From: Syntrophotalea acetylenica
GTDB lineage: Bacteria > Desulfobacterota > Desulfuromonadia > Desulfuromonadales > Syntrophotaleaceae
Reading direction: 5' to 3'
DNA: 64,000 bases
Assembly (NCBI RefSeq): GCF_001888165.1
Contig: NZ_CP015455.1
Coordinates: forward strand, 2,722,001-2,786,000
Below, piece after piece: positions 1 to 64,000 of the stretch (position 1 is the stretch's first letter; the number at the start of each line of letters is the position of its first letter). The notes under the pieces are model-generated. The model worked only from the letters and a program-made list of their open reading frames with translations. It did not search any database and was not told the DNA's origin. The translations under genes and the position numbers were made by a program.

Positions 1-53
1 ACATGAATATCGAGCAACACACCCGCATCGGAAGGGGTCAGGCACCCGGACAT
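1..53 (-). CDS. Partial gene start, probably DUF167/YggU family
   Basis: Only the first 17 codons lie inside the window. The minus-strand ATG at 53-51 overlaps the TGA of the divIVA-like gene (ATGA arrangement), so the two are translationally coupled. The visible residues are MSGCLTPSDAGVLLDIH, open to the window edge. The pattern 'GVLLDIH' resembles the first strand of DUF167 (YggU) proteins, and DUF167 commonly follows yggT and divIVA in Geobacter-type genomes. The family call is an inference from this short stretch and the neighbourhood. Confidence 0.45.
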   Translation of the reverse strand, partial: MSGCLTPSDAGVLLDIH

Positions 54-598
54 CAGCGTCCATCCTTGTCGTCGCCAAAGGGCCGCCGGGCGGATGTTTC
101 GTCCTCCAGGATCTCCATCAGCACCGGCTGGAAACGACCCTTTTCCCGGGCGGGCAACGCGTTCATTTCAAGCAGCCGCAGGTGGCTTTCCACCACGGCC
201 CGCAATCCCGACTCGAAAGACACCTTCTGCCGCCGCAGTTCCTGGATTTCCGTAGCCAGATCGAGTTGCCGGCCGCGGGCTTCCTGCAGAATCTTTTCGC
301 CCTGCAACTGGGCATCGGCAATCAGGATATCCGCCTCCCGGCGGGCATTGGCCTTCAATTCGTCGGTCATGCGTTGGGTGGTGAGCAGAGTTTCCTTGAG
401 GGTCGCCTCACGCTCCCTCATTTCGTCGAGAGCGCTGCGGGTCCGCGCCAGATCTTCCTTGAGTTTCTGTACCTCCAGGGCATAGCGCTCCAGTTCATCG
501 GCAACCTGTTCAAGGAATCTGTCGACCCCGGCCTTGTCATAGCCGAAAGTGCGGGTTTTGAACCGGTGCTGCTGAATATCGATGGGAGTGATGGTCAT
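53..598 (-). CDS. divIVA: DivIVA-domain protein
   Basis: A 181-residue cytoplasmic coiled-coil protein. It opens with the DivIVA signature (ITPIDIQQHRF, then FGYDKAGVDRFLEQVADE), the region that in the family senses curved membrane, followed by a long heptad-rich helix (about residues 30-130) and a charged tail. DivIVA proteins place polar or septal complexes; in deltaproteobacteria the exact role is not settled. It sits 15 bases downstream of yggT and overlaps the next gene by ATGA, so yggT-divIVA-DUF167 looks like one operon. Length and start are typical. Confidence 0.88.
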   Translation of the reverse strand: MTITPIDIQQHRFKTRTFGYDKAGVDRFLEQVADELERYALEVQKLKEDLARTRSALDEMREREATLKETLLTTQRMTDELKANARREADILIADAQLQGEKILQEARGRQLDLATEIQELRRQKVSFESGLRAVVESHLRLLEMNALPAREKGRFQPVLMEILEDETSARRPFGDDKDGR

Positions 599-613
599 GG
601 CAGGGATCCTGAA

Positions 614-895
614 TCAGCGAAACAGCAAGGTCCGCAAAAAATTGCTTACGAAAAACAAGACGAAAATCAGCACCATCGGCGTAAAATCCAGCCCGCCGAC
701 CCGCAAAGGTAGAAGCCGCCGCAGGCGTTGCAAAACCGGCTCCGTGGCGTTGTAAAGGAACCGCACAATGGGGTTGTAAGGATCGGGATTGACCCACGAA
801 AGAATGGCCCGCGCCACCACGATGTAGGCGTAAATCTCGATAGCCGAAGCCACCATTTTTATCAATGTAAACTGCAACCCTTGAAGAATGCCCAC
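614..895 (-). CDS. yggT: YggT family membrane protein
   Basis: A 93-residue protein with two hydrophobic segments (about residues 8-32 and 70-90). Between them lies the family signature: AILSWVNPDPYNP, then a polar loop with ATEPVLQRLRRLLP. This is the YggT/YlmG fold, a small inner-membrane protein linked to osmotic tolerance and division-site or nucleoid organisation in other bacteria. It is the first gene of the yggT-divIVA unit and has a near-consensus promoter upstream at 948-977. Single-repeat length is normal for this clade (E. coli YggT has two repeats). Confidence 0.88.
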   Translation of the reverse strand: MGILQGLQFTLIKMVASAIEIYAYIVVARAILSWVNPDPYNPIVRFLYNATEPVLQRLRRLLPLRVGGLDFTPMVLIFVLFFVSNFLRTLLFR

Positions 896-947
896 GCTTG
901 ACCTCGCTTGAAAAAATTTTCATCGTTTTTTCAATAATTAATGTCAC

Positions 948-977
948 GTTATACCGAATCCGCCGCCGAAGTGTCAA
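948..977 (-). promoter_or_regulatory. Sigma-70 type promoter of yggT
   Basis: On the minus strand TTGACA (977-972) is followed after 18 bases by TATAAC (953-948), about 50 bases upstream of the yggT start. It points away from the aro promoter and so divides the divergent region. Confidence 0.6.
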
Positions 978-1015
978 CGCTTTCGGCAAAGCAAACCGGG
1001 CAACGACCGTATCCT

Positions 1016-1044
1016 TTGACAAACACACAAAAAACCGATACATT
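1016..1044 (+). promoter_or_regulatory. Sigma-70 type promoter of DAHP synthase
   Basis: TTGACA (1016-1021), a 17-base spacer and TACATT (1039-1044), 63 bases upstream of the ATG at 1108. Spacing is ideal. No leader peptide or palindrome was seen between promoter and gene. Confidence 0.6.
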
Positions 1045-1107
1045 CTGGCTTCTCCATGCCCCGCACCCAAGGGTGTTCATGACACATTCCACCAGCAAGG
1101 AACCGCC

Positions 1108-2175
1108 ATGATCCGGACCACCAATCTCAATATCCGCGCGCTTACACCCATCATCGCACCGACCGATCTCAAGCAGGTCTTCCCTCTGAGCGAAGAGGCC
1201 GCGGAGTTTGTTCTAAGCAGCCGTCAGACCATCAGGGACATCCTGAATCAGCAAGATCACCGCATTATGGTGGTGGTCGGCCCCTGCTCGATCCATGACC
1301 CCAGGGCAGCCCTGGAATACGCTGAACGCCTGGCTGCACTGAAAGAAGAGCTGTCCGATCAACTGTTTCTGGTGATGCGCGTCTATTTCGAAAAACCGCG
1401 CACCACCATCGGCTGGAAAGGCCTGATCAACGATCCCGACCTCAACGGCACCCATCAGATATCCAAAGGTCTCGGAGTCGCCCGGGGTCTGCTGTGCGCC
1501 ATCACCCAGATGGGACTGCCCATCGCCACGGAAATGCTCGATCCGATCACCATCCAGTATCTTTCCGACATGATCAGCTGGGGGGCCATCGGCGCACGCA
1601 CTTCCGAATCCCAACCCCATCGGGAAATGGCCAGCGGTCTGTCGTTTCCTGTCGGGTTCAAGAACGGCACCGACGGCAGCCTGCAGATTGCCATCGATGC
1701 CATCGGCGCGGCCTGCCATCCGCACAGTTTTCTCGGCATCAGCCGGGACGGTCGCACCGCCATTGTCGAAACCACCGGCAACCCCGACACGCACATCGTA
1801 CTGCGAGGCGGTGGTGGCAAGCCCAACTATTATCCCGAAGACATCGCACGGGCTGAAAACCTTCTGCATCGCGCCGGTCTCAAGCAGGCGATCATGGTTG
1901 ACTGCAGTCATGCCAACTCCTTCAAGGATCACCAGCGGCAGGAAGAGGTTCTGGTCAACACCCTCGACCAGGTGGTGGCCGGCAACCGCTCCATCTGCTC
2001 CCTGATGATCGAAAGCAACCTCGAGGCCGGTAACCAGAGCTTGTCAGCCGACATCAAACTGCTCAAATACGGCCTTTCCATCACGGACAAGTGCGTCGAC
2101 TGGGCCACCACCGAACGCATGTTGCGGCATGCCCGCGAGCGTTTGAAAAAATGCGGCGGACGCGCCATTGCCTGA
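1108..2175 (+). CDS. aroF: 3-deoxy-7-phosphoheptulonate synthase, class I alpha
   Basis: A 355-residue DAHP synthase that condenses phosphoenolpyruvate with erythrose 4-phosphate, the first step to chorismate and the aromatic amino acids. It has the AroF/G/H signatures: VVVGPCSIHDP, YFEKPRTTIGWKG, GARTSESQPHR, GFKNGTDG and MVDCSHANS, which hold the metal and PEP ligands. Length matches E. coli AroG. I place the start at the ATG preceded by AAGGA; upstream in-frame codons lack a ribosome site and would swallow the promoter at 1016. Which amino acid inhibits it (Phe, Tyr or Trp type) cannot be read by eye, so the letter of the symbol is tentative. Confidence 0.92.
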   Translation: MIRTTNLNIRALTPIIAPTDLKQVFPLSEEAAEFVLSSRQTIRDILNQQDHRIMVVVGPCSIHDPRAALEYAERLAALKEELSDQLFLVMRVYFEKPRTTIGWKGLINDPDLNGTHQISKGLGVARGLLCAITQMGLPIATEMLDPITIQYLSDMISWGAIGARTSESQPHREMASGLSFPVGFKNGTDGSLQIAIDAIGAACHPHSFLGISRDGRTAIVETTGNPDTHIVLRGGGGKPNYYPEDIARAENLLHRAGLKQAIMVDCSHANSFKDHQRQEEVLVNTLDQVVAGNRSICSLMIESNLEAGNQSLSADIKLLKYGLSITDKCVDWATTERMLRHARERLKKCGGRAIA

Positions 2176-2215
2176 AAAAAACACCGCCCGCACCGTCGCA
2201 AGGCACACCAATGGC

Positions 2216-2252
2216 AAAGGCGGCTTTCGGTTTTCCGAAAGCCGCCTTTTTT
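2216..2252 (+). terminator. Intrinsic terminator after DAHP synthase
   Basis: A 15-bp perfect stem (arms 2216-2230 and 2235-2249) with a TTTT loop and a run of T on the plus strand. The A-rich left arm gives a T tract on the minus strand too, so it can also serve the convergent small gene at 2284-2469. Confidence 0.88.
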
Positions 2253-2283
2253 CATTCCCGCGCCTTATGCCGTGAAGCGCAAT

Positions 2284-2469
2284 TCAGTCACGATGCACCA
2301 AAGCATCGACCTGCAGCTTGACATCGTCAATATTGACCCGCGTGACCTTGCCGTGTTCCCTTTCGCTGCGCACCAGTCCTTGATCCACCCATTCCAGTAC
2401 CAGGGCTTTGCTGATCCCGAACCTCCCGGCCGCTTCTTCCGGGGCAAACCAGGTTTTCACCAGAGACAT
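2284..2469 (-). CDS. Small helix-turn-helix (MerR/excisionase-like) protein
   Basis: A 61-residue protein beginning MSLVKTWFAPEEAA. The core WFAPEEAAGRFGISKALVLEWVDQGLV has the shape of a MerR/Xis-type winged helix: 'x-EEAA-x-GIS-x-V-x-W-V-x-x-G-L-V'. The start is set by GAAAGGAG 8 bases before the ATG at 2469; a longer reading frame upstream has no ribosome site. With no effector domain it is likely a small DNA-binding protein, but target and role are unknown. No phage or integrase genes are nearby. Confidence 0.7.
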   Translation of the reverse strand: MSLVKTWFAPEEAAGRFGISKALVLEWVDQGLVRSEREHGKVTRVNIDDVKLQVDALVHRD

Positions 2470-2627
2470 GAGACAGGCTCCTTTCCGCAGCCGACAGAAA
2501 CCGCCATTCGGGGACTCCCCCGACAACCCGCATGCGGCAGCTTTATTTATACTTTAGAAGATGCAGGCCAACATGCAACCGGGTCAGAAACGGCAAGCCA
2601 GCAACCAGGCCGCGCCCATAACCCCTT

Positions 2628-2930
2628 TTACAGGGCGTTCAGCAGACGATAAATCTTCTGCTCCGCCTCCCACAGACTGGCGGCACGATCTTCCTCGCCG
2701 CATTCATTGAACAGCAGGCGAGCCCGGTCAAGCAGGTTGTGGGCCTTGAGCAGAACCGGGGTCAGTTCGTTTTCCAACCGCAACTGGGGAATATCGCCGA
2801 CACTCTCTTCGTGCTGGGCAAGTTCCCGCACCGCCTGCTCAAGCAAACGCTCAACCTTGGGGTCCGCCGTACCGGTCATCAAACTGCGCACTTCATCCGC
2901 GAGGGCGCGATAACGATCTGAGATATTCAT
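2628..2930 (-). CDS. Small conserved-looking helical protein, unknown function
   Basis: A 100-residue, acidic, mostly helical protein without cysteines motifs, signal peptide or membrane segment, beginning MNISDRYRALADEV. A strong AAAGGAG sits 5 bases before the ATG at 2930, which decides the start over the longer frame that reaches 2999. It is followed by the small HTH gene 158 bases downstream on the same strand. I do not recognise a family; the heptad-like spacing of Leu and the many Glu/Arg suggest a coiled-coil or four-helix protein. Confidence 0.65.
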   Translation of the reverse strand: MNISDRYRALADEVRSLMTGTADPKVERLLEQAVRELAQHEESVGDIPQLRLENELTPVLLKAHNLLDRARLLFNECGEEDRAASLWEAEQKIYRLLNAL

Positions 2931-3170
2931 GCATACTCCTTTAAAGGGAAAACATTTCCAGGCGCCATTGTAGCAACAACCGGCTTTCGCGGACAACATC
3001 TAGCCGCCGTTTCAGCGGCGCCACGTGATTTTTTCCGTTAACCAGACCAGAGCCAGCGCCGCACTGGCCTGGAAGTTAGGCATTGACGGCGGCGGCGCGC
3101 TGCTGCTAACCTGTTAATCAGACAGTTGATGACCGGATTTTTGGACAGATCCGGTCGTACATAGCCAAGC

Positions 3171-3258
3171 CCTGGGGGAGTTGCCAGACTGAGAGTCCCT
3201 TTTTTTGCGGGACAACCCTTCGAACCTGATCCGGGTCATTCCGGCGTAGGGAAGCGGC
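3171..3258 (+). ncRNA. TPP riboswitch (THI element)
   Basis: The stretch contains the THI-box elements in order: GGGGGAG, CTGAGA (3189-3194), the variable P3 arm, then GAACCTGATCCGGGTC and CGTAGGGAAG. It lies directly upstream of thiF-thiS-thiG-thiH-thiE, which fits control of the operon by thiamine pyrophosphate. A terminator hairpin follows at 3287, so the switch most likely acts by premature termination. The 403 bases from 2931 to 3333 hold this leader and no gene. Confidence 0.95.
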
Positions 3259-3264
3259 GCGTAA

Positions 3265-3316
3265 ACGACACCCCCGGAGTGTCGTCAAGGTCGCTTATGC
3301 GGCCTTTTGTTTTTTG
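3265..3316 (+). terminator. Expression platform of the TPP riboswitch
   Basis: Two adjacent hairpins: a 7-bp stem (3265-3271 with 3279-3285), then an 8-bp stem (3287-3294 with 3299-3306, one G-T pair) followed by TTGTTTTTT. The second is an intrinsic terminator that ends three bases before the thiF ribosome site, so read-through would require its disruption. Confidence 0.82.
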
Positions 3317-3333
3317 GCAAGGATGTAGCGGAT

Positions 3334-4140
3334 ATGCAGATCTGGATCAACGAGCAAAGGCATGACGTCCCGCCGGACGCCAGCCTTTTCGGCGTTCGTG
3401 ACCAATTCAGGCCGCAGGCCGACGTTATGATTGTCAACGGTTTTCCGGAAACGGCGGACCTGCCGTTGACCGAGAACGACCGTGTGGTGCTGATCCGCCG
3501 TGGTGAAACCCCATCCGCCGAGGAATTTGACGCCCTGCTGACGGCACGTCATACCCCGGGGGTGCATGAGCGCCTCAAGCATGCCTGCGTCGGCATCGCC
3601 GGTGCCGGCGGCCTCGGCTCGCCCATTGCCGCGGCACTGGCGCGCAGCGGCATAGGGAAACTGGTGGTGGCGGATTACGATGTGGTGGAACCATCCAATC
3701 TCAATCGCCAGATGTATTTTATCGACCAGATCGGCCTGCCCAAGGTCAAAGCACTGGCCGCCACCCTGGCGCGGATCAATCCCGGGGTCGCGGTGGTCAC
3801 ACACATCGTGCGCCTGACCCGCGACAATATCGCCACACTGTTTGCGGAGGTGGACGTCATGGTGGAGGCGCTCGACGATGCTCGGGCCAAGGCCATGCTG
3901 ACCGAAACTTTCATGAGCCACTTTCCCGGCAAGCCGCTGGTTGCCGCCTCGGGCGTGGCGGGAGCGGGCTCCGCCAACACGATCGTCACCCGCCGTACCA
4001 TCGGCAATCTCTACCTGGTGGGCGACGGCGAAACCGCAGCGGCTCCTGGCACCGGCCTGATGGCGCCCCGTGTCGGCGTTGCCGCCCATCATCAGGCCAA
4101 TGCCGTTGTCCAGCTGCTGCTCGGCGACGTGCCTGTCTGA
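3334..4140 (+). CDS. thiF: ThiS adenylyltransferase with N-terminal ThiS-like domain
   Basis: A 268-residue E1-like enzyme that adenylates the C terminus of ThiS for sulfur loading in thiazole synthesis. About residues 1-60 form a ubiquitin-like domain similar to ThiS (MQIWINEQRHDVPPDAS, later DRVVLIRRGE) but without the GG tail. The ThiF domain follows with the nucleotide motif GIAGAGGLGSPIAAALARSG (from about residue 88) and LNRQMYF. The zinc-binding CxxC pairs of E. coli ThiF are absent, as in the shorter 'family 2' ThiF proteins. Start chosen at the ATG with AAGGA 10 bases upstream, just after the riboswitch terminator. Confidence 0.9.
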   Translation: MQIWINEQRHDVPPDASLFGVRDQFRPQADVMIVNGFPETADLPLTENDRVVLIRRGETPSAEEFDALLTARHTPGVHERLKHACVGIAGAGGLGSPIAAALARSGIGKLVVADYDVVEPSNLNRQMYFIDQIGLPKVKALAATLARINPGVAVVTHIVRLTRDNIATLFAEVDVMVEALDDARAKAMLTETFMSHFPGKPLVAASGVAGAGSANTIVTRRTIGNLYLVGDGETAAAPGTGLMAPRVGVAAHHQANAVVQLLLGDVPV

Positions 4141-4153
4141 TCCAGGGGACAGG

Positions 4154-4360
4154 ATGATGCTGAAAATCACGATCAATGGCAAACCGCACAGCTTTCCCGA
4201 GCCGGCAACCCTTTCCGGGATCCTGTCCCATCTCGGCATCGATCCGGCACGGGTCGCCATCGAACACAACGGCACCATTCTCCTGCAGAAAGCCTTCCCC
4301 GCGACCCCGGTGGCCGCGGGTGACCAGCTGGAGATCGTGCAATTCGTCGGCGGGGGGTAA
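4154..4360 (+). CDS. thiS: Sulfur carrier protein ThiS
   Basis: A 68-residue beta-grasp protein ([14 protein letters not shown] at the N terminus) ending in the required Gly-Gly (FVGGG), which is adenylated by ThiF and thiocarboxylated to supply sulfur to ThiG. The ATG at 4154 or the next one at 4157 can serve; AGGGG lies 5 and 8 bases upstream respectively. It starts 13 bases after thiF and is followed by thiG, as in other thi operons. Confidence 0.92.
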
Positions 4361-4382
4361 CCCGCCTGAAGAGGATAAGCCC

Positions 4383-5159
4383 ATGGATGAACTGGTTATC
4401 GCCGGTCGCCGCTTCCGTTCCAGGCTGCTGGCCGGAACCGGCAAATTCGCCTCCAACGCCCTGATGGCCCAGGCGCTTGACGCCTCCGGGGCGCAGATCG
4501 TCACCGTCGCGTTGCGCCGGGTCGATATCGACCGGCCCGACGACGATCTGCTGGCGCATATCGACCGCGACCGCTACCTGCTGCTGCCCAACACCAGCGG
4601 CGCCCGCGACGCCGAGGAGGCGGTGCGCCTGGCGCGTCTGGCCCGCGCCGCCGGCTGCGAGCCGTGGGTCAAGCTGGAAGTGACCCCCGACCCCTACTAC
4701 CTGCTGCCCGACCCCATCGAAACGCTCAAGGCCGCCGAGATCCTGGTCAAGGAAGGCTTCGTGGTGCTGCCGTATATCAATGCCGACCCGGTGCTGGCCA
4801 AACGCCTGCAGGAGATCGGCACCGCCACGGTGATGCCGCTGGGGGCGCCGATCGGCACCAACAAGGGGGTGCGTACCCGCGACAGTATCGCCATCATCAT
4901 CGAACAGGCCATCGTGCCGGTGGTGGTGGACGCCGGGCTGGGGGCACCGTCCCACGCCGCGGAAGCCATGGAGATGGGAGCGGACGCGGTGCTGGTGAAC
5001 ACCGCCCTGGCGGTGACACCGGACCCGGCGGGGATGGCGCACGCCTTCCGTCTGGGGGTCGAGGCCGGCCGCCGCGCCTACCTGGCGGGACTGCCGGCGC
5101 AGCGGCAAATGGCGGAAGCCTCCAGTCCGCTGACCGGTTTTCTGAGGGACGAGCGATGA
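4383..5159 (+). CDS. thiG: Thiazole synthase ThiG
   Basis: A 258-residue TIM-barrel enzyme that builds the thiazole phosphate from deoxyxylulose 5-phosphate, dehydroglycine and ThiS-thiocarboxylate. Clear signatures are [10 protein letters not shown] at the N terminus, [24 protein letters not shown] (with the Schiff-base lysine region), [13 protein letters not shown] and [19 protein letters not shown]. Its TGA overlaps the thiH start (ATGA), consistent with the ThiG-ThiH complex being made together. Length is typical. Confidence 0.96.
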
Positions 5160-6268
5160 GTTTTCTGGAGATTTTCAACGGTTATGACCGCGCCGAAGTG
5201 GCGCGGGATATCGCCGCCTGCGGCGCCGCCGATGTGCAGCGGGCGCTGGCGGCGGAACACCTGCGCCTCGGCGATTTCATGGCGCTGCTGTCGCCGGCGG
5301 CGCAAGCGTATCTGGAGCCGCTGGCGCAGAAGGCCCACCGGGTCACCCAGCGGCGCTTCGGCAAAACCATCCAGATGTTCGCGCCGCTGTATGTCTCCAA
5401 CGAGTGCAGCAACGGCTGCCTGTACTGCGGATTCAACGCCGCCAACAAGGTGGCGCGGCGCACCCTGAGCCTCGACGAGGTCGAAGCCGAGGCGCGCATC
5501 CTGCGCCAGCGGGGTTTTCGTCACGTGCAGCTGCTGACCGGCGAGGCGCCGCGGGCCGTCAACGTCGACTATCTCGAAAAGGTGGTGCGGCGGGTGCGGC
5601 CGCTGTTTTCCGCCATCAGCATCGAGGTTTTTCCGATGGATGAAGCCGGCTACCGGAAAATGGTGGCGGCCGGGGTGGACAACCTGACCGTCTATCAGGA
5701 GACCTACGATCGCCAGCTGTACGATCGCCTGCATCCTTTCGGGCGCAAGAAGGATTTCGACTGGCGCCTGACCACGCCGGATCGCGGTGGCGCGGCGGGG
5801 CTGCGCTCCATCGGCGTCGGCGCGCTGCTGGGTCTGAGCGACTGGCGTACCGAGGGCTTTTTCGTCGGGCTGCACGCCCGGCATCTGGCCCGCAGCTGGT
5901 GGCGCAGCCGGGTCAATGTGTCGTTTCCGCGCCTGCGGCCGGCCGACGGCGGCTTCCAGCCCCTGGCGCCGGTCTCCGACCGCGCCCTGGTGCAGCTGCT
6001 GTGCGCCTTGCGCCTGCTGATGCCCGATGCCGGCCTGGTGCTGTCCACGCGCGAGAGCGCGGCCCTGCGCGACAGCCTGCTGCCGCTGGGCATCACCCAG
6101 CTCAGCGCCGGTTCCAGCACCGCGCCGGGCGGCTACGGACACGAGCATGACGGCAGCGAACAGTTCGCCATCAGCGACGAACGCGACGCCGAGCAGGTCT
6201 GCGCCATGCTGCGGGCCAGCGGCTACGAGCCGGTCTGGAAAGACTGGGACAGCGCTTTTCAGAACTGA
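5156..6268 (+). CDS. thiH: 2-iminoacetate (dehydroglycine) synthase ThiH
   Basis: A 370-residue radical-SAM enzyme that cleaves tyrosine to dehydroglycine and p-cresol. The 4Fe-4S cluster motif is C84-x3-C88-x2-C91 ([11 protein letters not shown]), followed by the ThiH-specific stretches [20 protein letters not shown] and [10 protein letters not shown], and a C-terminal [10 protein letters not shown]. It overlaps thiG by 4 bases. As a tyrosine lyase it is the oxygen-sensitive alternative to glycine oxidase ThiO, which fits an anaerobe. Confidence 0.96.
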
Positions 6269-6283
6269 GTCGGGGGGACCGCC

Positions 6284-6928
6284 ATGTCCATGGATACAGG
6301 TGCGTTCCGCCTTTATCTGATCACCGATCGCAAAACCGTGCCGCAAGGACGCACCCTGCTTCAATGCGTGGAACAGGCCCTGTGCGGAGGTGTGCGCGCC
6401 GTCCAGTTGCGGGACAAGGATCTGCCCGCCGACGAGCTTTATCGCTGCGGTTTGGCATTACGCTCCCTGACCGCACGATTCGGCGCCAGACTGCTGGTCA
6501 ACGACCGCATCGACGTGGCCCTGGCGACCGGTGCCGACGGGGTGCATCTTGGCGAGCATTCCCTGCCCACCGCCGAAGCCCGCCGTCTGCTCGGCCAGAA
6601 CGCCATCATCGGCCGCTCCGTTCACCACCCTGAGGCAATCCACCCAGCCGCTCAAGAGGGAGCCGATTTCGTCACCTTCAGCCCGATCTACTTCACCCCT
6701 TCCAAAGCGCCCTTCGGTGCGCCCCAGGGCCTGGAGGCACTGCGGTGCGCCTGCGCCTGCAGTCCGCTGCCGGTACTGGCGCTGGGTGGCATCCAGCAGG
6801 GTCGCATCCGGGAGGTGCGTGCCGCCGGGGCGGCAGGCGTGGCGCTCATTTCGGCGATTCTGGCCGCCGCCAACCCCGAAGCCGCAACACGGGCCCTGCT
6901 GGCCGAAATGGATGAACCTTTGGCTTAA
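6284..6928 (+). CDS. thiE: Thiamine-phosphate synthase
   Basis: A 214-residue TIM barrel that joins the thiazole phosphate to hydroxymethylpyrimidine pyrophosphate. It begins MSMDTGAFRLYLITDRK and has the family marks AVQLRDKDLP, LLVNDRIDVALATGADGVHLG (diphosphate/Mg site, NDRID) and the late LALGGIQ loop. It lies 15 bases after thiH and closes the riboswitch-controlled unit. Genes for the pyrimidine branch (thiC, thiD) are not in this window. The second ATG, at 6290, could also be the start. Confidence 0.94.
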   Translation: MSMDTGAFRLYLITDRKTVPQGRTLLQCVEQALCGGVRAVQLRDKDLPADELYRCGLALRSLTARFGARLLVNDRIDVALATGADGVHLGEHSLPTAEARRLLGQNAIIGRSVHHPEAIHPAAQEGADFVTFSPIYFTPSKAPFGAPQGLEALRCACACSPLPVLALGGIQQGRIREVRAAGAAGVALISAILAAANPEAATRALLAEMDEPLA

Positions 6929-7092
6929 AGCGATTCCGGGACGCGGACCGATGATTTCTCCCGATGACTTGCTCGCCAAACGGGCATTTTCACACACAAA
7001 AAACCTGGACAATCCAAAGCTGCGGGTGACTTCGCAAAGATAAAGGCTACACTTTTCAGGACAGGACTTTTTGCTGAAGCGTGAGGGGTGGC

Positions 7093-8859
7093 ATGGCCAT
7101 TGCGATGACCTTAGGCATTCTGCTGGTGGCGGTCCTGCTGTTCGCCACCGAATGGCTGCCAATGGATATGGTCGCGCTGCTGGTCCTTCTGGCGCTGGCC
7201 ATTAGCGGCATGGTCTCGATACAGGAGGCGCTCAGCGGCTTCGCCAATCCGGCGGTAATCACGGTGGCGGCCATGTTCGTCATCAGCGCCGGAATAACCC
7301 ATACCGGCGCTCTGGGAAAAGCCGGCGTACTCTTCATCCATCTGGCCAAAGGCAGCGAAAACCGCCTTACCGCCATCATCATGGTCAGTGTTGCCCTGGC
7401 TTCCTCCTTTATCAACAACATCGGCGCCACCGCGGTATTGATGCCGGTCGTCATCGATGTGTGCCGCCGCCTGCATATCAGCCCTTCGAAAATGCTCATC
7501 CCCCTCGCCTACGGATCCCTGCTGGGCGGCGTCTGCACGCTGGTCGGCACCCCGCCGAACATCCTCATGAATGCCCTGCTGCAGGAATATACAGGGGAGC
7601 GCTTCGGCCTGTTTTCCTTCACCCCGGTGGGGCTCGTGATCGTTACCGTCGGTATCGGATACATGCTGCTGCTCGGCCGGCGGTTGCTGCCGGTGCGCAA
7701 ATCCGGGCAACTGACCGAAGCCTACCAGGTGAAGGAATACATTACGCAGGCGGAAATCCTGCCGGACTCGCCGATCGCCGGCCAGACCATCGCCGGCAGC
7801 AGTCTGGAGCGGGACTTTCAGCTGCGGGTGCGAGCCATCCTGCGCGGCAGGGAAAAAATTCCCGCGCCGCGCCGTAACCGCAAATTGCGCAGCGGCGATA
7901 TCCTGTTTCTCGAAGGCAACCCCCAGGGCATCCTCAAGGTGATAAAAGCCAAGGGATTGGAGTTGATTCCGGAACGGGATAACCCTCCGCCACATCGCGG
8001 CAAGGAATTGATGGTGATCGAAGCCTCCCTGACCCCCAACAGTGAAATGGCCGGCAAGACCTTGCGCCAGGTACGGTTCCGGGAGACCTACGGACTCAAC
8101 GTCCTGGCCTTGTGGCGTCAGGGCGCGCCGGTGGTCAAAAAAGTCGATCATGTCGTGTTGCGATTTGGTGATGTGCTGCTTCTGCAGGGGGACGAGGCGG
8201 GAATCGCGCACCTGGGCCGCGAACACGGTTTTTTGCTGCTGGGCGGGATTGAACCGACACCCTATCGGCCACGGCAGGCCCCCATGGCGCTGCTGGTGCT
8301 GGCCGGGGTGATTCTGTTGACGGTGACCGAGAGCCTGTCTATCGCCCTGGCCGCCCCTTTAGGCGCGGTGGCCATGGTGCTCAGCGGCTGTCTCAATATG
8401 CAGGAAGCCTATGAGAGCATTGACTGGCGCATCCTTCTGCTGATTGCCGGCACCCTGCCACTGGGCCTGGCTCTGCAGAACAGCGGAGCCGCAAGCCTGC
8501 TGGCGCAAAACATCCTGCATCTGATCGGGCACTGGGGCCCCATGGCGGTGCTGGCGGTGTTTTTCCTGCTCACCTCGCTGCTGACCGAAATCATGAGCCA
8601 TGCCGCCGCAGCGGTGCTGATTGCACCGGTGGTACTGCATGCGGCCACCTCCCTGCAGGTTTCGCCACGACCGTTTTTCATGGCCGTGGCCGTGGCCGCG
8701 TCATCCTGCTTCATGACCCCCATAAGCCATCAGTCCAACGCATTGGTGATGGGGCCGGGTGGCTACCGTTTTTCCGATTTCGCCCGCACCGGCACCCTCC
8801 TCAACCTGCTGGTATGGGCCTGCGCATCCTTGATGATTCCCCTTTTATTCCCGTTCTGA
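7093..8859 (+). CDS. SLC13/DASS-family permease with two TrkA-C domains
   Basis: A 588-residue inner-membrane transporter. Two sets of membrane helices (about residues 1-210 and 390-588) flank two RCK_C/TrkA-C domains (roughly 215-300 and 305-385, each of the type 'L-x-G-D-I-L-x-L-x-G'). Conserved signatures are FINNIGATAVLMPVV and LVGTPPNI in the first half and SHAAAAVLIAPV and MTPISHQSNALVMGPGGY in the second. Family members move dicarboxylates, sulfate or phosphate with sodium or protons; the substrate cannot be told here. I start at the ATG with AGGGG just upstream rather than a GTG 12 bases earlier. Confidence 0.85.
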   Translation: MAIAMTLGILLVAVLLFATEWLPMDMVALLVLLALAISGMVSIQEALSGFANPAVITVAAMFVISAGITHTGALGKAGVLFIHLAKGSENRLTAIIMVSVALASSFINNIGATAVLMPVVIDVCRRLHISPSKMLIPLAYGSLLGGVCTLVGTPPNILMNALLQEYTGERFGLFSFTPVGLVIVTVGIGYMLLLGRRLLPVRKSGQLTEAYQVKEYITQAEILPDSPIAGQTIAGSSLERDFQLRVRAILRGREKIPAPRRNRKLRSGDILFLEGNPQGILKVIKAKGLELIPERDNPPPHRGKELMVIEASLTPNSEMAGKTLRQVRFRETYGLNVLALWRQGAPVVKKVDHVVLRFGDVLLLQGDEAGIAHLGREHGFLLLGGIEPTPYRPRQAPMALLVLAGVILLTVTESLSIALAAPLGAVAMVLSGCLNMQEAYESIDWRILLLIAGTLPLGLALQNSGAASLLAQNILHLIGHWGPMAVLAVFFLLTSLLTEIMSHAAAAVLIAPVVLHAATSLQVSPRPFFMAVAVAASSCFMTPISHQSNALVMGPGGYRFSDFARTGTLLNLLVWACASLMIPLLFPF

Positions 8860-8871
8860 AAGCCGGGAGGC

Positions 8872-9627
8872 TCAGCGCCGGCGGTGCCGCACCAGGCCCC
8901 AGTGTTCCACTCCGTAAGCCAGCCCCAGTCCTCCCAGAAACCCGCCGATATGCGCGCCATGGGCAACGCCGCCGGAGGCTCCGCCATTGGCCAGGAACGG
9001 CAGCAGATTATCGATAACCAGATACACGCCAAGCACCAGTCGGGCCGGCAGCAGCACCGTGGTCATCAAAAACGGGAAAAGAAAAATGAAAGTCTTGACC
9101 TGATTGCGGGGAAACCACAAAAAATAGCACCCCAGAACTCCGGATATCGCCCCGGAAGCCCCCACCAGGGGCACCTGGGATCCCGGTACGAACAGGGCAA
9201 AAAACAATGTCGCCGCCACGCCGCTCGTCAGGTAGACCAGAAGATATCCAACAGCGCCGAGGCGTGCTTCGACGTTGTTGCCAAAAATATACAAAAACAG
9301 CATATTGCCGGCCAGATGCATCCATCCGCCATGCAGGAACATGCAGGAAAACAGGCTGGTAAGGGAAGGTTCCGCGGGACGGAAACCGTAGCGGAAAACA
9401 AACAGGTCGTAGCTGCTGATCTGCTGCAGAAGCTCCCGGGCAGAGACTAATCCCCGCACCCCGTGACTGCGCAGATACTCCAGCAGCAACGGATCGGAAG
9501 GGTCGGCGCGCGACAGGGTCAGAGGCAGGCTGATACCGATAAACACGGCAATGTTGAGTCCAATCAGCAGCCAGTTGGCATAGGCCGTGACACGCGGGTT
9601 GGGGGTATCACCAAAGGGCAGGAACAT
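8872..9627 (-). CDS. Rhomboid family intramembrane serine protease
   Basis: A 251-residue membrane protein with about six helices. The catalytic serine is in LVGASGAISG (Ser158) and the histidine in VAHGAHIGG (His226); the preceding HLAGNMLFLYIFGNNVE carries the conserved His-Asn of the oxyanion site. Such proteases cut transmembrane segments within the bilayer; the natural substrate is unknown. The start at 9627 is supported by GAGGGAGAG just upstream, and the frame beyond it has no ribosome site. It converges with the SLC13 gene (12-base gap). Confidence 0.9.
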   Translation of the reverse strand: MFLPFGDTPNPRVTAYANWLLIGLNIAVFIGISLPLTLSRADPSDPLLLEYLRSHGVRGLVSARELLQQISSYDLFVFRYGFRPAEPSLTSLFSCMFLHGGWMHLAGNMLFLYIFGNNVEARLGAVGYLLVYLTSGVAATLFFALFVPGSQVPLVGASGAISGVLGCYFLWFPRNQVKTFIFLFPFLMTTVLLPARLVLGVYLVIDNLLPFLANGGASGGVAHGAHIGGFLGGLGLAYGVEHWGLVRHRRR

Positions 9628-9841
9628 ACACTCTCCCTCGACCGGTACCGCCAGCTCGCAACGACCCCGCCACAACACGACGGGCGGGACGACAGCACCC
9701 TGCCGAACAAAAATTGTTTAACGAAAGGCCTTCCATCGGGTATCATGCCGGTACATTTTACCATAACCGGCGTAGGCGCACGGATTGTTGTGTTTCGCCG
9801 CCCGGAAGGTATCATTACATAAACCTCCGGAGGATGAAATC

Positions 9842-10447
9842 TTGTCCCTGCTTTATACCCTCGACCTGATCGGCACAGCGGCTTTCGCGGCTTCCGGCGC
9901 CCTGGCCGGCATTCGACGCAGAATGGATCTGTTCGGCGTCCTGGTCCTGGGGTTGGTCACCGCCATCGGAGGAGGTACCCTGAGGGATCTTCTGCTTGGC
10001 GACAATCCCCCATTCTGTTTCCGGAATGAAGGCTATCTTTACCTGAGTCTGGGGGTCGCCCTGTTAACTTTCGTTCTCCATCGGCACCTTGGCGGTTTTC
10101 GGCAGCCGCTGCTGTTTTTCGACGCCATCGGCCTGGGAACCTTCGTGGTCATCGGCACCGAAAAGGCGCTGCATTTCAAGCTGGGTTTTCTGGGCGCAGT
10201 CCTGATGGGGGTCGTCACAGCTACCGCCGGAGGCATTATGCGGGACGTTCTGGCGAACCAGATCCCACTGATATTGCGCAAGGAGATCTACGCTTCAGCA
10301 TGCCTGGCCGGCGCCGCTTTGCTGGCTTTGTTCATCCGTTTCGGCGTTGCCCGATCGCCGGCCCTGCTGGTGGCCGCCGTCACGGTCAGCGCATTGCGGC
10401 TGTTTGCCATCCACTTCAACTGGGCGCTGCCACGCGCCCGGGATTGA
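9842..10447 (+). CDS. UPF0126 (TRIC-type) membrane protein, YicG-like
   Basis: A 201-residue protein with two repeats of three membrane helices. Each repeat carries the family motif: AIGGGTLRDLLLGDNPPF near residue 40 and ATAGGIMRDVLANQIPL near residue 125. Related proteins form trimeric cation channels; glycine transport has also been proposed for some. The likely start is a TTG with GGAGG exactly 8 bases before it; the ATG inside that spacer is in another frame. It lies divergent from the rhomboid gene. Confidence 0.85.
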   Translation: MSLLYTLDLIGTAAFAASGALAGIRRRMDLFGVLVLGLVTAIGGGTLRDLLLGDNPPFCFRNEGYLYLSLGVALLTFVLHRHLGGFRQPLLFFDAIGLGTFVVIGTEKALHFKLGFLGAVLMGVVTATAGGIMRDVLANQIPLILRKEIYASACLAGAALLALFIRFGVARSPALLVAAVTVSALRLFAIHFNWALPRARD

Positions 10448-10469
10448 CATCCGAAACAGGAGGATTGCC

Positions 10470-11123
10470 ATGCATACAGTCAGATTGCTCGATGACACCC
10501 TTTTTCAGGTCGGCAAGATTCTTTGCGTGGCTCGCAATTACCGGTCCCACGCCGATGAACTGGGTAATGAACCGCCCAATGAACCGGTATTTTTTCTGAA
10601 GCCCTCCAGCAGCATCATCGGCCCCAGAGAAAATGCCGTGATCCCGCCTTACAGCAGGCTCTGCCACCACGAAATCGAGTTGGCGGTACTCATCGGAAAA
10701 TGGGGCCGCAACATACCGGAAGCGGAGGCCATGAACCATGTCGCCGGCTACGGCGTCGCCATCGATCTGACCCTGCGGGACGTACAGCAACGCCTCAAGG
10801 CGCAGGGCCTGCCATGGGACCAGGCCAAAGGGTTCGACACCTCCTGCCCCCTGTCCGATTTCGTACCGGCCGGACAGGTTCCCGACCCCCACGCCCTGCG
10901 TCTTACCCTGTCAGTCAACGGCGAAACCCGGCAGGATGGCAATACGGCGGAAATGATCTTCAAAATCCCGGCCCTGATCAGCGCCGCATCGGCCATTTTT
11001 ACCCTGGAAAAAGGTGACATCCTGCTGACCGGAACGCCTGCGGGCGTCGGACCGGTGGTTCAGGGGGATCAGATCTGCGCGGAGATCGAAGGGGTGAACT
11101 GGCTGAACATCGGTATTCAGTGA
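10470..11123 (+). CDS. Fumarylacetoacetate hydrolase family protein
   Basis: A 217-residue single-domain FAH protein like YcgM and FAHD1 (acylpyruvate hydrolase or oxaloacetate decarboxylase). Visible motifs: ILCVARNYRSHADELG, PVFFLKPSSSI, HHEIELAVLIG (the Glu pair that binds Mg), GYGVAIDLTLRDVQ (third metal ligand Asp) and DILLTGTPAGVGP. AGGAGG precedes the ATG. It is 22 bases after the UPF0126 gene and overlaps the 3' end of the convergent endonuclease V gene by 7 bases. Exact substrate is not decided by sequence. Confidence 0.88.
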   Translation: MHTVRLLDDTLFQVGKILCVARNYRSHADELGNEPPNEPVFFLKPSSSIIGPRENAVIPPYSRLCHHEIELAVLIGKWGRNIPEAEAMNHVAGYGVAIDLTLRDVQQRLKAQGLPWDQAKGFDTSCPLSDFVPAGQVPDPHALRLTLSVNGETRQDGNTAEMIFKIPALISAASAIFTLEKGDILLTGTPAGVGPVVQGDQICAEIEGVNWLNIGIQ

Positions 11124-11821
11124 AACGGTGAGTTGATGTCACTCCGGGCGCGTTGCCGCGCCTCGTTGGCGCACTGATGCGCCCGGCGAATCGGCTCCGG
11201 CAGACGATAACGCCCGGTGCAGGCCAGCACCAGCTCCGCAGCGCCGGGCACGTCCATCATATGCCCCGGAGAAACATACAGTGGCCTGATGCCATCACGG
11301 GTGGTAAGAACCGTGCCGACAACGGTGCCGTCCAAAACCAGCGGCACCCGCTCGCCACGTCTGCGGCCCGGCGGCGGGTGTTCCCCGCACAGTCGGCTTT
11401 TGGCACAACCGACGGTAGGCAGGCCAAGCCACAATCCGAGATGGCTCGCCAGGCCCAGGCGACGGGGATGCGCAATACCCTGGCCGTCCACCAGCACCGC
11501 ATCCGGTGTACTCCGCAATTTCCGGAAAGCCTCAAGCACCACCGGCAACTCACGGAAGGACAACAACCCGGGCACATAGGGGAAGCGAATCTCGATGGCG
11601 GCACAGACCGCCTCGACGCACGCCATGTCGGCTAAATCCACGACCACCACTGCGGCATGAAACAGCGAGTCGCCACGCCGGAAGGAGACATCGACACCGG
11701 CCACATGGCGCAGGTTCTGGGGCAGCCGGCTTTCCGTGCAAACACGATGCGCCAGGGCCTTTTGCAATGCGATCGCCTGCCGGGGTGTCATGCACCAACC
11801 GTGAAGCTCGGCAAACTCCAT
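11117..11821 (-). CDS. nfi: Endonuclease V (deoxyinosine 3' endonuclease)
   Basis: A 234-residue nuclease that nicks DNA one base 3' of deoxyinosine and related lesions. It has HVAGVDVSF (first catalytic Asp), YVPGLLSFRELPVVLEAF, VLVDGQGIAHPRRLGLASHLG (second acidic centre and DNA-wedge region) and PLYVSPGHMMD near the end. Length fits the family (E. coli Nfi 223). The ATG at 11821 has AAGGGGT immediately upstream; the frame extends further but without support. Confidence 0.9.
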   Translation of the reverse strand: MEFAELHGWCMTPRQAIALQKALAHRVCTESRLPQNLRHVAGVDVSFRRGDSLFHAAVVVVDLADMACVEAVCAAIEIRFPYVPGLLSFRELPVVLEAFRKLRSTPDAVLVDGQGIAHPRRLGLASHLGLWLGLPTVGCAKSRLCGEHPPPGRRRGERVPLVLDGTVVGTVLTTRDGIRPLYVSPGHMMDVPGAAELVLACTGRYRLPEPIRRAHQCANEARQRARSDINSPFH

Positions 11822-11919
11822 ACCCCTTGCGCTTCTCTCTCGATAGAGGCCGCCGGAACAAAACAGACGGCGGCACCCACCTATACGCACGGCCGGGCAT
11901 CAGTCCGGCCCCGCTGTTC

Positions 11920-12354
11920 CTAAAGTTTGCAGCGCAGCAATTTGCGACCGCTTTCAAACAGGATTTCCACCTTGTTGGGCGGCACCATATCCACCACAAT
12001 GCCGATGCCGAAAGCAGGGTGGTCGACAGCGTCCCCCTTTTTGAACGATCTGTCCATAGCATAGGGCACACTCTGCCCCGAGCGCAAGCGCGCAGCGGCC
12101 TCCTGCCATTGTTGCTCGTCCTGCATTACCGCCTTCGGCTTGCGTTGCGCCCCGGGTTGACGGGCCGGTGACGTTTTCCGCGCCGGTTCGCTCTTGACCC
12201 TGGGAGCACGATAATTGTGATCGCCATCGCAGGTATTGCAGCGCACGCGAACGGGCTGGCCCCCGATCATGGCGATAATCGTATGGTTTGTCACGGCTTT
12301 GCAACGGGTGCAACGAGCCTCGATAATATCTCCTGCCGACAACTGCTTACTCAT
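11920..12354 (-). CDS. Zinc-ribbon protein with UvrD/PcrA-type tudor-like C terminus
   Basis: A 144-residue protein. Residues 1-45 hold two CxxC pairs (ARCTRCKAVT and RCNTCDGD), a zinc ribbon. A basic Pro/Lys/Arg-rich linker follows, and residues about 100-144 (KKGDAVDHPAFGIGIVV, later VEILFESGRKLL) match the small tudor-like module at the C terminus of UvrD/PcrA helicases, which binds RNA polymerase. A role at RNA polymerase or on nucleic acids is therefore plausible but inferred. GAGGAG precedes the ATG. A promoter and a leader terminator sit just upstream (12375-12455). Confidence 0.75.
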   Translation of the reverse strand: MSKQLSAGDIIEARCTRCKAVTNHTIIAMIGGQPVRVRCNTCDGDHNYRAPRVKSEPARKTSPARQPGAQRKPKAVMQDEQQWQEAAARLRSGQSVPYAMDRSFKKGDAVDHPAFGIGIVVDMVPPNKVEILFESGRKLLRCKL

Positions 12355-12374
12355 ACATCTCCTCTGAACCAAAG

Positions 12375-12403
12375 AAAAAACCACAGGGACTACCGCCCTG
12401 TGG
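12375..12403 (-). terminator. Intrinsic terminator inside the leader of the zinc-ribbon gene
   Basis: Read on the minus strand, an 8-bp perfect stem (CCACAGGG with CCCTGTGG, arms 12403-12396 and 12388-12381) is followed by TTTTTTC. It lies 20 bases before the start codon at 12354 and about 20 bases after the promoter at 12426-12455, so it would stop that promoter's own transcript unless read through. Confidence 0.75.
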
Positions 12404-12425
12404 CAACGCGTATTGCGTGGGACGA

Positions 12426-12455
12426 AATTTATCATCTTCGACACGAACCTGTCAA
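12426..12455 (-). promoter_or_regulatory. Sigma-70 type promoter of the zinc-ribbon gene
   Basis: On the minus strand TTGACA (12455-12450), 18 bases, TAAATT (12431-12426). It lies between the ppdK terminator and the leader terminator, so transcription should start near 12420. Confidence 0.55.
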
Positions 12456-12490
12456 GGAATGCCGGGCCGTCCCCGATATTGCATCGCAAC

Positions 12491-12527
12491 GTAAAAGCGG
12501 CCCCCGAAGATCCTTTCCGGGGGCCGC
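12491..12527 (-). terminator. Intrinsic terminator after ppdK
   Basis: A 10-bp GC-rich stem (12527-12518 with 12506-12497) followed on the minus strand by TTTTAC. It is placed 35 bases after the ppdK stop and closes the recO-glyQ-glyS-ppdK unit. Confidence 0.85.
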
Positions 12528-12561
12528 CTGATGTTGCGGACAGGACAAGGAACCCTGCAGC

Positions 12562-15228
12562 CTATCCCCGCTCCTCAAGCAACGCCGCATGGGCTGCCGC
12601 GAGACGGGCGATGGGGACCCGATAGGGGGAGCAGGAAACGTAATCGAGGCCGGCATTGTGGCAAAAGATCACACTGGAAGGTTCGCCGCCGTGCTCGCCG
12701 CAGATGCCGAGTTTGATGCCGGGGCGGGTCTTGCGCCCCTTCTCGCAGCCGATGCGAACCAGTTGCCCGACGCCATCCTGGTCGAGAACCACAAAGGGAT
12801 CCTGCGGCAGAATGTCGCGCGACACGTAAAACGGCAGGAACTTGCCGGCATCATCGCGAGACAGGCCGAAGGCGGTCTGCGTAAGGTCATTGGTGCCGAA
12901 GGAGAAAAATTCGGCCTCGCGGGCGATTTCGTCGGCGGTAAGCGCGGCACGCGGCAACTCGATCATGGTGCCGATCAGGTATTTGACCTGCACGCCATAG
13001 CGGGCGATCACCTCGTCGGCGACCCGGATGACGCGGGGCCGCAGAAGCTTGAGTTCCGCGACATGACCGACCAGCGGAATCATGATCTCGGGCACAATTT
13101 CAAAACCTTCCTCGGACACCAACTCGCAGGCCGCCTCCATGATCGCCTGCACCTGCATGTCATAGATTTCGGGAAAGGTCACGCCCAGGCGGCAACCGCG
13201 GTGGCCGAGCATCGGATTGAATTCGTGCAGATATTCGACCTTCTGCTTGAGAATCTTGGCCGCAACGTTCATCACGCCGGCAAGTTCTTCAAGCTCCTTG
13301 TCGGTATGGGGCAAAAACTCGTGCAGCGGCGGATCGAGCAGGCGGATGGTAACCGGCAGCCCCTTCATTTCGCGGAACAGCCCGAGGAAATCGCCTTTCT
13401 GCATGGGCAGAATCTTGCTCAGCGCCAGCTTGCGTCCCTCGACGTCCTCGGCTAGGATCATTTCGCGCATCGCCATGATGCGGTCGCCCTCGAAAAACAT
13501 GTGCTCGGTGCGACAAAGCCCGATCCCCTCGGCGCCGAAATTGCGGGCCACGGCGGCATCGTTGGGGGTATCGGCGTTGGTACGCACACGCAGTCGCCGG
13601 AACTGATCGACCCACTCCATGAGCTTGCCGAAATCACCGGTCAGCGAAGGCTGCACCGTATCGACGGAACCCTTCATCACTTCCCCGGTGGAGCCATCGA
13701 GGGTAATGACGTCGCCCTTTTTAAAGACTTCGCCGGCAGCGGTGGCAAACTGCTGGGTCTTGTAGTCGACCTTGATGGAGCCGCAGCCGGCCACACAGCA
13801 CTTGCCCATGCCGCGCGCCACCACGGCAGCGTGGGAGGTCATGCCGCCGCGAGCGGTCAGAATGCCCTGGGCGGCGTTCATGCCATGGATATCCTCGGGG
13901 CTGGTTTCGATCCGCACCAGGATGACTTTAAGGCCGAGTTTGGCGGCATTTTCGGCATCCTCGGCGGAAAATACGATTTCGCCACTGGCGGCGCCCGGGG
14001 AAGCGGGAAGACCGGTGGCGATGATTTCCTTGCGCGCCCTGGGATCGAGGGACGGATGCAGCAGCTGGTCGAGTTGCTCCGGAGCGACCCGCAGCACGGC
14101 GGTTTTCTTGTCGATGAGACCTTCCCTGACCATGTCCACGGCAATCTTCACCGCCGCTGTGGCGGTGCGCTTGCCCCCGCGAGTCTGCAGCATGTAGAGC
14201 TTGTCTTTTTCGATGGTAAACTCGATGTCCTGCATGTCGCGATAATGCTTTTCCAGCAACTGGCGAATGTCCAGCAGCTGCTGATAGCATTCCGGCATGA
14301 CTTCCTCGAGGGACGGCAGCTGACCGTCGCTGCTGTCCTTGTCGATGGGCTGCGGGGTACGGATGCCGGCAACCACGTCCTCGCCCTGGGCATTGAGCAG
14401 AAACTCACCGAAAAAGCGGTTTTCGCCGGTGGACGGGTTGCGGGTGAAAGCGACTCCGGTGGCGCAGTCATCGCCCATGTTGCCGAACACCATGGCCTGG
14501 ACATTGACAGCGGTGCCCCAGTCGGCGGGGATGTTGTTGAGTTTGCGATAGGTGACGGCGCGAGGATTCATCCAGGATCCGAACACCGCATTGATGGCGC
14601 CCCAGAGCTGCTCTTCGGGATCGTCGGGAAATTCCTGGTTCAGAGTTTCCTTGACCTTGGCCTTGAACAGCGCAACCAGCTGCTTCATGTCGTCGCCGGT
14701 CAGCTCGGTATCGAGATCGACGCCGCGGGTCTCCTTCATGTTCTCCAGAATGTGCTCGAGAATCTCGCCGTCCATGCCAAGCACGACGTTGGAGTACATC
14801 TGAATGAAACGCCGATAGGAGTCGTAGGCGAAGCGATCGTCGCCGCTCTGCGCGATCAGACCCTGGACAGTGGTATCGTTGAGCCCCAGGTTGAGAACCG
14901 TATCCATCATGCCGGGCATGGACACCCGACTGCCGGAGCGCACCGACAGCAGCATAGGGTTGGCCGGGTCTCCAAAGCGCTTGTCCATGGCCAGTTCCAG
15001 TTTTTGAAGATTTTCGGCAACCTCCTCGCGTACCCCTTCGGGATAGCGGCGGTCGTTGCGATAAAATTCAGTGCAAAGCTCGGTGGTAAGCGTGAAACCT
15101 GCGGGCACCGGCAGACCGATAGCCGTCATCTCGGCGAGATTGGCGCCTTTGCCGCCAAGCAGGTTGCGCATCTGGCCTCCGCCCTCGGTCTGGTTGGCGC
15201 CGAAGAAATAAACGTACTTTGCAGCCAT
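12562..15228 (-). CDS. ppdK: Pyruvate, phosphate dikinase
   Basis: An 888-residue enzyme that interconverts pyruvate + ATP + Pi and PEP + AMP + PPi. The ATP-grasp part is at the N terminus (GGKGANLAEMTAIGLPVPAGFT), the phosphohistidine domain has GGMTSHAAVVARGMGKCC with the catalytic His, and the C-terminal PEP/pyruvate barrel ends with FGTNDLTQTAFGLSRDD and CGEHGGEPSS. Length is typical. It lies 72 bases after glyS on the same strand and is followed by a terminator. In anaerobes it supplies PEP for gluconeogenesis or runs glycolytically with PPi. Confidence 0.97.
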   Translation of the reverse strand: MAAKYVYFFGANQTEGGGQMRNLLGGKGANLAEMTAIGLPVPAGFTLTTELCTEFYRNDRRYPEGVREEVAENLQKLELAMDKRFGDPANPMLLSVRSGSRVSMPGMMDTVLNLGLNDTTVQGLIAQSGDDRFAYDSYRRFIQMYSNVVLGMDGEILEHILENMKETRGVDLDTELTGDDMKQLVALFKAKVKETLNQEFPDDPEEQLWGAINAVFGSWMNPRAVTYRKLNNIPADWGTAVNVQAMVFGNMGDDCATGVAFTRNPSTGENRFFGEFLLNAQGEDVVAGIRTPQPIDKDSSDGQLPSLEEVMPECYQQLLDIRQLLEKHYRDMQDIEFTIEKDKLYMLQTRGGKRTATAAVKIAVDMVREGLIDKKTAVLRVAPEQLDQLLHPSLDPRARKEIIATGLPASPGAASGEIVFSAEDAENAAKLGLKVILVRIETSPEDIHGMNAAQGILTARGGMTSHAAVVARGMGKCCVAGCGSIKVDYKTQQFATAAGEVFKKGDVITLDGSTGEVMKGSVDTVQPSLTGDFGKLMEWVDQFRRLRVRTNADTPNDAAVARNFGAEGIGLCRTEHMFFEGDRIMAMREMILAEDVEGRKLALSKILPMQKGDFLGLFREMKGLPVTIRLLDPPLHEFLPHTDKELEELAGVMNVAAKILKQKVEYLHEFNPMLGHRGCRLGVTFPEIYDMQVQAIMEAACELVSEEGFEIVPEIMIPLVGHVAELKLLRPRVIRVADEVIARYGVQVKYLIGTMIELPRAALTADEIAREAEFFSFGTNDLTQTAFGLSRDDAGKFLPFYVSRDILPQDPFVVLDQDGVGQLVRIGCEKGRKTRPGIKLGICGEHGGEPSSVIFCHNAGLDYVSCSPYRVPIARLAAAHAALLEERG

Positions 15229-15300
15229 TATTGAGTTCCTCCTGAAGGATTTGGTATGCAGCCGTTCAACGGCAGCGTTGAGCTCCGCATCATTGATGAG

Positions 15301-17367
15301 TCAGGCAGCGATTTTCGAAAAGTCGGCAATCCCCTGGAACAAGCGTGCCACCCTGGTCAGCAATGCAAGCCGATTGGTCTTGAGCGTCTCGTCCGGGGCC
15401 ATCACCATGACCCCTTCAAACAGGTCGTCGACAGCCGGCCGCAGCTCTCCGACCGTACGCAGGGCATCCAGATAGGCACCTTCTGCGACATATTGTTCAA
15501 AACGACCGTTCACCTGTTGCAACGCCGCCAAAAGCCGCCCCTCGCAATCCGCCTCGAACAGATCGGCTTGCACCGGAGCATCGACGCCGCCCTTGACAAT
15601 GTTGACGACCCGCTTGAAGGTTATCGCCAGAGCGGCGAATTCTTCCTCCTCGCGAAACGCCGCCAGCCCCCTGACCCGCTGCAGGGCTTCGACAGGATCG
15701 TCGAAAGCTGCACTCAAGACAGCATCCACGACATCGTTGGGCAACCCCTGGGAAGAAAGCATGTTGAAGAATCGCAGGCGGATGAATTCCAGCACCTCGG
15801 CGGATACCTCGGCAGAGGGCCGGGTCAGCTTGTCTGCCAGCAGTTCCAGGCTGCGACTGACAAGGGCGGGCAAGGACAGCCGGTAACCGCGATCGAGAAC
15901 AATATTGAGAATGCCGATGGCGCTGCGCCGCAACGCGAAGGGGTCCGCAGTCCCGGTGGGTATCAACCCGACCCCGAAACAGCCGCAGATCGAATCGAGC
16001 TTGTCGGCAATGGAGACAAACGCCCCGACATCGTCGCCGGGCAGATTACCGCCCGCCTGAAGCGGCAGGTAATGTTCGAAAACAGCGCGCGCAACACGGG
16101 GGTCCTCACCGTCGAGAAGGGCATATTCCCTGCCCATGACTCCCTGCAGCTCGGGAAATTCAAAAACCATGCCCGTTTCAAGATCGCACTTGGCGAGTAA
16201 CGCCGCACGTTCGGTCAGGCGAGCCGCGTCGGGCGCCAGTCGGTCCGCCAGTTCCACGGCCAGGGTTTTAAATCGCATGACTTTTTCGTAGCTGGTTCCA
16301 AGCCGGGCCTGGTAAACGACATTTTTCAGGGCATCGAGGCGGCTTTCCAGGCGGATCTTGCGATCCTCTTTCCAGAAAAACATGGCATCGGACAGACGCG
16401 CGCGCAACACCCTTTCATTACCCCGCTGCACCACGGTGAGGTCTTCGGCGCGCGTATTGGAAATGGTCACAAAACGCGGCAGCAGCCGACCCTCATCGTC
16501 CACCACGGTAAAATATCGCTGGTGCTCCCGCATGACCGTGATCAGCAGTTCCGGTGGCAATTGCAGATAAGCCTCCTCGAAGCCGCCGATTACCGCCGTC
16601 GGATATTCCACCAGAAACGCCACTTCGTCGAGCAGTTCCTCGTCGGGATTGAGCCGCCCTCCGGTGCGGGAAACGACTTCAGCCAACTGCTCCCTGATCA
16701 TCTCCTGGCGGCAGGCCGGATCGACAACCACAAAACGCCGCTGCGTCTCCTCTAGATACTGGTCGAGTCCGGTCACCTCGAATGTCTCGGGTGCCATGAA
16801 CCGGTGTCCCCGCGAAAACGTGCCGCTGGCCAGGTTGCCATAGGAAAACGGCACCAGCTGTCCGTCGAAGAGGGCGACGATCCAGTGCATAGGGCGGGCG
16901 AAGCGGATATCGAGATCCTTCCAGCGCATCGATTTTTTAAAGGGGATGGCGCCAATGATGCGGGGCAGCATTTCGGGCAGCAGTTCCAGCGTCGGGCGCC
17001 CTTCGACGACCTTGCAGACAAACAGGTATTCCCCCTTGTCCGTCTGCCGCCGTTCAAGATCGGAAACGTCGACGCCGTTGCTGCGGGCAAACCCCAGAGC
17101 GGCCCTGGTCGGCTGGCCGTCGGCATCGAAAGCCACGGCAACGGAGGGGCCCGAAGCCGTCACTTCCTGGCGTTCCTGACCGCGGGCGACCCCATCGACC
17201 GCCACCACCAACCGGCGGGGTGTGGCAAAGGTTCGCACCGACTCAAAGCCGATACGCGCGTTTTCAAGTTCTTTGCGAACCAGCCGTTCAAGATCGGCCA
17301 TGGCCGTCGGCAGAAAACCGGCAGGGATTTCCTCGGTACCAATTTCCAGGAACAGTTCAGCAGACAT
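15301..17367 (-). CDS. glyS: Glycyl-tRNA synthetase beta subunit
   Basis: A 688-residue protein beginning MSAELFLEIGTEEIPAGFLP, the hallmark of GlyS, with the HD-type middle (LLAKCDLETGMVFEFPELQG) and a C-terminal anticodon-binding region (FEGVMVMAPDETLKTNRLALL). It pairs with GlyQ as an alpha2beta2 synthetase. It lies 77 bases downstream of glyQ, with a strong hairpin between them. Confidence 0.97.
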   Translation of the reverse strand: MSAELFLEIGTEEIPAGFLPTAMADLERLVRKELENARIGFESVRTFATPRRLVVAVDGVARGQERQEVTASGPSVAVAFDADGQPTRAALGFARSNGVDVSDLERRQTDKGEYLFVCKVVEGRPTLELLPEMLPRIIGAIPFKKSMRWKDLDIRFARPMHWIVALFDGQLVPFSYGNLASGTFSRGHRFMAPETFEVTGLDQYLEETQRRFVVVDPACRQEMIREQLAEVVSRTGGRLNPDEELLDEVAFLVEYPTAVIGGFEEAYLQLPPELLITVMREHQRYFTVVDDEGRLLPRFVTISNTRAEDLTVVQRGNERVLRARLSDAMFFWKEDRKIRLESRLDALKNVVYQARLGTSYEKVMRFKTLAVELADRLAPDAARLTERAALLAKCDLETGMVFEFPELQGVMGREYALLDGEDPRVARAVFEHYLPLQAGGNLPGDDVGAFVSIADKLDSICGCFGVGLIPTGTADPFALRRSAIGILNIVLDRGYRLSLPALVSRSLELLADKLTRPSAEVSAEVLEFIRLRFFNMLSSQGLPNDVVDAVLSAAFDDPVEALQRVRGLAAFREEEEFAALAITFKRVVNIVKGGVDAPVQADLFEADCEGRLLAALQQVNGRFEQYVAEGAYLDALRTVGELRPAVDDLFEGVMVMAPDETLKTNRLALLTRVARLFQGIADFSKIAA

Positions 17368-17384
17368 GAGCGCTCCGTTATTTC

Positions 17385-17422
17385 AAAAAAAAGCAAGCCA
17401 CGGAAAAGCATTTTTCCGTGGC
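17385..17422 (-). terminator. Terminator-like hairpin between glyQ and glyS
   Basis: On the minus strand an 11-bp perfect stem (17422-17412 with 17407-17397) with a 4-base loop is followed by TTGC and then eight T residues. It ends about 18 bases before the glyS start codon. Read as an intrinsic terminator it would reduce glyS relative to glyQ; as a simple stem it could protect the upstream message. Confidence 0.6.
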
Positions 17423-17444
17423 GCGGTTACCTGTTGCAGGGAAT

Positions 17445-18317
17445 TTACCGCCCTTTGATGAGGGGAAATCCGAGCTTTTCCCGCTGGGCGACATACCCTT
17501 CGGCGCACAGCCGTGCCAGGTTGCGCACCCGGCCGATATAGTGGGCCCGCTCCGTGACGGAAATCGCCCCGCGCGCATCGAGCAGGTTGAAGGAATGGGA
17601 GGCTTTCAGCACGTAGTCGTAGGCCGGCAGCACCAGCTGTTTTTGCGCCAGGCGGACAGATTCCTTTTCATACATGTCGAACAACTGGAACAACATGCCG
17701 GTATCGGCTTCTTCGAAATTGTAGGTGGAGAACTCCACCTCGGACTGATGGTGCACGTCACCGTATCGGATGCCGTCGATCCATTCGAGATCGTACACAT
17801 TGTCGACACCCTGCAGATACATGGCGATGCGCTCGCAACCGTAGGTGATCTCCGCGGAAACCGGCTTCAGATCGATACCGCCGACCTGCTGAAAATAGGT
17901 GAACTGGGTGATTTCCATGCCGTCCAGCCATACCTCCCAGCCAAGCCCCCAGGCGCCCAGTGTCGGAGATTCCCAGTCATCCTCGACAAAGCGTATATCG
18001 TGCCGCGACGGGCTGATGCCGAAACTTCTGAGAGAGTCGAGGTAGAGTTCCTGGATATTCATGGGCGAGGGCTTCATGATCACCTGGAACTGATAGTAAT
18101 GCTGAAGGCGGTTGGGATTCTCTCCGTAACGGCCGTCGGTCGGGCGCCGGGAAGGCTCCACATAGGCCACGTTCCAGGGCTCCGGACCGAGCACGCGCAA
18201 AAAGGTGGCAGGGTTGAAGGTCCCCGCGCCTTTTTCCATGTCGTAGGGCTGCTGAATGATACAACCTTGCCCGGCCCAGTAATTCTGCAAGGCCAGAATG
18301 AGTTCTTGAAAAGTCAC
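17445..18317 (-). CDS. glyQ: Glycyl-tRNA synthetase alpha subunit
   Basis: A 290-residue catalytic subunit of the bacterial heterotetrameric synthetase. Signatures: [34 protein letters not shown]-like stretch ([20 protein letters not shown]), [20 protein letters not shown] and [14 protein letters not shown]. It lies between recO and glyS, the order usual in Geobacter-type genomes. Confidence 0.97.
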
Positions 18318-18475
18318 GATACCTCCAGGTCCGGACGATGCCGACCCGCACGGGGAGCACCTTTCCGGCTTCGGAATGCACTGTCAATTGAGCAGCCCAC
18401 ATTAGCTTGTTTGCGCCGAACCTGTCAACCCGTTTGACATTCCGCCGTCGGCCCCGGGCAAACGCCTGTCGACGG

Positions 18476-19252
18476 TTAACGAATGGCAGCGACCCGGGAG
18501 CGACCCTCGGCCATTTGCGTGAGAAACGCCAGCGATTTGACGGGGCGGCTGAGATGCTGCCGAAGCATCGAGAAAATAGCCCGTCCGCCCTCCTGAAGGG
18601 TCTGCGCCCCGAAACGGAACCCTTCGAACAGGGTCGGGGGCGACTGCAGGGCGCGCGCCAGACTGCCCAGAGTCAACGGCGAGAGCAGCTGAACATCTCC
18701 CTGGCCGGCGCAGTCCGGACACAGCCCCCCGCCGGACGCGGCGGCAAAAGCCACCGTTTCGGAGCGCAGCGGCACGCCGCACTTGCAGCACTGCAGAAGA
18801 CGAGGCTCGTAACCGGCAAGGCTCAGCAGACGCAGTTCGAACAGCAAGCGGGCTTCGTCCGAACCCCCATGGCGGGTAACGTGGTCAAGAAAAGCGATCA
18901 GCAGATGGTAGACGCCGGACTGGGGGCCGGATTCACCCATCAGGTTTTCGACCAGTTCGCAGCCGTAGGCGGCCAGGGCCAGGGCCAGCAGATCGTGCCG
19001 CAGACCGTTGCGCAGATCGACGAGTTCCGCCTCCTGCACGGAAACCAGCTCCCCGCCGCGCGGCGCCTGCCAGCGGATACGGACGGACGAAAACGGCTCC
19101 AGCGCCGCGCCAAAACGTTTCCGGCTCTTGCGCGCCTGCCGTGCAAAACCCTTTACAAGACCCTGATCGAGGCTGAAAAACGTCACAATGCGGTCCGCCT
19201 CACCATAGTCCAGGTGATGCAGCACCACGGCATCCGAACAACAGGTTTCCAT
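18476..19252 (-). CDS. recO: DNA repair protein RecO
   Basis: A 258-residue protein. The N-terminal OB fold begins METCCSDAVVLHHLDYGEADRI and the C-terminal half has a zinc site of two CxxC pairs (CCKCGVPL and LCPDCAG). RecO loads RecA on SSB-coated gaps with RecR. The start is taken at the ATG 19252 with GGAGG 11 bases upstream; a longer frame overlaps the mgtE 3' end and was rejected. It is the first gene of recO-glyQ-glyS-ppdK. Confidence 0.9.
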   Translation of the reverse strand: METCCSDAVVLHHLDYGEADRIVTFFSLDQGLVKGFARQARKSRKRFGAALEPFSSVRIRWQAPRGGELVSVQEAELVDLRNGLRHDLLALALAAYGCELVENLMGESGPQSGVYHLLIAFLDHVTRHGGSDEARLLFELRLLSLAGYEPRLLQCCKCGVPLRSETVAFAAASGGGLCPDCAGQGDVQLLSPLTLGSLARALQSPPTLFEGFRFGAQTLQEGGRAIFSMLRQHLSRPVKSLAFLTQMAEGRSRVAAIR

Positions 19253-19343
19253 ACGCCAGCGTACCTCCAGAACAACCACCGGCCACAATGCAGTAACCAT
19301 CCGGAATCTCCGAATGGTTACTGCATGCCATAAACTCCCGGCT

Positions 19344-20708
19344 TCACATGCCACCCTGCAGAAACGGCAGAAACAAGGTCGCCGTGCCGAAATAAATCAG
19401 AATGCCCGTGATATCATTGGCGGTCTGGACAAATGGGCTCGACGCAATGGCAGGGTCGATGCCAACCCGTTTGAAAAAACTCGGTGCCAGCACCCCCATG
19501 GTCGCCGCCACGGTCATTGCCGAAACCATGGCCAGCCCCACCACCATCCCCAGGTAGATATTGTGATGCCAGAGGTAGGCGACCAGCCCGACGGTCAGTC
19601 CACAGACCGCCCCCATGATGATACCGACGCGCAGTTCCTTGAAAAACACCTTGCGCAAACTGGAAAAATCGATGTTGCCGGTGGCGAACCCCCGCACCAC
19701 AATGGTCGCCGACTGGCCGCCGACATTGCCGCCCATGCCGGTGATGACCGGGATGAAGGAAATCAGGGCGATGACCGACTCCAGGGTCAGCTTGAAAGTC
19801 CACATCAGGTATCCGGTGACAATGCCGCCGAACAGGTTGGTGATCAGCCACGGCAGCCTCAGGCGCGCTACCTTGAAGGACTTGTGACCGTAAAGCAGCT
19901 CCTCTTCGCTGGCGCCAGCCATGATGTAGATATCCTCGGTGGCCTCCTCGCGCAGCACGTCGATGACATCGTCGACAGTAATCAGGCCGACCAGCTTGTT
20001 CCACTCGTCCACTACCGGCAGGGCCAGAAGGTTGTAACGTTCGACCAGTTGCGCCACCTCCTCCTGGTCCTTGTCGGTGCGCACGCTGATCACATCGGCG
20101 ACCATGATCTCCTTGAGCCGTGTGGCAGGAGACACCATCAGCAGCTGCCGCAGGGACAGCACGCCGACCAGGTGATTGTGCCGGTCGACGACATATACGT
20201 AAAACACCATCTCCACATCGGCGGCCTGCTGCAGGGCTTCGATGGCCTGCTGGACGGTGGTATCCTCGGGCAGACAGAAAAATTCCGTCGACATGATGCC
20301 GCCGGCGGTGTCTTCGTCGTATTTCAGCAGTTGCTCGATCTCATCCGAATGCTCATCCTTCATGGTACTGAGGATTTCCTCGGCGATCTGCTCAGGCATG
20401 TTGCGGATGATTTCAACGGCGTCGTCGTAGGGCATCTCCTGAAGAACTTCGGTGATGGCCTCCTGACCGATCTTTTCCAGCAGCTGGGCGCCACTGACAT
20501 AGTCAAGTTCCGACAGCACGCTGGCCGCGGTTTCGGTGTCGTCGATGAGGTTGAACAGCGTCTGCTGTTCCTTGGGCGTCAGATGGGGGAAAAGATGGGC
20601 GATATCGGCGGGATGCGTTTTACCGATAACCTTTGTCAGGTTGGGATAAGCTCCGCGCCGGATCAGTTTCTTGACGGTATCCAGAAGAAGCTGCAGCTTC
20701 TGATCCAT
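19344..20708 (-). CDS. mgtE: Magnesium transporter MgtE
   Basis: A 454-residue protein with the three MgtE parts: an N-terminal helical domain (HPADIAHLFPHL, DETAASVL-type repeats to about residue 130), a CBS pair (YVVDRHNHLVGVLSLRQLL and PVVDEWNKLVGLITVDDVIDV) and five membrane helices with PVITGMGGNVGGQSATIVVR in the pore region. It is a gated Mg channel in which the CBS domains sense cytosolic Mg. A 75-base gap separates it from the pseudopilin gene upstream. Confidence 0.95.
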   Translation of the reverse strand: MDQKLQLLLDTVKKLIRRGAYPNLTKVIGKTHPADIAHLFPHLTPKEQQTLFNLIDDTETAASVLSELDYVSGAQLLEKIGQEAITEVLQEMPYDDAVEIIRNMPEQIAEEILSTMKDEHSDEIEQLLKYDEDTAGGIMSTEFFCLPEDTTVQQAIEALQQAADVEMVFYVYVVDRHNHLVGVLSLRQLLMVSPATRLKEIMVADVISVRTDKDQEEVAQLVERYNLLALPVVDEWNKLVGLITVDDVIDVLREEATEDIYIMAGASEEELLYGHKSFKVARLRLPWLITNLFGGIVTGYLMWTFKLTLESVIALISFIPVITGMGGNVGGQSATIVVRGFATGNIDFSSLRKVFFKELRVGIIMGAVCGLTVGLVAYLWHHNIYLGMVVGLAMVSAMTVAATMGVLAPSFFKRVGIDPAIASSPFVQTANDITGILIYFGTATLFLPFLQGGM

Positions 20709-20783
20709 GGCGTTCCCCTCTCATGCGGTAAAATACGAAACACATGAGACTAACACCCGGAATTATCCGCTGTCAACAGCCCT

Positions 20784-21296
20784 TCACGGCCCCCGGGATT
20801 CTCCCGGAGAAACCACGGCACCGCCCGTGGTTTCCGCCTTCTGGACAGATTCGAAAACAAACTTCCAGTCGCGGTAACTGCTCGCCCTGGAAAACTCCTC
20901 ATAGCCGGCGGGGAATCCGTCGCGCCGGAAAGGCCGGCCATGATCGGTGGAGACAACGCCGAGAATGGCGCCGGTCGTATCGCGAATCAGCTCGAAGGGC
21001 CTGCCGGTCATGGGATCGGCATAGGGCCGCCGCAGATGGCGGCGCACCTTCAGGGCACGCTGATCGGCAAGCAATTCATCCACCTGTTTCGGATAGATGC
21101 CCCAGGCATGGTGAAAACTTTCTATGGCGCGGCGATATTGATCGCCGCGAAACAGCAGCTCTTGTTCTCGGTCACGCTGCAGGATATGCTTCCAGCTGTT
21201 ACCGGCCGTCCCCGCCGTCAACCCCAGGATCACCAGGGCCGCCAGCACCATCAGAAGGGTGCTGCCAGTCTGACCGCCCACCGGAGGGTATTCCAT
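20784..21296 (-). CDS. Solitary type II/IV pseudopilin-like protein
   Basis: A 170-residue protein with one hydrophobic segment after a short leader (GGQTGSTLLMVLAALVILGL), then REQELLFRGDQYRRAIESFH and PYADPMTGRPFELI, features shared with GspG/PulG-like pseudopilins of Geobacter relatives. The usual Glu at +5 after the cleavage Gly is missing, so processing by PilD is uncertain. No other secretion genes are near. AAAGG lies 7 bases before the ATG at 21296. It follows the DUF1318 lipoprotein gene on the same strand. Confidence 0.72.
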   Translation of the reverse strand: MEYPPVGGQTGSTLLMVLAALVILGLTAGTAGNSWKHILQRDREQELLFRGDQYRRAIESFHHAWGIYPKQVDELLADQRALKVRRHLRRPYADPMTGRPFELIRDTTGAILGVVSTDHGRPFRRDGFPAGYEEFSRASSYRDWKFVFESVQKAETTGGAVVSPGESRGP

Positions 21297-21368
21297 GCCC
21301 GGGCCTTTCACAAGAGCCGCACCGCGAATCATCAACCCGACAGTGCGGCCTGCATTGACAAAAACCGC

Positions 21369-21983
21369 CTATTTGCGCTGCCAGTTGCCACCACCGGATT
21401 CAATGTACCAACCGGAAGCGGCCTGGGCCCGCCAGGATTCAGCGAAAATCTCCTGCACCTGGGCGGGGGTAGCGGTACGATTGGGGTTTTTATTGATCTC
21501 GCCGGCAATCTCGCTGTAAAGCCGCAGGCGATCCTGGTTTTCGGCATTTACCAGGCGCTGTACGCTGCTGCGGCCACGCAGGTCCAGCCCTTCGAGGGTC
21601 CTGACCTTGAGCAGACCGTCACGCCCGATGCCGACCTGCCCTCCATCAAGATAGGACCGCAACTCCGCGGTGCGCTGCTTCATGGCATCCTTGATGGCCC
21701 GGATCTGCGGGGTGCTGATATTGATATCCGCGCCATTGACTCCTTCGGCGGCCCAGGCACTGGCGGGGCCGATACTGAACGGCAGCAGGCTGGTGGGGCC
21801 GGTTTCGGGAGACGCTGCCGGATTGGACGGCGCCGGCTGCTGATCGCCTTCGCCCCAGACCTCGTTGACGATGCGGTCGGCGGCGCTGCGCACTTCTTCC
21901 GCGGGAAAATAGATATTGATGGTCACGCACGCCGCCATCAGCCAGACAATCGCCATGGAACAGACCAAGGAACGCTTTTTCAT
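21369..21983 (-). CDS. DUF1318 (YdbL-type) lipoprotein
   Basis: A 204-residue envelope protein. MKKRSLVCSMAIVWLMAAC is a lipoprotein signal with Cys19 as the acylated residue, followed by VTINIYFPAEEV. The C-terminal half (ALKVRTLEG-like, LVNAENQDRLRLYSEIA, and the terminal GWYIESGGGNWQRK) matches DUF1318/YdbL. In E. coli YdbL works with the inter-membrane pair YdbH-YnbE; here it directly follows a YdbH-like gene by 70 bases. No separate ynbE gene is visible between them. Confidence 0.82.
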   Translation of the reverse strand: MKKRSLVCSMAIVWLMAACVTINIYFPAEEVRSAADRIVNEVWGEGDQQPAPSNPAASPETGPTSLLPFSIGPASAWAAEGVNGADINISTPQIRAIKDAMKQRTAELRSYLDGGQVGIGRDGLLKVRTLEGLDLRGRSSVQRLVNAENQDRLRLYSEIAGEINKNPNRTATPAQVQEIFAESWRAQAASGWYIESGGGNWQRK

Positions 21984-22053
21984 AGACCCTCTCCCGATTG
22001 GATATTCAGTGCTTCCTCATGTCGCTTCACTATATCGCCGCTTGCGGACAAAA

Positions 22054-25000
22054 TCAATCACCGCCCCTGCCGGCACGGTCGAGGCGTTGAAGGCGCCGCA
22101 GCATCTCCCGGAAGGAGATGGGTTGTGCCGGAGCCAGTATATCGATCTTCGGAGGCAGCAAGCCGCCATCGACCAGGTAACGTTCGCTGCCGGGGCGGGC
22201 AACGCCGCGCAGGGTAAAAACATCTTCCGCGAGTTCGCAGCGGACGCCGATACGGCGGTAGCGGTAAAAATCGATAAAACGATAGACGCCCCGCGACAGG
22301 GCGGCGGACAGGCCGCCCTGGCTGAGAATCGACAGATTGTTCAATGCCTTGACGCTGATATTGCGGCGTCCGTCGAGACGGGTTTGAAGCTGCCCGGTAA
22401 AATGCGAAGGGGTCGTGCCGTACAGACGCAGGCCGTCGAGTCGCCCGTCAACCACCCCATTGACAGCACCAAAAGCAAAAGTCCGGGTCAGCCTGTACAG
22501 ATCGATGCCGGCAAAGGTTATATCCGCCTGCAGCTGGGGCAGTCCCAGGGAAAAAGGATCGAGTTGCAGATTGCGCATGCGCAGTTCGCCGTCAAAAGCC
22601 TTTAGCAGAACCTCGCCGTCGGAGCGCAACACGCCGCCGACGTAACTGATGCGTCCCAGGTCGGCGTTGACCTCACCCTCCATGGGCACCATGCCGAGGT
22701 CGGCCGTCAGGGTCTGTAAATCGATGCTTTCCATGCGGATCTCGGACAGCAGTTGCGGACCGCTTTCCGCATAGCCAGCCTGCAACTGGCGGATGCCAAC
22801 CTTGCCGCCTCCCAGGTTCAGCTCCAGCGGCGCCGACAGAAGCATCCGGTTGGTGCTCACGGCCAACGGCACCGTTGCTTCCGTCAGTCGCACCGGACCC
22901 CAGGCCAGTCGATCGATATCCAGGCGGGCGCGGCGCAGGGGCACATCCCGCAGGCGACCGGCAGGCAGGGCCAGATCCAGGGGAATGAGGCCGCGGACCC
23001 CCTGCGCGGAAAGCCTGGCCCGTGGCCAGTCGGCGGACAGATCCCGCAGCCGGCAGGTTCCCGCCAGCCGCCACTGCCCCGGCTCGCCATCCAGGGCAAA
23101 ACGCACCTCGGCCCCACCATGGAGGTCGAGATCGGCCAGCACCGGGCGCAGTTCACGCAGCAGAACGCGGCCATTGCCGTTCCAGGCGGTGTTCAGATCG
23201 TCTATTTGGATACGGCCCTGCATAGACAGCCGCGCCTTATGTCGCTGTCCCTCGCCCCGGATCACGACGAGACTGCCCGCGTCGAGTTTCAGATCGATCA
23301 GCTCCAGGCGTGCCAACCGGGGATCCCATCCGGCGAACACCCTGAAATCGAGGGGCAGATCGCGCAATTCGCCGTACCAGGCTCCCCACAGGGCTTCTTC
23401 CACCGCAACCCGGCCATGCAGAAGCATTTCTGTTGGGGAGGTTCGATCGGCGCGGCAGATCCGCCCTTCCAGATGCAGTCGCCCTCCTGTCAGGCCGGCA
23501 AGGCCGTCGGGCCGCATCCACTCCAGAGGTCCGAAATCCAGGTCGCCGATGCGCGCATCCCAGCCGCCGTCAGGTCGCACAACAGCATCGAAGCGGGCTC
23601 GCAGATCCCCCTCGCCGCCTTGCCGGTGCACAACGCGGCCGCGCAGATGGCAGGAAGAAAAAGCGAGTCGTCCATCCTCCGCCAGCAAGCGGCCCTTCAA
23701 CACCACCGTCCGCAGCCCGCCATGAAGGGTCGCGACCCGATCAGCCTGCAACAGGGCCTCGGCCGTCCATCCCCGGCGGTCACGTTGCAGGGTCGCCTCG
23801 CCAGTCAGTCCCTGCGCATCCTGCAGCCATGCCGGCCGGCGCGCTGGAGGCAACAGCCGGCGCAAACGGGACCACGAAACGGGCCCTGCGGCCACCTGCA
23901 TCTGGTCCGACGTGCCGTTGAGTGTTGCCAGCTTCCCGCCGGCGAGGCTGGCAACCGCATCGACACGCCACTGCCGAGGCGATCTTGCCAGCTGCCCCTG
24001 CAGCGTCAGCTCAGAAACATCCAGCAGTGCGCCGGGACGCGGCCTCTTGCCCGGGCCACCGCGCACTGCAAAAAAAACAGCGGGAGCCTCGCCGGAGAGC
24101 TCGCCGCGGGCTTCCAGGCGCACCGCACCGGCCACCGGTGCCGGCACGCGACCAAGGATGCGCTCCTGCAACGCCACCGGATCCGTCACCGTCAGCGTGA
24201 GGTTCCCCCGCCGGCCGTCGGGACCAGCCTCAAACGCCAGTTCGCCTGTCGTCTCCGGGTCCAGAACAAAGTTGCCGCCGCCCCGCCAGAGCCCATCGCC
24301 TTTGGTGACATCCAGTGTCAGCGACGCCAGCGGCAATGCCAGCTTGGGCCACCGCACCAGTCCGGGTCCCAAACGCAGCCGGGCAGCGAGACCAGTCGGG
24401 CGCCAATCGGCACAGACACGCACATCATCCACCGCAAAATCCAGCTCGTCAGGCAGCGGCAGAGCCAGGGAGAGCGCCTCCAGCCACACCTGCACATCGC
24501 CGCGCGATATGCGGCCAAAGGCAACGGAAAACTGTAACTGCCCCTTGCCGCGCCCGGCGGGCAGGGACAACAGCACCGGCTTTCGCAACAGCGACCGACC
24601 CTGCCAGTTCAGAACGGACAACGCCAACCGGATACCGTCATGCCAGCGCCCGGTGCCGCGGCTTTCCATCGGAATCGCATCGCGACCCCGCAGGCTGGCA
24701 GACAGAACAAAAGCGAAGGCAGCCTCGCCATGCATCGAGAAAGAGATATCCTGCATTACAAGGGGATGTCCGGCGTGAAGATAGGCCAAAGAGCCGCCGC
24801 GCACCGTCAACCGGCCGATGGTCAGCGGCGGCTCCGCGGGAATGCCGAACACTTCGTTCGAGGCAGGGGAAGGAATCACCTCAAGCCGGGGATTCAGGAT
24901 TTCGACGGCGGGCAGGTGTCTGCGCAGCAGGCCGGCCAAAGAGGGAATCACCCGCAGGCGATCCAGGGAGAAGCGGTATCGGTCCACGCGCGCCACGCGC

Positions 25001-25215
25001 AGGCCTGCCAGGTTCAGGCCGCCGTCTTGCCAGACCAGTCGCTCCGCCTGGACCTCGGCTTGCAGGCGGGAAGTGGCATATCTCTGCAGGCAGGGCCGCG
25101 CGATGCCGTCGAGAAACCGGTCGGAAACAAGCAGCCTCCAGCCCAGCAGCCCCAGGCAAAGAGCCGCCAGCAGAAGCCCTCCCGACAGCAACAATTTGCG
25201 ACCAAGCGATCTCAT
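22054..25215 (-). CDS. YdbH-like AsmA-type inter-membrane lipid transport protein
   Basis: A 1053-residue protein with one N-terminal anchor (LLLSGGLLLAALCLGLLGWRLL) and a long beta-rich periplasmic region with many repeats of the AsmA type ('L-x-L-x-x-G-x-L'). The C terminus (about 850-1053, with YVGGVLRSDGEVLLKAFDG, FGAVNGVVDGRLDGLRLYG and GLSAALSRGVYRFIDFYRYR) matches the DctA-YdbH domain. E. coli YdbH forms a groove-like bridge for phospholipid between inner and outer membrane. This one is longer than E. coli YdbH (879). It lies between polA and the DUF1318 lipoprotein gene. Confidence 0.82.
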   Translation of the reverse strand: MRSLGRKLLLSGGLLLAALCLGLLGWRLLVSDRFLDGIARPCLQRYATSRLQAEVQAERLVWQDGGLNLAGLRVARVDRYRFSLDRLRVIPSLAGLLRRHLPAVEILNPRLEVIPSPASNEVFGIPAEPPLTIGRLTVRGGSLAYLHAGHPLVMQDISFSMHGEAAFAFVLSASLRGRDAIPMESRGTGRWHDGIRLALSVLNWQGRSLLRKPVLLSLPAGRGKGQLQFSVAFGRISRGDVQVWLEALSLALPLPDELDFAVDDVRVCADWRPTGLAARLRLGPGLVRWPKLALPLASLTLDVTKGDGLWRGGGNFVLDPETTGELAFEAGPDGRRGNLTLTVTDPVALQERILGRVPAPVAGAVRLEARGELSGEAPAVFFAVRGGPGKRPRPGALLDVSELTLQGQLARSPRQWRVDAVASLAGGKLATLNGTSDQMQVAAGPVSWSRLRRLLPPARRPAWLQDAQGLTGEATLQRDRRGWTAEALLQADRVATLHGGLRTVVLKGRLLAEDGRLAFSSCHLRGRVVHRQGGEGDLRARFDAVVRPDGGWDARIGDLDFGPLEWMRPDGLAGLTGGRLHLEGRICRADRTSPTEMLLHGRVAVEEALWGAWYGELRDLPLDFRVFAGWDPRLARLELIDLKLDAGSLVVIRGEGQRHKARLSMQGRIQIDDLNTAWNGNGRVLLRELRPVLADLDLHGGAEVRFALDGEPGQWRLAGTCRLRDLSADWPRARLSAQGVRGLIPLDLALPAGRLRDVPLRRARLDIDRLAWGPVRLTEATVPLAVSTNRMLLSAPLELNLGGGKVGIRQLQAGYAESGPQLLSEIRMESIDLQTLTADLGMVPMEGEVNADLGRISYVGGVLRSDGEVLLKAFDGELRMRNLQLDPFSLGLPQLQADITFAGIDLYRLTRTFAFGAVNGVVDGRLDGLRLYGTTPSHFTGQLQTRLDGRRNISVKALNNLSILSQGGLSAALSRGVYRFIDFYRYRRIGVRCELAEDVFTLRGVARPGSERYLVDGGLLPPKIDILAPAQPISFREMLRRLQRLDRAGRGGD

Positions 25216-25289
25216 GGGCGGCCTCGGCGGCTACAAGATAATGCCGGCAGAAAAACCGTGACGGATGCGGCATCATCCTTCACGATGAA

Positions 25290-27965
25290 TCAGTGAGCCT
25301 CGCTCCAGCTGCGTCCGACGCCCAGGTCGACCAGCAGCGGCACGTCGAGTGATGCGGCCTGTTCCATTTCCCGACGCACCAGTTTCTCCATGGCGGCCTG
25401 CTCGGCAGTCGGCACGTCGAATATCAGCTCATCGTGGACCTGCAGCACCATCCGCGCCTGCAGTCGCTGCTGCTGCAGTTCCCGGAAAATACGCACCATG
25501 GCCACCTTGATGATATCCGCGGCCGAACCCTGAATCGGATAATTGATGGCGTTGCGTTCGGCATAGCCGCGCATCACACCGTTTTTGCTGGTGATTTCCG
25601 GGACCGCGCAACGCCGGCCCAGCAGGGTGGTGACGTAGAGCTTTTCGCGGGCCTCGCTCTTTTTGGCCTCCATGAACTCGAGGACCTTCGGGTAACGGGA
25701 AAAATAATTGTCGATATAGGTCTGGGCCTCCGCGCGGCCGATGCCGAGGGCTTTGGCCAGACCGAAGGCGCTCATGCCGTAGAGCACCCCGAAATTGATG
25801 GTCTTGGCCTGGCGACGCATCTCCGGTGTCACCATCTCCAGAAACACACCGAAAATCTCGCTGGCGGTGCGGGAATGGATATCCTCGCCACGCGCGAAGC
25901 TTTCCTTGAGGGCCGGCTCGTCGGCCATGTGGGCCAGAATCCGCAACTCCACCTGGGAATAGTCGGCCGCCAGCAGCACATTGCCCTCGGCCGGCACAAA
26001 GGCTTCGCGGATGCGGCGGCCCTCTTCGGTGCGGATGGGAATATTCTGCAGATTGGGATCGCTGGACGAAAGCCGGCCGGTGGCCGTAACTGCCTGGTTG
26101 AAGGACGTATGGATGCGCCCGGTCTCCGGATGGATCAATCTGGGCAGAGCATCACAATAGGTATTTTTAAGCTTGGCCAGCGAACGGAAATCGAGCACCC
26201 GTGCCGCAATAGCGTGTTCTTCGGCCAGTTGCGAGAGCACCTCGACATCCGTCGACCAGCCGGTTTTGGTTTTTTTGCCGCGCGGCAGCTTGAGTTCCTC
26301 GAACAGCACTTCACCAAGCTGCCTGGGAGAGCTGACGTTGAAGGCACGGCCGGCCATCTGGTGGATTTCCTGTTCCAGATCGGCCAGGCGCACCTCCATA
26401 TCCGCCGACAGTCCTTTGAGAAAACCGGCATCGATGCGCACACCCTGCCATTCCATGTCAGCCAGCACCGTCACCAGCGGCAGTTCCACCTCACGGAACA
26501 GCGCATCCTGGTGCGTCTCAAGCAGCAGCGGCTCCAGCTTGTCGGCCAGGCGCAGGGTGATATCCGCGTCTTCGGTAGCGTACACCGTCGCCTTTTCCAC
26601 GGCGACTTCCGCAAAACCGATGCGGTTTTTGCCCGTGCCGGTCACCTCGGCATAACTGATGGTGCGGTATCCGAGGAGGTCCGCGGCCAGGGTATCGAGA
26701 CCATGGGATTTGGCGGCGGGAGTGGCCAGGTAGGAAGCAACCATGGTATCGCAGCTCAGCCCGGCCACCTCGACGCCGGCGCGACGCAGCGCCAGCATGT
26801 CGTATTTGGCGTTCTGCGCGACTTTCGCCAGCTGTGGATCGGCCAGCAAGGGCCGCAGCTTCTCCAGCACCAGATCGCGATCGAGCTGTTCTGGCGCCCC
26901 CGGATAACGATGTCCGAGGGGAATGTACCAGCCCTCGCCGGGCCTGATGGCAAAAGACAGCCCGACCAGATCGGCACGCACAGCGTCAAGGCTGGTGGTT
27001 TCCGTATCAAACGCGAAGCGGGCGGCTTTTTTCAGGCTGTCCACAAGCGCATCGAGTTGCGCGCCGCTCAGAACCGCCCTGTATTTCTCGCCGCTGGCGC
27101 GCTCATCACTGGAGAATTCCTGCAGCAGCTTGTGAAATTCGAGTTCCTTGAACAAAGCCGTCAGAGCCTCGCGATCCGGCTCGTCGAGACTGAAATTATC
27201 GTAATCGACCGCCAGCGGCAGATCATCCACCAGGGTTACCAGCTGCCTGGACAATCGCGCCTGATCGGCGAATTGACGCAGATTTTCCTGCCGCTTTTTG
27301 CCCGACACCTGATCGATGTTGGCCAGCAGGTTTTCCAGGGTGCCGAATTGCAGGATGAGGTCCCGGGCGGTCTTCTCGCCAATCCCCGGCACCCCGGGGA
27401 CGTTGTCGGAGCTGTCCCCTGCCAGGGACTGTACCTCCACCACCTTGTCGGGGGCGCCGCCAAACCGTTGCGCGACCTCGGCCAGTCCCGTCACCTGATC
27501 CTTCATGGTATCAAGCAACCGCACCTGCTCGTTGACAATCTGCATCAGGTCCTTGTCGCCGGTCACCACCGTAACCTCCATGCCCCGTTCGGCAAAGCGC
27601 CGCGCCAGGGTAGCGATGATGTCGTCGGCTTCGTAGCCGGCCAGTTCCAGGGCCGGCATCTTGAAGGCTCGTACAACCTGCTTGATGAGGGGAATCTGGG
27701 ATTGCAGATCTTCCGGCATGGCGGAACGGTTGGCTTTGTACTGCGGATAGATATCCTTGCGAAAAGACGGACCTTTGGCGTCGAACACCACCGCCAGGTG
27801 ATCGGGCCGCTCCTCCCGCACCACCTTCAGGAGCATATTGGTGAAGCCGAACACGGCGTTGGTCGCCATCCCCCTGGAATTGGACAACTGGCGAATGGCA
27901 TAATAGGCACGGTAAATATAGGAAGATCCGTCGATGAGATAAATACGCTGACGCTGGTCGGTCAT
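25290..27965 (-). CDS. polA: DNA polymerase I
   Basis: An 891-residue three-domain enzyme. The 5' nuclease occupies about residues 1-290 (YLIDGSSYIYRAYYAI, AGYEADDIIATLA, VTGDKDLMQIV). The 3'-5' proofreading domain keeps its Exo I acid pair (FAFDTETTSLDAV), so it should be active. The polymerase domain has LLAADYSQVELRILAHMADE, MRRQAKTINFGVLYGMSAFG and QVHDELIFDVP. Full length is typical. It is the first gene of the long minus-strand block and is divergent from lon. Confidence 0.97.
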   Translation of the reverse strand: MTDQRQRIYLIDGSSYIYRAYYAIRQLSNSRGMATNAVFGFTNMLLKVVREERPDHLAVVFDAKGPSFRKDIYPQYKANRSAMPEDLQSQIPLIKQVVRAFKMPALELAGYEADDIIATLARRFAERGMEVTVVTGDKDLMQIVNEQVRLLDTMKDQVTGLAEVAQRFGGAPDKVVEVQSLAGDSSDNVPGVPGIGEKTARDLILQFGTLENLLANIDQVSGKKRQENLRQFADQARLSRQLVTLVDDLPLAVDYDNFSLDEPDREALTALFKELEFHKLLQEFSSDERASGEKYRAVLSGAQLDALVDSLKKAARFAFDTETTSLDAVRADLVGLSFAIRPGEGWYIPLGHRYPGAPEQLDRDLVLEKLRPLLADPQLAKVAQNAKYDMLALRRAGVEVAGLSCDTMVASYLATPAAKSHGLDTLAADLLGYRTISYAEVTGTGKNRIGFAEVAVEKATVYATEDADITLRLADKLEPLLLETHQDALFREVELPLVTVLADMEWQGVRIDAGFLKGLSADMEVRLADLEQEIHQMAGRAFNVSSPRQLGEVLFEELKLPRGKKTKTGWSTDVEVLSQLAEEHAIAARVLDFRSLAKLKNTYCDALPRLIHPETGRIHTSFNQAVTATGRLSSSDPNLQNIPIRTEEGRRIREAFVPAEGNVLLAADYSQVELRILAHMADEPALKESFARGEDIHSRTASEIFGVFLEMVTPEMRRQAKTINFGVLYGMSAFGLAKALGIGRAEAQTYIDNYFSRYPKVLEFMEAKKSEAREKLYVTTLLGRRCAVPEITSKNGVMRGYAERNAINYPIQGSAADIIKVAMVRIFRELQQQRLQARMVLQVHDELIFDVPTAEQAAMEKLVRREMEQAASLDVPLLVDLGVGRSWSEAH

Positions 27966-28096
27966 AAGGTTCCTGATCCTGAAATCGAATGATAAGAATT
28001 TTCAACGTGATATCGTTCCTAACAGTATCTCACGCATCGTCAAAAAGCAATGTGTCGCCGATGCGCGGCACCCACCGAAACACCTCTGCGCCACGG

Positions 28097-28125
28097 TTGA
28101 CAAGCGACGCCTAAATGATTAGGTT
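28097..28125 (+). promoter_or_regulatory. Candidate promoter of lon
   Basis: TTGACA (28097-28102), 17 bases, TAGGTT (28120-28125), 38 bases before the lon ATG. The -10 is weak. I saw no clear sigma-32 or CIRCE element in the polA-lon gap (27966-28163). Confidence 0.45.
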
Positions 28126-28163
28126 GCCCTTTATATCCCGACACCACACAAGGAGACCTCACC

Positions 28164-30614
28164 ATGACTGACGACCGGGACAAAATGGAAGACGATCATG
28201 AAAAAACCATAGAGGCCGATTTTGCCGCAGAGGATACTCCGGAGCCCGCCGAGACGGAAAAACCGAAAGATGGCCTGGTGGTTGCCTCCGACGTTCTGCC
28301 GCCCACCCTGCCGATCATCCCCCTGCGTCCAAGGCCGGCATTCCCCGGCATTCTGACGCCGATGGTGTTTACCGGCGACAAGCACATCGCCATGGCAAGG
28401 CGCGCGGTCGAGACATCCTCCAAAATGATGGGACTGGTGCTGGTCAAGGAGGTCGAGGAACCGGACAGCCCCGACAACCTGCATCGCTTCGGGGTGGTCG
28501 GACGCATCATGAAGGTGCTGCACTCCGACGACGACAGCATCCATCTGCTGGTCAACTGTCTGGAACGTTTCAGCATTCGGGAACTGAGCGAGTCGAAAAG
28601 AGGGCTGTTTGCCTGGGTTGACTACCACTACGCGGCGGAACTGTCGGTCAACCCGGAACTGAGAGCCTACTCCATGGCCATCATCAGCGCCCTGAAGGAA
28701 CTGGTGCAGATCAACCCGCTGTACAGCGAAGAAATCAAGATGTTCCTCAACCGCCAGAGCATGGACGACCCTGGCCGGCTGACCGATTTTGCCGCCAACC
28801 TGACTTCGGGCGACGGGCAACTGCTGCAGGATATCCTCGAAACCATCGACGTGCGCAAGCGCATCGACAAGGTTCTGGTGTTGCTGAAGAAGGAGCTGGA
28901 AGTATCGCGACTGCAAACCAAGATTTCCAAGCAGATCGAACAGAAGGTCAGCGCTCAGCAGCGCGAGTTTTTCCTGCGCGAACAGCTCAAGGCCATTAAA
29001 AAGGAACTCGGTCTTGAAAAAGAAGGCAAGGTCAGCGAAATCGAGAAGTTTGAAAAGCGCCTCGAAAACCTGACCTTGAGCGAAGAGGCGGAAAAAACCA
29101 TCCACGAGGAAATCGAAAAGATGCGGCTCATCGAGCCGTCCTCGCCGGAATACAACGTCTCGCGCAACTACCTGGACTGGCTGACCATTCTGCCCTGGGG
29201 CAAGCACAGCAAGGACAACTACAATATCGAGCGGGCGCGGCGTATCCTCGATCGCGACCATTACGGCCTCAAGGACGTCAAGGACCGGATCCTCGAATTT
29301 ATCGCCGTCGGCAAGCTCAAGGGGGATATTTCCGGCTCGATCCTGTGCCTGGTAGGTCCACCGGGAGTGGGCAAAACCTCCATAGGCAAGAGTATCGCCG
29401 CCGCCCTGAACCGCACCTTTTACCGGTTCTCGCTCGGCGGCATGCGCGATGAAGCCGAGATCAAGGGACATCGCCGCACCTATATCGGCGCCATGCCGGG
29501 ACGTTTCATCCAGGCCATGAAGAGCGCCGGCACCGCCAACCCGGTGCTGATGCTCGACGAGATCGACAAGATCGGCGCTTCTTTTCAGGGCGACCCCGCC
29601 TCGGCGCTGCTCGAAGTCCTCGACCCGGAGCAGAACAGCTCCTTCCGCGACCATTACCTGGACGTGCCCTTCGACCTGTCCAACGTGCTGTTCGTGGCCA
29701 CCGCCAACCAGCTTGACACCATCCCCGCGCCGCTGCTGGACCGCATGGAGATCATCCGCCTGGCCGGCTATATCCTTGAAGAGAAGATGGAGATCGCGCG
29801 GCGTTACCTGATCCCGAAAGCCCTGGAAAACCACGGCCTGGACAAGGGCCAGGTGACCATTCGCAAGGACGCCCTGCACACCATCATCGACGGCTACGCC
29901 CGCGAAGCCGGGGTGCGTAGTCTGGAAAACCGCATCAAGAAAATCATGCGCTACGCCGCCATGGAGTTTTCCCAGGGACACGCCGACAAAATCACCGTCG
30001 GCAAGAAAGACGTGGAGGCGATTCTCGGCAAGCCGGTGTTCACCGAAGAGGAAGTGTTCGAGGATGTTCCGGGCGTGGTTACCGGACTGGCCTGGACCAG
30101 CATGGGCGGCGCCACCCTGCAGATCGAAGCCACCGCCATGCCGAGCAGTGGCAAAGGCTTCAAGCAGACCGGCCAGCTCGGCAAGGTCATGATCGAAAGC
30201 TCCGATATCGCCTATTCCTACGTCATGGCCCACCTGGAGGAATACGGCGTCGACCCGGAATTTTTCGACAAGCACTTCGTGCACCTGCACGTACCGGCCG
30301 GCGCCACCCCCAAGGACGGCCCGTCGGCGGGCGTCACCATGGCCACCGCGCTGCTGTCCATGATCACCGGCAGGCCGGTGATCAAAAAACTCGGCATGAC
30401 CGGCGAACTGACGCTGACCGGCAAGGTGCTGCCCATCGGCGGCGTCAAGGAGAAGATCATCGCCGTCAAACGCATCGGACTTGACACCGTGATTCTTCCG
30501 GAGGCCAACCGCAAGGATTTCGAGGAGCTTCCCGAACATCTGCAGGAAGGGCTGAAGGTGCACTTCGCGCGGGATTACCGCGATGTCTACAAGGTCGCTT
30601 TCGCAGGTGCCTGA
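28164..30614 (+). CDS. lon: ATP-dependent protease La (Lon)
   Basis: An 816-residue cytoplasmic protease. It has an extended acidic N terminus (about 45 residues), the LON substrate domain (LPIIPLRPRPAFPGILTP), a coiled-coil, the AAA+ module with Walker A GPPGVGKTS near residue 398, and the protease domain with catalytic Ser721 (KDGPSAGVTM) and the Lys in GGVKEKIIAVKR. The 'IIPLRPRPAFPG' N terminus is typical of the second Lon type of deltaproteobacteria. AAGGAG precedes the ATG. Whether another lon exists elsewhere cannot be known from this window. Confidence 0.96.
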   Translation: MTDDRDKMEDDHEKTIEADFAAEDTPEPAETEKPKDGLVVASDVLPPTLPIIPLRPRPAFPGILTPMVFTGDKHIAMARRAVETSSKMMGLVLVKEVEEPDSPDNLHRFGVVGRIMKVLHSDDDSIHLLVNCLERFSIRELSESKRGLFAWVDYHYAAELSVNPELRAYSMAIISALKELVQINPLYSEEIKMFLNRQSMDDPGRLTDFAANLTSGDGQLLQDILETIDVRKRIDKVLVLLKKELEVSRLQTKISKQIEQKVSAQQREFFLREQLKAIKKELGLEKEGKVSEIEKFEKRLENLTLSEEAEKTIHEEIEKMRLIEPSSPEYNVSRNYLDWLTILPWGKHSKDNYNIERARRILDRDHYGLKDVKDRILEFIAVGKLKGDISGSILCLVGPPGVGKTSIGKSIAAALNRTFYRFSLGGMRDEAEIKGHRRTYIGAMPGRFIQAMKSAGTANPVLMLDEIDKIGASFQGDPASALLEVLDPEQNSSFRDHYLDVPFDLSNVLFVATANQLDTIPAPLLDRMEIIRLAGYILEEKMEIARRYLIPKALENHGLDKGQVTIRKDALHTIIDGYAREAGVRSLENRIKKIMRYAAMEFSQGHADKITVGKKDVEAILGKPVFTEEEVFEDVPGVVTGLAWTSMGGATLQIEATAMPSSGKGFKQTGQLGKVMIESSDIAYSYVMAHLEEYGVDPEFFDKHFVHLHVPAGATPKDGPSAGVTMATALLSMITGRPVIKKLGMTGELTLTGKVLPIGGVKEKIIAVKRIGLDTVILPEANRKDFEELPEHLQEGLKVHFARDYRDVYKVAFAGA

Positions 30615-30682
30615 AGTCTGCAAGGCACCGTTACCACCAACCCGAACCCATTATCAGGCACGACCAAGGAGCCGCATTACCC

Positions 30683-30901
30683 ATGACCGTCGATCAGATC
30701 AAACAGGCCGTATTCAACCTGACCCCGGAACAAAAAAAGGCCTTTATCCTCGAAACCCTGCCCGACCTCGCCCGTGACGCCATGCAGGACGGCACCTTTC
30801 TGCTGCAGCTGTTCCCGGTATTCATGGGCATCCTCAAGGACAGCGGCATCGAGCTGTCCCAGCTGCTGCAACTGGCCGGCGCCATGCAGGGCAACCGGTG
30901 A
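30683..30901 (+). CDS. Small helical protein downstream of lon, unknown function
   Basis: A 72-residue protein, MTVDQIKQAVFNLTPEQKKAF at its start, with three predicted amphipathic helices and a Gln/Leu-rich end. AAGGAG lies 9 bases upstream of the ATG. The codon use and the good ribosome site make it a likely real gene. It begins 68 bases after lon and could be co-transcribed with it. I do not recognise the family; no signal peptide or metal motif is present. Confidence 0.65.
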   Translation: MTVDQIKQAVFNLTPEQKKAFILETLPDLARDAMQDGTFLLQLFPVFMGILKDSGIELSQLLQLAGAMQGNR

Positions 30902-30910
30902 TTTTCACCA

Positions 30911-30939
30911 TTGACGCCTTTGCCGCAAGCTGTTAGTTT
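30911..30939 (+). promoter_or_regulatory. Candidate promoter of the trp leader-trpS unit
   Basis: TTGACG (30911-30916), 17 bases, TAGTTT (30934-30939). A start about 7 bases later would fall at or next to the leader ATG at 30948, so the leader message would have almost no 5' untranslated region. Confidence 0.5.
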
Positions 30940-30947
30940 ACGGCACT

Positions 30948-31040
30948 ATGCAAACCATGACTGTCCAGAACATCCTGACCGACCGCCTTTGGTGGCGCCC
31001 GACCGATTCTCTCTCCGGTTCGCGCGCCTGCCATCGGTAA
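30948..31040 (+). CDS. Trp-rich leader peptide upstream of trpS
   Basis: A 30-codon frame (27 from the second ATG at 30957) containing DRLWWRP: two adjacent TGG codons at 30990-30995 followed by Arg, the arrangement found in trpL leader peptides of trp operons. It ends with TAA at 31038, shortly before a GC-rich hairpin and a terminator (31084-31114). No good ribosome site precedes either ATG; translation may be leaderless if the promoter at 30911 is right. The role proposed is to sense charged tRNA-Trp by ribosome stalling. Confidence 0.72.
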   Translation: MQTMTVQNILTDRLWWRPTDSLSGSRACHR

Positions 31041-31047
31041 CAAGCGT

Positions 31048-31114
31048 CGCGGACCCCCGGTCCGCGGAAAACCACACGAGCAAAAGCCGCGGGCGCAAGA
31101 CCGCGGCTTTTTTT
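31048..31114 (+). promoter_or_regulatory. Attenuator upstream of trpS (hairpin plus intrinsic terminator)
   Basis: An 8-bp stem (CGCGGACC with GGTCCGCG, about 31049-31067) is followed by an 11-bp terminator stem (AAAAGCCGCGG with CCGCGGCTTTT, 31082-31109) and a T run. The palindrome CCGCGG occurs three times (31063, 31086 and 31101), so the first can pair with the second as an antiterminator. The 305 bases from 30902 to 31206 hold only the leader and attenuator. Confidence 0.78.
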
Positions 31115-31206
31115 ATGCCACGCAGTGCAGAGAAATACAGGCCGAAAGCCGACTCGGCTCTTCCGCCGTTCCCCTGTCATTGCCACCAATCGACGAGGTA
31201 CACTCC

Positions 31207-32172
31207 ATGCGCGTTCTTTCCGGCATTCAGCCTTCCGGTTCCCTGCATCTTGGCAACTATTTCGGCATGATGAAGAAAATGATCGACTACCAGCAGCACC
31301 ACGAGCTGTTCTGCTTCATCGCCAACTACCACGCCATGACCAGCGTGCCCGACGGCAAAGCCCTCGCCACCGGCACCCTGGAAGCCGCCGCCAACTTCCT
31401 GGCCCTGGGCCTGGATCCCGATAAAAGCGTATTCTGGGTGCAGTCCGACGTGCCTGAGGTGCAGGAGCTGACCTGGGTGCTGTCCAACTTCACCCCCATG
31501 GGTCTGCTGGAACGCTGCCACAGTTACAAGGACAAGGTGGCCAAGGGCATCGCCCCGAACCACGGACTGTTCGCCTATCCGGTGCTGATGGCGGCGGACA
31601 TTCTGCTGTTTGGGGGAGAGCTGGTGCCGGTGGGCAAGGACCAGAAGCAGCACCTCGAAGTCGCGCGGGACATCGCCATCAAATTCAATAACGAACACGG
31701 CGAAGTGCTGGTGGTCCCAGAACCGGATATCGACGACGAAATCGCCACCATCCCCGGACTCGACGGCCAGAAAATGAGCAAAAGCTACAAAAACACCATC
31801 GACCTTTTTCTGGAGGAAAAGGCCCTGCGCAAGCAGGTGATGCGCATTGTCACCGATCCGACCCCGGTGGAGGATCCCAAGGATCCCGACAAGTGCAATG
31901 TCTTTCAGATCTATCGCCTGTTTCTGGACAAGCAGCAGGAGCAGGCCCTGCGCCAGCGCTACCTGGCTGGCGGGCTTGGCTACGGCGAGGTCAAGCAGGA
32001 ACTGTTCGAAACGGTGCGGGATTTTTTCGCGCCTTTTGCGCAACGCCGGGAGGAACTGCTGGGCGACAAGGATCAGCTCCGGGCCATTCTGGCCGAAGGG
32101 GCACAAAAAGCCCGCGGGGCCGCATCGAAGATCATGCGCAAGGTGCGCAAGAAAACCGGCCTGGCGTATTGA
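31207..32172 (+). CDS. trpS: Tryptophanyl-tRNA synthetase
   Basis: A 321-residue class I synthetase. The HIGH-type motif is PSGSLHLGNYFG near the N terminus and the KMSKS motif is exact (GQKMSKSYKN). GKDQKQHLEVARDIA and the Trp-specific NYHAMTS stretch are present. The start is the ATG at 31207 (MRVLSGIQ), with GAGG about 11 bases upstream; an in-frame codon 27 bases earlier was rejected. Its leader indicates regulation by Trp-tRNA charging. Confidence 0.95.
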   Translation: MRVLSGIQPSGSLHLGNYFGMMKKMIDYQQHHELFCFIANYHAMTSVPDGKALATGTLEAAANFLALGLDPDKSVFWVQSDVPEVQELTWVLSNFTPMGLLERCHSYKDKVAKGIAPNHGLFAYPVLMAADILLFGGELVPVGKDQKQHLEVARDIAIKFNNEHGEVLVVPEPDIDDEIATIPGLDGQKMSKSYKNTIDLFLEEKALRKQVMRIVTDPTPVEDPKDPDKCNVFQIYRLFLDKQQEQALRQRYLAGGLGYGEVKQELFETVRDFFAPFAQRREELLGDKDQLRAILAEGAQKARGAASKIMRKVRKKTGLAY

Positions 32173-32284
32173 AACCAAGGTGCCGAGTAACGGGTGGTCC
32201 GCACTCCCTTTGCCTTTCTGCTATAGTTTAGGCTACCATGAAGGTGTGATCGGGAACCGAATCGCCAGGCGACAAGGAGGCACC

Positions 32285-32461
32285 ATGACCCTCTACCGCA
32301 AATGGTACTGCACCTGCACCGGCAAACCGGTTGAGCTGACCAGGGAGGAAATTCTCGACGATGAGCCGGCCGAACCCGCCTGTGAATTTTGCGGAGCAAC
32401 GCCGTCCTCGGATCCAAAAAAAACCATCGTCTACCGCGACGAGGAGAGCTGGGACGACTGA
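32285..32461 (+). CDS. Small zinc-ribbon-like protein
   Basis: A 58-residue acidic protein with CTC near residue 9-11 and CEFC near residue 38-41, followed by an acidic end (YRDEESWDD). The four cysteines suggest a zinc knuckle. AAGGAGG stands 4 bases before the ATG, which fixes the start. It is convergent with the DUF4177 gene (4-base gap). The family was not recognised. Confidence 0.75.
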   Translation: MTLYRKWYCTCTGKPVELTREEILDDEPAEPACEFCGATPSSDPKKTIVYRDEESWDD

Positions 32462-32465
32462 TTCC

Positions 32466-32648
32466 TCATGCGTTCTGGGAAGGTTTCCGGGTAAAAAGAA
32501 CAAAAGCCATGGCGGGGCGCTTGCTCGCCTCGCGCATGGCGAACTGCATGCCGTCATAATGCCAGCCTCTGGCGGTCCAGGTGTTGAGAATCTCTTCCAG
32601 CGCATCATCCGTCACCAGACTGGTTTCCACCACTTTGTATTCGACCAT
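32466..32648 (-). CDS. DUF4177 protein
   Basis: A 60-residue protein that starts MVEYKVVETSLVTDDALEE and contains LNTWTARGWHYDGMQFAM, the 'YKVV...LN...GW' pattern of DUF4177, and ends with VLFTRKP. The fold in the family is a small alpha/beta domain of unknown role. GGGAAG precedes the ATG. It lies 35 bases downstream of asnS on the same strand. Confidence 0.82.
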   Translation of the reverse strand: MVEYKVVETSLVTDDALEEILNTWTARGWHYDGMQFAMREASKRPAMAFVLFTRKPSQNA

Positions 32649-32683
32649 CGAACTTCCCTCTGGCAGGCAGAATCCTCTGCGAC

Positions 32684-34090
32684 TTAAAACCTGGCGTTGC
32701 CCGGTGTGCGCGGAAACGGTATCACGTCGCGGATGTTCTCCATGCCGGTCACGTACATCAGCAGCCGCTCGAAACCGAGACCGAAGCCGGCGTGGGGACA
32801 GCTTCCCCAGCGGCGGATATCGAGATACCAGTCGAGACGCGCCGGGTCGATGCCAGCCTTGCGCATCTTCTCCTGCAGGACGACGAGGCGCTCTTCGCGC
32901 TGACTGCCGCCGATGATCTCCCCGACCCGCGGCACCAGCAGATCCATGGCCGCCACGGTGCGGCCGTCGTCGTTCAGACGCATGTAAAACGCCTTGATAT
33001 CGGCCGGATAGTCGGTTACGAACAGCGGTCCGCCAACCACCTGTTCGGTCAGGTAACGTTCATGCTCCGATTGCAGATCGGCACCCCAGGCGACGGGGTA
33101 TTCAAAACCAACCGGGGCCCGTTCGAGACGCCGGACCGCCTCGTCGTAGGTCATGACGGAAAAATCCGCCGTGGCCAGTTTTTCCAGCTTGTCGATCAGG
33201 CCCGGCTCGATGCGCTGATCGAAAAATTCCAGATCCCCGCTGCACGAATCCAGCGCAAACCGCACCAGGTAACGCAAAAAATCCTCCGCCAGCACACAGT
33301 CGTCGGCCAGGTCGGCAAACGCCATTTCCGGCTCGATCATCCAGAACTCCGCCGCATGCCGGCTGGTGTTGGAATTTTCCGCCCGGAAGGTGGGGCCGAA
33401 GGTATAAATATCGGAGAAAGCCGTGGCAAACAGCTCCCCCTGCAGCTGCCCGCTGACCGTCAGACCGGTCTTTTCGCCGAAAAAGTCCTGCCGCCAGTCG
33501 ATACTCTCGTCCACCATCGGCGGCTGCTCCGCCGGCAGGGTGCTGACGCGGAACATCTCGCCGGCCCCCTCGCAGTCGTTGGCGGTAATGATCGGGGTGT
33601 GGACATACAGAAAGCCCCGCTCCCGGAAAAAGCTGTGAACCGCGAACGACAGGGCACTGCGCATGCGAAACACGGCGCCAAAGGTATTGGCCCGCGGCCG
33701 CAGGTGAGCGATGGAGCGCAGATATTCAAAGCTGTGGCGTTTCTTCTGCAGGGGATAATCGCCGTCGGCATCTCCAAGGATCCTTACGCGGCGGGCATGC
33801 AGTTCCCATGACTGCCCGGCGGCGGGCGACGCAACCAGTTCGCCCTCCACATGCAAAGCCGCACCGGTTCCGCAATGCGCTGCCGCGGCGTATCCTTCCA
33901 TCCGGGAATCAAGCACCACCTGCAGATTTTCCAGGCAGGAGCCATCGTTCAGTGCGACAAAGGTTATATCCTTGCCGCGCCGCACGGTGCGGACCCACCC
34001 GCAGACCCACAGCGCCGGCATCGGCCGGCAGGCCTGCAATACGCCGGCAACACGCATCCTGCGCGAACGCGTTTCACTTGTGACGCTCAT
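32684..34090 (-). CDS. asnS: Asparaginyl-tRNA synthetase
   Basis: A 468-residue class II synthetase. The N-terminal OB fold (VCGWVRTVRRGKDITFVALNDGS) binds the anticodon; the catalytic core has ITANDCEGAGEMFRV, GPTFRAENSNTSRHAAEFWM (motif 2) and GFGLGFERLLMYVTG (motif 3). The 'EGAGEMF' insertion separates AsnS from AspS. I use the ATG at 34090 (MSVTSETR) with GGGAG upstream. Its presence means Asn-tRNA can be made directly rather than only by amidation. Confidence 0.95.
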   Translation of the reverse strand: MSVTSETRSRRMRVAGVLQACRPMPALWVCGWVRTVRRGKDITFVALNDGSCLENLQVVLDSRMEGYAAAAHCGTGAALHVEGELVASPAAGQSWELHARRVRILGDADGDYPLQKKRHSFEYLRSIAHLRPRANTFGAVFRMRSALSFAVHSFFRERGFLYVHTPIITANDCEGAGEMFRVSTLPAEQPPMVDESIDWRQDFFGEKTGLTVSGQLQGELFATAFSDIYTFGPTFRAENSNTSRHAAEFWMIEPEMAFADLADDCVLAEDFLRYLVRFALDSCSGDLEFFDQRIEPGLIDKLEKLATADFSVMTYDEAVRRLERAPVGFEYPVAWGADLQSEHERYLTEQVVGGPLFVTDYPADIKAFYMRLNDDGRTVAAMDLLVPRVGEIIGGSQREERLVVLQEKMRKAGIDPARLDWYLDIRRWGSCPHAGFGLGFERLLMYVTGMENIRDVIPFPRTPGNARF

Positions 34091-34431
34091 CGTAAACAAC
34101 TCCCATCGGGTGCTGAAAGAAACCGTCGCTGCCTTCCATCGGAACCGGGCCGACCGCCAATCAAACCGGAATGGGCCAAGACTCCTGAAAGGGCGAAGAT
34201 AGCAAATTCATGCCTGGCCAGACCAGCTTTTTCTACCGTTGTTGTCTCCCGTCGAAGTGAAGGCCGATAGCAAGCCCTGCGGAACCTCTCACCCCGGTCC
34301 AGACATAAGAAAAACAAGAGCGCAAACACATAGCCCAGTCTGGAACTTTACAGAGAACCTTGCAATTACCCGAGTATTTGGGTAATCTTTGAGTCCGTTC
34401 AACGCTATCAGGACAGCGGAAAGGAGCATGC
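34091..34431. other. Divergent intergenic region asnS/padR
   Basis: 341 bases with no gene that I can support. It must hold the promoters of asnS (minus) and padR (plus). The only clear structure is the inverted repeat at 34365-34386. Confidence 0.6.
34365..34386. promoter_or_regulatory. Inverted repeat, candidate PadR operator
   Basis: ATTACCC and GGGTAAT, a perfect 7-bp inverted repeat separated by 8 bases, 45 bases before the padR start. Many PadR regulators repress their own gene from such a site; binding by this protein is inferred. Confidence 0.55.
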
Positions 34432-34848
34432 ATGCCGCGCGGACAAGGCCCCTGTCGCCACGGTTGGGGACCGCCTCAGGGCGGATTCGGCAACCTGCCC
34501 CGGTTCATCGAGCCGGTGGTGCTCTACCTTCTTAAAAAGCTCGGGCATGCCCACGGTTACCAGCTGGCGGGCGAGTTGCCGGAACACGCCATCGGCGAGA
34601 CCCTCATCGACCGGGGAGCACTGTACCGCACCCTGCGACAGCTCGAAGCCGACGCCTACGTCACCAGCGACTGGGATGTTTCCGGTGCCGGCCCGGCCCG
34701 TAGATTGTACCGTCTGACCCCGGCCGGGGAAAACTACCTGCGCCACTGGGCGGAACTCATCGAACGCATGGCCGAAGCCATGCATGGATTTGTGGCCAAG
34801 GTTGGAGAACTGGACAAAAAATCTGAAAGCGACAAAAACTCAGGATGA
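34432..34848 (+). CDS. PadR family transcriptional regulator
   Basis: A 138-residue regulator. The winged helix covers about residues 25-110 (EPVVLYLLKKLGHAHGYQLA, DRGALYRTLRQLEADAYV, RRLYRLTPAGENYL), followed by a dimerising C-terminal helix. The N-terminal 20 residues are rich in Gly, Cys and His (MPRGQGPCRHGWGPPQGGFG), a possible metal site. AAGGAG precedes the ATG. A perfect inverted repeat lies upstream. No transporter or obvious target gene is directly attached downstream. Confidence 0.88.
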   Translation: MPRGQGPCRHGWGPPQGGFGNLPRFIEPVVLYLLKKLGHAHGYQLAGELPEHAIGETLIDRGALYRTLRQLEADAYVTSDWDVSGAGPARRLYRLTPAGENYLRHWAELIERMAEAMHGFVAKVGELDKKSESDKNSG

Positions 34849-35339
34849 CAGCCGGACAGACATCCCCCTTCGAGCAAAACGCCTTGCCAGACATAAGAGC
34901 CACAAGGAACAAGGCCGGCAAGCCTGTAGCCTCCATCCAGAAGAACATCCGCAGTATAAAACAATGATGGCGTCGCAAAAACTCAACAATGACGCGCCTT
35001 GCAGTTGGCGCCTGTTGCCCCCCCGTCAGCCTTCGCTGGATGTAAAACACGTACGGCACCTCTCCCACGCCCCCCTGGAAATCAAGACCATTTCGAGGTT
35101 GTGGCTATATTTCCACAACACACTGAACCCGCCCTTGACTCCAGGGACATCACGGTCGCGGAAAAGGGAAAAACCGCCCGTTGAGTGAAGTGACGCCCTG
35201 CCAATTGCAGCACAAATTGATATAAATCAAGGCAGGAAGATTTGCGCCTCGTTATCCTTGAACCGTCCGGGATTCAGCCACAATCAAAAAGCAAACCCGG
35301 ATTTTTCCACGATTAAGGATGCCCCAAAGGAGAGGCTTT
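34849..35339. other. Long intergenic region padR/moxR with an FNR-type site
   Basis: 491 bases without a gene I can support; the open frames here lack ribosome sites and have poor codon use. The clear element is the FNR-type palindrome at 35217-35230. The region is less GC-rich than its surroundings. Confidence 0.55.
35217..35230. promoter_or_regulatory. Perfect FNR/CRP-family binding site
   Basis: TTGATATAAATCAA, an exact TTGAT-N4-ATCAA palindrome, centred about 116 bases before the moxR start. This is the consensus of FNR/DNR-type regulators. The distance allows an activator position if the promoter lies some 40 bases further on. Confidence 0.6.
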
Positions 35340-36338
35340 ATGGAATCCCCGGTAACGGTCAAACCCTCGCTCGCCATCACGATCCTGAAAAGCGGACTTG
35401 GCGTCAACGTTCCCATGTTTCTCTGGGGGCCGCCGGGAATCGGCAAGTCGCAGATCGTGGCCCAGGTAGCGGCCTCGCTGAACCTGCCTCTGATCGATAT
35501 TCGTGCCGTGCTGCTGGATCCCGTGGACCTGCGCGGCGTACCGTCGGTCGAAAACGGTACCACCCGCTGGAATCCTCCGGATTTTCTTCCCAGGCACGGC
35601 GAAGGGGTGCTGTTTCTGGACGAGCTGTCCCAGGCACCCGATTCGGTACAGAGTTCGCTGTTGCAGCTTGTGCTGGACCGCCGCCTCGGCGAATACTGCC
35701 TGCCCGATAACTGGCGGATTCTGGCGGCGGGCAACCGGGTAACGGACGGCACTTTCAGCCGCAAGATCAGCAAGGCGCTGGGCTCCCGCTTCGCGACCCA
35801 TTTGGAACTGGCTGTCGATCTCGATGAATGGTGCGTCTGGGCAATCGCCAATCAGGTACCCTCGGAAATCCTCGCCTTTCTGCGCCTGCGGCCGGACCTG
35901 CTGCATCATTTCGATCCCAAGGCCCAGGGCAACTCCTTCCCCTGCCCGAGGGTCTGGGCCAACATCGGCCAGTTTCTCGGCAAACTGCCCGTCGAAGCGG
36001 AACTGCCGTTCTTTGCTGGAGCACTGGGCTTCGGGGCCGCCGCGGAATTCACATCCTTCCTGAAAATCTATCGGGATCTGCCGGAAGTCGATGCCATCAT
36101 GCGCGATCCGGACCAGGCGGTTGTGCCGCAGGAACCGTCGGTGCTCTACGCACTGTGCGGAGCCATGAGCCGTAAAGTCACGCTGGACAACGCCACGGCG
36201 GCATTTCGCTACATGCGGCGGCTGCCCACCGAATTCCAGGTGGTCTGGCTGCGGGATACGCTGCAGGCCGAGCCCGGGCTGGCCACGTCCAGGGAATTCG
36301 GCAGATGGGCCGAAGACAACGGCGATCTGTTGCTTTAA
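35340..36338 (+). CDS. MoxR-like AAA+ ATPase
   Basis: A 332-residue ATPase. Walker A is GPPGIGKS (residues 30-37), Walker B VLFLDELSQAPDSVQ, then sensor 1 ILAAGNRVTDG. Proteins of this type act as chaperones that remodel a partner with a VWA domain, and such a partner is the next gene. AAGGAG precedes the ATG at 35340; the in-frame ATG 21 bases earlier has no ribosome site. A perfect FNR-type site lies upstream. Confidence 0.9.
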   Translation: MESPVTVKPSLAITILKSGLGVNVPMFLWGPPGIGKSQIVAQVAASLNLPLIDIRAVLLDPVDLRGVPSVENGTTRWNPPDFLPRHGEGVLFLDELSQAPDSVQSSLLQLVLDRRLGEYCLPDNWRILAAGNRVTDGTFSRKISKALGSRFATHLELAVDLDEWCVWAIANQVPSEILAFLRLRPDLLHHFDPKAQGNSFPCPRVWANIGQFLGKLPVEAELPFFAGALGFGAAAEFTSFLKIYRDLPEVDAIMRDPDQAVVPQEPSVLYALCGAMSRKVTLDNATAAFRYMRRLPTEFQVVWLRDTLQAEPGLATSREFGRWAEDNGDLLL

Positions 36339-36352
36339 CAGGAGGCAAGAGC

Positions 36353-37516
36353 ATGGAAACCTCCACCAAACTGGCGAAAGCGGTCGCAAGAACGGTGCTC
36401 GACCATCCGTTTTTTGCCACCCTGCTGCTGCGCATGCCGCTGCGCGAGGACCGGGAAGTCAAAACCGCTGCCACCGACGGCAGGCAGATCCGCTACAATC
36501 CGGCCTTCATCGACAGGCTGAGCGTCAACCAGACGGTGTTCGTTCTCGCCCATCTGGTCATGCACGTGGCCCATTTCCATCCCCTGCGGCGCAACGCCCG
36601 CCACCCCGGCCGCTTCAACAAGGCTGGCGATTTCGCCATCAACGGCATCCTCAAGGAAGCCGGCCTCAGCCTGCTGCCTGGCGCGCCGTACCACAAATCC
36701 TTTGATAATCTCGCCGCTGAACAGATTTACGAGCGGCTGCCCAAAGGCGCAGGCGACGGCGACGGCAGAGATGGCGACAACGATATCGATTCGGACCAGG
36801 ATCCGGGCGGCTGCGGCGGTTTCGAAGATGCAAAGGATGAACACGGCAAGCCTCTGTCCAGAGCGGACAGGCAACGGCAGGAGGCCGAATTGACCGTGGC
36901 GATTCAGCAGGCCGCGCAAGCGGCCAGGGCACAGGGCAAGCTGCCAGGCTCTCTGGCGCGCCTGGTGGACGAACTGGTCCACCCGATTCTCGACTGGCGT
37001 GAAATACTGAGGAGTTTCGTCGATCATGCGGCTCGCGACGACTATTCGTGGAGACATCCCAACCGGCGCCATATTGCCGACGGCATCTATCTGCCGAGCT
37101 TCCGTTCCGAGGGGCTGCAGCCGCTGGTGCTGGCCATCGACACCTCCGGCTCCATCCGTCAAAGCGAGCTGAATCAGTTCCAGGCGGAACTCAACGATAT
37201 TCTGTTGAGCTACCCGTCGACGGTCAACGTGGTTTACTGCGACAGTGAAATTTCAGCCACCGAAATCATCACTCCGGAACAATACCCGGTGCGGCTCAAA
37301 GCTGTCGGCTGCGGCGGCACCGATCTGCGCCCGCCCTTTGACTGGGCGCGACAGAACGTGCCGGAAGCCGGATGTCTCATCTATCTGACCGATCTGAAGG
37401 GTGACAGCCCTGAAATAGATCCCGGCATTCCCACTCTGTGGATCAGCACCACCGATGAACGGGATCTGCCCGAAACGCAGCGTCCCGGGTTCGGGCACAT
37501 CGCCTGGCTGAAATGA
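36353..37516 (+). CDS. DUF2201 protein: metallopeptidase-like domain plus VWA-like domain
   Basis: A 387-residue protein, partner of the MoxR ATPase 14 bases upstream. The N-terminal part is the putative metallopeptidase domain of DUF2201, but its HExxH helix reads H67-L-V-M-H71, so the catalytic Glu is missing. A Gly/Asp-rich linker (about residues 125-165) follows. The C-terminal VWA-like domain has the MIDAS motif LAIDTSGSIRQSE (Asp263) and CGGTDLRPPFDWA. AGGAGG precedes the ATG. The pair probably forms a remodelling complex; its target is unknown. Confidence 0.85.
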   Translation: METSTKLAKAVARTVLDHPFFATLLLRMPLREDREVKTAATDGRQIRYNPAFIDRLSVNQTVFVLAHLVMHVAHFHPLRRNARHPGRFNKAGDFAINGILKEAGLSLLPGAPYHKSFDNLAAEQIYERLPKGAGDGDGRDGDNDIDSDQDPGGCGGFEDAKDEHGKPLSRADRQRQEAELTVAIQQAAQAARAQGKLPGSLARLVDELVHPILDWREILRSFVDHAARDDYSWRHPNRRHIADGIYLPSFRSEGLQPLVLAIDTSGSIRQSELNQFQAELNDILLSYPSTVNVVYCDSEISATEIITPEQYPVRLKAVGCGGTDLRPPFDWARQNVPEAGCLIYLTDLKGDSPEIDPGIPTLWISTTDERDLPETQRPGFGHIAWLK

Positions 37517-37544
37517 GCCGGACGCAAGGTACAAGGAGGCCGCC

Positions 37545-37760
37545 ATGGAAAAAGTCATTCAGCTCACCTTTATCCAGCGGGATACGGTTCGAAGCCTGCA
37601 TCCCGACCTCTGGCGCCAGTGCAAATACCTGGATACCGGCAAAATAAGCCGCATGCAATATACCTGGCGCTACACCACAACCCCTCAAACCGCGCTGGCC
37701 TTGCGCCTGATGGGCCTGTGCGTCATCGACGGCCAGGACGACGCGGCACCGGGGAGCTAG
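37545..37760 (+). CDS. Small protein downstream of the MoxR/VWA pair
   Basis: A 71-residue protein (MEKVIQLTFIQRDTVRSLHP at the start) without a known motif. AAGGAGG sits 5 bases before the ATG and it follows the DUF2201 gene by 28 bases, so it is likely the third gene of that operon. It has conserved-looking aromatic and Arg residues (MQYTWRYTTTP) but I cannot assign a family. Confidence 0.65.
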   Translation: MEKVIQLTFIQRDTVRSLHPDLWRQCKYLDTGKISRMQYTWRYTTTPQTALALRLMGLCVIDGQDDAAPGS

Positions 37761-37967
37761 ATCCCGAAACCCCGGGTTCTTCCCGCGGCTACCGCGCACT
37801 TGTCATCTGGAAAACCTGTCTTCGGTTGCACGGCCACCTCAAAACATGCGAAACTCCACAGCGAAAACATTACGCTTCCCGCTCAAAAAGGCACTCAAGG
37901 GCCGGCACACCTGCCGCCAGGGCTTACCGGGCGTTACCCTCGCCCTCAGCACCGCTTGGAGATTCCC

Positions 37968-39206
37968 ATGAAACAGCACAAACCTGAAACCGGTCTGCCC
38001 TCAAAACTTAAATACAATCTTGCCCGATGCTGGTGGAAGGAAACCCGCGCACGCTGGCGCCGCTTCAGGCATCTGCGCAAAACCACCGTCCTGGCCGTAA
38101 CCGGCAGCTGCGGCAAAACCACCGCCACCTGTTTTCTGGGCAAAATACTGGGCGATCATGCTCCCTGCTATACCGGTGTGAACCGCAACACCAGCCGGGC
38201 CATCTACAAAAACCTGCGCAAAATGCGCACCTCCTGCCGCTTTCTGGTGCAGGAAATGGGGGTGGGCTTCCCCGGCGACATGGAGCAAAACATCCGCGCC
38301 CTGCCTCCGCATATCGGCATCGTCACCACCATCGGCCAGGATCACTACACCAGCTTCCGCACCCCGGAGGCCACCGCCGCCGAAAAAGGCAACCTGATCG
38401 CGGCGCTGCCCGAATCCGGCACCGCCGTGCTCAATGCCGATGATCCCCACGTGATGTCAATGGCGCCACATACCCGCGCCGGCATTTTGACCTACGGGTG
38501 CAGCGAACACGCGGATGTCCGCGGCAGCGACATTTGTTCTGCCTGGCCGCAACGCCTGTCTCTGACGGTAACCTATGGCCATGAAAGCGTCCGCGTCGAA
38601 ACCGGCCTGTTCGGCGACCTGCTGGTCACTTCCCTGCTGGCCGCCATTGCGGGAGCCCTTGCCGTCGGCGTGCCGCTGTCGCAATGCGCCGCCTCCCTGA
38701 AGGGGGTCGAATCCTTCCCCGCCCGGCTGTCCATCCACCGCAGCCCGCAAGGTGCCTGGTTGATCAAGGATACCGTCAAGGCGCCTTTCTGGAACGTCGG
38801 AAAAACCATCGCTCTGATGAAAAACGCCTCAGCGTCGCGCAAGACCGTGGTGATAGGCTGCTTCAGCGATACCGCCGGTTCCGATTCCCAGAAATACCGC
38901 ACCATGGCCCGCCTGGCGCTGGAAATTGCGGACCGCGTGATCTTTGTCGGCGGCAAAGCCACCTATGTAAGAAAGATCCAGACCGAGGAGTTGACAAACC
39001 GGCTCTATCTCTTCGACGACATTCAGGCCGCTTGCCGCTTTCTGGAGAACGCCACCGTTCAAAACGAGCTTGTCCTGCTCAAATCCAGCAGCCGATACCA
39101 CCTGGAACGCATGCTTTACGGACAACTGGAGGGGTTCAACTGCTGGAAAAGTTCCTGTGACAAAAAAATCGACTGCGCCGAATGCCCGGACAGGTTCGGC
39201 ACATAG
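37968..39206 (+). CDS. Mur-ligase family protein with C-terminal cysteine cluster
   Basis: A 412-residue ATP-dependent ligase-like protein. It has the Mur ATP loop GSCGKTTATCFLGKIL (about residue 46), EMGVGFPGDMEQNIRALPPHIG (metal/carbamate region) and LNADDPHV, but lacks the N-terminal UDP-binding domain of MurC/D/E/F, beginning instead with a short basic stretch. The C terminus ends with four cysteines in C-x4-C-x5-C-x2-C, unusual for Mur ligases. It may ligate an amino acid or peptide to a non-UDP substrate. It lies upstream of a class A PBP gene (242-base gap). GGAG precedes the ATG. Confidence 0.78.
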   Translation: MKQHKPETGLPSKLKYNLARCWWKETRARWRRFRHLRKTTVLAVTGSCGKTTATCFLGKILGDHAPCYTGVNRNTSRAIYKNLRKMRTSCRFLVQEMGVGFPGDMEQNIRALPPHIGIVTTIGQDHYTSFRTPEATAAEKGNLIAALPESGTAVLNADDPHVMSMAPHTRAGILTYGCSEHADVRGSDICSAWPQRLSLTVTYGHESVRVETGLFGDLLVTSLLAAIAGALAVGVPLSQCAASLKGVESFPARLSIHRSPQGAWLIKDTVKAPFWNVGKTIALMKNASASRKTVVIGCFSDTAGSDSQKYRTMARLALEIADRVIFVGGKATYVRKIQTEELTNRLYLFDDIQAACRFLENATVQNELVLLKSSSRYHLERMLYGQLEGFNCWKSSCDKKIDCAECPDRFGT

Positions 39207-39448
39207 AGTCTCCTGCCTTGATCTTTTCAAGCCTGTCAGCGTCCGAACAAGAGCCTCTGCCACCCTCAAAAAAGGAGGCATGACAAGAATCGACAGAAGG
39301 TGTATAAGTTGACCGTTTCGCCGTCTGTGGCGATCCATGCCTCCCGCCTCTTTTCCCTCCCTTATCGGTGGGGCAGGTCCAACCTGGCGTTTATCCATTC
39401 TTTCGATTCCGGAGTATCAAGACCGTGGCCCCTTTTATTGGCACTCTG

Positions 39449-41527
39449 ATGAAAAAGCCTGTTCTTCGTTTCTGTCTGACAACTTGTCTGGTTCTGGGCA
39501 CGGTGCTGCCGGTTTTGGCCCGTGAAACCATCGCCACCCGCCCCATCCTTCCGGCGGATTACTCTTCGATCAGGATTTTTGACCGGGAGGGCCGGTTCGT
39601 AGCCCGCATCCCCGCTGAACGCAGGTACTGGGTGCCTATCAACCGCATCCCCCAATTTTTACAGAACGCGGCGGTCGCCATTGAAGACGCACGTTTTTTC
39701 GAACACGGCGGCATCGACCTCAAGGGCATCACCCGGGCGCTGGTCAAGGATGTGATGCAGGGAGAAATGGCCGAGGGCGGCTCCACCATCACCCAGCAGC
39801 TGATCAAGAACAAGCACCTGTCCGGGGAAAAAACCATCGATCGCAAGCTCAGGGAAGCCCGCCTGGCCATGGAGTATGAGCGCAAATACACCAAGAAGCA
39901 GATTCTTGAGATGTATTTCAACGAAATCTACTACGGAAACGGTGCCTGGGGCATTGCCCAGGCCGCCCTGCTGTACTACGACAAAAGGCCCGACCAGCTG
40001 ACCGATGACGAATGCGCCCTGCTTGCCGGGGTGTCCAAGGCCCCCAACCGCTACAATCCGCGCGGCAATACCACCAAGGTCAAGGCCCGCCGCAATCTGG
40101 TGCTCAGTCGCATGGCCGAGCTCGGAATGATCACGCAGAAACGCAAACAGGCGCTGGCGGCACGCCCCGTCACCAGCGTAAAATCCGGGCAGTCTTCCTA
40201 TTACCTGGCCCACCTGCGCAACAAGCTGGTTCAGCAATACGGAGAAAAAGTTTTCGAGCGCGGCGGATTGCAGGTGATCGCGGCCATGGACCTGTTGCTG
40301 CAGAAAAGCGCCGAACAGACCCTGAGCGAACAGGTACGAACCATCTCGCCGGACCTGCAGGGCGCCCTGTTGTGCCTTGATCCGGGCACTGGTGACATCC
40401 TGGCCGCCGCCGGCGGGGTGGATTTCAAACAAAGCGCTTATAACCGTGCGCTGTTCGCAAAACGGCAGCCGGGATCGGCCATCAAACCGCTGATCTACGC
40501 CGCGGCCCTGGAAAAAAGCCATACCGCCGCCGAACTCTGGAACGACGATCCGGTCTCCTATCGGCGCAGCGACGACAAAATCTGGCAACCCCAGAATTAC
40601 GGACATGAACGCCAGGGACAGGTCAGCCTGCGCGAAGCCCTGGCACACTCCAACAACATCATTGCCGTCAAGTTGCTGGAAGCCATCAGCGCGCCCTACT
40701 TTGCCGATTTTGCAGGCAATCTCGGAATTTCGCTGCGATCACGCAACGATTTGTCAATGGCGCTCGGCACCGGGGAAGTAACCCTCAACGAACTGGTCGC
40801 GGCCTACGCCCCGCTGGCCAACGGCGGCCTCAAGGTGCAGCCACGCACCATCATCAAGATCTACGACCGGCGCTCCAAAACCTGGACCCGCACCCCGGCT
40901 CCGCGGACTCCGGTGATGTCCGGGGCTACGGCATTCATCACAACCCAGATGCTGAGGGATGTTCTGACCCACGGCACCGCTAAAAATCTTAAAAAGTTTG
41001 CCGAACACTATCCTGCCGCCGGCAAAACCGGCACCACCAGCGACTACCGGGATGCCTGGTTTATCGGCTACACGCCGAAACTGGTTACCGGCGTCTGGGT
41101 AGGTTATGACAAGCCCCGTCCCGGCGGCAGGGGTTTTACCGGCGGCGCGGTCAGCGCCCCCATCTGGGAAAGGTTCATGCGCTCGGCGCTGGCCAGGCAC
41201 CCGGCGGCTTCCTTCAAGCAACCGGAATCGGTCATTTCCCTTGCCATTGATCCAACCACCGGAATGCCGGCCACAACCGCCTGCCCGGTGACCCGAAACG
41301 AGTTTTTCAGCATTGGCAGCGAGCCGCGGGAGTACTGCACCGCACACGCCGGAGATCCGCTTCAGGAGCTGCCACCATCCCTGGAGCTGCCGGATATCGA
41401 ATCGCTGTTGATACAAGGCGATGCACAGAACAGCGTCGGAGAGCCACCCGAAACGGTCGGAGACGAGGTGCCGGATGAAGACACCGATCCGCAACCGCCC
41501 ACGGACAATCCCGCTCCATCCCCTTAG
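39449..41527 (+). CDS. Class A penicillin-binding protein (PBP1A type)
   Basis: A 692-residue bifunctional peptidoglycan synthase with an N-terminal anchor/signal (LRFCLTTCLVLGTVLPVLA). The GT51 glycosyltransferase has AIEDARFFEHGGID (catalytic Glu) and GGSTITQQLIKN. The transpeptidase has SxxK at Ser343 (PGSAIKPL), SNN in LAHSNNIIAVK and KTGTT at 526-530. A Pro/Asp/Glu-rich tail ends the protein. An in-frame GTG at 39425 with CGGAG upstream is an alternative start that would add 8 residues. Confidence 0.92.
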   Translation: MKKPVLRFCLTTCLVLGTVLPVLARETIATRPILPADYSSIRIFDREGRFVARIPAERRYWVPINRIPQFLQNAAVAIEDARFFEHGGIDLKGITRALVKDVMQGEMAEGGSTITQQLIKNKHLSGEKTIDRKLREARLAMEYERKYTKKQILEMYFNEIYYGNGAWGIAQAALLYYDKRPDQLTDDECALLAGVSKAPNRYNPRGNTTKVKARRNLVLSRMAELGMITQKRKQALAARPVTSVKSGQSSYYLAHLRNKLVQQYGEKVFERGGLQVIAAMDLLLQKSAEQTLSEQVRTISPDLQGALLCLDPGTGDILAAAGGVDFKQSAYNRALFAKRQPGSAIKPLIYAAALEKSHTAAELWNDDPVSYRRSDDKIWQPQNYGHERQGQVSLREALAHSNNIIAVKLLEAISAPYFADFAGNLGISLRSRNDLSMALGTGEVTLNELVAAYAPLANGGLKVQPRTIIKIYDRRSKTWTRTPAPRTPVMSGATAFITTQMLRDVLTHGTAKNLKKFAEHYPAAGKTGTTSDYRDAWFIGYTPKLVTGVWVGYDKPRPGGRGFTGGAVSAPIWERFMRSALARHPAASFKQPESVISLAIDPTTGMPATTACPVTRNEFFSIGSEPREYCTAHAGDPLQELPPSLELPDIESLLIQGDAQNSVGEPPETVGDEVPDEDTDPQPPTDNPAPSP

Positions 41528-41663
41528 CGGGTTTCCATCCGGGAACGGCTCTTTTCCACGGTGACGGGTTGCGGTATAGTTCGAGGAGAGGAGCATCTTT
41601 CTCCCCGCAAGCGGTTCCTTGCGATAACGGACATCCGTGTTCCTTCCCGGCGGGAGACGCCTT

Positions 41664-43850
41664 ATGTCGCGACGCATCGATTATAAGATACAGGGCCTGG
41701 ATTGTTCCGAAGAGGTGGCGATACTGCGACGGGAGGTCGGAGGCAGACCCGGGATCATCGATCTGGCGTTCGATGTGGTCAACGCCCGCATGACCGTTGA
41801 ATTTGACCCGGACGCCATCTCCGCCCCCGAAATCGTCACGGCGGTGAACGCCACCGGCATGAAAGCCTCTCCCTGGGAGCTGCGGCATGCCGCTGCGAAA
41901 CAGCCCTTCTGGACCCGCCACGGGCGGCTCATCACGACCGTCGCCAGCGGTTTGCTGCTGGCCTCGGCTTTTTTTGCCCACTGGATGCATCATGGCAGCC
42001 TGCTGGATGTCTTTGCGGGCCTGCATGGCACAGAGCAAAATCCGCCAACATTCATAGCCCTGCTGTATCTCGGCGCCGTGACTTGCGGCGCATGGTATGT
42101 GCTGCCAAAAGCCCTGCAGGCCATACGCCGGCTGCGACCGGACATGAACGTGCTGATGATCGCGGCGGTCATCGGCGCCATTCTCATCGGCGAACTGTTC
42201 GAGGCAGCCACCGTCGCCTTTCTGTTCGCCTTGTCGCTGCTGCTGGAACACTGGAGCGTCGAACGGGCGCGCAATGCCATCGGCGCACTGCTCCATTTGA
42301 CCCCGCCCACCGCCCGTTACTTTTGCGGAAATCATTGCGGCTACCATGAAAAACCCGTCTCGGAGGTACCGCCCGGCGCCACCGTGCAGGTTTGGCCCGG
42401 CGAGAAAATCCCTCTCGACGGCATGGTGATCAAGGGCATGTCGTCCGTCAATCAGGCTCCCATCACCGGCGAATCCATGCCGGTGTCCAAACAACCCGGC
42501 GACGAGGTCTACGCCGGGACCATCAATCAGGAAGGGGTACTGGAACTGCGTACCACCCGCGCCGCCAGCGACACCACCCTGGCACGCATCATCCACATGG
42601 TGGAAAACGCCCAGGCGCGGCGCGCCCGCAGCCAGCAGTGGGTGGACCGTTTTTCCGTTTACTACACGCCGTCCATGATGCTGCTGGCTATCGCCACTGC
42701 CGTAACCCTGCCGCTGCTGACAACAGCTTCCTGGCCGGAGAGCGTCTACCGCGGACTGGTCATCCTGGTGATCGCCTGCCCCTGCGCGCTGGTCATTTCA
42801 ACGCCGGTCAGCATCGTTTCAGCCCTGACCGCTTCGGCGCGAAACGGCGTGCTGATCAAGGGCGGGCTTTACCTGGAAGCGGCCGGGAGCCTCAAGATTC
42901 TGGCCATGGACAAAACCGGAACCCTCACCGAAGGGCAGCCGGAAGTCCAGGTCCTTGTCCCCCTCGACGGCCACACCGAGGAGGAGTTGCTGACACGCGC
43001 CGCCGCCCTTGAAGCCACCAGCGAACATCCGCTGGCGCGAGCCATTCTGCGCAAGGCGCGCGCCTCCGGCATCACCGTGGTGCCGGCCGAGCACTATCAG
43101 GCCCTGCCCGGCAAAGGCGGCGAAGGGATGATCGACGGCCGCGCTTTCTGGATCGGCAGTCACCGGCTGATGCATGAGAAAAACCAGGACCTGGCGGATA
43201 TCCGGAAACGGGTGGAAGCACTGGAGGATGCCGGGCATACGGTGATCGCCCTCGGCAACGACCGCCATGTCTGCGGCCTGATCAGCGTCGCCGACCGCCT
43301 GCGCAAAAACGTGCCGCGCATCCTCGATGCAATCCGGCAAGCCGGCGTCGAGCAGATCATCATGCTGACCGGCGACAACCAGGGCACGGCGCGCGCCATC
43401 GCCGCGGAGGCGGGTGTCGATGACCATCGCTGCGAACTCCTGCCCGAAGACAAGGTCGAGGCCATCGGCCGGCTGGTACGGAAACATCGGACCGTGGCCA
43501 TGGTCGGTGACGGTGTCAACGATGCGCCGGCCATGGCGGCGGCAACCCTGGGCATCGCCATGGGCGCCATGGGCACCGACGCCGCGCTGGAAACCGCCGA
43601 CGTGGCGCTCATGGCGGACGACCTGGCCAAGCTGCCGTGGCTGATCCGCCATTCCCGCCGCACCCTGCGCAACATTCAGCAGAACATCGGCTTTGCCCTG
43701 GGCATCAAGCTGGTCTTCATCATCCTGACCATGCTCGGCCTGGCAACGCTCTGGATGGCCATCGCCGCCGACACCGGCGTTACCCTTCTGGTCATTTTCA
43801 ACAGCCTGCGGCTGCTGAACCTGTCCGCGTCCGATGGACGATCGACGTGA
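41664..43850 (+). CDS. Heavy-metal P1B-type ATPase (Zn/Cd/Pb type)
   Basis: A 728-residue metal efflux pump. The N-terminal HMA-like domain has GLDCSEEVAILRREV, in which the second Cys of GMxCxxC is replaced and an acidic pair follows, as in Zn/Cd ATPases. The membrane metal site is CPC (Cys372-Pro-Cys374, IACPCALV), the phosphorylated Asp is 416 (MDKTGTLT), then SEHPLARAI and GDGVNDAPAM. Possible Cys/His ligands occur in FCGNHCGYHEK. It probably exports zinc or cadmium. GGGAG precedes the ATG. Confidence 0.92.
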   Translation: MSRRIDYKIQGLDCSEEVAILRREVGGRPGIIDLAFDVVNARMTVEFDPDAISAPEIVTAVNATGMKASPWELRHAAAKQPFWTRHGRLITTVASGLLLASAFFAHWMHHGSLLDVFAGLHGTEQNPPTFIALLYLGAVTCGAWYVLPKALQAIRRLRPDMNVLMIAAVIGAILIGELFEAATVAFLFALSLLLEHWSVERARNAIGALLHLTPPTARYFCGNHCGYHEKPVSEVPPGATVQVWPGEKIPLDGMVIKGMSSVNQAPITGESMPVSKQPGDEVYAGTINQEGVLELRTTRAASDTTLARIIHMVENAQARRARSQQWVDRFSVYYTPSMMLLAIATAVTLPLLTTASWPESVYRGLVILVIACPCALVISTPVSIVSALTASARNGVLIKGGLYLEAAGSLKILAMDKTGTLTEGQPEVQVLVPLDGHTEEELLTRAAALEATSEHPLARAILRKARASGITVVPAEHYQALPGKGGEGMIDGRAFWIGSHRLMHEKNQDLADIRKRVEALEDAGHTVIALGNDRHVCGLISVADRLRKNVPRILDAIRQAGVEQIIMLTGDNQGTARAIAAEAGVDDHRCELLPEDKVEAIGRLVRKHRTVAMVGDGVNDAPAMAAATLGIAMGAMGTDAALETADVALMADDLAKLPWLIRHSRRTLRNIQQNIGFALGIKLVFIILTMLGLATLWMAIAADTGVTLLVIFNSLRLLNLSASDGRST

Positions 43851-44037
43851 AAAGATGGTTCCTGCCGCGGGCAATCATGCCCTGGCATTGCTAGCAGCCT
43901 TGGATCCAGCCTGCCCGGCTTGGGGCCGGATGCTGCAACTGTTGCTCTGCAATTGCCGGCCATCCCCGTAAGAGACCGGGGCCGAAAAGCGGCACAGCAA
44001 CCCCGCGGGGCATGCCGGAGAAAGGTCTTACGCAACC

Positions 44038-46269
44038 ATGCTTTCCCTTTTTCAGCGCATTCGGGCACGGATGGCAAAAACCCTGGCCCCAGAAGAAAAG
44101 GCCGCAGGCAAACTCGGCACATTTATCGGGGTTTTCACCCCTACCATCCTGACAATTCTTGGCGTCATCATGTACCTGCGCTTCGGCTGGGTGGTGGGCC
44201 ACATCGGGCTGTGGAAAGCGTTGTTGATCGTATTGCTCGCCAACAGCATTACCATGGTGACCGCCCTGGGTTTCTCCGCCATCGCGACCAACACCAGGGT
44301 CGGCACGGGCGGCGCCTACTTCATGATATCGCGAAGCCTGGGGCCGGAAATTGGCGGGGCCATCGGCATTCCCCTGTTTTTCTGCCAGGCACTGTCGGTC
44401 ACTCTGTATGCCTACGGCCTGGCGGAATCCCTGCGTTTCGCGTGGCCGGGCGCCCCCCTGCAGGCAACGGCTTTTCTCGTCATTGTGCTGGTCGGCGCCC
44501 TGGCGTTTCGCGGTGCCGGCGGCGCCCTGAAAATGCAGGTACCGATCCTCCTGCTGATCGCCCTCTCCCTGCTGGCTTTGGCCGGGGGTGTTGTGGCCGG
44601 CGGCGGCGCGCCGCGAGCCCTGGCAACCGAAGCGTCCGGACAGTATAGCTTCTGGTTCGTGTTCGCGGTTTTTTTCCCGGCGGTAACCGGCATCATGGCC
44701 GGGCTGAGCCTGTCCGGAGATCTGGCCAATCCGCGCCGCGCCATTCCTCGGGGCACGGTAATGGCAACCCTGACCGGCTTCGCGATCTACATGCTGGTGC
44801 CGGTCCTGCTCTGCCTGGGCGCCGATAGTGAAGCACTGCGCGATAACTCCCTGATCTGGACCCGCATCGCCCTGTTCGGGCCCTGGCTGGTCCTGCCGGG
44901 CCTGTGGGGAGCCATCTTTTCTTCGGCGGTCGGATCCGTGCTGGGTGCGCCACGCACTTTGCAGGCCCTCGCCACGGACCGCCTGGCACCCCGCTGGCTG
45001 GCCGCCGCCGAGCACACGGCGGAACCCCTGTCCGGCCTTCTTGCCACCCTGGCCATTGCGCTGCTTGCGGTTTTTCTCGGCGACCTCAACACCGTTGCTG
45101 AAGTCGTGACCATGTTTTTTCTCAGCGTCTATGGCACGATCAATGCGATTGTCGCCCTGGAATACCTTTCCGGCAATCCTTCCTGGCGCCCTGAAATCAA
45201 GGTCCCATGGTGGCTGAGCCTCGGGGGCGCCACGGGATGCCTGGCCATCATGCTGCTGATCAATATCCGGGCCAGCCTGACGGCCGTCATGGTGGTTCTG
45301 GGCCTGTGGCTGCTGCTGCGACGGCGCGAACGATCGCATGCCTGGGGCGATGTGCGGCGGGATCTGTACGAAGCGGTCATTCGCTGGGCGCTTGTATGCC
45401 TTTCCCGGCGGCCGATGACGGCGCGCAACTGGCGACCGCACATTCTGGTGTTCGTGAGCAACATCGACAGACGCCTGCCTCTGGTCCGCTACGGCGCCTG
45501 GTTCAGCCAGGAACGGGGTGTCGTTACGGTCTGCGAATTGGTGGTGGGCAACCTGCTGGAACTGAACCTGAATATTCTGGAACGGGCGAAACACATCGAC
45601 CGCGTGCTGGACCAGGCCGGCATCGTCGCATTCGGCGAGGTCGATGTGGTGGAAAACATCGAACAGGGCATCATGACTGTGACCCAGGCCAACGGCATCG
45701 CCGGCATCGCCGCCAACACCATCCTCCTCGGGTGGCCGGACGACATGGAGCGACTGGTCCACTTTTTGCGGGTTATCCGCCCGCTGAGGCACATCAACCG
45801 GTCGATGCTGCTGGGGCAGGTCGAAACGCCGCCACCCCTGCGTGAAGGTCAGCGCCGTAGCATCCACGTATGGTGGGGGGGCCTGCAGCGCAATGGTGAT
45901 TTGATGCTGTTGCTGGCCTATCTGCTGTCGCGCAACCCCGAGTGGCGAAATGCCCGCATTCAGATCATGACCATCGCATCCAACCAGATGATCAAACAGC
46001 AGACCGAAACCATGCTTGCCAAACTGATCCCGGAAATCCGCATCGAGGCCGAGGTGGAGGTGATGGCCAAACCTGAAGATACGAGCGTGGTGGAACTGAT
46101 TCATGCCCGCAGCGCATCCGCCGACCTGGTCATCCTCGGTCTCGGCATGCCCGCCGAAGGGCAGGAAGAGGGTTACGCCGAGCGCCTTACGGAGCTGGCG
46201 GCGGGCCTGCGCTCTTTCTTTTTTGTCCACAACGGCAGCCTGTTCATTGGCGAACTGATCTCCCAGTGA
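44038..46269 (+). CDS. SLC12-like (cation-chloride cotransporter family) permease
   Basis: A 743-residue protein: about 12 membrane helices in residues 25-440 and a soluble C-terminal domain of some 290 residues. The first helices match SLC12 transporters (LGTFIGVFTPTILTILGVIM, YLRFGWVVGHIGL), with GLSLSGDLANPRRAIPRGT in the middle. The C-terminal part (HILVFVSNIDRRLPLVRYG to SADLVILGLGMPAEG) resembles the SLC12/universal-stress-like tail. Bacterial members are poorly studied; the ions moved are unknown. GGAGAAAGG precedes the ATG. Confidence 0.82.
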   Translation: MLSLFQRIRARMAKTLAPEEKAAGKLGTFIGVFTPTILTILGVIMYLRFGWVVGHIGLWKALLIVLLANSITMVTALGFSAIATNTRVGTGGAYFMISRSLGPEIGGAIGIPLFFCQALSVTLYAYGLAESLRFAWPGAPLQATAFLVIVLVGALAFRGAGGALKMQVPILLLIALSLLALAGGVVAGGGAPRALATEASGQYSFWFVFAVFFPAVTGIMAGLSLSGDLANPRRAIPRGTVMATLTGFAIYMLVPVLLCLGADSEALRDNSLIWTRIALFGPWLVLPGLWGAIFSSAVGSVLGAPRTLQALATDRLAPRWLAAAEHTAEPLSGLLATLAIALLAVFLGDLNTVAEVVTMFFLSVYGTINAIVALEYLSGNPSWRPEIKVPWWLSLGGATGCLAIMLLINIRASLTAVMVVLGLWLLLRRRERSHAWGDVRRDLYEAVIRWALVCLSRRPMTARNWRPHILVFVSNIDRRLPLVRYGAWFSQERGVVTVCELVVGNLLELNLNILERAKHIDRVLDQAGIVAFGEVDVVENIEQGIMTVTQANGIAGIAANTILLGWPDDMERLVHFLRVIRPLRHINRSMLLGQVETPPPLREGQRRSIHVWWGGLQRNGDLMLLLAYLLSRNPEWRNARIQIMTIASNQMIKQQTETMLAKLIPEIRIEAEVEVMAKPEDTSVVELIHARSASADLVILGLGMPAEGQEEGYAERLTELAAGLRSFFFVHNGSLFIGELISQ

Positions 46270-46303
46270 CCTTTCGCCATGCCCGCTCCCGAAAGCATCG
46301 GCG

Positions 46304-46542
46304 TTATTCCCCTCTGCCCTCTTCGGACATGAGTTTTCGGCACAATGACATGAATTGATAATCCTCCGCGAACCATGCCCTCAGCGCGGCAAGCCCCCTG
46401 GCATCGATGGACCGGTCCAGGCCATCCGGATTCCGGTGCGCGGCGATATCGTCATCCGGAAGTTGCAGCGACGCTGGCAAACGCCACCCGTCTTGCCAAT
46501 GTGCAGAAAATGCACATGGCGTCTTCTGAATGGATTGAGCAT
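46304..46542 (-). pseudogene. Remnant of a sulfotransferase gene
   Basis: The minus-strand ATG at 46542 opens MLNPFRRRHVHFLHIGKTGG, the 5'-phosphosulfate-binding loop of sulfotransferases. At about 46478-46488 the reading passes to another frame, RLPASLQLPDDDIAAHRNPD, then RAWFAEDYQFMSLCRKLMSE to a TAA at 46304, which looks like the C terminus of such an enzyme. A functional protein would have some 150-200 more residues between. An internal deletion with frame change is the simplest reading. It lies 7 bases after the UPF0178 gene. Confidence 0.6.
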
Positions 46543-46549
46543 GAACCTG

Positions 46550-47005
46550 TCACCCCTGTTTCCCGTATCTCGTTAAAAACTGATCCAGCCGGTTCGCGAA
46601 ATCCTGCCGGTCACGCTGGGTCAGCGATGAAGGACCGCCGGTATCGATGCCGCAACCACGCAGCCTGTCCATAAAATCCCTCATCCTCAAACGCTCGCCG
46701 ATGTTGTCGGCATCGTAAAATTCACCACGCGGGTCAAGGGCGTAGCCGCCCTTTGCGATCACCTGCGCCGCCAGCGGAATATCCGCCGTGATCACCAGAT
46801 CTCCGGTCCGGAGCTGCCTGACGATCTCACGGTCGGCCGCATCCGCCCCCTGGGGGACCTGCACAAGGCAGATGTGCACGGAGGGCGGGAAGCGCAGGGG
46901 GTGGTTGGCGACCAGGGTCAGCATCACCCCGATGCGTCTCGCCGCCCGAAACAAAATTTCTTTTATCACTGCGGGGCAGGCATCCGCGTCCACCCATATG
47001 TTCAT
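46550..47005 (-). CDS. UPF0178 (YaiI/YqxD, DUF188) protein
   Basis: A 151-residue PIN-like protein beginning [20 protein letters not shown], the signature of the family, followed by [39 protein letters not shown] and [21 protein letters not shown]. The conserved Asp residues ([23 protein letters not shown]) suggest a nuclease-type metal centre; activity is not established. AGGAGG 8 bases before the ATG at 47005 sets the start. Confidence 0.92.
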
Positions 47006-47202
47006 GACAATAGCCTCCTGTCGCGGAGTCGTTGGTGGTATGTCCCGGTTCCGCACCCCAGGGCAAAACGAAAAGGGAAACAGGAAAAATGAAAACCGGT
47101 TGCCGCTGACTGCCGTTAAATGGTATAAGGGGCGCTCTCGTGAACCGCGGGGATCTCTTCCCGTGGTTCTTTTGTTTTTTCAGACAAGGAAGTATCGCAA
47201 CC

Positions 47203-48837
47203 ATGATCAGCGCCAGCAATGTGGCCCTCGCCTACGGGAAAAGGGTCATTTTCAAAGACGTCAACATCAAATTCATCCCCGGCAACTGCTACGGCCTCAT
47301 CGGCGCCAACGGCGCCGGCAAATCAACTTTTCTGAAAATCCTCGCCGGTGAAATCGAAGCGGACAAGGGCGACATTTCGATTGGCGCGGGCGAGCGCATC
47401 GCCATGCTGCGCCAGGACCACTTTGCCTTTGACGAAGAGACGGTTTTCAATACCGTGATGATGGGTCACATGCGCCTCTACGAGGTGATGTCCGAGCGCG
47501 AGGCGATCTATTCCAAGGGGGAATTCACCGAACAGGACGGTATTCGCTCCGGCGAACTGGAAGCCCTGTTCGCCGAAATGAACGGTTACGAGGCCGAGTC
47601 GGAGGCGGCGGTGCTCCTCAACGGCCTCGGCATCCCCGAAGATCTGCGCCACAAAAAGATGAAGGAACTCGAAGGCGGGGAAAAGGTCCGCGTGCTGCTG
47701 GCCCAGGCCCTGTTCGGCAATCCCGACATTCTGCTGCTCGACGAACCGACCAACCACCTCGACCTGAAGTCGATCGCCTGGCTGGAGGAGTTCCTGTCCC
47801 GGTTCCAGAACACGGTCATCGTCGTGTCCCATGACCGGCACTTCCTCAACCAGGTCTGCACCCACGTCGCCGACATCGACTTCGGCAAGATCACCGTTTA
47901 CGTCGGCAACTACGATTTCTGGTACGAAGCCAGCCAGCTGGTACTGAAGCAGAAACAGGAAGAGAACCGCAAGATAACCGAAAAAGCCAACGACCTCAAG
48001 GAGTTCATCCAGCGCTTCAGTTCCAACGCCTCCAAGGCCAGGCAGGCGACCTCGCGCAAAAAACTCCTCGAAAAACTCACCGTCGAAGACCTGCCCGTCT
48101 CCTCACGGAAGTATCCCTTTGTGGTCTTCAAACCGGAGCGCGCCTGCGGCGATATCATCCTGGAGATCAAGGATCTGTGCAAAACCGTCGACGGCGTCAA
48201 GGTGCTGGACAACTTCAGCCTGATCGTCAACAAGGGGGACAAGATCGCCTTCGTCGGTGGCGACGCCCAGACAAAAACCGCCCTCTTTCAGATCCTGGCC
48301 GGCGAACTCGAACCGGACAGCGGTTCTTTCCGTTTCGGAGTCACCATCACGCCGGCCTTTTTCCCCAAGGAGAACCGCCGCTTTTTCGAAAATGACCTGA
48401 CCCTGATCGATTGGCTGCTGCAGTTCGCGCCGACCGAAGGAGAGAGCTTTGCCCGTGGCTTTCTGGGCCGCATGCTGTTTTCCGGCGAAGAAGCGACCAA
48501 AAAATCCAATGTCCTCTCCGGCGGGGAAAAAGTGCGCTGCATGCTCGCCCGGATGATGCTGACCGGCGCCAACGTGCTGGTGTTCGACGAACCGACCAAC
48601 CACCTCGACCTCGAATCCATCACATCTCTCAACAACGGACTGATCGCCTTTCCGGAGGTGATCCTGTTTGCCAGCCACGACCACAAGTTTCTGTCGACGG
48701 TTGCCAACCGCATCGTCGAAGTCACCCCCGCGGGCTTCATCGACCGGGCAATGACTTTTGACGAATACCTCGAAAGCGCCGAAGTTGCCAGAATGAGAAC
48801 GGAACACTTCGGACAAGAAGCCGCCCTGGCCCTGTAG
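47203..48837 (+). CDS. ABC-F family ATPase (YbiT-like)
   Basis: A 544-residue soluble protein with two ABC domains and no membrane part; ABC-F proteins bind the ribosomal E site and adjust translation. Domain 1 has GANGAGKST, LEGGEKVRVLLAQAL and LLLDEPTNHLDL. Domain 2 has LSGGEKVRCMLARMM and VFDEPTNHLDLES, but its Walker A reads GGDAQTKT, in which the Gly before Lys is Thr. The linker of about 80 residues between the domains (QKQEENRKITEKANDLKEFI) is the P-site tRNA interaction motif. The start at 47203 (MISASNVAL) is the first of the ABC fold. Confidence 0.92.
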   Translation: MISASNVALAYGKRVIFKDVNIKFIPGNCYGLIGANGAGKSTFLKILAGEIEADKGDISIGAGERIAMLRQDHFAFDEETVFNTVMMGHMRLYEVMSEREAIYSKGEFTEQDGIRSGELEALFAEMNGYEAESEAAVLLNGLGIPEDLRHKKMKELEGGEKVRVLLAQALFGNPDILLLDEPTNHLDLKSIAWLEEFLSRFQNTVIVVSHDRHFLNQVCTHVADIDFGKITVYVGNYDFWYEASQLVLKQKQEENRKITEKANDLKEFIQRFSSNASKARQATSRKKLLEKLTVEDLPVSSRKYPFVVFKPERACGDIILEIKDLCKTVDGVKVLDNFSLIVNKGDKIAFVGGDAQTKTALFQILAGELEPDSGSFRFGVTITPAFFPKENRRFFENDLTLIDWLLQFAPTEGESFARGFLGRMLFSGEEATKKSNVLSGGEKVRCMLARMMLTGANVLVFDEPTNHLDLESITSLNNGLIAFPEVILFASHDHKFLSTVANRIVEVTPAGFIDRAMTFDEYLESAEVARMRTEHFGQEAALAL

Positions 48838-48850
48838 CCGGGTTACTTTT

Positions 48851-48896
48851 TGCAATGGTCATGGCGGGTTTGCTAATGCCTGCCATGACCATTGCA
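48851..48896. terminator. Long inverted repeat between convergent genes
   Basis: Arms TGCAATGGTCATGGC (48851-48865) and its exact complement (48882-48896), extended by three more pairs, with a short loop. It lies between the ABC-F gene and the DUF6868 gene and may serve both as a terminator, though neither side has a clean T run directly after the stem. Confidence 0.5.
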
Positions 48897-48928
48897 TTGT
48901 CGCATCGAGGATGCCGGGCGCGAGCTTT

Positions 48929-49171
48929 TCATCCGAGCATGGCGAGAGCCGCCCATGGAACGACATTGAACACGAAAACCAGCAGCTTGTACCCGCCGAG
49001 AAGCGCATAAAACACCACATTGAAGTTTTCCCGCGGCATGGGAAACCACTGACTGTGGAGCCTGTAAACAAAATCGCCGCACAACACCTTCACCAGAAAC
49101 GCCAGCGTCAGCAACCCCAGATTCAGGATGCTGCACCACATGAAAAATCCGCTCAGCATGGTCATATCCAT
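48929..49171 (-). CDS. DUF6868-like small membrane protein
   Basis: An 80-residue protein with two hydrophobic helices (MLSGFFMWCSILNLGLLTLAF and a C-terminal LLGGYKLLVFVFNVVPWAAL) separated by FVYRLHSQWFPMPRENFNVV. The pattern 'FFMWC-N-GLL...YRLHSQWF...YK...FN-VPW-AL' matches small inner-membrane proteins annotated as DUF6868. Function unknown. AAGGAG precedes the ATG at 49171, which decides against the longer frame. Confidence 0.78.
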   Translation of the reverse strand: MDMTMLSGFFMWCSILNLGLLTLAFLVKVLCGDFVYRLHSQWFPMPRENFNVVFYALLGGYKLLVFVFNVVPWAALAMLG

Positions 49172-49238
49172 CGAACCACTCCTTTTTTGATGGTTGTGGA
49201 AATTGTATCCTGACGAACAAGGCGTGCTTCTGCCCGAC

Positions 49239-50012
49239 TCAGATCTTTTTCCCGATATAAAAAACATACCCGTAAAAATCTTTGTATTTATCATACAGAT
49301 GCGCTTCATGCCGCTGATTTTTCACGAGTTCCTCGGCTGCTGTGTTGCCTGCATGTTTTTTCAGGAACTTCTTTTGGGCAGATATCTGCGGAGTGTAAAA
49401 GTTGGCGAGCCAGCAGTTTTCAGGCAAAACAAATGTCGCCACGGGAATATAGCCGGCCTTTTCCATCTGTTCGACCTTGCGGGAAATAACATCGATTTCA
49501 GGGTAAGCGTCCTTCCAGAATGCATCGATTTCGGCGGGTCGTTCCCGGGTAAACCAGGAGGCCTCGGAAACGGCAATAAAACCTCCCCTCTTCAAAAATC
49601 CATGCCATTGTTTCAGGCCTCTTTCAAACCCCATATTGTAGATTGCGCCCTCCGACCAGATCAGGTCCAGCTCTTCACGTTGAAAGGGAAGATTGTCCAT
49701 TGAACCGACAATGCCGGAAACCCTGTCCTGAAGATTCCATTTACAGCTGTTGGCGTTAAATATATCGATAAAATCGGCAAACAGATCGATGCCCGTTATA
49801 TGCCCCGGCGCATGTCGGGCCAGGACCATGGTCTGTCCGCCGGTTCCACACCCCAGATCAGCGATTTTCGAGTCATTGGCAAGGTTATCGATAAAAGACA
49901 GCGCCTTGAGCGTTGCTTCGGGGCTTCCCGGCCCTTGCCGCTCCAGATTTGAAAAATATTCGCAGATCAATTTGAAATCGAATTCGTGGATGGATTTGTT
50001 TGCGTCGCTCAT
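49239..50012 (-). CDS. Class I SAM-dependent methyltransferase
   Basis: A 257-residue protein. Motif I is [16 protein letters not shown] (about residue 50), motif II/III region [16 protein letters not shown], then [27 protein letters not shown], all of the standard Rossmann methyltransferase fold. The C-terminal half is aromatic- and Lys-rich. The substrate is unknown; the closest general type is a small-molecule methylase. The gene is visibly less GC-rich than its neighbours, which may mean acquisition. Confidence 0.85.
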
Positions 50013-50274
50013 CGTTGTTCCTTATCCATGATGTGATTGGGTTTTTGCCGGACAGGCTTTTCACACCCGCAAGTCCTTGAATAAAAATGACAAGTGGGCC
50101 GTCCTTGCGTGCCGGGGCAAATGCCGACAATGCCTGATCGTCACAAATCCGCCCCCCCGCCCCTTGACAACCTTTCGAAGAAAGGCATTCTCAAACGTAG
50201 TGGTGACGCCAGGCCAAAAAAATGCTACGAACATGAAATCTTCAGGATCGAACTGCGCACGCCGGGAGAGAACC

Positions 50275-51153
50275 TTGGCCATCGAATCTGTCCCTTGCAT
50301 TGATAAAATCATCCGCGATTTCTGGGCATCCGCCCCCGGTAACAATCTGGGGCTCCATACCGGCGAGAAAGCATGGGCTGAGCCGCAGGTAGCCGTAGCG
50401 CGAGGCGACGACCCCCTGTTTCTTCGTCACAAGGAAATGATCGGCACCTTTCTGTGGACTCCGGCAGAGGCTTATGCCCTTGCCTTTCCCCATTTGCCGG
50501 CGCCGGGCGGCGCACAATTGCGGGTCATCAGCTATGTGTTGCCGCAGACTCCCCAAACCCGTGCGGACCAGCGTGCCGAAAAGACCATGCCGGCCGAACG
50601 CTGGGCGCGATCGCGATTCCACGGTGAAGAGTTCAACGGGGCGCTGCGCCTTTACCTCGCAGAGGCCCTCACCCGGGCCGGATATCCCTCGGTGGCGCCG
50701 GAGCGTTTGCCCGCCTTCGGCTGTCGCATTTCGCAACGCTTCGGATTGGCCTCCAACTGGTCGGAGCGCCACGCCGCCTTCGTTGCCGGGCACGGCACCT
50801 TCGGACTTTCGGATGCACTGATTACCCGATGGGGGCAGGCCGCACGCCTGGGCTCGGTCGTGTCCCGCATCGAGCTGCCTGTCACGAAGAGGGTTTACGG
50901 AGAAGACTATCACGCCTGGTGCCTGTGGTACGCCAAGGGCACCTGCGGTCTTTGCGCCAGGCGCTGCCCGGCCGGAGCCATCACCACCCGGGACGGACAC
51001 AACAAACAGGCATGTTTCAGGTATATTCGCGACACAACCGCGCCCTATGCCGCCACAACCTATGGAACCGGCGCCACACCCTGCGGTTTGTGCCAGGTTG
51101 GCGTTCCCTGCGAAACCCGGGTGCCTGAAGGATTGCCACAAGGTCCACCATAA
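50275..51153 (+). CDS. 4Fe-4S protein related to epoxyqueuosine reductase
   Basis: A 292-residue protein. The C-terminal part has CGLCARRCPAGAI (from about residue 224, Cys-x2-Cys-x3-Cys-Pro) and a second group CGLCQVGVPCE (from about 270), arranged like the ferredoxin-type tail of QueG. The N-terminal region lacks an obvious cobalamin motif. A reductase or electron carrier role is inferred. I prefer a TTG start with GGGAG 6 bases before it (50275) to the ATG at 50233, which has no ribosome site; this remains uncertain. It is convergent with the hisF-like gene. Confidence 0.7.
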   Translation: MAIESVPCIDKIIRDFWASAPGNNLGLHTGEKAWAEPQVAVARGDDPLFLRHKEMIGTFLWTPAEAYALAFPHLPAPGGAQLRVISYVLPQTPQTRADQRAEKTMPAERWARSRFHGEEFNGALRLYLAEALTRAGYPSVAPERLPAFGCRISQRFGLASNWSERHAAFVAGHGTFGLSDALITRWGQAARLGSVVSRIELPVTKRVYGEDYHAWCLWYAKGTCGLCARRCPAGAITTRDGHNKQACFRYIRDTTAPYAATTYGTGATPCGLCQVGVPCETRVPEGLPQGPP

Positions 51154-51158
51154 AACCC

Positions 51159-51920
51159 TCAGGCCAGCGCCACTCCCCGCTCCCGCAGGAATTGCTTGAG
51201 CTCATCGATGCGAACCATGCCGAAATGAAACATGGAGGCCGCCAGCAGAATGGTGGCCCCGGCTTGCACCGCTTCATAAAAATGCTCCAGTTTTCCGGCG
51301 CCGCCGGACGCCACCACCTCCGCCGCAACCGCCGACTTGATGGCTTTGATTACCGGCAGGTCATAGCCGGTCCGGGCACCGTCGCCGGCCTTGCTGGTTG
51401 GCAGGATGACGGGCACTCCATAACCATCCACCCGCTTGGCCCATTCGACGGCATCGAACCCCGTTGCGGTACGGCCACCGTCGACATAAACCTCGTAGCC
51501 AGACGGCAGGGCCGGGTTGCGGTCGACGTCGATGGCCACCGTCACGCGCAGGGCGCCAAGGGACCTGATCAGTTCCGGTATCAGATCCGGCTTGCGAAAC
51601 GCGGCGCTGCTGACGGAAACCTTGTCGGCGCCGGCCTTGAGCACCGCCTCCGCCGACGCCACATCGGCAATCCCGCCACCCACGGTGAAGGGAACCGTGG
51701 TCACCTCGGCCACGCGCCCGACCACCTCCAGCATGGTCGCCCGGCCCTCGACGGTGGCGGTGATATCCAGAAGGGCCAGTTGGTCGGCGCCACTCTCGCA
51801 ATAGGCGCGTGCGCAGGCCACCGGATCGCCGGCATCCCGGATATCCACAAAGTGCACGCCCTTGACCACGCGTCCGTTCTGCATGTCCAGACACGGCATA
51901 ATACGAACTTTAGGATTCAT
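51159..51920 (-). CDS. hisF: HisF-like imidazole glycerol-phosphate synthase subunit
   Basis: A 253-residue TIM barrel, beginning MNPKVRIMPCLDMQNGRVVKGVHFV with the catalytic Asp (CLD), and with VGGGIADV, the second catalytic Asp region VAIDVDRN and ASGGAGKLEHF. The loop usually reading 'LLTSMDRDGTKDGYD' is LPTSKAGDGARTGYD here, a departure from typical HisF. No other his gene is nearby. It may be a second, specialised copy (HisF homologs also serve sugar amidination) or the ordinary one outside the operon. AGGAGG precedes the ATG. Confidence 0.75.
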   Translation of the reverse strand: MNPKVRIMPCLDMQNGRVVKGVHFVDIRDAGDPVACARAYCESGADQLALLDITATVEGRATMLEVVGRVAEVTTVPFTVGGGIADVASAEAVLKAGADKVSVSSAAFRKPDLIPELIRSLGALRVTVAIDVDRNPALPSGYEVYVDGGRTATGFDAVEWAKRVDGYGVPVILPTSKAGDGARTGYDLPVIKAIKSAVAAEVVASGGAGKLEHFYEAVQAGATILLAASMFHFGMVRIDELKQFLRERGVALA

Positions 51921-51998
51921 GTTTGCAGCCTCCTGTTCGGTTGAGAAAAAACCAAGGAACATTCATTTTCTTCGAACATTTGCGGATAAGACCCGCCC

Positions 51999-52026
51999 GA
52001 TCGGATAAACCGATCAGGCCTGATCG
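51999..52026. promoter_or_regulatory. Overlapping palindromes, candidate operator
   Basis: GATCGG-ATAAA-CCGATC (51999-52015) overlaps a perfect 16-bp palindrome CGATCAGGCCTGATCG (52011-52026). It stands in the divergent gap between the hisF-like gene and the TIM-barrel gene and could control either or both. Confidence 0.5.
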
Positions 52027-52080
52027 TATTGTTGATATTATCGATTTGATTTATCGCTAACGAAAGTATATGGTCGCTCC

Positions 52081-52899
52081 ATGCAACCGACAATCGCCAT
52101 GTGCAACATATTCGACCAAAATACCGAAAAACTGGTGGCGTTTGCAACCGAACATGGTTTTTCCGCCATCGACTGGTCTTTGGATCCCACCCTTCCGGAA
52201 CCAGAATTCCTCTCCCTCATGAAGGACCTTGCGGGATTCCAGGTGCGCTACCACTGTCGTTTTCACGGTGTGGATGTAGCCTACAACGATCAGCGGGGCG
52301 ATGAATCCCTGGCGTTGCTGTTGCGTACCGTCGACCAGATAGCTGCTGCAGGCGGGCGCTACATGACGGTGCATTCCGGGCTCGGCAATCCCTCCGGCAA
52401 GGGCATCGATATGAATCGAGCCATCAGGAACCTGGCTGTTCTCGTAGCGTATGGCCGTGGCAATGGCGTCGCCGTGGCCCTGGAAAATCTCACCACTCCG
52501 CTCACCAACGATCCGCTGCTGTTCCATCGTATCGTGACGGAAAGCGATGCTTACGTCACCATCGATATCGGCCATGCTCACGCGGTGCGGCATCTGCATC
52601 CGGGGAAGGACCTCTTCGCCGAATACATCCTGCCCCATCGCGACAGGCTTCTCAATGCACATGTCTACCATACGGAACTGGAGGGTTACGGTCACGTTCC
52701 GCCCGATGCCCTTTCCGACATCAGCGAACGCCTTGATCTTCTCGGTTTGTCTGACTCTTGCGACTGGTGGGCCATTGAACTCATGAACCCATCGGAATTG
52801 TTGCATACGCGCGACCTGCTGCAAAGCTACCTCCAAACATCATCCCTGCAGGCCGATGCAATGCGGCAACAAATTCCGTTTTTCCTGGGGAGTGTCTAA
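52081..52899 (+). CDS. Xylose-isomerase-like TIM-barrel protein
   Basis: A 272-residue protein of the AP-endonuclease-2/sugar isomerase superfamily. Likely metal ligands are in VALENLTTPL (Glu), VTIDIGHAHAV (Asp, His) and WAIELMNP (Glu), the arrangement of such barrels; HCRFHGVDV and VHSGLGNP are also typical. It could isomerise a sugar or polyol phosphate, or act on another substrate. No good ribosome site precedes the ATG. It is the first gene of a one-direction cluster that leads into the Pst-like transporter. Confidence 0.8.
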   Translation: MQPTIAMCNIFDQNTEKLVAFATEHGFSAIDWSLDPTLPEPEFLSLMKDLAGFQVRYHCRFHGVDVAYNDQRGDESLALLLRTVDQIAAAGGRYMTVHSGLGNPSGKGIDMNRAIRNLAVLVAYGRGNGVAVALENLTTPLTNDPLLFHRIVTESDAYVTIDIGHAHAVRHLHPGKDLFAEYILPHRDRLLNAHVYHTELEGYGHVPPDALSDISERLDLLGLSDSCDWWAIELMNPSELLHTRDLLQSYLQTSSLQADAMRQQIPFFLGSV

Positions 52900-52976
52900 G
52901 CTGGTGCCCATCCGGGGACTCCGGATAAAAACAAGGTATACCCTGCGAATTTGTCGCTTTTTTCAAAGGACCGGGC

Positions 52977-54278
52977 ATGCGCTGTATTCTTCTGCTTCTC
53001 GATGGCCTTGGTGACCGGAGCCACCCCCAGCTTGACCACAGGACCCCTCTTCAGGCCGCCTCCACACCCAATCTCGACAAAATCGCCTCTCTCGGCATGA
53101 ACGGACTTTTCCACTCCCACCTCCAGGGAACGGCCTTGCCCAGCGAGCTTGCCCATTTTCTCATGTTTGGTTATCAAATAGAGGATTTCCCGGGGCGGGG
53201 CGTTGTAGAAGCCTTGGGGGAAGGAATCGACATCCGACTGGATGATGTGGCCCTGCTGGCACGCATCTTCTCTGTGACCAAAGAGCAACAGCGCCTTGTG
53301 CTTCGCCATGAAAATCCGCCTCTCGACCGTCAGGATTGTCAGTCTCTTCACGGGGCGATCCGCGCTTTCAGCCGCGATGCCATTGAGGCCGAATTCCTAC
53401 CTACAAAAGGGATCGGCGGCATTCTCCGTTTGCGAGGGAAGGTGTCGAAAGCCGTTACCGACTCGAATCCAATCATCGAAGGGCGCCCCCTGATGGAGGT
53501 TCTCCCTTTGCGCGCCATGGCGGAGGATCCGCTCACCCAGAATACCGCCCGGTTTCTCAACGACTATCTGCGCTGGAGTTATCGGACACTTGCCACGCAT
53601 CCACTTAATCGACAACGAACCCGGGAGGGACTTCCGGCCATTAATGCGGTCGGTACGCAGCGAGCCGGGATGATGAAGCACCTGCCTTCATTTACCGACA
53701 AATGGGGGCTCAAGGGGCTGATGATCGCGTCCGGTGCCGTTTATCAGGGGCTCGGTCAGGTGGTCGGCATGGAAACCTGCAAGGTCAGGGATACGGGCGA
53801 TCCCGGCAAGGATTTGCAGGAACGGCTCGCCATGGCCTGGCAGGCCAAGGAATTCGATTTTGTGCACGTCCATACCAAGGTTGCCGATGAGGCAGGTCAT
53901 GCCAGAGATCCTCTTCTTAAAAAACGGATAATAGAATCCATCGATGCGGCGCTCGCTTTTGCCATCGAGAAAATCCTTGCCGACGACGATGTTCTGTTTA
54001 TCGTTACCGCCGATCATGCCACGGCTTCCTCCGGCACCATGATTCACACCGGCGAGACGGTGCCGATAGTCATGGCCGGGAGATATGTGCGGCGCGACAA
54101 GGTCGTGAGTTTCGACGAGGTAAGTTGTGCTTCCGGTGGGCTGAATCTTGTCAGGGGTAAGGAGCTCATGTATCTGGTCCTGAATTTTCTTGACCGGGGC
54201 AAGCTCTGGGGACTCATGGATGCTCCCGATGACCAGCCTTTCACGCCGGGCAACGCGACCCCCCTCCCTGTCGACTGA
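52977..54278 (+). CDS. Archaeal-type phosphoglycerate mutase-like protein (ApgM family)
   Basis: A 433-residue member of the alkaline phosphatase superfamily. The first metal site is LLLLDGLGDRS, followed by TPLQAASTPNLDKIA. The nucleophile segment, usually GSD-x-AH, reads PSELAHFLMFGY, with Ser kept and the Asp exchanged for Glu. FPGRGVVEALGEGIDI, KVADEAGHARD, VTADHATAS and HTGETVPIVMAG supply the other ligands. It could move or remove phosphate on a three-carbon acid, but a dedicated role in this cluster is as likely. AAAGGA precedes the ATG. Confidence 0.82.
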   Translation: MRCILLLLDGLGDRSHPQLDHRTPLQAASTPNLDKIASLGMNGLFHSHLQGTALPSELAHFLMFGYQIEDFPGRGVVEALGEGIDIRLDDVALLARIFSVTKEQQRLVLRHENPPLDRQDCQSLHGAIRAFSRDAIEAEFLPTKGIGGILRLRGKVSKAVTDSNPIIEGRPLMEVLPLRAMAEDPLTQNTARFLNDYLRWSYRTLATHPLNRQRTREGLPAINAVGTQRAGMMKHLPSFTDKWGLKGLMIASGAVYQGLGQVVGMETCKVRDTGDPGKDLQERLAMAWQAKEFDFVHVHTKVADEAGHARDPLLKKRIIESIDAALAFAIEKILADDDVLFIVTADHATASSGTMIHTGETVPIVMAGRYVRRDKVVSFDEVSCASGGLNLVRGKELMYLVLNFLDRGKLWGLMDAPDDQPFTPGNATPLPVD

Positions 54279-54371
54279 ACCCCGAGGTCGTTGTTCGCCA
54301 GTCGAGCCTGCGCGCTGCAACGAGGTGTCGTGAAGAAGAGAGCGATGGCGGACGATAAGGAGTTGTCAAAT

Positions 54372-54953
54372 ATGGCCCGTGAGCCGATCCCGGATGTCGA
54401 AACCGGAGTCATCCATGGCCGTTTTCAGGTGCTCCATAACGATCATCTCTCCTATCTCCAGGCGGGAATGGCGCTTTGCCGTCACCTGGTCGTGGGGATT
54501 ACCAACCCGGATCCTTTTCTAACCAGGGATGAGACGGTCGATCCAAAGCGAAGCCGCTCGATTTCCAATCCCCTGACCTATTTTGAACGCTACGTCATGA
54601 TTCGGGCTGTTTTGGAAGAGGCGGGTATCGCCTCATCGCGTTTTTCAGTGGTGCCGTTTCCCGTCAATCTGCCCGAGCTGTACAGATATTATGTTCCCCT
54701 CGATGCGCTGTTTTTTGTTTCCATCTATGACGATTGGGGGAAGCGGAAACTGGCGTATTTCAAATCGCTTGGCCTGGCGACCCACATTCTTCGGGAAGTG
54801 CCGGCTGCTGAGAAAGGTTTGAGCGCCACCGATATTCGCTGCCGGATGGCGCGAAACGAGCACTGGGAAGCCGGGGTGCCGGGTGCCGTGGTCAGACTCA
54901 TGAAAAAGTGGGATATCCCCGGCCGCCTGCGGGAGATGGAAAAACCCTCCTGA
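54372..54953 (+). CDS. NMN-adenylyltransferase-like nucleotidyltransferase
   Basis: A 193-residue protein of the NadM/HIGH-type nucleotidyltransferase family. The N-terminal GVIHGRFQVLHNDHLSYL has the (H/T)xGH-type site (His22-Asn-Asp-His25), and LSATDIR (about 150-156) is the ISSTxxR counterpart. FLTRDETVDPKRSRSISNP lies between. It should join a nucleotide to a phosphorylated substrate, perhaps NMN, perhaps something else. AAGGAG 8 bases before the ATG at 54372 favours this start; an ATG at 54345 is possible. It is 93 bases after the mutase-like gene. Confidence 0.8.
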   Translation: MAREPIPDVETGVIHGRFQVLHNDHLSYLQAGMALCRHLVVGITNPDPFLTRDETVDPKRSRSISNPLTYFERYVMIRAVLEEAGIASSRFSVVPFPVNLPELYRYYVPLDALFFVSIYDDWGKRKLAYFKSLGLATHILREVPAAEKGLSATDIRCRMARNEHWEAGVPGAVVRLMKKWDIPGRLREMEKPS

Positions 54954-54987
54954 AAATTTCGGCCGCAATATGTATCCATGTCACCCC

Positions 54988-55002
54988 ATTGATAAAATCA
55001 AT
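54988..55002. promoter_or_regulatory. Perfect inverted repeat upstream of the PstS-like gene
   Basis: ATTGAT-AAA-ATCAAT, a 6-bp perfect inverted repeat, 96 bases before the pstS-like ATG in an AT-rich gap. It resembles an FNR site with one base less in the spacer. No Pho box was recognised. Confidence 0.45.
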
Positions 55003-55098
55003 AATTCCGCAACTTTGTATTTAAATTTACAATTAGACAACCAGCCAGGCATTTGCTAGCTTCGAATCGAGTTTTTTCCACTTTTTTCGGAGGAGCAT

Positions 55099-55932
55099 AT
55101 GAAGAAAATTTCCTGGATTCAACCGTTATTGATTATTTCCATTCTGCTGCTGGTCTGTGCACCGGCTTTTTCCGGAAGCCTTGATCCGTTTCAAGGCGAG
55201 AAGGGCGTGCTGAAAATATCCGGAGGGACCGCGCATATTCCTGTCATGAAAGATGCTGCCAAAAAAATCATGGTCATGAATCCTGAGATCCAGATCAGCA
55301 TTGCCGGTGGGGGCTCGGGTGTTGGCATCAAGCAGGTGGGGGAAGGCCTGGTGGCTATCGGTAACAGCGGACGCAAACCGACTGACGAAGAAATTAGCCG
55401 CTATAAGCTCGTTTTGCACAAATGGGCCATTGACGGTGTCGGACCGGTAGTCAATCCCAAAAATCCGGTGAAGGCGCTGAGCAAAAGCCAGATGAAGGAT
55501 ATTTTTGCCGGCAAGATCGAAAACTGGAAAATGCTGGGCGGGGAAGACAGAAAAATAAATATTTACACCCGCGATGAAGCCAGCGGGACCCGGGAGGTCT
55601 TCTGGAAAAAGGGCCTGGACGAGGGAGAGATCATTCCCGGAGCCCATGTCGTGGTATCCAACGGCGCGATGAAATCGGCGATTGCTCAGGACCCCTACGG
55701 TATTGGTTACGTATCTGTCGGTCACATCGATGCGACCGTGGCTCCCGTTGCTCTGGACGGGGTTGTGCCGACCATCGAAACGGTTCAGGAAGGGACTTAT
55801 ACCATCGCCCGCGGTCTTTACAGCAACACCAGGGGGGAGCCATCGGGACTGACAAAAAAATTCCTCGATTTTCTTTTTACGCCGGAGGGCAAGAAGATTA
55901 TTGAAGAAAAAGGATTCATTCCGGTCCGATGA
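55099..55932 (+). CDS. PstS-like periplasmic oxyanion-binding protein
   Basis: A 277-residue secreted binding protein (signal: WIQPLLIISILLLVCAPAFS). The fold is that of PstS: IQISIAGGGSGVGIKQVGEG, VAIGNSGRKPTDEE, VVNPKNPVKALSKSQMKDIFAG and TRDEASGTREVFW, which supply the anion loops. The first loop, normally GSTTV, reads SGGTAHIP. The substrate may be phosphate, but this change and the setting leave room for a related oxyanion. GGAGG precedes the ATG. Its stop overlaps the permease start. Confidence 0.88.
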   Translation: MKKISWIQPLLIISILLLVCAPAFSGSLDPFQGEKGVLKISGGTAHIPVMKDAAKKIMVMNPEIQISIAGGGSGVGIKQVGEGLVAIGNSGRKPTDEEISRYKLVLHKWAIDGVGPVVNPKNPVKALSKSQMKDIFAGKIENWKMLGGEDRKINIYTRDEASGTREVFWKKGLDEGEIIPGAHVVVSNGAMKSAIAQDPYGIGYVSVGHIDATVAPVALDGVVPTIETVQEGTYTIARGLYSNTRGEPSGLTKKFLDFLFTPEGKKIIEEKGFIPVR

Positions 55933-56789
55933 AAAAGATTGGAGAACGGGTTGCGGAGAGGGCATTTTTCCTCTCCGCACTGGCAAGCTCTTTGATCACC
56001 GTTGCCATTCTGGTGTTCATGGTATTCATGGGCTTGCCTCTGATGAGAGAGGGCGGGTTTTACCAACTCCTGGTGAAACCGTGGGCACCGTATCAGGGAG
56101 CCTTCGGTATCTATCCGATGATCGTGGGTACGGCGTGCATTTCACTGCTGGGCTTGGCCGTCGCTTTTCCCCTCAGCCTCGGTTGCTCCTTTCTGATTAC
56201 AACCATTGCTCCGAAACCTGTCAGCCGGGTTTTTCGTCGACTCATCGAGTTGATGACGGGGATCCCAACGGTTATCTATGGTTTCGTGGGTATCTTTCTG
56301 CTTGTTCCATTTGTCCGGGAACTTTTTCAGGACGGATCAGGGATGTGCGTGCTTACCGCGGCCCTGGTGCTCGGCATCATGATCACACCCACCATGACTC
56401 TTTTCTTTTGTGACAGTTTCGCCAGAATTCCCCGATCCTATCTGGATGCCGCCGATGCGCTGGGCGCGAGTCCTGTGCAAAAACTGCTTTATGTTATTCT
56501 TCCCTCAGCGAGAAAGGGGCTGCTTAATGGCGTTATTCTGGCTTTGGGCCGGGCTGTGGGCGACACGCTCGTGGCACTGATGCTGGCTGGCAACTCGGTC
56601 CAGGTTCCCGAATCGGTTCTGGAACCGGCCCGAACCCTTACGGCACATATCGCTCTGGTGATCGCCGCGGATTACGAGAGCCCCGAGTTCCGGTCGATTT
56701 TTTCCTGCGGGGTTGTTCTCTATCTGTTCACCTTGGTGGTAACGTTTCTGGCTCGATATCTCAGTTTTGCGGAGAACAAAAAAGCTTGA
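55929..56789 (+). CDS. PstC-like ABC transporter permease
   Basis: A 286-residue inner-membrane protein with six helices. The EAA loop reads YLDAADALGASPVQKLLYVILPSA, the ATPase contact, and LIELMTGIPTVIYGFVGIF is the PstC/A pore motif. It overlaps both the binding-protein gene (ATGA) and the next permease, so the four transporter genes are one unit. Confidence 0.9.
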   Translation: MKKIGERVAERAFFLSALASSLITVAILVFMVFMGLPLMREGGFYQLLVKPWAPYQGAFGIYPMIVGTACISLLGLAVAFPLSLGCSFLITTIAPKPVSRVFRRLIELMTGIPTVIYGFVGIFLLVPFVRELFQDGSGMCVLTAALVLGIMITPTMTLFFCDSFARIPRSYLDAADALGASPVQKLLYVILPSARKGLLNGVILALGRAVGDTLVALMLAGNSVQVPESVLEPARTLTAHIALVIAADYESPEFRSIFSCGVVLYLFTLVVTFLARYLSFAENKKA

Positions 56790-57670
56790 AACCCCGGACT
56801 CTCGAAATTTTTTCCATTGTTTTTGCGTGGATAGCCGGCCTGATCCTGGTGTCTGCCGTTTTGGTGCTACTCGGATACTTGTTTATCAAAGGATACACCT
56901 GCCTCAATCTGTCTTTGATTTTCGGCGATACCCCTCCGTTGCGGGCGCTGTTATTCAGGGCCCGGGTTTTTGACGGGCTCTTTCCGGCCATTGCCGGCAC
57001 ACTTGTTCTTGTCATTCTGTCCATTGTACTGGCCATCCCGATAGGTATCTCCACGGGCATCTACCTTGCGGAGTATGCCGGTTCACGGATAAAAAGAGCA
57101 CTGGATGCTTTTTTTGATGTTCTGTCCGGTATCCCTTCCATCGTCATCGGACTTTTCGGTTTTTCCTTTGCCGTATTTCTGCACAAACAGTATTCCAACC
57201 GGATCGGTCCGTGCCTGCTCATATCGAGCATTGCACTGTCGTTGCTCGTTTTGCCCTATATTATCCGTACGACCCAGGCGGCTCTCGAGGGTATTCCTTC
57301 GAATATTCGCATGACGGCCCTCGCCTTGGGGGCCACGCGGTTGCAGAATGTTTTTCTGGTACTGATCCCCCGGTCCCTCTCCGGCATCATGAGCGGAATC
57401 ATTCTTGCCATTGGCCGTTGTGCCGAAGATACGGCGGTTATTATGCTGACCGGGGCTGTTGCCTCTGCCGGGGTGCCGCGTTCTGTTTTTGCCCAATTCG
57501 AAGCGCTGCCCTTTTATATCTATTACATTTCATCCCAGTATTCCGATCCCGAGGAACTGATGCGGGGGTATGGGGCATCCATTATCCTCCTGCTTTTGTG
57601 TGCCCTCCTTTTCGCAGTAGCCTATGGTATCAGGAAGGGATTGTCGCACTTCGTATTTTACCGGCCATGA
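56786..57670 (+). CDS. PstA-like ABC transporter permease
   Basis: A 294-residue permease with six helices. FFDVLSGIPSIVIGLFGFSF is the pore motif and NIRMTALALGATRLQNVFLVLIP the EAA loop. The start is a TTG at 56786 overlapping the TGA of the pstC-like gene; no ATG is available nearby. Its end overlaps the ATPase gene by 4 bases. Confidence 0.9.
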   Translation: MKPRTLEIFSIVFAWIAGLILVSAVLVLLGYLFIKGYTCLNLSLIFGDTPPLRALLFRARVFDGLFPAIAGTLVLVILSIVLAIPIGISTGIYLAEYAGSRIKRALDAFFDVLSGIPSIVIGLFGFSFAVFLHKQYSNRIGPCLLISSIALSLLVLPYIIRTTQAALEGIPSNIRMTALALGATRLQNVFLVLIPRSLSGIMSGIILAIGRCAEDTAVIMLTGAVASAGVPRSVFAQFEALPFYIYYISSQYSDPEELMRGYGASIILLLLCALLFAVAYGIRKGLSHFVFYRP

Positions 57671-58383
57671 GCCAGAGCCAAACCATGACTGAAGCGATCA
57701 AAATCCGCGTCGAAAATCTATTTTTTTCCTACCGGAACCGGCTGATACTGAAAGATGTCAACGTGAATTTTGCCGAGAATGCGATTACGGCTCTTACCGG
57801 GCCTTCCGGTGTCGGCAAATCCACATTTCTCATGACTCTCAATCGTCTGTGGGAAAACGTGTCGGATGCGGATATGAGCGGGGCGGTGGAGATTAAGCTG
57901 CAAGGCAGATTTCGTGACGTCTATGCTCCCGCCATGCCGGTGACGGAGTTGAGGAAAATGGTGGCCATGGTTTTCCAGGCCCCCAATCCTCTGCCCATGA
58001 GCATTCACAAAAATATCGCCTTTCCTCTGAAACTGGCCGGCGAAAGAAACCGGAAGCTGATCGAGCACAAGGTGGAACACGCATTGCGGATGGCGAATTT
58101 GTGGGACGAGGTCAAGGATCGGCTGAATGATGATGCTCGCAGCCTTTCAGGGGGACAACAGCAGCGACTGTGCATTGCGCGTGCGCTGACCCTGGAACCG
58201 GAAGTGTTACTCCTGGACGAGCCTACCTCATCCCTGGATCAGGCGTCGATGGCAGCGATTGAAGAGCTTCTTGTGGGGCTGAAGGATCGCCTGACCATTC
58301 TGCTGGTTTCCCATTATCTGGAGCAAGTAAGCCGTATTTCCGATCATATCGTCACGTTTGATGACAGTACCGTTGTTTCCTGA
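57667..58383 (+). CDS. PstB-like ABC transporter ATPase
   Basis: A 238-residue ATPase with Walker A GPSGVGKST (45-53), the PstB-type MVFQAPNPLPMSIHKNIAFPL, signature SLSGGQQQRLCIARAL (about 160) and Walker B VLLLDEPTSSLD. The PNPLPMSI stretch is typical of phosphate-type importers. It is the last of the four overlapping transporter genes; no phoU gene follows, unlike common pst operons. Confidence 0.9.
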   Translation: MSQSQTMTEAIKIRVENLFFSYRNRLILKDVNVNFAENAITALTGPSGVGKSTFLMTLNRLWENVSDADMSGAVEIKLQGRFRDVYAPAMPVTELRKMVAMVFQAPNPLPMSIHKNIAFPLKLAGERNRKLIEHKVEHALRMANLWDEVKDRLNDDARSLSGGQQQRLCIARALTLEPEVLLLDEPTSSLDQASMAAIEELLVGLKDRLTILLVSHYLEQVSRISDHIVTFDDSTVVS

Positions 58384-58475
58384 ATAAGCAGAACTTTTCC
58401 GCAATTGCCCGAAATACCGGATACAAGTCCAGCCGGGCCTGGCTTTGTCATATCTTTCAAGCAAAGGGGTGTTTC

Positions 58476-58946
58476 ATGCTGTCCCTCCATATTCCCGACA
58501 AAGAAAGCCTCACAATTGAACATGTCATTCTCGATTTCAACGGCACGCTTGCTGTCGATGGCAAGCTGATTCCCGGGGTCGCCTCACGACTCGAAGAGTT
58601 GAGTCCATTGGTTTCCCTGCATGTCATTACCGCCGATACCAACGCGAGTGCCCGCTCGGAACTGGCGAAGATTTCCTGTACGTTGAAAATTATCGGTAAA
58701 AACCGGCAGGATCAGGCCAAACTGGAATATGCCGAGAATCTGGGTCTGAAAAGTGTACTGGCGATTGGAAATGGGAGGAATGATGGCATGTTGCTGCAAC
58801 ATGCGGCCTTGGGAGTCTGTGTTGTTCAGAAAGAAGGAGCCGCTATCGCTGCGATGCAAGCTGCGGATATTGTCTGTAACGATATCAACGATGCTCTGGA
58901 CCTGCTGCTACAGCCACATCGGTTAACTGCAACGATGAGGAACTGA
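58476..58946 (+). CDS. HAD hydrolase, soluble P-type-ATPase-like (COG4087 type)
   Basis: A 156-residue HAD protein. The nucleophile loop reads VILDFNGTLAVDG (DxNGT, the form found in this group), followed by LHVITADTNASAR and AIGNGRNDGMLLQHAALG, the Mg-binding motif. It has no membrane part and no cap domain, so it could be a phosphatase on a large or open substrate. It follows the ATPase gene by 92 bases on the same strand and likely belongs to the transporter cluster. Confidence 0.82.
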   Translation: MLSLHIPDKESLTIEHVILDFNGTLAVDGKLIPGVASRLEELSPLVSLHVITADTNASARSELAKISCTLKIIGKNRQDQAKLEYAENLGLKSVLAIGNGRNDGMLLQHAALGVCVVQKEGAAIAAMQAADIVCNDINDALDLLLQPHRLTATMRN

Positions 58947-59102
58947 CCGGCCTGTTGGGAGAATCTCTGTGGCGAACTGGGAACGGCCTGCGGCAACCAG
59001 GAATATGCAGCGGGCAGTTTGATACCTTCGCAATAACAAATATAGTTTTAACGACAGCGGTGGATTGAACCGGTTTCCATGGAACGTGCAAAGGGGGAAA
59101 AC

Positions 59103-60107
59103 ATGCCCTGGGCGAATTGCAACCTGGAAATCGATGCCGATGCGGCCATTCGGCAATTGGAGGCGTATATTCGCCAGACAGCCGGAGAGCACGATGCCCA
59201 GGGACTCCTGACAGGGCTCAGCGGAGGCATCGACTCCGCCGTTCTGGCCTGTCTGGCGGTGCGCGCCCTGGGACCGGACAAGGTTCACGTTGCCTACCTG
59301 TTTGATCGGCACAGCGAAAAAGACAGTCGCGCCAAGGCTGAACTGGTGGCCAACTGGCTGGGCCTGAAGCTGGAAATCGAAGATATCAGCCGCGAAATGG
59401 CGAAGCGGGGAGTTTACGCCTCCCCGATCATGAGCGGCAAAGGGCAGCCCCAATGGTTCAACCGGCTGGTTCAAAACCTCTACCAGCGCCTGTTCGGAGA
59501 AACCCCTTTCATGTCCTCCTTGCGACTCGGCAGTCAGGAGACATCGTTTTCCGCCTGCAAGAGGCGCATCTACGACCTCGCCATCCGGCCCATCGTCAAC
59601 GGCTTTGACATACGCCACATCTACCGCCGGACCCGACTGGAACAAGTGGCCGTAGAAAACGCCTGGCTGCTGCTCGGTGGCGCCAACCGCTCTGAAATCC
59701 TTGTCGGCTGGTTCGTCAAAGGCGGCATCGACGACCTGCCCCTGCAACCCCTTTCAGGCCTTTATAAAACCCAGGTGCGTCAGTTGGCGGCGGCGCTGGG
59801 CGTGCCTGAAAGAATTCGAGAATGCGCGCCCAGCCCGGACATGCGCAACGGGATAACCGACGAATTCGGCATGGGCATCAGCTATCGGACTCTCGATATT
59901 ATCCTGGACCTGCTGGCCCGGGATCTGCCCGACCCGACCATTCAGGCCAGCGGCGTCTCACCCCGGGATCTGGCCCTGGTTCGCACGCTGCGCCGCCTCT
60001 CCGCCTGGAAGCGCGCCACCACCCCGGCCACGCCCCCGGTCGACGGCGGCCCCGCCAGCGCATTGCGGGTGACATCCCGACAGAAGTCCTGCCTCCGCAC
60101 GGAATAA
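59103..60107 (+). CDS. NAD-synthase-like PP-loop ATPase
   Basis: A 334-residue protein. The PP-loop is GLSGGIDSAVLACLAVRALG, and LLLGGANRSEILVGWFVKGG, PLQPLSGLYKTQVRQLAAALGVPERI and NGITDEFGMGISYRTLDIIL follow the NadE order. It departs from NadE in the segment usually holding 'aRxRM' and has a longer middle (about residues 95-170), so the substrate may differ. Start at the ATG with AGGGGG 5 bases before. It is 156 bases after the HAD gene. A glutaminase domain is absent, so ammonia would be the nitrogen donor. Confidence 0.8.
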   Translation: MPWANCNLEIDADAAIRQLEAYIRQTAGEHDAQGLLTGLSGGIDSAVLACLAVRALGPDKVHVAYLFDRHSEKDSRAKAELVANWLGLKLEIEDISREMAKRGVYASPIMSGKGQPQWFNRLVQNLYQRLFGETPFMSSLRLGSQETSFSACKRRIYDLAIRPIVNGFDIRHIYRRTRLEQVAVENAWLLLGGANRSEILVGWFVKGGIDDLPLQPLSGLYKTQVRQLAAALGVPERIRECAPSPDMRNGITDEFGMGISYRTLDIILDLLARDLPDPTIQASGVSPRDLALVRTLRRLSAWKRATTPATPPVDGGPASALRVTSRQKSCLRTE

Positions 60108-60205
60108 AACCGGAAAAACATCGGCCAGAGATACGCGACTCGTTTCGGGGGCAAAATTTGGTCTGGGACCGGGACCGCTTCCGTTTTCATCTCCCGCTTG
60201 GGGGT

Positions 60206-61042
60206 TCACAAAGGGCGGCAGACATATATCGGGTAATAATCGTACCAGTATTTTCCCCGGCAATGCCGTCGCTCAAAGGTGAAACCGGCCTTATTCAACA
60301 ATGCTTCCCAGGCATTTCTCGTAGGGATGGTGTTCAACCCGCCAAACAGATAGCGCCGGATTATCTGATATTCGGATAATGAAAGCATGCCGGATTCATG
60401 ATCCCTGTCGACCGCCGAAAACACTTTCGCGTTATCCAGGACAAAGCCGGCTCTGTCGTAGGCAATATCAACATATCCCTGCAGGCGCATGCTCAAACCA
60501 AACCCGGCTTCGTCTATCAGGTGCCGGCGGAACTTTTCGAGGAGATCCCGACGGTGCTCCGGTTTGTCCAAAACCGCTTCGGGCATCAGACAATGTCGCG
60601 TAACAAAACAGCCTTTGCGGGACAAAGCCGCTCTTATCGCGCAAAGCAGATTTGAATACTTGTCAACTGGAACGATATTGCCAAAAACACCATCCCCGAG
60701 AATGAAATCCGGAGCTTCCGGTAAAATGCTCTCCAGGGCGCTCCAATCGCCGTGCACCACCTGCTCCTTGTGCCGCAGCGCCGGCGCCAGCCAATCCTTG
60801 TAGGTGGCAATGGCCGCCTCGCTATGATCGATGGATATCAATTGACTGCAGTGTTGTGCCGCCATATTCCGCAACTCGGGCGTCATCCCCAGAACCACGC
60901 CGATCGAGCTGTTTTCGGGCAGACAGCCGGCATACACGCCGACCTCGCAGGGGTCGGGAGAACCTGCGGCGTAGCGTTTTTTGTCTGTCTGGCTCATGAT
61001 TCTGGAATAGACGACATCGGAATTCCATTCAATATTTGCCAT
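60206..61042 (-). CDS. SAM-methyltransferase-like protein
   Basis: A 278-residue protein with a Rossmann methyltransferase core: SIGVVLGMTPELRNMAAQHC (motif I region), LISIDHSEAAIATYKD (motif II, acidic residue) and APDFILGDGVFGNIV (motif IV). The C-terminal third is aromatic. GAGG lies 6 bases before the ATG at 61042. It starts 8 bases after the ATP-grasp gene, so the two are co-translated. The substrate is unknown. GC content is lower than the window average. Confidence 0.72.
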   Translation of the reverse strand: MANIEWNSDVVYSRIMSQTDKKRYAAGSPDPCEVGVYAGCLPENSSIGVVLGMTPELRNMAAQHCSQLISIDHSEAAIATYKDWLAPALRHKEQVVHGDWSALESILPEAPDFILGDGVFGNIVPVDKYSNLLCAIRAALSRKGCFVTRHCLMPEAVLDKPEHRRDLLEKFRRHLIDEAGFGLSMRLQGYVDIAYDRAGFVLDNAKVFSAVDRDHESGMLSLSEYQIIRRYLFGGLNTIPTRNAWEALLNKAGFTFERRHCRGKYWYDYYPIYVCRPL

Positions 61043-61050
61043 ACGTGACC

Positions 61051-61908
61051 TCACAGATATTTTTCAATGCCGTGCGACAAGGGGCGGATAACCCTGTCGG
61101 CCCATTCAAGACCAGACTGCCGGCTCAGTGTCGCGGTTTTATTGGCATCGTAAAGAACGACCCTGCCCTCCGAGACGGCATAATCCAACCGGCCAAAATC
61201 GATTTTCAGCTTTTTTCGCAAAACCCTGAGCGCCTCGGGAGCCGGTTCATCCAACAACTCCCTGCTGCAGATATTACTCCCCTTGATAACCGGTTTTTCC
61301 GAGGTAACCACCATGTTTACTTCCTGATCGCCAAAAAGGAAACAGGCCCGCATGCGATACAGACCATTACCGTCGTACTCGGGCAGGAACTTTTCCACCA
61401 CCAGATGCCTGTTGCGCCACACCCCTGCCGGAACGTCTGATTTGTCGCGAAAAACAGGATAACTTTCCGGACTTATCGCCCGGATAGCGTGCCAATTCAA
61501 CGTTTCCAAATTGGATGTTTCATTCAGCACCCTGCGGCTATCCCCTTTGGAACTTTTAGCGATATCAGGCATGCCGCCAAAATTGCCATTGGTCTTGACG
61601 ATAACGGGTCCAGCATAATGATCCTCAATCTTCAACAGGTGCTGGCTTACTATCGCTTTGGAATTATCAGGGAAGTTTCCGTTTAGAACCACCGGGTATT
61701 TTTTGGATATCAAGCGATAAACAAGCGGCACTCTGGTGAGATCAACATGCAGAAGAGCGACATCGGCATCAGGAAAGGGCCACTTCGTGCTTATCACCAC
61801 CCGGTGGCCCCGGTCCTGCCACAAGGGTATCAAATAGCTGATCAGATAGGAGGAGTTGAAGACCGATTTCGGCTTGTCCGTAACAATGGCAATGGTCTTT
61901 TTATGCAT
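61051..61908 (-). CDS. ATP-grasp-like protein
   Basis: A 285-residue protein. GPVIVKTNGNFGGMPDI resembles the ATP-binding lysine strand and glycine loop, HLVVEKFLPEYDGNG the hinge, and LDYAVSEGRVVLYDANKTAT the Mg-binding Asp/Asn pair of ATP-grasp ligases. The N-terminal domain (IAIVTDKPKSVFNSSYLISY) fits the pre-ATP-grasp fold. Such enzymes form amide or ester bonds; the partner methyltransferase gene follows by 8 bases. No precursor-peptide gene is obvious next to it. Confidence 0.72.
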   Translation of the reverse strand: MHKKTIAIVTDKPKSVFNSSYLISYLIPLWQDRGHRVVISTKWPFPDADVALLHVDLTRVPLVYRLISKKYPVVLNGNFPDNSKAIVSQHLLKIEDHYAGPVIVKTNGNFGGMPDIAKSSKGDSRRVLNETSNLETLNWHAIRAISPESYPVFRDKSDVPAGVWRNRHLVVEKFLPEYDGNGLYRMRACFLFGDQEVNMVVTSEKPVIKGSNICSRELLDEPAPEALRVLRKKLKIDFGRLDYAVSEGRVVLYDANKTATLSRQSGLEWADRVIRPLSHGIEKYL

Positions 61909-62215
61909 TTTCAGTCACCCGATATCCCAAACCATTATTTACTGCGCCATACCGAAACGGGGCACTCCCTGACAGGGAAAGTGTTCCGTGACTCCCGGTA
62001 TGTTTTTTTCCAACCCCGGCTACGGGGACCTCAAAACTCTCTCGGAAATTGTATACTATCAGGGAGCAGAAGGCTATGTACCCTTGCGACCTGGCCGGGT
62101 CACATAACCTTACAAACCAGAAAAGAGAATAGCAAAGTCTCCAACGGCGGCAATATACCCCCGGACCTTTTGGACTGAGCCAGAAGGGCAACCATCAAAG
62201 CAAAGGATCGGACAC
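61909..62215. other. Divergent intergenic region
   Basis: 307 bases between the ATP-grasp gene (minus) and the DUF937 gene (plus). A minus-strand TATACAAT (near 62048-62055) could be a -10 element, without a clear -35. Open frames here lack ribosome sites. I see nothing else of note. Confidence 0.5.
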
Positions 62216-62797
62216 ATGCAGATCACCGACATCCTCGCCAAAATGGGCGGACTCCAATCTATCGCGCGAGAACTGGACATCGACGAAACCCAGGCTGCAA
62301 GCGGTGCCGAAGCTCTCATCCCGGCTATCCTCGGCGGGTTCAAGAAGCAGGCACAATCGCAGCCCACGGGTCTTGAAGGCCTCGGCGGCCTGCTCGGCCA
62401 ACTAGGCGGTGGCGGCCTTTTCGACCAGGTGCTGGCAGCGCAGCCGACGGACGTAAGCCGCGGCAACAACATCCTTGGAACAATCTTCGGGTCCAAAGAC
62501 GTCAGCCGTGCTGTCGCACAGAACGCAGCATCACAATCGGGCCTCGACCAGACACTGCTGAAAAAGATGCTGCCGATGCTGGCGATGCTGGTTACGGGCT
62601 ACATGGCGAAGCAGGGTAGTACCGCCACCACAGCATCACAGCGCTCCCCGAAAGGGCTCGCCAGCCTGCTGAAGGGCCTGCTTGGCGGTCGCGGCGCCAC
62701 AACGTCAAACTTTGCCGCAATGCTCGACCTGAACGGCGACGGCAATCCGCTGGACGACATCATCCGGATGGCCGGAAAGACAATGCGCCAGCCGTAG
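62216..62797 (+). CDS. DUF937 (YidB-like) protein
   Basis: A 193-residue protein with the DUF937 pattern: an N-terminal helix pair (MQITDILAKMGGLQSIAREL), EALIPAILGGFKKQA, Gly-rich stretches (LGGLLGQLGGGGLFDQ), a central LKKMLPMLAMLVTGYM and a terminal MLDLNGDGNPLDDIIRMAG with an EF-hand-like DLNGDG loop. E. coli YidB belongs to this family; its function is unknown. AAGGA precedes the ATG. Confidence 0.88.
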   Translation: MQITDILAKMGGLQSIARELDIDETQAASGAEALIPAILGGFKKQAQSQPTGLEGLGGLLGQLGGGGLFDQVLAAQPTDVSRGNNILGTIFGSKDVSRAVAQNAASQSGLDQTLLKKMLPMLAMLVTGYMAKQGSTATTASQRSPKGLASLLKGLLGGRGATTSNFAAMLDLNGDGNPLDDIIRMAGKTMRQP

Positions 62798-62879
62798 TCC
62801 CGGGCACAAGGCTCCGTAGTCACTCCCCGCCCCAGGAGAACGGGTCCATGGGCGGGGATTCCGGGATTCCCCTCCAGGG

Positions 62880-62927
62880 CTTTGCAGTGACCTGCAAAGT
62901 TGCTGATGAGAATTGGCGTGTTATAGT
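62880..62927 (+). promoter_or_regulatory. Candidate promoter and operator of desulfoferrodoxin
   Basis: TTGCTG (62900-62905), 16 bases, TATAGT (62922-62927). Directly upstream lies an 8-bp perfect inverted repeat, CTTTGCAG-TGAC-CTGCAAAG (62880-62899), which could be an operator. Confidence 0.5.
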
Positions 62928-62994
62928 AAAAGAACAATTTTTTTCACATCATCGGAAGATAGCCACGGTGCGGGGGCCGGTCGCTGCTGTATAA

Positions 62995-63017
62995 GCAAGG
63001 GACCATAGGTCCCTTGC
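62995..63017 (+). promoter_or_regulatory. Leader hairpin of desulfoferrodoxin mRNA
   Basis: GCAAGGGACC-ATA-GGTCCCTTGC, a 10-bp stem with a three-base loop, between the candidate promoter and the gene. No T run follows, so it is not a terminator; it may stabilise the message or bind a protein. Confidence 0.45.
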
Positions 63018-63093
63018 AGGGTTGTCGATTTTCCGGAGTTGGAAGAAGACGCGGTTTTGAATGCAAACAAACCAGCCATACAAGGAGGAGCCA

Positions 63094-63546
63094 ATGCCGA
63101 AGCTGCTGGAAATCTACAAATGCGATGCCTGTGGGAATATTGTTGAAGTCGTGCATGAAGGAGCTGGCGAATTGATCTGTTGCGGTGCGGCCATGAAGCT
63201 GATGGTTGAGAATACTGTCGATGCGGCCAAGGAAAAACATGTACCTGTCATCGAAAAAACCATGTCAGGGTTCAAGGTCAAAGTCGGCAGCATGGCGCAT
63301 CCGATGGAGGAAAAACACTACATCGAGTGGGTCGAACTGGTTGTCGACGGCAAGGTTTGTCGCCAGCGCCTGCAACCCGGTGAAGAGCCGGTAGTCAAGT
63401 TCCGCATCAGCGGCACCCCGGGCAAGGCAAAAGCCCTTGTTTGCGAAGCCGGTGAAAATCCCGACGCGGAGTTCTGTACACCGGACAGTGAGGTTGTTGC
63501 CCGTGCCTACTGCAATATTCATGGCCTCTGGACGGCAACCTTCTGA
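63094..63546 (+). CDS. dfx: Desulfoferrodoxin (superoxide reductase)
   Basis: A 150-residue two-domain protein. Residues 1-36 are the desulforedoxin-like centre I with Cys10, Cys13, Cys29 and Cys30 (CDACGN, LICCG). Centre II, which reduces superoxide, has [25 protein letters not shown] and the C-terminal YCNIHGLW with its Cys and His ligands. It protects anaerobes from oxygen without making O2. AAGGAGGAG precedes the ATG at 63094. A terminator follows at 63628. Confidence 0.96.
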
Positions 63547-63627
63547 TCGATTTGCGAGGCCAGGGTGAAACCCAAGGCCCATGGATCGCATCCAAACAGG
63601 TTTTTCAAGGGTAAAAGCCAAATGGAT

Positions 63628-63666
63628 ACCGGGCTGTTCCCTGCAAAATGGGCAGCCCGGTTTTTT
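63628..63666 (+). terminator. Intrinsic terminator after desulfoferrodoxin
   Basis: A 9-bp stem (ACCGGGCTG from 63628, with CAGCCCGGT to 63661, allowing a long loop) followed by TTTTTT. It lies 82 bases after the dfx stop. Confidence 0.8.
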
Positions 63667-63747
63667 AGACGAACGTCCCGGCTCTGTCCTTGCCCCGGGG
63701 AATCTCCCGCATTTCGCCTGGCGAAGTTTTCACTAGCGGCTACCGCA

Positions 63748-64000
63748 TCAGGAAAGCAGCATCTCGACAACCCACTTTGCCACCAGGCCGCTGACCCGGG
63801 CGCACCGGTTCCCGCGCTCATTGGCGAACATCAGGTACTCGCTGGCGTTCCAGAAGTTCCAGGTGCGTCCGCTGAATCGCTGTTGCAGATACTCGCACGA
63901 GATGCCGCCAAACTCGGACTCGAAGCGATAGACAAGTTCACGTCCCGCATGGAAATTTTCCAGACCCGGGCCGGAGCTGAATGCATCGGGATCCCGTCCA
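63748..64000 (-). CDS. 3' part of an unknown gene, cut by the window edge
   Basis: The minus strand is open from the window edge to a TGA at 63750-63748, giving about 83 residues that end LVAKWVVEMLLS. The stretch includes ENFHAGRELVYRFESEFGG, CEYLQQRFSGRTWNFWNASE and ERGNRCARVSG, with normal codon use, so it is a real coding end. I do not recognise the family. The start lies outside the window. Confidence 0.6.
   Translation of the reverse strand, partial: GRDPDAFSSGPGLENFHAGRELVYRFESEFGGISCEYLQQRFSGRTWNFWNASEYLMFANERGNRCARVSGLVAKWVVEMLLS

Follow-up and report, generated by a model that had tools for sequence, protein, structure and literature searches.

The locus analysed here raises the question of whether two adjacent genes of Syntrophotalea acetylenica, encoding an ATP-grasp protein and a methyltransferase, form a working unit, and what such a unit would make. 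The pair lies in a stretch of 64,000 nucleotides (the window; positions 2,722,001 to 2,786,000 of contig NZ_CP015455.1) of a 3.2 Mb genome. A first-pass annotation had described an ATP-grasp-like ligase and a methyltransferase-like protein 8 bases apart, and both genes were found on the minus strand at the coordinates it gave.

Organization of the gene pair

The features of the locus are as follows.

59079-60107, pointing towards the pair: NAD-synthase-like gene, flanking the pair
60206-61042, minus strand: class I SAM-dependent methyltransferase gene, ATG start, 278 aa, second of the pair
61049-61052, minus strand: GAGG motif read from the sequence, putative ribosome-binding site of the methyltransferase gene
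61051-61908, minus strand: ATP-grasp gene, ATG start, 285 aa, first of the pair
61909-62215, minus strand: gap upstream of the pair, reaching to the divergent DUF937 gene; a promoter is expected there
62216-62797, divergent from the pair: DUF937 gene, flanking the pair

Exactly 8 bases separate the stop codon of the ATP-grasp gene from the ATG of the methyltransferase gene, whose frame also contains an additional upstream GTG at 61054. The GAGG at 61052-61049 overlaps the ATP-grasp stop codon, which suggests that translation of the two genes may be coupled. As the first-pass annotation had noted, no known pathway genes adjoin the pair: a Pfam/NCBIfam scan of the neighbours recognised none, the flanks being the NAD-synthase-like and DUF937 genes. 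Frames of at least 20 aa in the two flanking gaps, judged by eye, included no recognisable precursor peptide, again in agreement with the annotation. Its remark on low GC held for the comparison with the window (51.8% for the pair vs 59.4%, within the lowest 2% of 1703-base windows), but two nearby stretches are equally low in GC, so that the pair does not stand out: by eye, the first (55099-58383, 52.6%) holds phosphate-transport genes and the second (58476-58946, 50.7%) is a HAD-like gene.

No sigma-70-like site was found on the minus strand of the gap 61909-62215. The 152 bases directly upstream of the pair (61909-62060) fold no more strongly than shuffled sequences (z 0.33), occur in a single copy in the genome and are matched in none of the 5 same-genus genomes searched. 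A riboswitch or the end of a mobile element upstream of the pair was considered and is unsupported, given the hairpin score relative to shuffles and the lack of repetition in the genome. The only Rfam match in the window at gathering thresholds was a TPP riboswitch far from the pair (RF00059, 59.7 bits, 3164-3270). A comparison of flank synteny with relatives did not find an empty insertion site. A search of 7 relatives for the DUF937 neighbour, run without a positive control, gave no match. The NAD-synthase-like neighbour was matched at full length in genomes G002 (56%) and G006 (33%), and in the same-genus genome G004 over 51 residues. The NAD-synthase-like gene passes the Pfam NAD_synthase and TIGR00552 cut-offs, lies below the other NCBIfam NAD-synthase cut-offs (best 154 vs 255 bits) and has a full-length match in one of 5 same-genus genomes.

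The ATP-grasp protein

The ATP-grasp protein alone matched no Pfam or NCBIfam model at E up to 1, RimK/LysX family models included, and single-sequence searches of the PDB with either partner gave nothing better than E 0.5. When 71 members of the ATP-grasp family were scanned, no Pfam family was matched by more than one of them at E up to 0.1. The family itself is coherent: a profile built without the window protein matched that protein at E 1.5e-89 for 10,000 sequences.

An AlphaFold model built from the 71 sequences (pLDDT 94) has an ATP-grasp fold, with Foldseek E-values down to 8.5e-9. The best superpositions (VIA) were with LysX (3vpd, Z 16.1), RimK (5zct, Z 16.0) and ArgX (3vpb, Z 15.9), followed by the kinase PPIP5K2 (Z 15.1) and glutathione synthetase (Z 14.4). 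The protein thus shares with LysX, ArgX and RimK the same compact fold over its whole 285 residues at Z about 16, the superposition onto LysX/RimK covering 233-234 residues, but differs from them in identity (11-14%), and no LysW or S6 link was seen. LysX, ArgX and RimK activate a carboxylate as an acyl phosphate and join it to an amine, and formation of an amide or peptide bond is proposed for the window protein because these structural neighbours catalyse it. Since kinases (PPIP5K and ITPK, Z 13-15) come to within about one Z unit of the best ligases, we infer ligase rather than kinase chemistry with reserve.

Residues K105, D242 and N256 are invariant in the 71 sequences and D254 is conserved in at least 90% of them. 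We take K105 to be the phosphate-binding lysine and D242, D254 and N256 to be the Mg-binding acidic and asparagine residues; the latter three align with D, E and N of the microviridin ligase AMdnB. This conservation fits an active enzyme. Searched against the PDB with an E limit of 1, the family profile matched microviridin ligases only, and these weakly (E 0.015 and 0.097). The graspetide ligase MdnB resembles the window protein in fold and aligned metal-binding motif, but the profile match reaches only E 0.015 and no precursor peptide was recognised at the window pair.

The methyltransferase and the LGVTPE family

Nor did the window methyltransferase, searched alone, match any Pfam or NCBIfam model (E up to 1). 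A profile of 16 other paired methyltransferases, built without the window and G004 copies, matched the window protein at E 5.8e-16. Among 1012 frames called around the loci (described below), this profile gave 12 matches at E up to 10, which were confined to 10 partners, the window copy and the G004 copy; the frame caller, working on frames of at least 70 aa, had missed four other partners from this set. Methyltransf_11 was matched at E up to 0.1 by 11 of the 15 rows of the methyltransferase alignment, from which the frame-broken copy of locus L057 was left out.

The structural model is of moderate confidence (pLDDT 72) and superposes on class I methyltransferases (VIA Z 18.5; 998 of 1000 chains aligned at Z of at least 8), the best rows including the small-molecule enzymes CysG(N-16) and NodS. 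Motif I of class I SAM methyltransferases is GxGxG; it is absent from this family, which has G-x-T-x-E in its place. The consensus is LGVTPE, with G52, T54 and E56 invariant in 15/15 rows while the other letters vary. The segment GPPLRP precedes motif I in the consensus of the other rows and is absent from the window protein, where SPDPCEV stands instead. The window methyltransferase is a very divergent member of this family, named here the LGVTPE family. The best NCBIfam match of a related methyltransferase, that of locus L016, was the DVU_1556 family methyltransferase (NF045667, 31.5 bits), and ligases resembling the DVU_1553 family AMP ligase (NF045666) lie near the methyltransferases of L139 and L144; all these matches fall below the curated cut-offs (155 and 300 bits), and the window methyltransferase has none.

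The analysis thus supports the first-pass annotation on both folds, ATP-grasp and class I methyltransferase, neither proving to be unrelated. Of the profile searches it had called for, those with either protein alone against Pfam/NCBIfam found nothing, and it was the family profiles and models that supported the two assignments. Both families are new, and of a familiar kind.

Recurrence of the pair

A scan of genomes of 84,980 species gave 205 relatives of the ATP-grasp family, and the best 80 of these are the loci considered below. The 80 include dependent loci: L082 and L098 are overlapping parts of a single contig, and the contigs of L039, L041 and L056 match those from which L012, L013 and L014 had been taken. 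Of the 80 loci, 13 carry a methyltransferase of the family no more than 2.5 kb from the ATP-grasp gene (L031, L032, L034, L037, L044, L051, L057, L059, L060, L075, L085, L093 and L097); the remaining 67, some of which lie on short contigs, have none within that distance. The paired loci belong to Verrucomicrobiota, Planctomycetota, Spirochaetota, Acidobacteriota, Pseudomonadota and Balneolota, the phylum of the window being the seventh. Further pairs were found in L016 of the same-genus genome G004, in three Pseudomonadota genomes besides the chosen centre, and as a weaker, partial pair in L134. The pair thus occurs side by side across phyla, and the survey of genome neighbourhoods bore out the proposal that it is a recurrent unit.

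In L034 the two proteins are fused in one 603-aa frame, and in several other loci the partner genes overlap or abut. Gene order in the G004 pair (L016) is reversed relative to the window. Among 18 unfused pair loci, the ATP-grasp gene comes first in five (including the window) and the methyltransferase gene in four, while four pairs are convergent and five divergent; adjacency survives changes of gene order and direction. No third gene recurred beside the pair in the 13 loci when frames of at least 90 aa were inspected by eye.

In 398 genomes of Pseudomonadota, the phylum of the centre G448, the methyltransferase was found in seven, the ATP-grasp protein in six and both in four, adjacent in all four. 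These counts are lower bounds, six first-look candidates being scored per genome. With the centre removed, the 397 genomes gave six, five and three, respectively (Fisher p 1.9e-5). Two of the matches outside the four pairs are partial (the methyltransferase of G628 and the ATP-grasp protein of G528). The methyltransferase match of G508 includes one internal TGA, which may lie before the true start; the stop-to-stop reading (L135) begins after it. The three non-centre pairs (L135-L137) may represent one event, because they lie close together in the trees.

In the phylum of the window, the ATP-grasp family was matched in 3 of 395 genomes, and among relatives in 6 of 58. In 395 genomes of this phylum a 3-row methyltransferase profile had two matches at E up to 1e-8, the window and G384. 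In 14 genomes reached through 15 loci, the methyltransferase was matched in 12, once in 11 of them and twice in one. Neither P0001 nor the L016 methyltransferase was matched on plasmids, and the ATP-grasp profile had no match in viral contigs. The available parts of the literature searched, including PMC4431377, PMC2922099 and PMC8939145, do not describe the pair; an earlier mention in a 2009 amidoligase survey is possible.

Phylogeny of the partners

In a tree of 90 ATP-grasp proteins, which excludes duplicate sequences and L025, L030, L063 and L066 (best piece below 600 bases) and from which the 71-sequence alignment was thinned, the window protein groups with eight others (95/96), including those of the methyltransferase-paired loci L031 and L037. 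The paired state required 9 changes on this tree, as compared with a mean of 15 in shuffles. In the methyltransferase tree, the window and G004 copies were nearest to those of L031 and L037, with weak support (65/36) and on a very long branch (4.8). Distances between partners correlate over 17 pairs in a mirror-tree test (r 0.51, p 0.0001), a correlation that fades as similar rows are removed (p 0.0048, 0.025 and 0.098, the last with four rows removed). The frame-broken L057 and the partial L134 were excluded from the pair trees.

Methyltransferase copies without this ATP-grasp gene

Six loci with a methyltransferase copy but without this ATP-grasp gene were read, and other carboxylate-activating ligases were found near the methyltransferase in 4 of them. 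A cyanophycin-synthetase-like ATP-grasp gene lies about 1.7 kb from the methyltransferase in L133 and 63 bases downstream of it in L138, and a PaaK-like AMP ligase is near the methyltransferase in L139 and L144, the latter methyltransferase being a weak family member. L140 holds a truncated, decayed copy near a groES-like gene, and the L135-L137 pairs likewise lie near a groES-like gene (by eye).

In L021 of genome G004, a methyltransferase 76% identical to that of the window stands in a different setting, with no ligase recognised beside it. Upstream of it is a collinear scrap of the 3' end of the ATP-grasp gene, in which 43 bases match at E 5e-5 and a weak similarity (E 0.33) extends to the stop codon; tblastn alone gave E 0.076. 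G004 has lost most of this ATP-grasp gene and retained the methyltransferase, which may act there without this partner. That genome has two other ATP-grasp relatives. Comparison of the window and G004 methyltransferases gave dN 0.13 and dS 0.56-0.62 (dN/dS 0.21 to 0.25 by two methods), a ratio that indicates purifying selection between the two genomes with close copies and does not demonstrate selection after loss of the partner, because it is averaged over both lineages.

Neighbourhoods of ATP-grasp relatives

Genes resembling LdmS, the L-aspartate--L-methionine ligase (NF047900), were detected by phmmer with one of them in 25 of the 80 loci (best 80 of 205), and sulfotransferases, also by phmmer, in 6 of the same 80. 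The LdmS-like genes accompany ATP-grasp relatives, including a paralogue in the window genome, but the scanned genes of L010 and L014 score 185 and 112 bits vs a cut-off of 475, and none lies beside the window pair. L014 contains a GT2 gene, a DegT aminotransferase and an epimerase-containing gene, L077 a bacterial sugar transferase, L050 an epimerase, and L031 and L037 a GT2 gene each; neighbours were scanned in part of the other loci only, so these examples are not a count of glycan-gene frequency. Such neighbours are consistent with transfer of acyl groups to sugars or small molecules.

Several other arrangements were observed. The ATP-grasp paralogue of the window genome (L010:6146-11590; G000:C1 about 1246145-1251589) adjoins an LdmS-like ligase, with a weakly DUF3405-like gene (below cut-off) and a sulfotransferase nearby; the association of ATP-grasp and LdmS-like genes is found again in five relatives. 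On one contig of a Pseudomonadota MAG (L082:532-11316 and L098:6951-8971), five compact ATP-grasp genes follow one another head to tail, another lies close by and a seventh adjoins an LdmS-like gene, an arrangement that looks like a serial-ligase array. The cluster L031:6138-11327 combines a methyltransferase, two ATP-grasp genes, an LdmS-like gene and a Mur-ligase protein resembling the C-terminal half of cyanophycin synthetase. A second methyltransferase occurs near the LGVTPE methyltransferase in L060 and L085 (Methyltransf_2 type) and in L133 (BchU-like).

Discussion

The pair is probably a small working unit, since it is found side by side in distant bacteria, and more than a chance neighbourhood, since each family is conserved across phyla and the methyltransferase shows purifying selection between the window and G004 genomes. 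We consider it reasonably probable that the two enzymes form a ligase-methyltransferase tailoring module. The ATP-grasp enzyme would activate a carboxylate as an acyl phosphate and join it to an amine, giving an amide or peptide bond, and the methyltransferase would transfer a methyl group from SAM to the same molecule, before or after ligation. The module would be self-contained and appears to move between genomes. The neighbours seen elsewhere, namely LdmS-like ligases, sulfotransferases, glycosyltransferases and a second methyltransferase, suggest that the product is either a small metabolite resembling a peptide or a surface glycan decorated with an amino acid.

The latter product leads to a narrower proposal, in which an amino acid is coupled by the ATP-grasp enzyme, through an amide bond, to an amino sugar of a cell-surface glycan and the methyltransferase caps it. 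Some relatives do lie in or near glycan genes (L014, L077, L050, L031 and L037) and sulfotransferases occur in 6 of the best 80 of 205 loci, but the surroundings of the window pair contain no recognised glycan gene, and the proposal, a special case of the tailoring module, seems rather unlikely as stated. Enzymes of the LysX, RimK and ArgX type, the closest folds, act on proteins, as the RimK-RpsF and ArgX-LysW complexes among the matched structures show; the pair could accordingly add amino acids to a protein and methylate the tail or the protein. No third gene recurs beside the pair in the 13 loci (frames of at least 90 aa, by eye), however, and modification of a universal protein fits poorly with an ATP-grasp gene occurring as sporadically as in 3 of 395 genomes of the phylum and 6 of 58 relatives, which makes protein modification quite improbable.

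A functional separation of the two genes in this organism, with the methyltransferase acting alone or with another ligase and the operon a relic, is suggested by G004, which kept the methyltransferase after loss of most of the ATP-grasp gene, and by the strong divergence of the window methyltransferase. We regard it as improbable, as both window frames are intact and 8 bases apart and the ATP-grasp protein retains the invariant residues of its family. A RiPP system of the graspetide type, acting on a ribosomal precursor peptide, is very improbable. In its favour, the family profile matched nothing in the PDB at E up to 1 except microviridin ligases, weakly (E 0.015 and 0.097), but no precursor-like frame was seen by eye in the gaps beside the window pair, the partners overlap or abut in several other loci, where frames of at least 70 aa were called, and no NCBIfam or Pfam model matches.

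The two-enzyme tailoring module, then, remains the preferred reading, and a broader form of it is offered tentatively. The LGVTPE methyltransferase, with its altered SAM-binding loop, might belong to a mobile minimal module in which it usually works with a carboxylate-activating ligase and exchanges that partner (compact ATP-grasp, cyanophycin-synthetase-like ATP-grasp or AMP ligase). In at least seven phyla the two would then make a class of methylated peptides or amides independently of NRPS and RiPP pathways. The ATP-grasp family and the window methyltransferase recur together across phyla, yet go unrecognised by Pfam and NCBIfam models. If the pair makes methylated amides, it would be a very small biosynthetic route, of a kind that we expect standard cluster finders to miss easily.
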